A model generated the notes under the pieces. That model had not been told where the DNA came from. It worked only from the letters and a program-made list of their open reading frames with translations, and did no database searches. Shown piece after piece: positions 1-36,518 of a DNA stretch of 36,518 nt. The translations under genes were made by a program, and so were the position numbers. Position 1 is the stretch's first letter. The number at the start of each line of letters is the position of its first letter. This stretch comes from a bacterium. Lineage in GTDB: Bacteria > Patescibacteriota > Minisyncoccia > UBA9983. The stretch covers positions 1 to 36,518 of the forward strand of contig JAADHB010000017.1 in assembly GCA_013152035.1 (NCBI GenBank). Reading direction: 5' to 3'.

Positions 1-367
1 GGTCCGGCAAGGATATTATCGCTCTCTTGCCCACTCGCCTTATTTCTTTTAACGCTTTTTCAAAATATTCAAACGGTAAGTGCTCCAAGACTTCCGCGCA
101 TAAAACCACGTCAAATTCCTTGTTTTCAAATGGAATATTCAACACGTCTCCAACGATATCCGGGTTTAATTCTTTGTCTATGTCCATGGTGACAATAGAG
201 CTTCTCTTTCTGAGATAATCCGCGACTGTCCCGTTTCCTATTCCTATTTCCAAAACCTTTTCTCCTTTTTTAATTTCTCTAATCTGATAATAATAACTCA
301 ACCACCTTGCCTTATGGTCATAATTTTCAAAATAATGCTGTTTGCCTGTTTGTTGGTTTTTAATCAT
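1..367 (-). CDS. Class I SAM-dependent methyltransferase, truncated by the window edge
   Basis: Not in the ORF track. Reading the minus strand from ATG at 367 gives MIKNQQTGKQHYFENYDHKARWL...KVLEIGIGNGTVADYLRKR...FDVVLCAEVLEHLPFEYFEKALKEIRRVGKRAIISLPD, open to the edge. Motif I is LEIGIGNG. ATGA overlap with the next gene. Confidence 0.85.
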   Translation of the reverse strand, partial: MIKNQQTGKQHYFENYDHKARWLSYYYQIREIKKGEKVLEIGIGNGTVADYLRKRSSIVTMDIDKELNPDIVGDVLNIPFENKEFDVVLCAEVLEHLPFEYFEKALKEIRRVGKRAIISLPD

Positions 368-1518
368 ATTGCCAAAAATTCAAGTATTTTCGCGGCTCTT
401 TTCCCCCAAGTGTAGTTTTGAACATCCAAACGAGCCCGCATTGATATACTATCCGAAAAATCTCTTTCTTGCAAAACCTTTTTAATCCCGTCGACCAATT
501 GTTTCGCGCTGTCCGGCTCAACCAAGACCGAATTATGTTCGTTTAAAATTTCTCTGATTGAAGGCAAATCCGAAGCCACAATTGGAACCTCGCTCGCCAT
601 ATACTCAAAAAGCTTCATTGGCGAAGTGTATCTGGTTGATTCCTCGCTAACGGGACTGTTTGGAAGAATGAGCGCGTCCGCGGACTTAAGATATCGCGGC
701 ATTTCCTTTTTGTTTTTGTGGCCCAAAATCAAAATATTGCCCACCCCCTCCGACCTTGCTTTTTTCTCGCATTTTTTAACATCACTTTCCGATCCCCCCA
801 CCAAAACAAAAACAATATTCGGATCTTCACTTAAAATTCTTGCGGAATCAAAAACAGTATCTATTCCCTTCCATTTGTACAAGTATCCGGTGTACATAAT
901 AATTTTCTTTTCGGCAGGTAAGCCAAGTTCGCCTCTCAAAGCGCTTTTACCAAAGTCAAAATCAAACTCATTCAAATCCACGCCGTTGGAACAGGGAAGG
1001 ACATAATTGAAAGACCTTTTTTTAAACTCTTCCGCCACTCCGATTGAATTGGTTACGATTTTGTCCGAGTTCTTAATGAACCAAAAATAAAGTTTTTTCT
1101 TCAAAAGAATCCTGTGTGATTCGTATACCGTGTAAAAGCCGATTTTCTTAAAAACAAAAGCCAACAAAAACTCCCTTGTGTAAATAACAACTCCCCCTCT
1201 TGGAACGCGCAAAAAGCGAAAGACGGAGAACAAAGCGAAAGACAAGGATTGCGCCCAAAAACCGAACCAAGGAATAATCCTGACTAGATCCAAGCAGGGT
1301 ATTTTTGTTATTTTAAAGTTCCTCTTGATTCCGTAATATTCAAAAGGGTCCCGCTTTAGCTTTGTAAGTCGCCAAGGAACGACAAACTCAACATCCACCC
1401 CGGCATCCGCGAACGCTTCGCACATTTTTGCCATATGCACCCCATGCGCTTTTGGTGTCGGCATTTTTACGTTGCAAATATAAATTAATTTCTCGATATT
1501 GGGAATTTTATTTTTCAT
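364..1518 (-). CDS. Glycosyltransferase family 4 (GT-B) protein
   Basis: 384 aa; KKIIMYTGYLYKWKGIDTVFDSARIL and SPMKLFEYMASEVPIVASDLPSIREIL are typical GT4 donor-site motifs. Confidence 0.88.
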   Translation of the reverse strand: MKNKIPNIEKLIYICNVKMPTPKAHGVHMAKMCEAFADAGVDVEFVVPWRLTKLKRDPFEYYGIKRNFKITKIPCLDLVRIIPWFGFWAQSLSFALFSVFRFLRVPRGGVVIYTREFLLAFVFKKIGFYTVYESHRILLKKKLYFWFIKNSDKIVTNSIGVAEEFKKRSFNYVLPCSNGVDLNEFDFDFGKSALRGELGLPAEKKIIMYTGYLYKWKGIDTVFDSARILSEDPNIVFVLVGGSESDVKKCEKKARSEGVGNILILGHKNKKEMPRYLKSADALILPNSPVSEESTRYTSPMKLFEYMASEVPIVASDLPSIREILNEHNSVLVEPDSAKQLVDGIKKVLQERDFSDSISMRARLDVQNYTWGKRAAKILEFLAI

Positions 1519-1530
1519 TATTTTGGCAAA

Positions 1531-2415
1531 TTATGGTTTTTTCGCGACAATCGTAAGTTTCATTCCCGGGAAAATATTCCTCAGAATTTTTGGCGCCCTT
1601 AGCTTTTTAATTGCTCGTTGGGGTTCGCAAACCGCGCCCTCCCTCTTGCTGTCCGAGAGTTTGCTTTTTCTTTGTTTGAAAGTAATTAATTTTCGCGCGA
1701 GGTTTGCCGCCAAAAAAGAGAAAGATTTTTCCGTCTCCAATATCTCAAAACCCGATTTCAGAAGCATTTTTTTTATTGTTTTTTGGGGGAAGAGATACAA
1801 ATGATTCGGATAATCAAGAATATTTTCAAGAAGGCGCCGCGATAACCGCGCGTCAACGCCCGTCACATGCGGCAGCTCAATCAACAAAACGCCGCCCGGC
1901 TTCAACACGCGGTTCACCTCTTTAAGAAGAGGAAGTGGGTTCGGCACATGCTCAAGCACATGATACATCGCGATAAAATCAAAGAAGTAATCATTAAAAG
2001 CCGCTTCGTTCAGTGTCCCGCAAAATAAATCCGAATTGTAATTTTCTTTCGCCTGCTCCACGGCGCGCCTTGATAATTCCACCCCTTCCGCATTATACCC
2101 TTTTTCCTTCAATAAGTGCAGAAAATCGCCGGAACCTGCGCCCACTTCAAGAAATTTGCCGCCTTTGGGAAAGTGTTTGTCCAACAAAAAAAATCTATAG
2201 GAAAAAGCGCCCAAAGAACCTTTGCGTCCGGAGTATCCCTCCGGATAAAACACGGAACCGTAATACTCCCGAGCGTTCCGTAAATGCCTCTCCGGATCAA
2301 GAAAAACCAATCCGCACTTTAGGCACCTAAAAAAACAGGCGTCCTCTCTCTTTGAACGATAAAAACGCTTTATTTCCCGAGACGAGCACAAATAACAAGA
2401 AATATCAGGCAACAT
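1531..2415 (-). CDS. Class I SAM methyltransferase with N-terminal zinc-ribbon-like Cys motifs
   Basis: CYLCSS...CFFRCLKCGLVF then KFLEVGAGSGDFLHLLKEKGYNAEGVELS and MYHVLEHVPNPLPLLKEVNRVLKPGG. Start set at MLPDISCYL (2415) rather than ORF start 2526. Confidence 0.85.
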   Translation of the reverse strand: MLPDISCYLCSSREIKRFYRSKREDACFFRCLKCGLVFLDPERHLRNAREYYGSVFYPEGYSGRKGSLGAFSYRFFLLDKHFPKGGKFLEVGAGSGDFLHLLKEKGYNAEGVELSRRAVEQAKENYNSDLFCGTLNEAAFNDYFFDFIAMYHVLEHVPNPLPLLKEVNRVLKPGGVLLIELPHVTGVDARLSRRLLENILDYPNHLYLFPQKTIKKMLLKSGFEILETEKSFSFLAANLARKLITFKQRKSKLSDSKREGAVCEPQRAIKKLRAPKILRNIFPGMKLTIVAKKP

Positions 2416-3478
2416 GACAATTTGTTTTTTTAACGACAACATTAAAGACATCCGCCAATTTCTCGGCCATTTTTTCAGTTGAAAAAAAATCCTCCGTTTT
2501 TTCTCTCGCATTCTTGGCAATTCCAACTCTCACTTCCTCATTGCTTAAAGACCTTATCTTTTTAAGAATACTCTCAACATCGTAAAAATCAACCAAAAGA
2601 GCGCTATGCCCATCCTCTACGTAATCAAGCAAACAACGCTTTCTGCTGACAACAACCGGCAGTCCGGAAGACATGGAATCCAGCAGTACAGTCTGCCCGG
2701 AACAATCGGCGCCATCCAAATAATCGTTGCTATGAGTGATTAACAACATAATCTTCGCTTCCTTGTATTTCTTTCTCAATTCCCCGATTGGAATATCATA
2801 AATAATTTTTATATTCGGCGGAATATCACCGATGCCGGCCAAATTTCTCCTGCTGCACACTATTTCAAAATTCTCCTCCGGCATCTTTTCCGCTACCCTA
2901 ATCACTGTCTTGTAATCTCTGCCATTATCCCTGCCGGCGGACAATATAAAGTTTTTTCTTCCTTTATAAACCGGGTGATAATAAACAATATCCGTCCCCA
3001 GTGGAACAAAAAACACTTTATTTTTCAAAAAGCCGAATTTGTCGGCAAGGTACTCCTTCTGCGCGCTTCCCAAACAAACTATCGCGTCTATGTCTCTAAG
3101 AAGCCATTTTATCAATCTCTCTTTTACAAACCTACCTTTATTTGATTTTAAAACCCTGATTAAGCTGATATTCAAAAGAACGAATTTGGTTTTGGGTCTG
3201 AATATTTTTTTGAACACCATCATATTCAGTAAGGAAGAACCGAAAACAACATCGTATCTTCTTGCCAAGAAAAACATCAGCGCGTGCCTCGCGTTGAATC
3301 CTAAAAACTTTTTGAAAAAACCGCCCGCCGGAAGGTCATCAAACTCCTTAAACTCCGCGTCAATATCGTACTTTTTCAAGTGGTTCAATCCGTAAAACTG
3401 CGTATCAGGATAATCTATTCCAATTTCGCCCTTAAACTTGCTTTTTCTCTCTCCCGCGAATAAATATAATACCTTCAT
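2405..3478 (-). CDS. Glycosyltransferase (GT4-like)
   Basis: MKVLYLFAGERKSKFKG...FILSAGRDNGRDYKTVIRVAEKMPEENFEIVCS...VLLDSMSSGLPVVVSRK; Rossmann/GT-B pattern. Confidence 0.8.
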   Translation of the reverse strand: MKVLYLFAGERKSKFKGEIGIDYPDTQFYGLNHLKKYDIDAEFKEFDDLPAGGFFKKFLGFNARHALMFFLARRYDVVFGSSLLNMMVFKKIFRPKTKFVLLNISLIRVLKSNKGRFVKERLIKWLLRDIDAIVCLGSAQKEYLADKFGFLKNKVFFVPLGTDIVYYHPVYKGRKNFILSAGRDNGRDYKTVIRVAEKMPEENFEIVCSRRNLAGIGDIPPNIKIIYDIPIGELRKKYKEAKIMLLITHSNDYLDGADCSGQTVLLDSMSSGLPVVVSRKRCLLDYVEDGHSALLVDFYDVESILKKIRSLSNEEVRVGIAKNAREKTEDFFSTEKMAEKLADVFNVVVKKTNCHVA

Positions 3479-3547
3479 ACTATTAAAATACAACCGAAAA
3501 AATTGCTAAAAACGACACTGCGGGAGCGAAACAAATAAATTTTCGGA

Positions 3548-4636
3548 TTATTTGTAAGAAGCCATGATTTTTGCTATTAGGCCGGCAGTGCCATGATTTC
3601 TCACGACAATTTCCCTTAACCCCATGCCCAGTTTTTTTCTTTCCTCGCCGGTTTCTCCGATAACGCGACTTATTTTCTCCGCCAACGCCTTGAAATCTTT
3701 TTTGGGATACATCAGTTTCTCTTTATACTCGCCAAGGACTTCCAGCAAGGCTTCGTTGCAGGTCAGAATGGGTAATCCGCACGCCATCGCTTCAAGGATC
3801 GCCTTGTCCATGCTTCCCGTATGACTCATATTAACAAATAAATCGGCTGATTGTAAGCGCGCCGCGATGTCTTTGTTTGAAACGGCTCCGACAAAATTTA
3901 TCACCCCTGAAATATTTTTACGCGCAACCGTCTCTTTCAGATCGGAAAGATATTTTTCTTGTTCGGGAAGTCCCGCGGCACCGACAATATCAACATTCAA
4001 TTTCACCCCCTGTTTCTCCAAAATTTCAATCGCGTCTATGAGCGTCTTGTAATCTTTCACCGGAGATATTCTTCCGATTGAAATGATTTTGAAAATGCCG
4101 GGTTTTTTTTCAGCCTCCGGCCGTGGTTGGAATTTTTCCGTGTCAACTCCTTGCCCGACAACCTTTTTCTTTTTTGAAACAAGACGAAACCCGCTTTTGG
4201 TGGAGGTGAAAACGATATCCGTCATTTTTTCCGCCAGTTTCAAGGTGAAAGGAACGGCTCCATGCGCGTACCACAGAGCGATTTTTTTGCCCCACAGTTT
4301 CCAGAATGGCGCTCCCAGGATTACATATTCGGGATTCATGTGGACGAAAACGGTGTCGTAGTTTTTTCGCTCGCGGAAAATATATTTGTAAAAATTAAAA
4401 ATGTATTTTAGTTTGGCAGTCAGTAGCCGGTAGCCGGTGGTCAGATTTTTTTCTTTCCCGAGGGAAAGGACTTTTGTGTTTTCCGGCAGGTCATAATCGC
4501 CTTTTTGCAGGCAGATGACGGTCACTTTTTCGCAATGCTTGGTGAACTCTTCAATCCACCGATGGAAAAACCCCAAAACATCGTCGTTTTTGTCCACCTT
4601 TTGCGTGATAATAAGTAACTTGACTTTTTTGTTCAT
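3548..4636 (-). CDS. Glycosyltransferase family 4 protein
   Basis: MNKKVKLLIITQKVDKNDDVLGFFHRW...FKIISIGRISPVKDYKTLIDAIEIL...KAILEAMACGLPILTCNEA. Start 4636 is preceded by TATAAT 6 nt upstream. Confidence 0.88.
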   Translation of the reverse strand: MNKKVKLLIITQKVDKNDDVLGFFHRWIEEFTKHCEKVTVICLQKGDYDLPENTKVLSLGKEKNLTTGYRLLTAKLKYIFNFYKYIFRERKNYDTVFVHMNPEYVILGAPFWKLWGKKIALWYAHGAVPFTLKLAEKMTDIVFTSTKSGFRLVSKKKKVVGQGVDTEKFQPRPEAEKKPGIFKIISIGRISPVKDYKTLIDAIEILEKQGVKLNVDIVGAAGLPEQEKYLSDLKETVARKNISGVINFVGAVSNKDIAARLQSADLFVNMSHTGSMDKAILEAMACGLPILTCNEALLEVLGEYKEKLMYPKKDFKALAEKISRVIGETGEERKKLGMGLREIVVRNHGTAGLIAKIMASYK

Positions 4637-4698
4637 GTCTATATTATATAAGTATAAATTCCTTCGGGATCGCCCCGCAAGGGGCATTAAAACGAGAC

Positions 4699-5106
4699 TC
4701 AGGAAAAATCGGTGAGCTTTAACAGTTTGCCGATTTTTCTTTTCATGTTCTCAAAATCATCCACAGAAACCATTCCTAGTTTTTTAACCAGCCTTTTTGA
4801 GTCTATCAGTCTTATTTGAGATAAAATAGCGCTGTTTTTTCTGTTCTTGACGCAAAAATTAAAGTAAAAAATGCCCGCTTTTTGTTTAGTTGTTAGCGGA
4901 ACGCATAAAAAAACACTGTTGTTGAATTTTCTCAGAACGACGACTGGCCTGGAAAAATTATCATTTTTTCCTTCTTGCTCAAAGCCGATATTTTTTCCAA
5001 GGGACGCGTAGAAAATATCCCGCTCTTTGAAAAACACCCGCCGGTCGCGGTCATCCAAACTCTTTTTTAACGCGTTCCATTCATCAAATAAATTCATATT
5101 GTTCAT
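4699..5106 (-). CDS. MazF/PemK-like toxin family protein with N-terminal extension
   Basis: FKERDIFYASLGKNIGFEQEGKNDNFSRPVVVLRKFNNSVFLCVPLTTKQK resembles the PemK/MazF core. Start set at MNNMNLFDEW. Confidence 0.72.
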   Translation of the reverse strand: MNNMNLFDEWNALKKSLDDRDRRVFFKERDIFYASLGKNIGFEQEGKNDNFSRPVVVLRKFNNSVFLCVPLTTKQKAGIFYFNFCVKNRKNSAILSQIRLIDSKRLVKKLGMVSVDDFENMKRKIGKLLKLTDFS

Positions 5107-6281
5107 TATACACCAATTCCTGTTTTGTTCGCCTTTGCGGCGCAATTTTCCCAGGTTTTTTTGAGGTTTTCAAGATATTCGGCTTTTGAGGGGAGGTTGA
5201 GGAGCGCGTATTCGGCGCTTATGACCAGATTTCCCCGCAGAAACTTGTCGCCGATCGCTTTTACAAGCGCCTCTTCCAGCGTCCGCGCGTCCCCGACCGG
5301 AACGACGAGCCCGTTGTATCCGTCTTTTATTATTTCTCCGGCAATGCCGACATCCGTCATTACCACCGCGCGGCTCGCCGCCATCGCCTCGATAATCGTT
5401 CTTCCGTAGCCCTCGTAATTTGAAGTGAGCAGGAACAGGTCGGCGGTTTTGTAATACGACGCCAAGTCGTCCGCCCAATTTTCAAAGACTATGTTTGCTT
5501 TCAGCTTTCGGCTTTCGGCTTTCAGCTTTTTTTCTTCCGCTCCCTCCCCGATGATTATCAGTCCGGTTTTTGGATATTTTTTAACGACACCCCTCATCGC
5601 CCTTATCGCCATTCCGATATTTTTTTCTTTCGTGAGCCGGCTCGCCATTAGAATAATGAAATCAAATTGCGGATACTGCTCGCGAAGGCTTATTTTAACC
5701 GGCGCGTTTTTGATTTTTTCAATGTCAACAAAGATTGGGAGAACCTGCGGTTCAGTTTTTAGTTTGCCGCGCCCACTATCGCTGCGCTCAAGCGCTGCGG
5801 GCGGGTAGTTTTTAGTTTGTAGAGATTTTTTTATTCTTTCTGATACGACACGAACGCAATCAGCGTATTTTATTGAAAAGCGATAAACCAAAAAACGCAG
5901 GAAATTTTTTAAAGACTCCTTTTTAAAATAAAGACTTGAAAAATCCGTGTGGATTTGCGCTTGAAATTTCGCCTTAAACTTGATTTTTAAAGCCAATGCC
6001 AAGAGGTTAGCCATCGCGTCTTGAGAGGTTACCAAAAATTTTCCGTCCTTCAAAAAATTCTTGGCAATGTTATAAGCCCGTCCGAAATACAGAAAATTAA
6101 AACGGTTGTTTGTGGGATAAGCCCAAGTGTTGTCGGAAATTTGCTCGGGTTCAAAACCCGGCTTTGTGTACACAATAATCCGCAATTCGTCGGTCAATTT
6201 GCCATATTCAACCATCCAAGACCTCACATCGGATCCTTTTTGGAAAATATTCTTATCAAGACTCAGCATTAAAATTTTCAT
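5106..6281 (-). CDS. Glycosyltransferase family 4 protein with low-complexity insertion
   Basis: FIILMASRLTKEKNIGMAIRAMRGV...GLIIIGEGAEEKKLKAE...LLTSNYEGYGRTIIEAMAASRAVVMTDVGIAGEII. Confidence 0.9.
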   Translation of the reverse strand: MKILMLSLDKNIFQKGSDVRSWMVEYGKLTDELRIIVYTKPGFEPEQISDNTWAYPTNNRFNFLYFGRAYNIAKNFLKDGKFLVTSQDAMANLLALALKIKFKAKFQAQIHTDFSSLYFKKESLKNFLRFLVYRFSIKYADCVRVVSERIKKSLQTKNYPPAALERSDSGRGKLKTEPQVLPIFVDIEKIKNAPVKISLREQYPQFDFIILMASRLTKEKNIGMAIRAMRGVVKKYPKTGLIIIGEGAEEKKLKAESRKLKANIVFENWADDLASYYKTADLFLLTSNYEGYGRTIIEAMAASRAVVMTDVGIAGEIIKDGYNGLVVPVGDARTLEEALVKAIGDKFLRGNLVISAEYALLNLPSKAEYLENLKKTWENCAAKANKTGIGV

Positions 6282-6299
6282 TTTTTTTGAGACGCGCGA

Positions 6300-9200
6300 T
6301 TATTGCCAGTGTAATTCTTTAGGGGAAGTGCTCGCCTGACTATTGCCCTCAAATCTAACACCGTCCCCTTCGGCAAAAAATGTTGACATGGTGTCACTCC
6401 AAATACCGAAGTAGTTATTCTCAAACGAAACAACACCTGAGAATGTTGTCGTTGAGTTAACGGTTCCGAGCCCCGCCGCCATTCCGGTTGTTCCCGACAG
6501 CTTTTTATTGTTCTTAAAAACGCTGTTTGAAATCGTTGACGATGAAGTTGAGAGGAGTAGACCGTAGCTTTTTGAATATTCAAATGTTGAATTTGATATT
6601 TTCGCGGAGGTATTGGTTATGTTTAGATTTGTCCTGCCCAAATCCAAGCCGTTAATGTAATACTTTCCTCCGAACCTGAAAATAGTGTGGTTGAAAACGG
6701 AATCGCCATTGTCCGTCTCAACTTTGACGCCAAACCAATCCCCTTCGGATGGAGTAGTCGTTGTCGCGTCGCCGTTCAGGTCTCCGCCGTATTCGTCGTC
6801 TTTGAAGGAGGTGAAAACAATGGGGTCATCCTTTGTTCCGTTCACGATTATTTTGGAATCGCCGGTGAATCTCAATCCGGCGTCGTTGTAGAATTTAATC
6901 ACCACTCCCGGCTCAATGTTCAGGACCGCTGATGATTGAAAAGTTGTGATATTGTCATTAACAAGGTACGGGCTGTTTTCCTTGGTGAGCGTGATTTCTG
7001 AAGTGACGGCTTGGCCGTTGTTAATAAGATAATTGACACTGTTTCTGGCTTTGGGGGTGCCGGCGATAACGCCACCATCGGCGTTTTTGCCGTTTTTGAT
7101 TATTCCGTTATTTTTTCCCCAGTTGGAAGAGTTCTCGCCGGAAACATTCGGATCGCGCCTTTCCATTGAGTAATATTTATTTGTTCCCGCCACCCAGCCG
7201 GAAGCGGCGTCCGGCGTCCTGTCAACCGTCGTGGAAGCGAAAGAGAGGGCGAGAACTTCTCCGTTGTTGCTCAGCCCGCTTCCCAATCTGTTTCCGAAAG
7301 AGCCGTACCAATCGGCTGGTTCGGAGGTGGCATTGTCATCCGTTCGCTCAATAAGATAATACCCTTTGGCGGGGATTGTTTTTGAAAGTTTGATATACGG
7401 CTTCATATCCGTTTCGGAATACAGTGTCCAACCGGAAAGATTGATGTCGCGGTCCGTCCTGTTATACAGTTCAATCCATTCATCCGCGGAAGATGTGGCT
7501 GTTCCCGACCATGCGACTTCGTTTATGACAACCGGCATTGTTGAGATTTCCACCGTTTGAGTGGTAGTGGCGGAGCGGTTGCCGGCGGCGTCAACGGCGG
7601 AAACAGAGAATGAATAAGTTGAGTTGTCGTCGGTGATGGCTGTTGTTGAAGTTGCCGTGGTCGTTGAAATCGCGCCATTGGCGTTGATTGCAAAAAAAGA
7701 AAGGTCAAGCGCGTTTGACTGCCAGGAAATGTTCAGTGTGGTGGTGGCGGAGAGGCAGGAATTATCCGAGGGCAACCCCAAACAGTCCGCTATCCGAAGG
7801 GCGATGTCGGGCGCCTCGGAATCAACGAGTAGGGAAATTTCCGTGGAGCTTGAAACATTGCCGGCGGCGTCGGCGGCAAAAAACTCAACAGTGGAGCTTC
7901 CCTGTTTGAACGAAATCGGTAAGAACCACGCGCCGGCTGAATCGGCGGTGGTGGTGGCAACGGGGGCGGACAAATCGCCGTCGGCGAAAATCACGGAAAC
8001 CGTTGAGGACGCCTCCGCCGTTCCGGAAAAAGCGATGTCCGGGGAGGTGAATGTTTTTGAAAAATCGGAAGGGAAAAGGATAACGGGGGCGAGGGGCGGG
8101 GTGGTGTCGACGGCTTCGCCGCTGTCGCCGTTGTTCTCACCGGCTTCTTTTTCTGCCGTGTCCGCCTCGGGGGCGGGAGCGGAAGACACGGACACTCCGC
8201 CTCCCCCACCCCCCCCAAAGCCCGGGTACGGCTGGCTGATGGCGAATTTGGGCCTGGCGGGAGCTGGAGCCGGCGGAACGGGTTCAGGTGCCGTTTCCGT
8301 TGCCGCGCCAGCGACGGCATCAACGGCGGCGCTGGCCTGATTCAGGGCTTCGCGCGCATCCGCGAGTTGGATTGACAAGGCGCGCAGATCGGCGTCACGA
8401 GTGGACTTTCTGACAGCGAGCGGCGCAGTGGTTTCAATGGAATCCGGCGAAACCTCGCCTTGGACGGGCAGGACGGTTTTTTCAATTTCTCCACCCTCCC
8501 CGCTCTGAACAGTCAATGCGGCGCCGTCGGAGCTGTTAGGCGGAAAAACATCCCCAACATCCACCGCAGTCGCCAAAACACCCGTGGAAACAACCTCCGG
8601 CTTCCGCTTCAGCAGGGAGTCTTTAATTGAATCAATGACGCTTCCAATCTCCGACTTCACCCCACCCGCCGCGCTGGCAAGAGCATCTTTGGCATCAATC
8701 CCTTTCTTAAGCGCGGAAATCCAAATTCCATCAAGAAAGTCATCGGCTTTTATGACGATAATTTTGTGAGCGGTTTTAACGGCATCAAGAAAGGGTTCAT
8801 CAGAGTCCGGAACAATCGGCTTAAGCAATTCCGGATTCTTTTTGTACTTCTCAACATCCCTGAAAAATAAATCAATCACCCCGGCACCGGTAAGAACGGC
8901 TTTGGGGAAGAGATGGGAACGATAGGAGGGAAGAATAAATTTTTCGTCGTTAATAGAATATTCATTAATCCCGTTTTCTATAGCTAAATAGGTGCCGTTG
9001 GATGAATTTACTAAAAATTTTTTCTTCTTTCCAGAGATACTTTTGATTTTTCTTTCTAATTTCTCTAAATCCGGCTCCTTAAAATCCTTGTTGTCTATCG
9101 TATCCTCGGAAAAGAAATTCTTGTTTGAATAATCGGCGAGACTGTTAAAAGCATCGGACAGTTTTTGGAAGTTCGGGATCTCTTTGTTTCCCTTGACCAA

Positions 9201-9833
9201 ATCACTGACAACGGTTACTTCCTTTTCGTAGAAGTTGGTCATTTTTTTCGCGTAATCTTCGTAAGGGCTGCCCGGGTCACCGCTAAGCCCTGGATGAGAA
9301 TCATTTCTGGTGTGCGCCGGAACGCTCAAATCCTCAATGAGATGGAGAATGTCCCCCAGCGCCAAAAAGGCGGTCTCTTTGTCGCCGTCAATGTATGATT
9401 TTACGGCTTTCTGCCAAGTCCTGTTCCCGTATTGCCTGCCGTAAGCCGCCTGGTATTCCTGATTTTCCGCCCAATCAATTGAAGCGACCGCCGGCTTGGG
9501 GGCCATATCGGCGCCCTTTTCGTATCCCACCTCCTCCGACAAATTTCCGTAATGCTTTCCCGTCCATCCGGTTTTGTGGACCGGATCGTAAAAATGATTA
9601 ATCCATCTCGGCGGATCATCCTCCTGAACCGCGCCCTTTTTCATCCATTTGATTTCTTCTTTGGAGATTCTGTTCTTTTTATCTTTGAGATTATGGAATT
9701 CAACGATTTTCTCCGTAAGAAAAGGGTGCGTATTGTTGGTGGAATACGCCGATGATTGCCGGGCAAAAATAAGACCTCCGGCAACGGCCAGGAAAATGAA
9801 ACTTAATAAAATTTTTGATTTCGCTTTTCGCAT
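6300..9833 (-). CDS. Secreted multidomain surface protein: zinc-dependent phospholipase C-like N-terminus, Ig-like segments, lamin-tail domain, parallel-beta-helix-like C-terminus
   Basis: N-terminal signal/TM (MRKAKSKILLSFIFLAVAGGLIFARQSSAYS); THPFLTEKIVEFHN and FLALGDILHLIEDLSVPAHTRNDSHPGLSGDPGSPYEDY resemble ZnPLC/P1-nuclease-fold ligands; VVINEVAWSGTATSSADEWIELYNRTDRDINLSGWTL is lamin-tail-like; C-terminal IIVNGTKDDPIVFTSFKDD. Confidence 0.8.
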   Translation of the reverse strand: MRKAKSKILLSFIFLAVAGGLIFARQSSAYSTNNTHPFLTEKIVEFHNLKDKKNRISKEEIKWMKKGAVQEDDPPRWINHFYDPVHKTGWTGKHYGNLSEEVGYEKGADMAPKPAVASIDWAENQEYQAAYGRQYGNRTWQKAVKSYIDGDKETAFLALGDILHLIEDLSVPAHTRNDSHPGLSGDPGSPYEDYAKKMTNFYEKEVTVVSDLVKGNKEIPNFQKLSDAFNSLADYSNKNFFSEDTIDNKDFKEPDLEKLERKIKSISGKKKKFLVNSSNGTYLAIENGINEYSINDEKFILPSYRSHLFPKAVLTGAGVIDLFFRDVEKYKKNPELLKPIVPDSDEPFLDAVKTAHKIIVIKADDFLDGIWISALKKGIDAKDALASAAGGVKSEIGSVIDSIKDSLLKRKPEVVSTGVLATAVDVGDVFPPNSSDGAALTVQSGEGGEIEKTVLPVQGEVSPDSIETTAPLAVRKSTRDADLRALSIQLADAREALNQASAAVDAVAGAATETAPEPVPPAPAPARPKFAISQPYPGFGGGGGGGVSVSSAPAPEADTAEKEAGENNGDSGEAVDTTPPLAPVILFPSDFSKTFTSPDIAFSGTAEASSTVSVIFADGDLSAPVATTTADSAGAWFLPISFKQGSSTVEFFAADAAGNVSSSTEISLLVDSEAPDIALRIADCLGLPSDNSCLSATTTLNISWQSNALDLSFFAINANGAISTTTATSTTAITDDNSTYSFSVSAVDAAGNRSATTTQTVEISTMPVVINEVAWSGTATSSADEWIELYNRTDRDINLSGWTLYSETDMKPYIKLSKTIPAKGYYLIERTDDNATSEPADWYGSFGNRLGSGLSNNGEVLALSFASTTVDRTPDAASGWVAGTNKYYSMERRDPNVSGENSSNWGKNNGIIKNGKNADGGVIAGTPKARNSVNYLINNGQAVTSEITLTKENSPYLVNDNITTFQSSAVLNIEPGVVIKFYNDAGLRFTGDSKIIVNGTKDDPIVFTSFKDDEYGGDLNGDATTTTPSEGDWFGVKVETDNGDSVFNHTIFRFGGKYYINGLDLGRTNLNITNTSAKISNSTFEYSKSYGLLLSTSSSTISNSVFKNNKKLSGTTGMAAGLGTVNSTTTFSGVVSFENNYFGIWSDTMSTFFAEGDGVRFEGNSQASTSPKELHWQ

Positions 9834-9835
9834 AT

Positions 9836-10324
9836 TTACCAAATTATTTTCCAAACTTTGGTATATGGGTTAAGATAAAAAACAACATCCGACCAAAGAT
9901 ATTGTCGAGTCTCTTCGTCGTAGTATTTATACGAATAATATGCTCTGTCCCCTTGATAGGCATTATCGTCTTTTTCCAATGTTTTTATCTCTTTAATCCA
10001 ACTACTGAATTTCTTTTCTCGTTTCAACTCTTCTAATTTTTTCCTCGCCTCCGTTTGATGCTCCACATCGTAGTATTTGCTCGCCAGCGCGAAGTCTTCT
10101 TTTTTGAGGGCGTCCAGAAACATCGCCCAAGTTTCCTCCGGCGTTTTGCCGCCGTAGGTGTCTTCCCTGAACGGTTTTTCAATGGACTCCTGAAATCTGT
10201 CAATCGCCGCCTGTTTTTGATAGCCGTCCCAAGTGAGCTTCGCGACAACCGCCAAATAAACGGCTAAAAGAACGCCCAAAATAACAATTATCGCCCTCGC
10301 CCATTTGTTTTTTAAAATTTTCAT
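9836..10324 (-). CDS. Small single-pass membrane-anchored hypothetical protein
   Basis: MKILKNKWARAIIVILGVLLAVYLAVVAKLTW N-terminal TM, then a soluble domain with EETWAMFLDALKKEDFALASKYYDVE. Confidence 0.7.
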   Translation of the reverse strand: MKILKNKWARAIIVILGVLLAVYLAVVAKLTWDGYQKQAAIDRFQESIEKPFREDTYGGKTPEETWAMFLDALKKEDFALASKYYDVEHQTEARKKLEELKREKKFSSWIKEIKTLEKDDNAYQGDRAYYSYKYYDEETRQYLWSDVVFYLNPYTKVWKIIW

Positions 10325-10356
10325 AGTTTGCTGTTTTGAGTTGTTTTGTTAATTGG

Positions 10357-11103
10357 TTAATAGTTGTTGAGGAGGTATTGGAATTCTTTGGAGTCGGGTT
10401 TGACTTTGAGCGCTTCGCGGAGGATTTCCTTCGCTTTGGCGTCGTCTTTCATCACGAAACGGTAAAACTCGTAAGTGCTTCTGTAAATATAGAGTTCATC
10501 CGGTCCGTTTTCAATCGCCTTGAGGAAATTTTTCTCCGCCTTCTTTTTGTCCTTCAAGAAATGGGCGTAGAGATCGCCGAGATTATTGAACGGGGTGGGA
10601 TTCTTCGGGTATATCTTTCCGGCGTACTCCCACGCCTCCGCCGCGCCTTCGTAATCCTTAATCATTTTTCTGTATATTCCCAAGGCAAGCAGGGAATCCA
10701 TTGAATCCGGATTGGCTTTCAGGTCGGAAACCAGCTTATTGATTTTCTCGGTGACCAATTTCGCCGCCTTCGGCGCCATATCGCCGGGAATGGCTATCGG
10801 CCTGTCCAAGTCTAACGCTTCAACGGACGATTCCGCGGGGCGCTCGCTTTCTGCCGGCGCTTCCGTTGCCGTTTCCCCACCATCGCAACTTCCGCTGTCA
10901 GCCGGGAGTCCCGTTTCCTGATCCAGGGAACAAGTTCCCGTCTCCACCCCCGCCGGCTCCCCACGGCTTCCTGAAACTTCCACATATCCTCCTTCTTTCG
11001 CGCCGGAAAAACTCTCATAGTCGTGCCAGATGTAATAGCCGGACCCGCCGGCAAGAGCCAAAATAAAAATGGCATAAATAATTTTCTTTCTCATGTTTGA
11101 CAT
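10357..11103 (-). CDS. Membrane-anchored TPR-like protein
   Basis: MSNMRKKIIYAIFILALAGGSGYYIWHDY TM anchor; repeats LLALGIYRKMIKDYEGAAEAWEYAGKIYPKNPTPFNNLGDLYAHFLKDKKKAEKNFLKAIENGPDE. The upstream ORF extension to 11244 runs through a palindromic repeat and terminator and is rejected. Confidence 0.75.
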   Translation of the reverse strand: MSNMRKKIIYAIFILALAGGSGYYIWHDYESFSGAKEGGYVEVSGSRGEPAGVETGTCSLDQETGLPADSGSCDGGETATEAPAESERPAESSVEALDLDRPIAIPGDMAPKAAKLVTEKINKLVSDLKANPDSMDSLLALGIYRKMIKDYEGAAEAWEYAGKIYPKNPTPFNNLGDLYAHFLKDKKKAEKNFLKAIENGPDELYIYRSTYEFYRFVMKDDAKAKEILREALKVKPDSKEFQYLLNNY

Positions 11104-11145
11104 TTTAGCAAAAAACACCTTTTCTTTCAAATTTCCTGCATAAAT

Positions 11146-11196
11146 CCCTCCCCAAGGTCTTACCTTGGGAATCCCAAGGTAAGACCTTGGGGAGGG
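11146..11196. repeat. Perfect 24-bp inverted repeat with 3-nt loop, built of two head-to-head CCAAGG-N5-CCTTGG palindromes
   Basis: ccctccccaaggtcttaccttggg (11146-11169) aat cccaaggtaagaccttggggaggg (11173-11196). Confidence 0.95.
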
Positions 11197-11207
11197 GTGT
11201 TGGGGAA

Positions 11208-11236
11208 ACAAAAAACCCCCGGATGGGGGTTTTTTG
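11208..11236. terminator. Bidirectional rho-independent terminator downstream of the S-layer-like gene
   Basis: aaaaaaccccc ggat gggggtttttt; T-tract on both strands; lies just past the stop at 11290 (minus). Confidence 0.8.
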
Positions 11237-11289
11237 TTAACCATTCGCGTTGCCTTAAAGGCCAGAGGCGAATCACAAGGAGGTTAAGT

Positions 11290-12876
11290 TTAGTTGGAGA
11301 AGGTGAACGTGTGCGAAGTTCCGTCGTTGGTAAGAGTGCTTACAGTACTGTTGTACTGATATTTCACTCCGTAACCGTTCGTCCAGTCAATATCAGCCGC
11401 GACTACTGTAGTCGTCGCCTGCGGTGACCAAATGAAGTCATTGGCACTTGAATCCGCGTTAATCTGAGACTGAGTACCCATTCTCGTTGAGAGTGAAGGA
11501 TACTGAGAGTCACCCAACAGCTTCAAGGTCAATGAATCCGTCGCTCCGGAAGTTCCGGAATATGTCACACTGTCAGCCTGCAGTCGGTAGCGTTTTGTCG
11601 CTCCCGCCGAGATGATCCTGTCAGCCGCGCTTGAATCAAAGTTCATGGTAAGGCTCGTTCCGCTTACCTCAATGTAAGAGGAGTTAACCGCTCCGTTCGG
11701 ACCGTACAACTTCCAGTTCTTCACAACCGCTCCCGTGGTCGCTACTGAGAATTTCAGTCTGTAGAGCTGGATTGATCCGCTACTGTCAGCAGTGATGTCA
11801 ACCTCGTACAGGTCGGCTGACGCCGTGAGCGAGGTCTTGGAGGTCTTGTCAACCACTGTCGGGATTGACTTGAATACCCTCATACCGGCTACCGCCGTGT
11901 CGGATGATGAGCTGTTAGTAGAAGTTGAACCGGTTGAACCGATACCCTTGGTCGTTCCCGCCTGGTCGTCATTGTCGTAATCAACGGCGATGAACGCTCC
12001 TTCGCGCGTGCTGGCGGTGTTGACGTCAATGGTGTCAACGTCCGCCTTAACGGTCAACAGTAAGTCGCTGTCCTTAGGAACAACAACTCCGTAGTCTCCG
12101 TCAGCGTCGTAGTCTCCAGCCGTCAAGGTGGCGTAGGTGGTCGTCGCCGATCCAAGGAAGAGTCCCTCCCATACTTTGTATGAACCGTCATACAAGTACA
12201 CCTTGGTCAAATCTGACGCAGATGAAGAAGCGGTGTTCGTCAACTGAAGCGCGATGCCGTTCATCGTAATCGCCTCGTTTGACGCGTGAAGCTTGAGAAC
12301 TCCGAGAGTTACAGCCGTTCCCGCCACTCCAACTTTGTAGGTCGGGCTTGAGGTGTCTTTCGTTACGGTGTAAGAACCGGTCTGAATGGTCATTGTCTGT
12401 CCGGCGTTGGCTGATCCGGTCGCCGTGATTGACTGTCCGGAAACTTCTCCCGTTACGGTGAAGTTTGAAGCCGCCGGGATACCCCACTTGTAGTAAGACG
12501 AAGTGGTCGCGGAGCTTGAGATGTCACAAGCGAGCGCGATCGTCTTAACGGTCTCTTTCTCTATGGTCAGAGGAGAGTCAAGCGTAAAGGTGTTGCTTCC
12601 GGCTGAAACGGAGTCAATGACATTTGAACCCGTGTTCAACGCCTTGCTTCCGTCGTACAACTGACATCCGGTGATGTAAGAAGCGGTTCCTCCATTCGTG
12701 AACGAAGCGAGGATTGACGAAAGCCGTACATTCTCGCCGGACGCCGTGGCGTCAAACTGAAGGTTGGCAAAAACGAAATCCTGGGTTCCGGCTACTACAT
12801 TCTGCGCCGCCGGGGTTCCCGAAACGCTTATCGCCAAAGCTCCCGCTTTCGCCGTCATTACCTGCAATGACTGCAA
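11290..12876 (-). pseudogene. C-terminal portion of S-layer-like surface protein, separated from the N-terminal ORF by a frameshift
   Basis: Begins mid-domain (LQSLQVMTAKAGALAISVSGTPAAQNVVAGTQ) with only a TTG start, overlapping the end of the upstream ORF by 19 nt; same Thr/Ser-rich beta-repeat composition. Confidence 0.75.
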
Positions 12877-14855
12877 TCCGGAAGGTGAAGCGTGTTTCCG
12901 GTAGTCTGTCCGGTTACGCTCGTCCAGTAAGTCGCCGGATTCGTCTTAAGCTGGTAGGTGCCGTTGTTTGAAACCGTTGTAGGAAGCTTTCCTTTTACGG
13001 TGTAAACATTTTCCCCAATCGGGAAAGTTACGGTGTCCGTAAAGGTAACTGATGTTCCCGCTCCGGTCGTGTCAATCGGTCCCGCCACGATGGATCCGCT
13101 TCCGTCAACCAATATCACATTGGTCAAAAGACCCGTCCATGATCCCGTTGTCGTGGAGATGTCGAACTTGATGCTTTGAACCGAAATCGGCTCTCCTTTA
13201 ACTTCAACTTTAACCGCTCCGAGAGGCTGGTCCGCGACATTAACGGTAATGTTCTGAGATGCCACTGAAATAGCCTTTGAAATGGTCATTGAGCCGCCTG
13301 ATACGGTTACCTGTGAACCGTCATACCAAGGAGTTCCGGAAGTATTGAACTCGGAATCGTCGGTTGAAGAGTTCGTGTCGGTATTTCCTCCGATTGTCGG
13401 AGTAATTCCGTATCCGTAAGTTTCTCCCGTAAGGTAAACATCAGTCGTCTTGTAGATGTCAAAGTCAATGGTTCGTCCTGATCCTGAAACGATGTCGCCC
13501 TTGATGGCAATGTCCTTGAACATTCCCTTGTCAATCACGATTCCGTCTCCGAATGAAGCCGAGTAATACTTGTTGTCAGACGATACGGTCGTGTCGTAAG
13601 CCGTGTCGCCAACATATACCTTAATGTTCGCGATATCGGAAGACGATACCGAACCTGACTGGTTCCATCGAATTGACTGCAACCTTACTTTCTCCGCTGA
13701 TCCGGCTGTCGCCCTGACCTGCGCGAAAGTGTAACCCGTCGTTCCAACCGCTTTGGAAGGATTCGCCGCCGGGTCAAGCGGGCCTCTCGCGAAGCTCGCC
13801 GTTCCAATCGTAAGTGTTGAGTTGATGGTGTGTCCCGCTCCCGTGATAGGAAGGGCTCCTGAAACTTCAGTTGAAGTGTTTATCGCGACAACTGAAAGAT
13901 AAGGAACTTCACCCGCGTAACTTGAAAGAGTTGACTTTGACGCCATGTTGGCGGCAATGGTCATCGTCTTTGAAGTTCCCGCCGGGATGGTGAATGAACT
14001 TCCGATAGTCGCCTGGTGAATTGAATTCAACGTCTTGGCGATACCGAGCTGTGTTCCGTCTTCGTCCAAAAGGACAATTCCGGAGAACACTGAATCGCTG
14101 GCAAGGCCGGTCCTCTCCACGGTGACGCTGTTAACCGTGACATCGCTGCCTCCGGCGGTAAGCGTAATCTTCGTGAAAGGAACTCTCGCCGCCGATCCAA
14201 CCGCGAGTGTCGCCGCCGGCTGTGTAGCCGCTGAAACGGTAAGACCCTCGCTGACGGTTGTCGTCGTTCCTCCGGTGGTTGTTCCTCCGGTGGTCGTCCC
14301 TCCCGTCGTGGTCGTCGTGGTCGTCGTCGGGCATGTTCCGTAGAGGGCGTTCAACTTTGAACGCGTCATTGAACCTACGTAACCTGTTCCCGCGCTAAGA
14401 CCGATCGGAGCTAAAACTTCAGAAGCGTATTTGTTCTGAAATTTTATAACGGCCTGCTTGGTCAACGAACCGAAGTATTCGGTTTCGTTTCCTGGGGAGC
14501 CGGCTCCGCTTTCGGCAACCTTTGTGTCCGGGTCCGAGTTAAGAACGATTTGAAGGTTCTTGACATCGGTTCCGGTGTCGCCTTTGGACAGGTTGGTCGC
14601 GAACGTGTATCCGCAAACCGCTCCCGCCGTTGTGGTTGTGGTCGCGCCTCCTTCCAGCGATGACAGCTGTGAATTCAACTGATTGATCATCGCCATCAAA
14701 CTGGCTATCTGCGCTTGAAGCTCAGCAACAGTCTGCGCCTGCGCCGTCGCCGGCGAAGAAATCGCGACAACTCCGGCAAGCGAGAAAACAGTCGCCAAAC
14801 CAATTAAAACTGAAGCTGTTTTTCCAACTTTAGTTTTGGTGATAAAACTACTCAT
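12858..14855 (-). CDS. S-layer-like surface protein, N-terminal part with peptidoglycan-binding domain
   Basis: MSSFITKTKVGKTASVLIGLATVFSLAGVVAISSPATAQA signal; LSKGDTGTDVKNLQIVLNSDPDTKV...EYFGSLTKQAVIKFQNKY...GSMTRSKLNAL peptidoglycan-binding-like; TTTTGGTTTGGTTTGG linker; ends in an out-of-frame tail LHLPDCSHCR. Confidence 0.8.
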   Translation of the reverse strand: MSSFITKTKVGKTASVLIGLATVFSLAGVVAISSPATAQAQTVAELQAQIASLMAMINQLNSQLSSLEGGATTTTTAGAVCGYTFATNLSKGDTGTDVKNLQIVLNSDPDTKVAESGAGSPGNETEYFGSLTKQAVIKFQNKYASEVLAPIGLSAGTGYVGSMTRSKLNALYGTCPTTTTTTTTGGTTTGGTTTGGTTTTVSEGLTVSAATQPAATLAVGSAARVPFTKITLTAGGSDVTVNSVTVERTGLASDSVFSGIVLLDEDGTQLGIAKTLNSIHQATIGSSFTIPAGTSKTMTIAANMASKSTLSSYAGEVPYLSVVAINTSTEVSGALPITGAGHTINSTLTIGTASFARGPLDPAANPSKAVGTTGYTFAQVRATAGSAEKVRLQSIRWNQSGSVSSSDIANIKVYVGDTAYDTTVSSDNKYYSASFGDGIVIDKGMFKDIAIKGDIVSGSGRTIDFDIYKTTDVYLTGETYGYGITPTIGGNTDTNSSTDDSEFNTSGTPWYDGSQVTVSGGSMTISKAISVASQNITVNVADQPLGAVKVEVKGEPISVQSIKFDISTTTGSWTGLLTNVILVDGSGSIVAGPIDTTGAGTSVTFTDTVTFPIGENVYTVKGKLPTTVSNNGTYQLKTNPATYWTSVTGQTTGNTLHLPDCSHCR

Positions 14856-15037
14856 AATTTTTCTTATATAATAACTCTTCCGTCCACTGTCCAAGATTTT
14901 TAATAATTTTTAACTTTGACAGAGAGCGAAAAGAATTATTGGTTTTGCATAGCTCCCCGCGAACATCATAATAATAAGCTCGCGCGAAATAAATTAATTC
15001 GGCTCCGACTAAGCCATGTAATTCTATGCAATTAATT

Positions 15038-15077
15038 ATCTTCATCGAATTATCGTTAACGGCAATTCGATGAAGAT
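15038..15077. repeat. 14-bp perfect inverted repeat in the S-layer gene leader
   Basis: atcttcatcgaatt (15038-15051), 12-nt loop atcgttaacggc, aattcgatgaagat (15064-15077). Confidence 0.9.
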
Positions 15078-15172
15078 TTAGCCGACCTAATAAAATTTTC
15101 TAATCGACCTAATTCTCTTATAATTTAACAGCAAGCTAAAAACAAATTCGCGTTAACTTGCCGTTAATAACA

Positions 15173-15200
15173 ATTATAATGCCTAACAATAAACCTGCAA
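15173..15200 (-). promoter_or_regulatory. Predicted sigma70-type promoter for the S-layer-like gene
   Basis: Minus strand TTGCAG, 16 nt, TATAAT; predicts a leader of about 310 nt to the ATG at 14855. Confidence 0.6.
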
Positions 15201-15367
15201 AACGAAAGTGTGGATAACTTTCGCGGCCCACCGGGCAACCCTTTGTTCGCCTCGGCAAACGCGCCGTAAACAAAGGACCGATTTATCGCCTGACATTATT
15301 TGCTAGGTGAATACTAAACGATTCTCGGGAAAAAGTCAACAAGAAAAATAACGGAGAAAAAGCGGTT

Positions 15368-16090
15368 TTATCGGCTCTTCGCGATTGAATACACCCTCCA
15401 CCGCTTTTCTCCCTCCGCCTTTAAATCTCCGGATTTAACCAGATCAAAAAGGCATCTTTGCACGGTCTTGTCGCTGACGCCGTTAAAAAGGACCGCTATT
15501 TCCTTCAATGTTTTCTTTCCGTTCTTGGCGAGAAAATCCATAATAACACCCCTCTTTTCGCCGTTGGAGCGGGCGGCGCCCCTTAGCGGCTTTTGCTCCG
15601 CCTTTCGCCCGTTCGCCCCCGAAGCCTGCCTTTGGGGAGACGGCTTCGCCGACTTAAGTCTGGAGGCCTCATTTATAATCTCTTTAATGGCCTCAAATTC
15701 CGAACCCGCCAGCAGCTTCCTTTCGTAAATAAAATCAAACACTCCGTTTTTTAAAAGGTTGTTCAGGGCGATATACTCTTTTTTCAGTATCTCAAAATTA
15801 ATGTCCAATACGAATCCTCCGACGGAAGCGAGTTCAAGCGCGTGGATGATTTCGGAAATGCTGTTCAAGAGCTTGTTATAAACTCTATCGGACATTACCT
15901 CCCTATCGGACATTACGGACAGTAAATCAATATATAAACAAACGGCGCTGTTCCTGAGCGCCCACTTAATGGGTTCTTTGTCCGGATAAAGTTCCGTCAC
16001 CCTGTAAAGGGCGGAGGTGAGCTTTCGCATTTTGTCCGTTATGGTGTCCTTTATCGCCTGCGGATTTTGTCCGTTATCGTTCGTGTCCAT
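15368..16090 (-). CDS. Winged-helix/HTH DNA-binding protein (DeoR-like C-terminal HTH)
   Basis: C-terminus RGVIMDFLAKNGKKTLKEIAVLFNGVSDKTVQRCLFDLVKSGDLKAEGEKRWRVYSI; start ATG at 16090 lies 8 nt after TAGAAT. Confidence 0.75.
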   Translation of the reverse strand: MDTNDNGQNPQAIKDTITDKMRKLTSALYRVTELYPDKEPIKWALRNSAVCLYIDLLSVMSDREVMSDRVYNKLLNSISEIIHALELASVGGFVLDINFEILKKEYIALNNLLKNGVFDFIYERKLLAGSEFEAIKEIINEASRLKSAKPSPQRQASGANGRKAEQKPLRGAARSNGEKRGVIMDFLAKNGKKTLKEIAVLFNGVSDKTVQRCLFDLVKSGDLKAEGEKRWRVYSIAKSR

Positions 16091-16114
16091 TACGGCTCAT
16101 TCTAACGGACAAAC
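16029..16114. promoter_or_regulatory. Repeated operator-like motif (TTTGTCCGTTA) spanning the HTH gene promoter and its first codons
   Basis: attttgtccgttat at 16029-16042 and 16064-16077; inverted taacggacaaa at 16103-16113; variant tgtccatta near 16084. Confidence 0.75.
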
Positions 16115-16127
16115 ATAAAAGACGCAA
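16099..16127 (-). promoter_or_regulatory. Predicted promoter of the HTH gene
   Basis: Minus strand TTGCGT (16122-16127), 17 nt, TAGAAT (16099-16104); one operator copy overlaps the -10 and spacer. Confidence 0.6.
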
Positions 16128-16215
16128 GGGTTTTCGGCAATTCCGATTTCCGTCCTTTAGGCGTTTTTCGAGCGCGAATTTTTTAATTGACGGAATTTCA
16201 GGTATAATAATTCGT

Positions 16216-18457
16216 ATGGCATCAAAAAAAGAAAAAAGGGGCGGAAAAGAAACGGCCGCCGGCAAATGGCGCGACAATCTTAAAGACGAAACGAAACATT
16301 CAATACTCGCCGTGTGTTCGCTCGCCCTCGCCTTGTTTTTTACGCTCGCGGCGTTCGGGAAGGCGGGAGTTTTGGGAGGGACCATTTTCAGGCTGCTGGA
16401 AATACTTTTCGGCGCGGGATTTTTTCTCGTCCCAACGGCTTTTTTTCTGGCGAGCATTTCCCTGTTCGCCTCAATCCGCCCAAACTTTCTCGGGAACACG
16501 ATAACGGGAATGCTCCTTTTTTTATTGTCCGGACTCGGGGCGGCGGACATAATGTTCGGAGCGAAAACCGGCGGATATGTCGGATTTATAATCTCATGGC
16601 CGCTTGTTAAATTTTTTGATTTTTGGGTGAGCCTGCTTTTGATGGCGGCGGTCTTTATCGTCTCCCTTTTGATAATGCTCAACACCTCAATCTCAATAAA
16701 AGTGAAGCGGAAGGAAGCTCCGGAGAAAGAAATTCCGGAGGCCGGCAAGCCCGGCAAAAAAGAGGAGGAGGAAATTGAAGAAGGAGAAGAGGAGCCGGAA
16801 GAGGACGAAAAAGAAAAAACCAATCCAGCGAAAAAAATCGGGCGGAAAATAATCGCCTCGGCGAAAACCGCGGCGAAGAAAGCGAAAAAGAAAGACGGCG
16901 AAGAAGAAGAGCTGGAATTGGAAACCGGCGGAATGAAATCCGGCGCCGACTTCACTCCTCCCCCGCTGGAGCTTCTGGAAAAGGACAAAGGCAAGCCGTC
17001 CAGCGGAGACATAAAGGCGAACTCAAACATCATAAAAAGGACCCTGAAAAATTTCGGCATAGACGTTGAGATGGGAGAGATAAATGTGGGCCCGTCCGTA
17101 ACGCAATACACCCTCAAGCCGGCGGAGGGGATAAAGCTGTCGCGAATCGTCGGGCTTCAAAACGACCTGGCTCTGGCGCTCGCCGCGCATCCCCTCAGAA
17201 TAGAAGCTCCCATCCCGGGCAGGCCGCTTGTGGGGATTGAAATGCCGAACAGCGCGAAAACGATAGTGGGGCTGGCAACCATACTCGCGGAGGACGCCTT
17301 CAAGAACTCTCCCCTGCCCTTGTTAATCGCCCTTGGGAAAGACGTTTCCGGCAAGTCGGCATTCTCAAACTTGGCGAAAATGCCCCACCTGCTTATCGCC
17401 GGAGCCACGGGGGCGGGAAAATCAATCTGCATACATTCAATAATAATAAATCTCCTGTACCGAAACTCCCCGGAATCATTGCGGATGATAATGATTGACC
17501 CGAAAAGAGTTGAGTTGACCATTTACAACAAAATTCCGCATATGCTGGGTCCGGTTATCACCGATCCGAAAAAGGCGATTCTTACGCTAAAATGGCTGTG
17601 CAGGGAAATGGATAAAAGATACGATGTCTTGCTGAAAGCGGGCGTTCGGGACATAGAATCCTACCATGAAAAAACGGCGAAGGAGCAGGCCGGCGCCGCA
17701 GCGGACGATGAAGAATTCATCCCTATGCCCTATCTTGTCATCGTCATTGACGAATTGGCGAGTCTGATGAACACATATCCTCGGGAAATGGAGACTTCAA
17801 TCGTGCGGTTGGCGCAAATGTCGCGCGCGGTGGGAATACATTTAATCCTTTCAACGCAACGCCCTTCCGTTGAGGTCATCACGGGGCTGATAAAGGCGAA
17901 TGTTCCGTCCAGAATCGCGCTGCAAGTGGCGTCGCAGATTGATTCAAGGACGATTTTGGATATGGCGGGCGCCGAAAAACTGCTCGGCAAGGGCGATATG
18001 CTGTTTCTCGCCGGCGTTTCTCGCCGGCGACACCGCCAAGCCGAAGAGAATCCAGGGCCCCTTTATTTCGGAAAAGGAGGTGAAACGGGTGGTTGATTAC
18101 CTCGCGGAAGAGTATAAGGACAGTGATCTTGAGAATATAAACAGTCCGTCGGAGGATGAGCTTAGCGGAAATGGCGGATCGGAGAACGGGGGCGGACAGG
18201 CGGCAATTGACCTTGATTTTGAAGACGAGGAAGATGACGACGACCTTTACGAGGACGCGCGGGAGCTGGCGATAAAGAGCGGAAAGGCGTCGGCTTCCTA
18301 TATGCAGAGGAAACTCAGGGTCGGATACGCGCGGGCGGCGCGGCTGCTGGATATGCTTGAAGAGCGAGGGGTTGTCGGTCCAGCCAACGGAGGCAGGGCG
18401 CGAGAGGTGCTGATTAAGGAGAGGGAGGAGGGAGAGGAAAATAACGCCGAATTCTAG
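16216..18457 (+). pseudogene. ftsK: DNA translocase FtsK/SpoIIIE, frameshifted at 18004-18029; ORF parts 16216-18096 and 17900-18457
   Basis: N-terminal TM segments; HLLIAGATGAGKSICIHSIIINLLYRNSPESLRMIMIDPKRVELTIYNKIPHMLGPVITD; YLVIVIDELASLMNTYPREMETSIVRLAQMSRAVGIHLILSTQRPSVEVITGLIKANVPSRIALQVASQIDSRTILDMAGAEKLLGKGDMLFL. C-terminal gamma domain (YMQRKLRVGYARAARLLDMLEERGVVGP) is in the other frame. Confidence 0.93.
18004..18029 (+). repeat. 13-bp exact tandem duplication inside ftsK
   Basis: tttctcgccggcg (18004-18016) directly repeated at 18017-18029; removing one copy restores the frame MLFLAGDTAKPKRIQGPFISEKEVKRVVDYL. Confidence 0.97.
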
Positions 18458-18465
18458 AGATTATT

Positions 18466-18813
18466 ATGGGGAAAATAACGCAATTATTCTTAAAAATAGG
18501 GGTTATATTCGCCCTAATCGCCGTTTTCTCCCTCTACGGATTTTATAAGGCGCGCGGATTTTTGGCGGGTCCGGAGGTCGCGCTGAATGAACCAAAGGAC
18601 GGGCAGCTGCTCAAAAACTCCTTCGTGAAAGTTTCCGGGGAGGCGAAAAACATCGCGTCCATCTTTCTTGACGGAAACCGGATATTTGTTAACGAAAAAG
18701 GGTTTTTTGAGGAAAATTTGCTCTTGGCGAGAGGATACAATATAATAGAAGTGCGCGCGGTGGACAAGTTCGGGAAAGAGGTTAAAAAAATAAGGGAGGT
18801 GGTGGTGAGATAA
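18466..18813 (+). CDS. Membrane-anchored Ig-like/glucodextranase-B-like small protein
   Basis: N-terminal TM, then VALNEPKDGQLLKNSFVKVSGEAKNIASIFLDGNRIFVNEKGFFEENLLLARGYNIIEVRAVDKFGKE. Confidence 0.75.
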   Translation: MGKITQLFLKIGVIFALIAVFSLYGFYKARGFLAGPEVALNEPKDGQLLKNSFVKVSGEAKNIASIFLDGNRIFVNEKGFFEENLLLARGYNIIEVRAVDKFGKEVKKIREVVVR

Positions 18814-18878
18814 TTTTCAATTTCAAATTTTCATTTTCAAACAATTTTGAAATGCTGAGATTTTAAAAACACAAAACA

Positions 18879-19883
18879 ATGAAAACAAAAGAAAAAAAGG
18901 AGCCCAAGAAAACGAATATCGGCGTGGAGAACGCCATACACGAGATCCAGGCGAAATACGGCGAGGGGTCAATAATGAAGCTCGGGGAGGCGAAAAGGGT
19001 TGATGTCGGCGCGATTCCGACGGGGTCGCTCAGTTTGGACACGGCGCTCGGCGTCGGGGGCGTTCCGCAGGGAAGGATTATTGAGGTGTTCGGCCCGGAA
19101 TCGTCCGGAAAAACGACCCTCGCCCTGCATATAGTCGCCGAGGCGCAGAAAAAGGGCGGGGTTTGCGCATTCGTTGACGCGGAACACGCGCTTGATCCGG
19201 AGTACGCCAAGAAAATAGGCGTTAAAATAAACGATCTCCTGATATCCCAGCCGGACACGGGCGAACAGGCGCTTGAAATCGTTGAAAGCTTGGTGCGTTC
19301 AAACGGCATTGATGTGATTGTCATTGATTCAGTCGCCGCCCTCACTCCGAGAGACGAAATAGAGGGGGAGATGGGGGCGCACCATGTGGGAAAACAGGCG
19401 CGATTGATGTCCCAGGCGTTAAGAAAACTCACCGCGATTGTCGCCAAAAGCAAAACGGTGGTTATTTTTATCAATCAAATACGAATGCAGATAGGCGTTT
19501 TCTTCGGAAATCCCGAAACCACTCCCGGAGGGAAGGCGTTGAAATTTTACTCGTCGGTGCGGATTGACGTGCGGAGGGCGGCGCAGATTAAAAAGGGTGA
19601 TGATGTCATCGGCAACAGGGTTCGAGTGAAAATCGTTAAGAATAAGGTCGCTCCCCCGTTCAAAACGGCGGAGTTTGACATTCTTTACAACGAGGGCATC
19701 TCTTACGAGGGCGACATCCTTAATCTTGGAGAAAAATTCGGGATAATCAAGAAGTCCGGGGCTTCCTATTCCTGCGACGGGCAGTCCTTGGGCCGCGGAT
19801 ACGACAACGCGAGGAATTTCCTCAAAGAAAACCCGAAAGTGACGAGTGGGCTGGTGAAGAAAATCAAGGAGGAGCTGAAATAA
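18879..19883 (+). CDS. recA: Recombinase RecA
   Basis: [85 protein letters not shown]. Confidence 0.98.
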
Positions 19884-19898
19884 TCGCGAATACAAGAT

Positions 19899-20468
19899 AT
19901 GCTGAATTACAACGAATTAAAACCCGGTGAGAATATCGTTTTGGACGGCCAGCCGTATGTCGTGATGGATTATAAGTTTCTGCGGATGCAGCAGAGAAAG
20001 CCGGTGGCGCAGACGAAAATCAAGAATCTCATCACCGGAAAGACCATTGAGAAAACATTCCAGCAAAACGACAAGATACGGGAGGCGGAAATCGGAATAA
20101 GGGAGATAAAATACCTTTATTCAAACAAGGGCGAGCTTTGGTTCTGCGAAAAAGACGATCCGAGCAAGAGGTTTAAGCTTGAAGAGGATTTGGTCGGCGC
20201 CGGAGCCGACCTGCTGAAGCCGAACTCAATCGTTGACGCCGTTGTTTTTGACGATAAAATAATAGGGGTGAGATTGCCGATTAAGGTTGACTTGAAAGTG
20301 GCGGACGCTCCCCCGGCGGTGAAGGGCGACACCGCGCAAGGGGGCGTGAAGCAGGTGACGCTTGAAACCGGAGCGATAATCACCGCCCCGATGTTCATAA
20401 ACGAAGGCGACATCGTGAGAATAAACACGGAAACGAAAGAATATGTCGAGCGGGTGAAAAAGGAATAA
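19899..20468 (+). CDS. efp: Elongation factor P
   Basis: MLNYNELKPGENIVLDGQPYVVMDYKFLRMQQRKPVAQTKIKNLITGKTIEKTFQQNDKIREAEI; C-terminal ITAPMFINEGDIVRINTETKEYVERV. Confidence 0.93.
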   Translation: MLNYNELKPGENIVLDGQPYVVMDYKFLRMQQRKPVAQTKIKNLITGKTIEKTFQQNDKIREAEIGIREIKYLYSNKGELWFCEKDDPSKRFKLEEDLVGAGADLLKPNSIVDAVVFDDKIIGVRLPIKVDLKVADAPPAVKGDTAQGGVKQVTLETGAIITAPMFINEGDIVRINTETKEYVERVKKE

Positions 20469-20476
20469 GGGAACGA

Positions 20477-20547
20477 GGGCCTGTAGTATAATGGTAGAAC
20501 ACGGCATTCGCATTGCCGAGATGGGAGTTCGATTCTCCCCAGGTCCA
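20477..20547 (+). tRNA. tRNA-Ala (anticodon CGC)
   Basis: Acceptor GGGCCTG/CAGGTCC with G3:U70; anticodon stem CGGCA-TTCGCAT-TGCCG; T-arm GGGAG-TTCGATT-CTCCC; discriminator A; 3' CCA not encoded. Confidence 0.93.
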
Positions 20548-20584
20548 CAAAGAATTAATGTTTATCTTTGGTTAAACTTAATTT

Positions 20585-20797
20585 ATGGAGAAAACAATCG
20601 GATTAAAAGAGTTTCGCCAAAATATAAGTGAAGTTGCCTTAAAAACCAAACGGGGGCAATCTTTTATTGTCGCCAAACAATCAAAACCCATTTTCAAAAT
20701 CGTTCCCATTATTGAAGAACAGTGGGAAGAAGTTGTTGACTTCACGAAGATAAGAAAAGGCGGGGTAAATATAAAAGATTTGCTGACTCGCTTATAA
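20585..20797 (+). CDS. Phd/YefM/RelB-like antitoxin
   Basis: MEKTIGLKEFRQNISEVALKTKRGQSFIVAKQSKPIFKIVPI; directly followed by a RelE-like ORF. Confidence 0.82.
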   Translation: MEKTIGLKEFRQNISEVALKTKRGQSFIVAKQSKPIFKIVPIIEEQWEEVVDFTKIRKGGVNIKDLLTRL

Positions 20798-20804
20798 TTC
20801 GGCT

Positions 20805-21047
20805 ATGGATAAAATAGACAAAGCGCTGAAACGCATGGGTCCCGACGAAAGAAAGGCAATAAAACCTCTTTTGGAAAAAATTCTGAATAATGACTTGTCT
20901 AATTTGGATATTAAAAAACTGAGAGGATATGACGGGGTTTTCAGAATAAGAAAAGGGAATGTGCGGATAATTTATAGAATTGATCAAAGCGACAAAATTT
21001 TCATCATCGCGATTGAAAGAAGGACAAGCAAAACATACAGGTTTTAA
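20805..21047 (+). CDS. RelE/ParE-like toxin
   Basis: LEKILNNDLSNLDIKKLRGYDGVFRIRKGNVRIIYRIDQSDKIFIIAIERRTSKTYRF matches the RelE fold pattern. Confidence 0.88.
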   Translation: MDKIDKALKRMGPDERKAIKPLLEKILNNDLSNLDIKKLRGYDGVFRIRKGNVRIIYRIDQSDKIFIIAIERRTSKTYRF

Positions 21048-21056
21048 AACGCCGAC

Positions 21057-21094
21057 AAAAAAACCGGTTCCCTTAACAGGGAACCGGTTTTTTT
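21057..21094. terminator. Bidirectional rho-independent terminator between the convergent toxin gene and rpsR
   Basis: aaaaaaaccggttccc ttaaca gggaaccggttttttt. Confidence 0.92.
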
Positions 21095-21106
21095 GTTTAG
21101 GAGTTT

Positions 21107-21307
21107 TTACCTGCTTACGAACGGCACTAACGCCATGAAGCGGGAGTGTTTTACCGCTTGGGCGAGTTTGCGTTGGTGTTTGGCGCAAATTCCGGTCTGT
21201 TTTCTGGAAACTATTTTTGAAAACGGATCAAGAAAACGCTTAAGATTTTCCGTATCTTTATAGTCAATAACCTTTATATTATTTGTGCAAAAATGCAAAA
21301 ATGACAC
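21107..21307 (-). CDS. rpsR: Ribosomal protein bS18
   Basis: IDYKDTENLKRFLDPFSKIVSRKQTGICAKHQRKLAQAVKHSRFMALVPFV; operon order rpsF-ssb-rpsR. Confidence 0.95.
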   Translation of the reverse strand: MSFLHFCTNNIKVIDYKDTENLKRFLDPFSKIVSRKQTGICAKHQRKLAQAVKHSRFMALVPFVSR

Positions 21308-21316
21308 TGTTTCATA

Positions 21317-21778
21317 TTAGAACGGAATTTCTTCCGGATTTATTTCTTCGTTGGGGTATTCTATTGTTTCCAATTCCTCTTTCTGTCCTCCCCCGCTTTT
21401 TTCTCCCCCCGCCTGCGGCGGCTGCTGCGGCTGACCTCCCTGCCCGCCGGCTCTCCTCGGACCCAGCTGCATTTTTTCAGCGACAATCTCCGTCTTGCTT
21501 TTCTTTGACCCGTCCTGCGCGTCCCACACTCTTGTTTGGATTCTTCCTTCAATAAAAACCGAACTTCCTTTCGTGAGGTACTGCTGGGCGATTTCCGCCT
21601 GCCTGCCAAAAAGGACTATGTTGTGGAACTGGGTGTCTTCCTGCTTCTCTCCGCTCTGGTTTTTCCAAGTCCTGTTCGTGGCGACGCCGAATGTGGCGAG
21701 GGACGCGCCCGAAGGGAGCGTCCGCAGCTCCGGATCTCTGGTTAAATTTCCTATGATAAACGCTTTGTTTAAATTCAT
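21317..21778 (-). CDS. ssb: Single-stranded DNA-binding protein
   Basis: MNLNKAFIIGNLTRDPELRTLPSGASLATFGVATNRTWKN...QYLTKGSSVFIEGRIQTRVWDAQDGSKKSKTEIVAEKMQLG; acidic tail. Confidence 0.96.
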   Translation of the reverse strand: MNLNKAFIIGNLTRDPELRTLPSGASLATFGVATNRTWKNQSGEKQEDTQFHNIVLFGRQAEIAQQYLTKGSSVFIEGRIQTRVWDAQDGSKKSKTEIVAEKMQLGPRRAGGQGGQPQQPPQAGGEKSGGGQKEELETIEYPNEEINPEEIPF

Positions 21779-21793
21779 ATGTTTTATTTACGC

Positions 21794-22252
21794 TTACGCT
21801 CCCAATAATTCCTCTATTTTTTTATCAATCTCCTCCGGCTTAATCTCGGTTTTTATCGCCACTTCCGCTCCGGGGACGGTTTTTTTCCTGAAACCGACGG
21901 GTTTGGACGGTTTTTTCGCCGTCTTTTTGACTGATTCATTTTTTGTTATGTCCAAAATCAAGAAACGCAGAATGTTCGCCTCTTTGTCAAAACCTCCTTT
22001 TATCTCCGCTATCGCGGCGGGGTCGGCGACAAATTTTATCCAGCCGAAATAGGCGGTGTCAAATCTTCCGGAGCCCTTCTTTTGGACGGTATAAGCCAAT
22101 TTTCTGATTCTCGCCCTCTCTTCGCCCATTATAAGGCACTTTTGGGATTCTATCAATCCCCTCAAAGCTGAAATCTCCCCGTCCAGTTTTTCGTCAGGAA
22201 CAAGAGGAGAAAGCAAATAGCCGATTTCGTATGTTTTTGTCTCGTTTTCCAT
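21794..22252 (-). CDS. rpsF: Ribosomal protein bS6
   Basis: KTYEIGYLLSPLVPDEKLDGEISALRGLIESQ...RKLAYTVQKKGSGRFDTAYFGWIKF; upstream of ssb. Confidence 0.92.
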   Translation of the reverse strand: MENETKTYEIGYLLSPLVPDEKLDGEISALRGLIESQKCLIMGEERARIRKLAYTVQKKGSGRFDTAYFGWIKFVADPAAIAEIKGGFDKEANILRFLILDITKNESVKKTAKKPSKPVGFRKKTVPGAEVAIKTEIKPEEIDKKIEELLGA

Positions 22253-22317
22253 TACCCGCTTATCTTAACAGATACGCGCGATTTATGCAACCGAAAAAAT
22301 GTGCTAAAATAAAGACA

Positions 22318-23469
22318 ATGAAAATCAATCCGTCCATATTCAAAGAATACGACATACGGGGCGTTTATCCCGATGAAATCAACGAAAGCGCCGCCTACGC
22401 GCTCGGGGGCGTTTTCGCGGCGCTTTTGAACGCCCAAAAGGGGGATAAAATAGCCGTCGGCAGAGACGGCAGAAAAAGCTCAAAACCTCTCGCCGAGAAT
22501 TTTATAAAGGGCGTTGTTGACGCCGGTGTTGATGTGATTGATATCGGCAAAACAACCACGCCGGTTATGTATTTCGCCGTTTGCTCCATGAAAATCGCCG
22601 GCGGGGCGATGATAACGGCGTCGCATAATCCGGCGAAATACAACGGCGTCAAGTTTTGCGGAGCCGGAGCGAGGCCGATTGGAGGAGAAGAAATCAAAAG
22701 GGCGTTTGAAGCGCGAAAAAAGCCGGCGAAAGCCGGCGAAAAGGGAGAGGTTCGCGAAAAGAACATTAAGGAGCGATACCTCAAAAAAATATACGGCGAT
22801 TTCTCAATGCCGAAAAAACTTCCTTTCTCATACTCGTTTGACAAGGACGCGGACCGCTTAATGCTGAAAGACAAAAAGGGCGCGGCGGTACGCGGAGATC
22901 TTGTTGGAATTCTTATCGGAGAGAACGCGGCGAAGAAAAAAGAAACAATCGTTTACGATTTAAGGTGTTCGCGAAGCGTTCCGAATTATTTCAGAAGCAG
23001 AGGGATCCGCGCCATCCCCTGCAAAACAGGGCATTTGAACATTAAAAACGCGATGAGGAAACACAAAGCGTCTTTCGGAATGGAGATAACCGGCCATTAT
23101 TATTTCAAAAAACTGTGCTATTGCGAATCGCCGGATCTCGCCTTAAGAAAAATAATTGAGCTAATCAAAGAAACGAAAAAAACGCCGTCCCAACTTTTGA
23201 AGCCGTACGAAAAATACCATCATTCCGGAGTGATAAATTTCAAGTTTGAAGACGGGAAAAAATTTGAAGAAATCTGCGAAAAATTGAAAGCAAAATACGA
23301 AAACGGCGCCATAAGTTTTATGGACGGCATAACGGTGGAATTTTCAAATTGGTGGTTCAACCTCCGCCGGTCCCGCACCGAACCGCTCCTGCGGCTCGCG
23401 GCGGAGGCGAACTCGGAAGAGCTTCTGGCGGAAAAGGTAAAAGAAATAAAAGAAGTGGTCGCCGGCTAG
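22318..23469 (+). CDS. Phosphomannomutase/phosphoglucomutase
   Basis: MKINPSIFKEYDIRGVYPDEI, MITASHNPAKYNGVKF, FGMEITGHYYF, NWWFNLRRSRTEPLLRL. ATG at 22318, 7 nt after TAAAAT. Confidence 0.93.
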   Translation: MKINPSIFKEYDIRGVYPDEINESAAYALGGVFAALLNAQKGDKIAVGRDGRKSSKPLAENFIKGVVDAGVDVIDIGKTTTPVMYFAVCSMKIAGGAMITASHNPAKYNGVKFCGAGARPIGGEEIKRAFEARKKPAKAGEKGEVREKNIKERYLKKIYGDFSMPKKLPFSYSFDKDADRLMLKDKKGAAVRGDLVGILIGENAAKKKETIVYDLRCSRSVPNYFRSRGIRAIPCKTGHLNIKNAMRKHKASFGMEITGHYYFKKLCYCESPDLALRKIIELIKETKKTPSQLLKPYEKYHHSGVINFKFEDGKKFEEICEKLKAKYENGAISFMDGITVEFSNWWFNLRRSRTEPLLRLAAEANSEELLAEKVKEIKEVVAG

Positions 23470-24227
23470 GCGTTCAGAAACATTTTCATCGCGTTCTGGA
23501 CTGTCGCCTCGGCGACGGCTTCAAAAGAAATCTCCCGGACTTGGGCGATTTTTTTGACGACTTCTCCGACGAACAGCGGTTCGTTCCTCCTCCCCCTATG
23601 CGGAGCCGGGGCGGCGAACGGCGAGTCGGTCTCCGCCATTATTCTGTCCAAGGGCGTTTTTTTGATCACCTCATCATATTCGCTCGTGAAAGTTATCGGT
23701 CCGGCGAATGAAATACTGAAGCCCAGATCAAGATATTGGCGCGCCTCCTCCCAATTGCCGGAAAAGAAATGTATGTCGCCTTTCAGTTTTCCGGCTTTCG
23801 CGGAGAGCATTTTCAGGGCCTCTTTATGCGCCTGCCTGCAGTGGATTATCAGCGGTTTGTTCAATTCCGCCGCCAATTCAATTTGTTTTTCAAAAACGTT
23901 TTTTTGCCTTTCCATGTCGCCCTTTTCCCGCCTGAACATATCCAGCCCGCACTCGCCCATCGCGACCGCTTTTGGATGGCTCGCCAGTTCGCGATAATAT
24001 TCCGTGTCAAATTCCCCTTCATCATCTGTCGGATGCAAACCAACCGCCGCGTAAACATCTTCGTATTTCTCCGCGAGAGCCACCGACTCCAGCGAGGTTT
24101 TCTTGTCGGCCCCGACGCAAATCGTCCAAATGCCGTTTTCCCGCATTTTTTTTATTATTTCATCCCTGTCTCCGTCAAACTGGGGAAAATTCAAATGAGA
24201 ATGTATGTCAAAAAGTTTGGGCGGCAT
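23466..24227 (-). CDS. TatD family hydrolase
   Basis: LFDIHSHLNFPQFDGDRDEIIKKMRENGI, AVGLHPTD, AMGECGLDMFR, PLIIHCRQAHKEAL, MAETDSPFAAPAPHRGRRNEP. Confidence 0.96.
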   Translation of the reverse strand: MPPKLFDIHSHLNFPQFDGDRDEIIKKMRENGIWTICVGADKKTSLESVALAEKYEDVYAAVGLHPTDDEGEFDTEYYRELASHPKAVAMGECGLDMFRREKGDMERQKNVFEKQIELAAELNKPLIIHCRQAHKEALKMLSAKAGKLKGDIHFFSGNWEEARQYLDLGFSISFAGPITFTSEYDEVIKKTPLDRIMAETDSPFAAPAPHRGRRNEPLFVGEVVKKIAQVREISFEAVAEATVQNAMKMFLNA

Positions 24228-24228
24228 A

Positions 24229-25650
24229 TTATTCCTTGCGGGAAAACAACGATTCCGGCATTTTATTGCCCTCTATCGCTTCGGTTATTTTGCCGGCGGT
24301 TTCCGGCAAAAACGGCGCAAGCATCACCGCGACCCGAGAAAGCCCCGAAACAAGATATTTCAAAATTTCTTTCGCCTTTTCCCTGTCTTCCTTGACGACC
24401 TTGAACGGTTCCGTTTTTTGAATATGCGAATCAAGCTCGGCGATTAAATCCCAAACGACATCAGCCGCCCTGTTTACTTCGCTGTTGTCCATAAATTTGC
24501 GGTAGTCCTCCGGCAGTTCTTCATTTTTGATTTCAATTTTTTCGCCCTCAAAATACTGTTCGCTCATTTTCATAATTCTCGCGGTCAAATTGCCGAGCCC
24601 GTTGGCAAGGTCGGCGTTGTAAACATTTTTGAACCCCTCTCTCGTCATATCGCCGTCCTCAAAAGAGCTTATTTTGCGCGCCAAATAGTAGCGAAGGGCG
24701 TCCGCTCCATACTCGCCAAGCAGTTCGCTCGGAGGAATGGCGTTGCCGAGCGTTTTTGACATTTTTCTCCCTCCGGAAAGAATATGCCCGTGAACATAGA
24801 GTTCTTTCGGAAGAGGCAGTCCGAGATGCGCCAAAAGAGCCGGCCAAATCGTGGCATGGACGCGAAGGATGTCTTTTCCCATCAACTGCAGATCGGGAGG
24901 AAAAAAATCGGGAACACCCCCTCCCCCGTCCCACCCCAAAACGGTCAAGTAATTCAGAAAGGCGTCAAGCCAAACATAAACGGTATGATTTTCATCAAAA
25001 GGAAGCGGTATCCCCCAGGAAACTTTTTCCTTCGGGCGGGAAATTGAAATATCCTCCAATTTGTGTTTTTCCAAAAAAGACAGTATCTCGTTTTTTCTGG
25101 TCCGCGGAGTTATTTTGAGTTCATCCGACTTTATTTTTTTCTCCAGTTCTTCGCCGAATTCCGACATTTTTAAAAGGTAATTTTCTTCCGTTACTATTTC
25201 CGGCTCTTTTTGGTGGTCAGGGCATTTCCCGTCCGACAATTGCGATTTAACCAAAAACTGCTCGCAGCCGGAACAATAAAGCCCTTCGTATTTCCCTTTG
25301 TATATGGCGCCTTTTTCATAAAGATTGTTCAAGGCGGAGCGAACGGCGTTTTTATGCGTTTCGTCCGAAGTCCTGATAAATCCGTCGTAGGAAATATCCA
25401 AATCTTTCCAAAGGTTTTGAAAGACTGCGGAAATTTCGTCCACGAATTTTTGCGGGTCTTTTCCTTCCTCTCCGGCTTTTTTTTGAATTTTCGCTCCGTG
25501 CTCGTCCATACCGGTTGAGAAAAACACTTTTTTGCCGCGCGACCGCGCCCAGCGCGCCAAAATGTCCGCCTTCACCGTCGTGTAGGCGTGCCCGATATGA
25601 GGATTATCGTTGGCGTAATAAATCGGAGTTGTGATAAAAAATTTTTCCAT
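24229..25650 (-). CDS. metG: Methionyl-tRNA synthetase
   Basis: FFITTPIYYANDNPHIGHAYTTVKADILARW, FFSTGMDEHGAKIQKKA, HGHILSGGRKMSKTLGNAIPP. Confidence 0.97.
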   Translation of the reverse strand: MEKFFITTPIYYANDNPHIGHAYTTVKADILARWARSRGKKVFFSTGMDEHGAKIQKKAGEEGKDPQKFVDEISAVFQNLWKDLDISYDGFIRTSDETHKNAVRSALNNLYEKGAIYKGKYEGLYCSGCEQFLVKSQLSDGKCPDHQKEPEIVTEENYLLKMSEFGEELEKKIKSDELKITPRTRKNEILSFLEKHKLEDISISRPKEKVSWGIPLPFDENHTVYVWLDAFLNYLTVLGWDGGGGVPDFFPPDLQLMGKDILRVHATIWPALLAHLGLPLPKELYVHGHILSGGRKMSKTLGNAIPPSELLGEYGADALRYYLARKISSFEDGDMTREGFKNVYNADLANGLGNLTARIMKMSEQYFEGEKIEIKNEELPEDYRKFMDNSEVNRAADVVWDLIAELDSHIQKTEPFKVVKEDREKAKEILKYLVSGLSRVAVMLAPFLPETAGKITEAIEGNKMPESLFSRKE

Positions 25651-25688
25651 CAGAAAATGTTTCCCGCCCGGCGGCTAAAAAGAAGAAC

Positions 25689-26732
25689 TTAAGATTTGAT
25701 GCCCTTTTCTTTTTCAATATCGCTCAAAAATTCAAAAAGGACGGCGACAATCGGGATGGACAAAAGGATGCCGAAGAATCCCCCCAACTGCGCGCCGACA
25801 AGAAGAGCGAGGATTGTTATTATCGGAGGAACGCCGACCGTTTTTCTTACGACAAGCGGGTAAATGAGATGATTTTCAAACTGCTGGATAATCACGAACA
25901 AAACCACGACCGCCAGCGCCAGCGAGGGGCTCTGCAGAAAAGCTATGGCTATCGGCGGTATTGAAGCCATAATCGGGCCGAAAATCGGTATCAATTCAAA
26001 CACTGCGGCAAGCAGGGCGAAAGTCAGCGCGTACGGAACGCGCAAGATAGTCAATCCGAGAAAAACAAGGACTCCTATCAGGATGCCGAGGAGTACTTGC
26101 CCCTTCAGCCATCCTCCTATTTTATCGCGAGATCTCAGCCAGAGCCCGATGGCGTATTTTTCCTGGCTCCTCGGAACAATTATTCTCAAGAAATTCTCAA
26201 TCCCCTTTTCCTGAACCGCCAAATAAAAGGAGAGGATTACTATAAGCACGAACGACATCGCTCCTCCGAATATGGTGGCTGTCGCCTGGAAAAAACCGCT
26301 TGTTAGCCCGCCCACGAATTTTTTGGCGCTCTCGGCGAATCCGAGAAGAAGCCCTGATATTGATTCCGGCAATTCGGGCAGGAATTTGCCTATGACACCG
26401 TTTTCAAACGGCTTGTCCAGATAAGAAGGCACTGTGGACGCCAAATTTGAAAGCTCGGAAAAAATCGGCGGAATGACGAGGTAGAACATAAAGCCGAGGA
26501 TGGAGAAGGCGATTAAATAAACGAATATCACCGCCAGAACCCGAGGCACTTTATATCTCTGAAACCAGCGCGCCGCCGGCTCCACCCCCGAGGCGACAAC
26601 CACGGAAAAAAGAACCACTGCCGCCAAATCGCGAAGGTAGTAAAGGAAGGCGATAAGCAGAACAATAAGAATCGCCCTGAAAAAAGTGCCCGTTGTTATG
26701 TTTACCGTTATGTTTTTGCCGTTGTTGTCCAT
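25689..26732 (-). CDS. AI-2E family transporter (permease-like)
   Basis: Multiple TM helices; FELIPIFGPIMASIPPIAIAFLQSPSLALAVVVLFVIIQQFENHLIYPLVVRKTVGVPPIITILALLVGAQLGGFFGILLSIPIVAVL. Confidence 0.93.
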   Translation of the reverse strand: MDNNGKNITVNITTGTFFRAILIVLLIAFLYYLRDLAAVVLFSVVVASGVEPAARWFQRYKVPRVLAVIFVYLIAFSILGFMFYLVIPPIFSELSNLASTVPSYLDKPFENGVIGKFLPELPESISGLLLGFAESAKKFVGGLTSGFFQATATIFGGAMSFVLIVILSFYLAVQEKGIENFLRIIVPRSQEKYAIGLWLRSRDKIGGWLKGQVLLGILIGVLVFLGLTILRVPYALTFALLAAVFELIPIFGPIMASIPPIAIAFLQSPSLALAVVVLFVIIQQFENHLIYPLVVRKTVGVPPIITILALLVGAQLGGFFGILLSIPIVAVLFEFLSDIEKEKGIKS

Positions 26733-26735
26733 TTT

Positions 26736-28022
26736 TTATATTTCACTGAATAACTTTTTGTAATACTCCTCTTTTTTCTTCGCGCCGTTATGCCGGCCGA
26801 TTGCCGCCATAACGATTTTCTCCGGACGGAAGATGTCTCCGGCTACCTTTAGAATATCATTCTGGCTGACTTTTTCAATCTTTTTCAATATCTCATCCGG
26901 CTGGAGAATTTTTTTGTAGAAAAGGTCCTGCTCGCCGTAAAAATCCGCCACATGGTCGGTTGTCTCAAGCCCCAGCGCCATTTGCCCCCTTATGTAACTT
27001 TTCGCGTCGTTCAAAACCTTGAGGGGAACCTTATTTTCTTTCAAATCCGACAATATGCCCTTTATTTTTTCAACCGTTTTTCGCAGGTTGGCGTGCGAAA
27101 CCCCCGCCCTGAGATATAAAAGTCCGGTGTCGGTTTGCAGCCAGTCGTCGCTTCCGACATAATAGGCGAGCCCGTTTTTCTCCCTTATTTCCGAATAAAG
27201 AAGCGACGAGGAATTTCCCCCCAAAATGACGGACAGGACGCCGAGCGCGTGGCGCCGTTCGTCAAACATATCAAACGCCTTCAGTCCGATCGCCAGATGG
27301 GTTTGGTCGCTCTTTTTGCTGAAAATTTCAATTCGCGGGGATTTTTGCTTTTCCTTCGTTTTCGGGGCGGAGATTTTCGCGCCCTTCTTTATTCCGGAAA
27401 ACGCCGCTTCTATTTTCTCAAAAACTTTTTCCGGACTGATTTTCCCCGCCACCACGATTTCCATATTTTTCGCGGTGTAATTGTCGGCGCGATATTTCAA
27501 AATGTCGGAACGCTTTATCGCGCCGACGGTTTCTTTTTTTCCGAGGACGCTTCTCCCCGCCGGCTGGTTCCCGAACGCCGAACGGAGCAGCAATTCCATT
27601 ACTTTCCGCTGGGGCAAATCCTCGTACATCGCTATCTCCTGCAAAATAACGCCGCGCTCTTTTTCCATTTCCTCCTCATTAAAAATAGGATTTAAAATAA
27701 GGTCGGAAATGACATCAAGCCCCGTGTCAAAATACTTCGCCGCCAATTTGACCCAAAAACCCGTTATTTCGTAACCGGTAAAGGCGTTGTGGCTCGCCCC
27801 CACTCTGTCCAACTCCTTGTATATGTCGCTCGCGGTCGGGCGGTTTTTCGTGCCCTTAAAAAACAGATGCTCCAGAAAATGGGAAATTCCGCCAAGCCGT
27901 TCGCTTTCGTTTTTCGCCCCGACGCCGACCAAAACTTGAATGGTCACCGCCTCGGAATTTTTCATAGGCGCGGCGACAACGCGCAGACCGTTGCTCAAAA
28001 TCTTTTTTTCAAATCTGACCAT
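26736..28022 (-). CDS. M16 family zinc metallopeptidase
   Basis: LSNGLRVVAAPMKNSEAVTIQVLVGVGAKNES...GISHFLEHLFFKGT (HFLEH). Start 28022, 6 nt after TATCAT. Confidence 0.95.
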   Translation of the reverse strand: MVRFEKKILSNGLRVVAAPMKNSEAVTIQVLVGVGAKNESERLGGISHFLEHLFFKGTKNRPTASDIYKELDRVGASHNAFTGYEITGFWVKLAAKYFDTGLDVISDLILNPIFNEEEMEKERGVILQEIAMYEDLPQRKVMELLLRSAFGNQPAGRSVLGKKETVGAIKRSDILKYRADNYTAKNMEIVVAGKISPEKVFEKIEAAFSGIKKGAKISAPKTKEKQKSPRIEIFSKKSDQTHLAIGLKAFDMFDERRHALGVLSVILGGNSSSLLYSEIREKNGLAYYVGSDDWLQTDTGLLYLRAGVSHANLRKTVEKIKGILSDLKENKVPLKVLNDAKSYIRGQMALGLETTDHVADFYGEQDLFYKKILQPDEILKKIEKVSQNDILKVAGDIFRPEKIVMAAIGRHNGAKKKEEYYKKLFSEI

Positions 28023-28061
28023 AAGCCCATGATAGCACAAAAGCCCGGATTTGTTTTTGCC

Positions 28062-29366
28062 CTAAATTTTCAGGCGAGAAATTAATTCTTCAATTTTTAC
28101 TCTTTCCTGTTCGCCGGTGTCGCGGTCGCGGAGGGTGACGGTGTTGTCTTCCAGTGTGTCAAAATCAACGGTCACGCAATACGGCGTTCCTATTTCGTCC
28201 TGCCGGCGGTATCGCTTGCCAATGTTTCCGTTGTCGTCAAAAACGACGGGTTGGATTTCCTTTTTTATCATTTCGTACACCTCCCTCGCCTTCGCGACCA
28301 GCTCCGGCTTGTTTTTGAGAAGCGGAAAAACCGCCGCCTTAATCGGCGCGATTTCCGGCTTGAATTTCAGAAAGACTCTTGTTTCTCCGGACATCTCATC
28401 TTCCGTGTACGCCTCGCAAAGGACAGCCAGCAAAGGCCTGTCCACCCCGAACGACGGCTCTATCGTATGCGGGACAAATCTTTCTTTTGACTCTTCATCG
28501 TAATAATCAAGTTTGTGGTTTTTCAGGTCAAAGTCCGTGCGGTACGCCAGTCCGACAACCTCGTCGTCGCCAAACGGATACTTGTAAAAAACGTCTATGG
28601 TCCTTTTTGAATAATGAGCCAGATCGTCTTTGGGGACTTCAAAATCGGAAAGGTTCTCCGCGGCGATTCCGATGCTTTCCAGCCAACTATGAATCTCCGA
28701 CCGCCAATGCTCAAAAACAGTTTGCCACTCTTCGTCATTCTTTGGCGGCTTTATGAAATACTCAACTTCCATTTGCTCAAACTCCCTCACGCGAAAAAGG
28801 AAGTCCCCCGGGGTTATCTCATTTCTGAATGACTTGCCTATCTGGGCGATGCCGAACGGCAATTTGGGGTGCATGGAATCAACGACATTTTTGAAATTTA
28901 CGAAAATCCCCTGCGCCGTTTCCGGCCTTAAATATATCCGCGAGGCGGTGCCTTCAACCGCCCCGATAAAAGTTTTGAACATCATATTGAACTGCTTTTC
29001 TTCCGTCAGCTCCCCCCCGCACTCTGGGCATTTGCCGTCGCCAAACTTGTTTTCCTCCTTGATTTTATCCGCCCGAAATCTCTTGTGGCATTTCTTGCAT
29101 TCAACGAGCGGGTCGGAAAATCCGGCGGCGTGGCCGGACGCCTCCCACACTTTCGGGTTCATCAGAATGGCGGCGTCAAGCCCGAAGACATCCTCGCGGT
29201 TGAGAACGAACTTTTTCCACCATGAATTTTTTATGTTGTTTTTCAGCAGGACTCCGAGCGGACCGTAATCCCAGACGCCCGCCAAGCCGCCGTAAATTTC
29301 CGAGCTTTGATAAACAAAACCCCGCCTTTTAGCCAAACTCACTATTTTTTCCAGTTTATTTTCCAT
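28062..29366 (-). CDS. glyS: Glycyl-tRNA synthetase (single-chain type)
   Basis: MENKLEKIVSLAKRRGFVYQSSEIYGGLAGVWDYGPLGVLLKNNIKNSWWKKFV, CKKCHKRF, CPECGG, LRPETAQGIFVNFKNV. Confidence 0.96.
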   Translation of the reverse strand: MENKLEKIVSLAKRRGFVYQSSEIYGGLAGVWDYGPLGVLLKNNIKNSWWKKFVLNREDVFGLDAAILMNPKVWEASGHAAGFSDPLVECKKCHKRFRADKIKEENKFGDGKCPECGGELTEEKQFNMMFKTFIGAVEGTASRIYLRPETAQGIFVNFKNVVDSMHPKLPFGIAQIGKSFRNEITPGDFLFRVREFEQMEVEYFIKPPKNDEEWQTVFEHWRSEIHSWLESIGIAAENLSDFEVPKDDLAHYSKRTIDVFYKYPFGDDEVVGLAYRTDFDLKNHKLDYYDEESKERFVPHTIEPSFGVDRPLLAVLCEAYTEDEMSGETRVFLKFKPEIAPIKAAVFPLLKNKPELVAKAREVYEMIKKEIQPVVFDDNGNIGKRYRRQDEIGTPYCVTVDFDTLEDNTVTLRDRDTGEQERVKIEELISRLKI

Positions 29367-29379
29367 AATTATTATTGTT

Positions 29380-29410
29380 CCCGTTCCCAAGGAGAGTCCT
29401 TGGGAACGGG
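29380..29410. repeat. Perfect 14-bp inverted repeat with CCAAGGA-GAG-TCCTTGG core
   Basis: cccgttcccaagga gag tccttgggaacggg; no T-tract, so not a canonical terminator. Confidence 0.88.
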
Positions 29411-29417
29411 GTTCGCG

Positions 29418-31304
29418 TTATTCCGTCACCTCCGACTCCCGTTGGGTGAATTGAGGGTCGCGCGTCAGCCTTGTGGTCAAGGCGCTTTTTTCATCCTTCA
29501 AAGTTTCTCCGGTAAATTCGTCTTTCGCCTCCAAGCTTGTTTTCCCGATAAGTTCCGGCGAGCTTCCGACCTGGCTCAGGTTCGGATCAAGGGCGACCTG
29601 AAAAGAAACTTCCCTCGCCGGACGGACAATGCCGGTGCCCGCCGGAACGGCTCCGGCATCCCAGACGATATTGCCGGAAACATCGTCAAAGGAAACATTT
29701 TCCCCGGAAGGCGAAATTTTGCCGAGCCATCTCATATACGAAGGGAGGGGGGCTGAAACCTTCACGCCGGAAAAATCATTCACATTGTTGCCGAGCGACC
29801 ATGTAATCGTGTAGGTCGTTTCCTCCCCCACCCGCGGCGGCATCGGTCCCGTATTCTTGAAAGGTCCCGAATAATGCGTCGCGGCGGCGGCAAGCTGGAG
29901 TCGCGACCCTATCTTAATCTCCTTCGTTATGCTGTTTTGGATTTTCCCGCTCTGCGAAGTTCCGGAAATGGCCGTCCCCTCAATGCTCCCCTCCAGTTCA
30001 ATGGCGAAATTTTTGTCTCCCGCCGTCCTCACCGGCAAGGGGTTTAGAATTGAAAAACTGAATTGCGCCCTGCCGACCTCTCCCGGATCTATCGCCGACA
30101 GTTCCGGTTTGCTCGCGGAGTTCCAGAGCAGTGTCTTGTCAAAAGTTCTGTAAAATCCTTTGCTCACCGAAATTGATTTCTGGTCCAGCGCCGCGCCTTT
30201 GATTTTAATGCTCACCTTCGCGTCCCGCACCGGTGACGAAAGATTGTTTTTCCAGGCGACTTCCACACGAAGAGAATCGCCGGCGGACGCTATGTTTTTC
30301 TCCGAATCTTTTCCGTTGACGAACAAAACCAAATCAATGTACGGCTTTTTGACGACAACCGTTTCCGCCGATTCTCCGTACGGGATGAAAGTTCCGTCGG
30401 CTTTTATCACGCCCGCCGTCGCGCGGAAGGCTTTTTCCTCCAAATCCTGCCCCTCAACGATTCCGCGGATTGAAATGTTTCTCTCTTGCGACGGGTCAAA
30501 ATCGCCGATTTTCCACAAATTGTTTTTGCGGCTCGGGGACGGAGTGGCGCCGGAAAACTGGAAACCGGATGGATAATCAAGGCGCAAAACCAGATTTCTG
30601 ATTACCGCCTCGGAATTTGAGACAATCCCGACCTTCACTTCCATTTCCCGTTTCGCGTTTATTTCTTTCGGAATCAGCAGGGAAACGCCGACGGGGGGGC
30701 GGGAGATTTTGACCGTATAGCTTCCGCTTTTGGCGAATATGGCGTTGGACTGAGCCAGCCGATATTCAAGCGTCGCCTTTATGTTTTTTTCTTCATCCTC
30801 TTTTCCGAGCAAGACGACGCTTATCGTCTTTTTGATTGACGCCCCGGGAGCTATCGTCCCGAAAGAATACCGCTCGCGGGACAGGGGGCTTCCGTCGGAA
30901 GAAAAAGAACTTTCCGGGAAATCAACAATGAGGTCCGCCATTTCAAGGTCGGTGTTGTTTTTGTTTTCCACGAAAATATCAAGAGTGTTTATTTCGCCCC
31001 CCTGAACATAGGGCGGCCCCTTTATCTCCACCCCTATATTCCCCGAAGAAACGACATTTGAGTCGCCGAGCCAAAAATACAAAAACGCGGACAGGGAAAC
31101 GAGAAAAAAAACGAAGGAGGCGGCAAGCAGGACTTTCAGCGGGAAAAAAGCGCCCTTCTTTTTTCTCGCGGACGGTTTCGGCCAATGCGAAGAAGGCAGG
31201 CTCTCCCTTCTGCCGTAAATTCTCGGCCTTTCCCCCCTCTCTTTGAAGGATTCGCCCTTTTTATAAAGCCGCTTTTTAAGATTTTTAAGATTGTCGCTTT
31301 TCAT
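29418..31304 (-). CDS. Membrane-anchored extracellular beta-rich protein (DUF11/CARDB-like repeats)
   Basis: Basic N-terminus, TM KVLLAASFVFFLVSLSAFLYFWL, then beta-sandwich repeats such as GAPFKNTGPMPPRVGEETTYTITWSLGNNVNDFSGVKVSAPLPSYMRWLG (first residues approximate). Confidence 0.75.
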   Translation of the reverse strand: MKSDNLKNLKKRLYKKGESFKERGERPRIYGRRESLPSSHWPKPSARKKKGAFFPLKVLLAASFVFFLVSLSAFLYFWLGDSNVVSSGNIGVEIKGPPYVQGGEINTLDIFVENKNNTDLEMADLIVDFPESSFSSDGSPLSRERYSFGTIAPGASIKKTISVVLLGKEDEEKNIKATLEYRLAQSNAIFAKSGSYTVKISRPPVGVSLLIPKEINAKREMEVKVGIVSNSEAVIRNLVLRLDYPSGFQFSGATPSPSRKNNLWKIGDFDPSQERNISIRGIVEGQDLEEKAFRATAGVIKADGTFIPYGESAETVVVKKPYIDLVLFVNGKDSEKNIASAGDSLRVEVAWKNNLSSPVRDAKVSIKIKGAALDQKSISVSKGFYRTFDKTLLWNSASKPELSAIDPGEVGRAQFSFSILNPLPVRTAGDKNFAIELEGSIEGTAISGTSQSGKIQNSITKEIKIGSRLQLAAAATHYSGPFKNTGPMPPRVGEETTYTITWSLGNNVNDFSGVKVSAPLPSYMRWLGKISPSGENVSFDDVSGNIVWDAGAVPAGTGIVRPAREVSFQVALDPNLSQVGSSPELIGKTSLEAKDEFTGETLKDEKSALTTRLTRDPQFTQRESEVTE

Positions 31305-31332
31305 CGATATTCGCTCTTTTGCTTAGCCGTTA

Positions 31333-31878
31333 TTATAACATACTTTCCTTTATCGCGTTATTAATCGCGGAAATTGCCGCCCTCCTTGAGGCGTATTTTT
31401 CTTTTTCCATATACCCCAAATTGTGGAGCGTTCCGGATAAAAAAGAGATTTCCAATTCTTCCGCCTCTTCCTTCCCCAAAGTTTTTTCACTCAGGATTGC
31501 GTAGGCGTTTTTTAATTCGCTCCATAAAAAATCGTTTTTCTCCTCTCCTTGAACCATCCTGTTCAAAAGTCCGGCAAACCCCGAAAACAACGCCAAATTC
31601 CTCGGCGAAGAGGTGATTTTACCCTTGCGCGCGATTTCTTCGGCGTCAATAATTTTCCAGACGGGGCGGCCGGAGGATTTTCCGGCGAGCAGCCCGAAAC
31701 GGGAAAGGGAAAAAGTTTCCAGATTGCAGCGGAGTTTTGATTTCATTTGGCGGACGCTTTTCGCCGCCGCCGTTATTTTGCCGAATTTTTCCGTGAAAAC
31801 GGTGAAAATCCTGTCCGCCTCCCCGAAATCGCTCCCGCTCAAGATAATCCCCTCGGTTTGATAAATAATATTCGCCAT
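31333..31878 (-). CDS. recO: DNA repair protein RecO
   Basis: MANIIYQTEGIILSGSDFGEADRIFTVFTEKFGKITAAAKSVRQMKSKLRCNLETFSLSRFGLLAGKS. Start 31878, 8 nt after TATAAT. Confidence 0.88.
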   Translation of the reverse strand: MANIIYQTEGIILSGSDFGEADRIFTVFTEKFGKITAAAKSVRQMKSKLRCNLETFSLSRFGLLAGKSSGRPVWKIIDAEEIARKGKITSSPRNLALFSGFAGLLNRMVQGEEKNDFLWSELKNAYAILSEKTLGKEEAEELEISFLSGTLHNLGYMEKEKYASRRAAISAINNAIKESML

Positions 31879-31924
31879 TACCGGCAATTATATGTTTTCC
31901 ACGGGCATATTGCAAAAAGGAAGG

Positions 31925-31933
31925 TGGTATGAT
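31925..31933 (+). promoter_or_regulatory. Extended -10 promoter (TGgTATGAT) of a small transcript
   Basis: TGG TATGAT at 31925-31933; no good -35, as is usual for extended -10 promoters. Confidence 0.5.
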
Positions 31934-31969
31934 ATCTTGGGAGTAGAATCAAAAAGGAGGTGATACAAT

Positions 31970-32032
31970 ATGGTTGCCACCAGAGCCGCTCCAGTGGCCA
32001 CATCCACAGCCACACGAAAGGTACTCTCATGA
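31970..32032 (+). CDS. 20-codon small ORF (leader-peptide-like or novel microprotein)
   Basis: AAGGAGGTGAT Shine-Dalgarno at 31954-31964, 5 nt before ATG; MVATRAAPVATSTATRKVLS*; followed by a terminator. Confidence 0.5.
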   Translation: MVATRAAPVATSTATRKVLS

Positions 32033-32071
32033 CCTAAACGCTGCAGCGCGGCACAGGTCGGCCGCAGGTTC

Positions 32072-32096
32072 GCCCCCACCTTACGGGGGCTTTTTT
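32072..32096 (+). terminator. Rho-independent terminator of the small transcript
   Basis: gcccccaccttacgggggctttttt; T-tract only on the plus strand. Confidence 0.85.
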
Positions 32097-32098
32097 AT

Positions 32099-33271
32099 TT
32101 ACGCGAAAATTTGCCAGAGCTGGTAGGCGACGCCGGACAGTATGCCAGCGATCGCCAGGATTTCAATAAAACGCGTCGGTTTGGTGTAATTTCCGTTGTC
32201 CGGCTTCAGCAGGTCGCCGGGATCACCGCTTCTGATTCTTTTTCTCAAGCTTCTCGCCATTAAAATAATAAAAATCCCGATGGTTCCGAGCCCCAACGCC
32301 CCGACCAATGACAAAATTCTCGCGAAATCAACGGCGCCGAGAAGAAACAGCCCGACCGGGGGAAGTACCGCCATCAGCCACGCCCAAAACCTCGGAACAT
32401 TGTAGTCATACCTGAATATGTTTCTCATATCCGTCGCCATCGCCAAAAAAGAGGTAAAAACCGCGAGCAGTCCGATAAGAGACCCCGCCAGGAAGGCGTT
32501 TTTCCCGAGCACTTTGGCGATCCCAAAAAGAGCTTCGGATGAAGTATGGTCGTTGCTCGCCCCCCAAACGGCTATCACGAACAAAAAATAAAAGATCGCG
32601 GACAGAATTAGGCTCGCCGCGATAACTTTCTTAAAATCTTTGATTGATGATTTTGAAAAAATGTCGCGGACCTCAGGAAGGGTCGCGAATCCGCTCAAAG
32701 AAAACAGCCAGATTCCGTACGGCATAAACCAGTCGCCCGTGAAGCTCGTGTTGAAATTCATAAGAAAATTCTCCGCCTTAATCGCGGGAAGGGCGGCGAT
32801 AAGCAGATAAATTATAAACGCGAAGAGCGGAATCGTGAGGTAAAAATTAATGTTCGCTATTTTTTTGAGATTCAATAAAACCAGAATTCCGGCGACGGCG
32901 AAAAACAGAAGGGACAGAGAAAATCTATAGGCGCCGTGGTCAAAGAAATTTGACAAAAAAAGCCCTCCCAGCAGCCCGTAAACCAAAAGAGAACCGTAAT
33001 AAGACGCGACAGTGGCGAAAAGGGCGAATTGCTTCGCCTTGCTTCCGAGAAAAATCTCCACATAGCCGGTAAAGCGGTGTTTCCCTCTCGCGTAAAACGC
33101 CACCTCCCCGTACAGAAAATGAAGGAGAAACAATATAAAAAAGACCGCGGCGAAATTGACAACCCCCCAAAAAAGCCCCGCACGGGAAAAAGCGAAAGGC
33201 AGGGCGAACATTCCCGCCCCGAACATCATCCCCACCATCATTCCAATTCCTTTTATGTAGAGGCGCGACAT
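32099..33271 (-). CDS. Amino acid permease (aromatic/HAAAP-like, multi-TM)
   Basis: MSRLYIKGIGMMVGMMFGAGMFALPFAFSRAGLFWGVVNFAAVFFILFLLHFLYGEVAFYARGKHRFTGYV; about 11 TM segments. Confidence 0.82.
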   Translation of the reverse strand: MSRLYIKGIGMMVGMMFGAGMFALPFAFSRAGLFWGVVNFAAVFFILFLLHFLYGEVAFYARGKHRFTGYVEIFLGSKAKQFALFATVASYYGSLLVYGLLGGLFLSNFFDHGAYRFSLSLLFFAVAGILVLLNLKKIANINFYLTIPLFAFIIYLLIAALPAIKAENFLMNFNTSFTGDWFMPYGIWLFSLSGFATLPEVRDIFSKSSIKDFKKVIAASLILSAIFYFLFVIAVWGASNDHTSSEALFGIAKVLGKNAFLAGSLIGLLAVFTSFLAMATDMRNIFRYDYNVPRFWAWLMAVLPPVGLFLLGAVDFARILSLVGALGLGTIGIFIILMARSLRKRIRSGDPGDLLKPDNGNYTKPTRFIEILAIAGILSGVAYQLWQIFA

Positions 33272-33289
33272 TTTATTGCCAAAAAACCG

Positions 33290-33862
33290 CTAGCGGGCGG
33301 TTTTGTCTTTTTTGACGAGTTCAACCACCTTTTCAACCAGGCGCTTGGGGTCGCTGTCAAAGACGACTTTTCCGGGACCGCGATGAGATTTCTCAATAAC
33401 GCTTCTTATTGTTTCGTCCATTTCCCAGTCCCCCTCCAAAACGCCTATCGGTTTGTCGTCCTCAAAGGCGATGGTGAATTCGTTGAGCGTCCCCATTCTC
33501 CCGCACCCGACCAAGACGGCGTCCGCCGAACGGGTAAGCAGAAGATTTCTTCCGGAATAACCGAAGCCGGTGAAAATGATAAGGTCAAGATATTCCAAGG
33601 GAAGTTTATATCTTTCAACATGCTCCTTTTCGGATGAAGCGGGAGAAAGCCCGATTGAAATTCCGTCAATCTCCTTGGCGCCCATAGCGGACCAAAGAGG
33701 GAAGCCGGTCGTGGCGCCGGTGACAAGGGCGCAATTGTGGCGTATGATTTCCCTGCCAAGCTCTTTCGCCTTTTCCAGCGCGCCGTCGCCGCAGTGGCCG
33801 GTTTCAGCCGCTCCCGAAACGCACAATTTTATTTTAAGATGTAAGTGTTTTCCCGGATTCAT
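33290..33862 (-). CDS. LOG/TIGR00725-like Rossmann nucleotide-binding protein
   Basis: LCVSGAAETGHCGDGALEKAKELGREIIRHNCALVTGATTGFPLWSAMGAKE...GYSGRNLLLTRSADAVLVGCGRMGTLNEFTIAFEDDKPIGVLEG. Start 33862, 6 nt after TATAAT. Confidence 0.82.
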   Translation of the reverse strand: MNPGKHLHLKIKLCVSGAAETGHCGDGALEKAKELGREIIRHNCALVTGATTGFPLWSAMGAKEIDGISIGLSPASSEKEHVERYKLPLEYLDLIIFTGFGYSGRNLLLTRSADAVLVGCGRMGTLNEFTIAFEDDKPIGVLEGDWEMDETIRSVIEKSHRGPGKVVFDSDPKRLVEKVVELVKKDKTAR

Positions 33863-33869
33863 TTTTTTA

Positions 33870-35237
33870 TTATATATCAAGTTCAAAGTTATCGCCAGTT
33901 TCGGGCGCCGCCGCGTCCACCCCGAGATAATCCCGCAATCGTTGGGTGAAAAACAAGGACGATTTCGGCTCCCCCTGAACGACAAAAACTTTCTTTACCG
34001 TATCCGCGGTGTTATGGACAAAATCAAAAAGATCATTCATATCCGGATGGGCGGAGTAGCCGCGAATATTCTCCACCCTCGCCCTGACACGAACCGTCTC
34101 TCCCATAATTCTCACCGTTTTCTGCCTTTCCTGAAGTCGCCTGCCCAAAGATCCCGCCGCCTGATAACCCATCAACAGCAGCGCGCTTTTCGGGTCCGGC
34201 AAATAATTGAGTTCGTGGTGCACTATCCTTCCGCCGTTGGACATCCCCGATCCGGCGATAATGATTTTCGGGAAAGGCGCGCGCTTTATCGCCTTTGACT
34301 CTTCCGTTTTCAGTGTCATTTTCAAGCCCGGAAATTGGAAAAGGGCGTCTCCGGAGCGGATAATGTCTTTGGCGTTTTCGTTGTAGTATCTTTGGTACTT
34401 TTTGTAAACATTCGTCGCCTTTATCGCCAGCGGGCTGTCAAGAAAAATAGGCGCCCGCGGAATGCGGCCGTGCTCCACCAAATCGTTTATCTGAAAAAGC
34501 AGTTTTTGCGTGCGTTCAAGGGAAAAGGCGGGAATCATAAGCGCCCCGCCGCTATGCATCGTGTCCTCTATCACTCTTTCAAGTTTCAAGTTCGCCTCGT
34601 TCAACTCTTCGTGTTCGCGGTCGCCGTATGTGCTTTCAATGATAAGAAAATCCGCGTCCGTGACTTTTTCCGTGTCCCTCAACAACGGGTTTGGCGGGTT
34701 TCCAAGGTCGCCGGTAAAGAGAATTTTTTTGCCTCCGCGCGCGATTTCCACCATCGCCGAACCCATAACATGCCCGGCGTCCCTGAAATTTATGTTGAAG
34801 TCCGCGACCGGGATGCCGTCATGGTAATCAACGGGATTCCATAAGCCGAGCGCCCTTTGTATGTCATCCTCCGAATAGATGGCGTCTTTCTTTCTGCTTC
34901 GCCTCGCCTCTTTTCTCATCACGCCCAAACTGTCGGCGAGCATCAGCTCCGCCAGGTCGCGCGTGGGCGGAGTTGAAAAAATTTTTCCGCGAAATCCGTC
35001 TCTCACGAGTTTTGGCACCCTGCCGATATGGTCAAGGTGGGCGTGAGTTATGAAAAGCGCGTCAATTGAAGCCGGGTCGTAAGGAAAAGAGTCGTCGTTT
35101 TTGTCCTCGCTTATTTTTGTGCCCTGAAAAAGTCCGCAGTCAACCAGTATTTTCGTATCACCGGACTCAAGAAGATAATTTGAACCGGTAACGCTCTGCG
35201 CCCCTCCGCAAAATGTAAGTTTAAGTTTTTGATTCAT
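33870..35237 (-). CDS. Metallo-beta-lactamase/beta-CASP RNA nuclease (CPSF-like)
   Basis: FITHAHLDHIGRVPKLV, ILFTGDLGNPPNPLL, IIESTYGDREHEE, IIAGSGMSNGGRIVHHELNYLPDPKSALLLMGYQAAGSLGRRL, GYSAHPDMNDLFDF. Confidence 0.95.
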   Translation of the reverse strand: MNQKLKLTFCGGAQSVTGSNYLLESGDTKILVDCGLFQGTKISEDKNDDSFPYDPASIDALFITHAHLDHIGRVPKLVRDGFRGKIFSTPPTRDLAELMLADSLGVMRKEARRSRKKDAIYSEDDIQRALGLWNPVDYHDGIPVADFNINFRDAGHVMGSAMVEIARGGKKILFTGDLGNPPNPLLRDTEKVTDADFLIIESTYGDREHEELNEANLKLERVIEDTMHSGGALMIPAFSLERTQKLLFQINDLVEHGRIPRAPIFLDSPLAIKATNVYKKYQRYYNENAKDIIRSGDALFQFPGLKMTLKTEESKAIKRAPFPKIIIAGSGMSNGGRIVHHELNYLPDPKSALLLMGYQAAGSLGRRLQERQKTVRIMGETVRVRARVENIRGYSAHPDMNDLFDFVHNTADTVKKVFVVQGEPKSSLFFTQRLRDYLGVDAAAPETGDNFELDI

Positions 35238-35667
35238 ATTCTGGCTTATGTTTTTTGAAATACCTTATAAAAACAAGTCCGGCGACCAGCCCTCCGAGCA
35301 GGTCAAAAAAGAGATCGCCCATCGTGTCTTGCAATCCGACTTGATTAAAGCCGACGGCGGCGCCCTTGCCCGTCAGGAAATCGACGCAAAATTCAAAAAG
35401 CTCCCAGCCGACCCCGACCAGCGCGGCGAACGACACGGCGGTGAGCAAAAAAACGGGTATCGGCAGGCGGATGCTCCCCGCCTTTTTTGAAAAAAATACG
35501 AAGTACGCCGTTACCAGCGCCAGCCACGCTCCCCCCAAGAAATGCATAACATTGTCAAACCACGAAACCCTCCAATACAAAAAATAATAGAGGGCGAAAG
35601 AATGCAATAAAAAAATAAAGACAATCAGCCCCGTGATAAAACGCGAAAATTTCTTTTTGAAAGGCAT
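35221..35667 (-). CDS. VanZ-like/DUF2238-like small membrane protein
   Basis: Several TM segments; WFDNVMHFLGGAWLALVTAYF...GVGWELFEFCVDFL...LQDTMGDLFFDLLGGLVAGLVFI. Confidence 0.75.
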   Translation of the reverse strand: MPFKKKFSRFITGLIVFIFLLHSFALYYFLYWRVSWFDNVMHFLGGAWLALVTAYFVFFSKKAGSIRLPIPVFLLTAVSFAALVGVGWELFEFCVDFLTGKGAAVGFNQVGLQDTMGDLFFDLLGGLVAGLVFIRYFKKHKPEYESKT

Positions 35668-35701
35668 TATACGCTTAATAATAACATAAAAAACGCAAAA
35701 T

Positions 35702-35861
35702 AAAAAACCCGAACGGTCGGGGTTCTTATTGGGCTACCGGAGGCAAACTCTCCCAGCGTTTCGCCAGGTGGGTGCCCGCAATGCCTCGCCAAGGCGAGAC
35801 AAGATGTAAGGCTCCCGTAGAGAATAACTTAGTCTAGGAAGTTATGCCCTCGATAACCCAC
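35702..35861 (-). ncRNA. 6S RNA-like (SsrS-like) structured RNA with promoter and terminator
   Basis: Minus-strand RNA GUGGGUUAUCGAGGGCAUAACUUCC...GGGAGAGUUUGCCUCCGGUAGCCCAAU; its ends pair in a long closing stem (GGGUUAUCGAGGGCA with UGCCUCCGGUAGCCC), with a central bubble containing small hairpins (UAACUU/AAGUUA, GGCG-AAA-CGCU) and an apical stem (GGGAGCC/GGCACCC, GUCUCGC-CUUG-GCGAGGC). Terminator at the 3' end. Confidence 0.62.
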
Positions 35862-35865
35862 TTGC

Positions 35866-35893
35866 ATTGTATCACCTTGGGCGCAAAAATCAA
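35866..35893 (-). promoter_or_regulatory. Promoter of the 6S-like RNA
   Basis: Minus strand TTGATT, 16 nt, TGaTACAAT (extended -10); predicted start coincides with the base of the closing stem. Confidence 0.65.
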
Positions 35894-35910
35894 GGCGAAA
35901 ATATTTCGCG

Positions 35911-36393
35911 TTAAAGCATTTCTCCCCTCTCTTCTTCGCCGTAAACAAATTCATAGTCCGCCTTTTTATATTCAAAAATTTCGCCGGAATTGAAGAATCT
36001 TTTTATCTCCAGCTCCGCGCTTTCCGGAGAATCGGACGCGTGGACGATGTTCGCCTGCCCGCTTACGGAAAGATCTCCCCTTATGGTGCCGGCGTCCGCC
36101 TCGTATCCTTTGGTGGAGCCGACAATCAATCTCGTTGCCTTAATCGCGTTTATTCCGGACAAAACAACAGCCGTAACGGGCGCGGATTTCATAAATTTTT
36201 TCAGCGATTCAAAAAAGGGCTTGCCCTTGTGCTGGCAATAATGCTCGTCAAGCAAAACATCCTCAAGTTGGATCATTTTCATTCCGACAATCTTCAGGCC
36301 CTTCCTTTCAAAACGGCCTATGATTTCGCCCATCAAATTCCGCTGCAAAGCGTCCGGCTTGATTATGATTAATGTTCTCTCTTCTTTTACCAT
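35911..36393 (-). CDS. ndk: Nucleoside diphosphate kinase
   Basis: ERTLIIIKPDALQRNLMGEIIGRFERKGLKIVGMKMIQL, SGQANIVHASDSPESAELEIKRFF (active-site His). Confidence 0.97.
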   Translation of the reverse strand: MVKEERTLIIIKPDALQRNLMGEIIGRFERKGLKIVGMKMIQLEDVLLDEHYCQHKGKPFFESLKKFMKSAPVTAVVLSGINAIKATRLIVGSTKGYEADAGTIRGDLSVSGQANIVHASDSPESAELEIKRFFNSGEIFEYKKADYEFVYGEEERGEML

Positions 36394-36465
36394 ACAACCA
36401 TTCTACAAAATTTAACTCAAATTTGCCAACCCCCACCCCTCGAAATCCGACCTGCCACACTATAA

Positions 36466-36518
36466 CTCGGACCAACAAATCCCCCAAGGTAAGACCTTGG
36501 GGGATTTGTTGGTCCGAG
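36466..36518. repeat. Perfect 25-bp inverted repeat with 3-nt loop, ending exactly at the window edge
   Basis: ctcggaccaacaaatcccccaaggt aag accttgggggatttgttggtccgag; core CCAAGGTAAGACCTTGG shared with 11146-11196. Confidence 0.97.

Follow-up and report, generated by a model that had tools for sequence, protein, structure and literature searches.

Regulators of the DeoR/GlpR type (HTH_DeoR, PF08220) commonly repress their own genes and can use several operators with looping. They pair an N-terminal helix-turn-helix (HTH) with a C-terminal sugar-phosphate sensor (DeoRC). The family described here shares their type of winged helix, which 23 of 30 orthologs match, but its HTH is C-terminal and preceded by an N-terminal helical bundle, and Pfam scans of the protein and its orthologs found no sugar-phosphate sensor domain. 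The predicted fold of this bundle (residues 10–115) resembles the S23 protein of 23S rRNA intervening sequences and the DGR protein Avd (PF05635; 2GSC, 2RLD), relatives that crystallised with five chains. In contrast to these, the family is fused to a winged helix, gives no PF05635 match (30 members, E 0.01), and showed no connection with rRNA insertions or retroelements.

Noc, RacA and ParB organise chromosomes site-specifically, as multivalent proteins bound to clustered short sites close to oriC or parS. By analogy, the present system shares short-site clusters near oriC/parS and a putatively multivalent binder with these, but the family has no ParB-type DNA-binding domain by Pfam or NCBIfam and, unlike them, has promoter-phased, putatively autoregulatory operators. 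Plasmid iterons with an autorepressing Rep protein offer another likeness, since there too site arrays lie beside the gene of the binder and partly over its promoter. Iterons, however, are regular direct repeats at an origin, whereas the array here is irregular in spacing and orientation, which makes the label "iteron" used in the initial annotation inapt; the protein has no Rep domain, and its gene lies beside ftsK and recA with dnaA on another contig. No phage or plasmid homologue of the gene was matched, and a phage or plasmid origin was rejected on this ground.

A cluster of 9-bp sites spans the start of an HTH gene

The window, the whole 36,518-bp stretch of DNA analysed, contains an HTH gene read divergently from ftsK. 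The features of the locus are as follows.

15368..16090, minus strand: putative autorepressor gene, 240 aa, with S23/Avd-like helical bundle, linker and winged helix (ORF, orthologs, AlphaFold2)
15746..16063, minus strand: N-terminal four-helix bundle, residues 10–115 (model, Foldseek, profile match)
15371..15565, minus strand: C-terminal winged HTH, residues 176–240 (alignment, Pfam HTH_DeoR, Foldseek winged-helix matches)
16122..16127, minus strand: −35 element TTGCGT, at 17-bp spacing to the −10 (counterpart TTGCAT in several family orthologs)
16099..16104, minus strand: −10 element TAGAAT, with the ATG 8 bp downstream (promoter calls)
16103..16111, minus strand: putative operator TGTCCGTTA, overlapping spacer and −10 (motif match, promoter calls)
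16084..16092, plus strand: putative operator TGTCCATTA, spanning the start codon and the presumed +1 (motif match)
16068..16076, plus strand: putative operator TGTCCGTTA, within the coding sequence (motif match)
16045..16053, plus strand: putative operator TGTCCTTTA, within the coding sequence (motif match)
16033..16041, plus strand: putative operator TGTCCGTTA, within the coding sequence (motif match)
15913..15921, minus strand: weak variant TGTCCGTAA (motif match)
15904..15912, minus strand: putative operator TGTCCGATA, in-frame MSDR repeat (motif match)
15886..15894, minus strand: putative operator TGTCCGATA, in-frame MSDR repeat (motif match)
15802..15810, plus strand: putative operator TGTCCAATA, within the coding sequence (motif match)
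16216..18096, plus strand: ftsK, conserved divergent neighbour, no operator at its start (Pfam FtsK_SpoIIIE E 9e-61, synteny)

The array is real and stronger than first reported. Every repeat copy listed by the initial annotation is present at its place: TTTGTCCGTTA at 16031–16041 (+), 16066–16076 (+) and 16103–16113 (−), and GTAATGTCCGATAG, as its reverse complement, at 15885–15898 and 15903–15916; the copy at 15913 also exists, though only as a weak variant. Three further copies lie at 15802 (+), 16045 (+) and 16084 (+), the last covering the start codon. The repeat unit proper is an asymmetric 9-mer, TGTCC-D-W-T-A. Matches to TGTCCNWWA number 13 in the window, nine of them inside the 310 bp from 15802 to 16111 and four in the remaining 36 kb, a clustering with a Poisson tail of about 2e-19; this motif was refined after looking at the window, and the ortholog loci provide the independent replication. 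On these grounds chance clustering was rejected as the origin of the array. Exact copies of the full 11-mer TTTGTCCGTTA number just four across the 592 kb of the genome, and three of these belong to this array; Rfam found no RNA element in the region.

The gene and its sites are conserved across Paceibacteria

Among 142 genomes of the same class, orthologs were found in 60 by protein sequence search and in 95 by profile search. A scan of named genomes yielded 80 orthologous loci, all Paceibacteria-type wherever the lineage was named, from Campbell-, Terry-, Niyogi-, Giovannoni-, Taylor-, Zambryski-, Ryan-, Vogel- and Yonathbacteria. The initial annotation had proposed searching the genome and its relatives for the motif, and clusters indeed recur at orthologous loci, far above control counts: across these 80 loci, 264 sites fall in the gene or the 120 bp before it, where the flanks predict 3.4 and the motif in reverse gives 3. 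A set of 30 loci, partly overlapping the 80, gave 129 sites versus 3.2, and the motif also topped an unbiased k-mer ranking. Site positions vary among orthologs, falling upstream, in the N-terminal part or mostly at 50–70% of the ORF, the part that codes for the disordered linker. The densest TGTCC case is a Yonathbacteria ortholog (L166:5779-6777) that carries 11 operators, among them copies in mixed orientations late in the ORF.

Taking all the evidence together, we consider it quite probable that the array consists of operators of the protein encoded by the very gene it covers, an autorepressor with further clusters elsewhere. Judging from the ortholog searches, this regulator is class-wide in Paceibacteria and previously undescribed and unnamed; our literature search found no description of the regulator or the motif.

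The sites are phased on the core promoter

The window promoter reads TTGCGT-[TGTCCGT]-TAGAAT, with a site inside the spacer, and its proximity to the ATG suggests that the HTH-gene mRNA is probably leaderless. As the initial annotation had placed it, the copy at 16103 covers the spacer of the minus-strand promoter TTGCGT-17-TAGAAT, and two of its bases also belong to the −10. Within the window's own family the promoter follows the scheme TTGCAT-N9-TGTCCNT-TAKAAT with the ATG close downstream, while that of Taylor- and Zambryskibacteria takes either the form TTGCAA-TAAAGGACA-N8-TANNNT-TAAAGGACA or the form TATAATGGACA, in which the site is fused to the −10. Sites recur at −17, −7, +2 and +5 to +7 relative to the −10. 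They overlap 44 of the 52 called promoters, against 27.8 expected at random, a figure somewhat inflated by the operator itself supplying TA/TAAT letters to some −10 boxes; the −35 hexamers, found at the correct spacing, are independent of this bias.

Conserved putative operators thus lie over the gene's own core promoter, as expected of an autorepressed transcription factor. The promoter-phased upstream copies are best read as a means of autorepression: bound in the −35/−10 spacer, over the −10 and at +1, the protein would exclude RNA polymerase and so repress its own gene. Sites within the gene would raise valency and may permit looping or a roadblock. The suggestion that the encoded HTH protein regulates its own gene is well supported by the comparative evidence as a whole, comprising conservation, promoter phasing, selection at the DNA level, co-occurrence of gene and motif, and the different arrays of divergent homologues.

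The accompanying suggestion, that the array might also control the divergent ftsK, found no support. Of 53 loci, 46 have no site within 50 bp of the ftsK ATG, the closest one lying on the HTH side, and co-control was dropped. Conserved synteny places recA beyond ftsK. On the other flank, downstream of the HTH gene, 14895–15367 of the window is non-coding and bears an inverted repeat (CTTCATCGAATT...AATTCGATGAAG) with no Rfam match, as well as a single DnaA-box-like TGTGGATAA at 15209.

The protein is predicted to tether a winged helix to an S23/Avd-like bundle

The AlphaFold2 monomer model (mean pLDDT 83.6) comprises a four-helix bundle, a low-confidence linker and a winged helix. Foldseek comparison of the bundle with 2gsc and 2rld returned modest matches (TM (target) 0.73–0.79, rmsd 1.7–2.9, E 0.004–0.05), and a profile match to 2gsc had an E-value of 0.04. 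Both entries represent the S23/IVP fold, with five chains each, and the S23/IVP family is akin to the Avd protein (PMC10053308). Pfam HTH_DeoR matches reach a best E of 7.5e-9 among the orthologs; the window protein itself falls below threshold, with no Pfam match over cut-off and no NCBIfam match. The ortholog alignment shows invariant winged-helix residues at K208, Q211, R212, G227, R230, W231 and Y234.

The bundle probably assembles into a ring-like multimer, from which flexible linkers would extend winged helices that bind TGTCC-D-W-T-A; the multimer is a fold-based guess. DNA-binding domains on flexible tethers would tolerate irregular spacing and mixed orientation, with avidity raising occupancy, and a tethered multimer would thereby explain why asymmetric sites in irregular order suffice. 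The initial annotation had called the regulation cooperative, which would fit the predicted multimer.

Further clusters lie at yraN/parS and in comFC

Paired clusters occur at four places in the window's genome: at the HTH gene, at yraN/cca (contig C16), at comFC beside pilM (C18, 7 sites) and on C28, upstream of a secreted-protein gene. Across genomes, yraN is the most recurrent distal locus (51 sites versus 11 in the control), followed by comFC (28 versus 1). Sites in comFC are nearly always mid-gene (nt 360–541 of the coding sequence), far from the promoter and mainly in the window's own family, and drop from 23 to 1.7 after codon shuffling, which indicates selection at the DNA level. We propose that the same protein probably binds these two additional conserved clusters, one beside yraN at parS near oriC, the other inside comFC. 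Arrays of 3–7 operators in mid-comFC were seen at L040:4050-4199, L043:3908-4021 and L253-L256, with a divergent pilM operon adjoining. Single-genome clusters near genes for secreted or surface proteins (L041:3956-4036, L044:3917-4142, L045:3961-4016, L055:4025-4058, L060:4198-4290) are possible lineage-specific targets.

The identity of these loci raises the possibility, a doubtful one in our estimate, that the protein is a regulator of natural transformation whose targets are yraN (a helicase-associated nuclease), comFC (ssDNA handling) beside the pilM operon, and itself. The site counts at both loci and the position of PilM beside comFC favor it, as does the link of YraN and ComFC to natural transformation that is cited in PMC12455585. 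Yet comEC (22 genomes) and dprA (18 loci) have no sites, which led us to reject a full com regulon, and the comFC array occupies the middle of the gene rather than its promoter. The yraN locus, moreover, coincides with parS, so the cluster there may not concern yraN.

This coincidence brings in another reading, which we judge unlikely: a chromosome-organising or segregation factor comparable to Noc, RacA or a centromere protein, for which the main conserved arrays, beside ftsK/recA and at the ori-proximal parS cluster, would be nucleation sites bridged by a multimer and autoregulation a by-product. In 90 kb of yraN loci, where operator clusters also lie, the parS-like GTTTCANNTGAAAC was counted 35 times, and not once in 997 kb of the other loci compared. 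Strict parS occupies one contig position per genome; in each case examined, all of them except one, this position is the yraN locus. In the window's own genome two near-matches flank the C16 array. In most genomes tested dnaA sits at the GC-skew minimum and the parS/yraN locus lies 10–42 kb away (about 130 kb in G122); the HTH gene itself adjoins ftsK and is near recA. Against this reading, sites at the HTH gene are phased on a promoter, as for a repressor; yraN arrays are also found in genomes lacking strict parS (G006, G008, G122); nothing in our analysis places the comFC arrays close to oriC; and arrays at parS/yraN could simply control yraN. That the second array is oriC itself was rejected given the skew minimum at dnaA. 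In many Paceibacteria genomes almost every parS-like site falls in the yraN/cca locus (L039:1218-3352; L056, L058, L059, L065-L093, L223-L249), which often carries DnaA boxes (TTATCCACA pairs) as well.

Sites track the gene, and some divergent homologues carry other arrays

Pattern searches of whole genomes, in which a reversed-pattern control was near zero throughout, found at least one close site pair in 38 of the 49 genomes that match the profile strongly, versus 7 of 93 others (p about 1e-17), leaving 11 genomes with a strong homologue and no paired sites. The approximately seven genomes with paired sites and no strong homologue include G014 and G022, where the pair is at yraN, and possibly reflect assembly gaps; they are also what could be said for the improbable alternative that the sites serve a different regulator, with the HTH gene happening to be under its control. 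This alternative must contend with sites that are most numerous in the coding sequence of the HTH gene itself, whose presence tracks that gene, and that differ in several divergent homologues.

Several divergent homologues with altered residues at the invariant QR and KRW positions have arrays of other sequences, located within or next to the homologue's gene. G098 (L364, reverse strand, ORF nt 214–540) has 13 copies of TTCGGCAA in one orientation and in frames 0, 1 and 2 inside its gene, and G020 has CATTTCC around the start of, and directly after, its homologue gene. In G046 and G017 the homologue genes contain TGCGGAA, which keeps largely to a single frame and could be protein-driven. Changes in the site thus seem to go along with changes in the protein, and this is the strongest indication we have that the sites are bound by the encoded protein. 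Separately, G016 (L353:1845-2104) contains a dense, mixed-orientation array of about 10 copies of TGGTGACAC; lying ~350 bp beyond the gene of a divergent homologue, this GGTGACA array was left out of the count. Copies of ATTCCCG in G102 were set aside as a likely generic inverted repeat.

Selection acts on the DNA of the coding sequence

The two copies of TTTGTCCGTTA within the window gene are read in different codon frames, as a frame check confirmed, and in the ortholog loci sites occur in both orientations and several frames, with 89 copies in upstream DNA. Shuffling of synonymous codons only, which preserves each protein and its codon usage, reduced coding-sequence sites from the 174 observed to 26±4.5, from which it follows that selection acts on DNA. 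The claim that conservation is not protein-driven therefore holds for the array as a whole, but not for the 15885/15903 pair taken alone, which lies in one frame and encodes a repeated MSDR. That pair, and relatives' linkers rich in NGQ, KGQ and IGH that the site can encode, are what speaks for the repeats arising secondarily from repetition in the protein or from a linker of low complexity, a highly improbable explanation that the shuffling refutes for the whole array and that may hold for single copies.

Discussion

Gene and cell-cycle regulation in Patescibacteria is little known and has been stated to be open (PMC11665869). Our analysis defines, from sequence alone, a regulator family, its probable motif, a promoter architecture and conserved target loci, all directly testable in vitro. 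It also points to an unusual form of multivalent DNA recognition, with selected operators inside coding sequence, often where the protein's own disordered linker is encoded. A broader picture, which we put forward as speculative and think rather unlikely as a whole, is that of a Paceibacteria-wide multivalent hub: five winged helices tethered to an S23/Avd-type ring would bind irregular arrays in coding sequences, repress their own gene, and tie the ftsK-adjacent locus to ori-proximal parS and to comFC. If true, such a hub would connect gene control in ultrasmall bacteria with both the segregation of their chromosome and the uptake of DNA. Paceibacteria are tiny and mostly uncultured, and the site clusters offer a testable way into their gene control.
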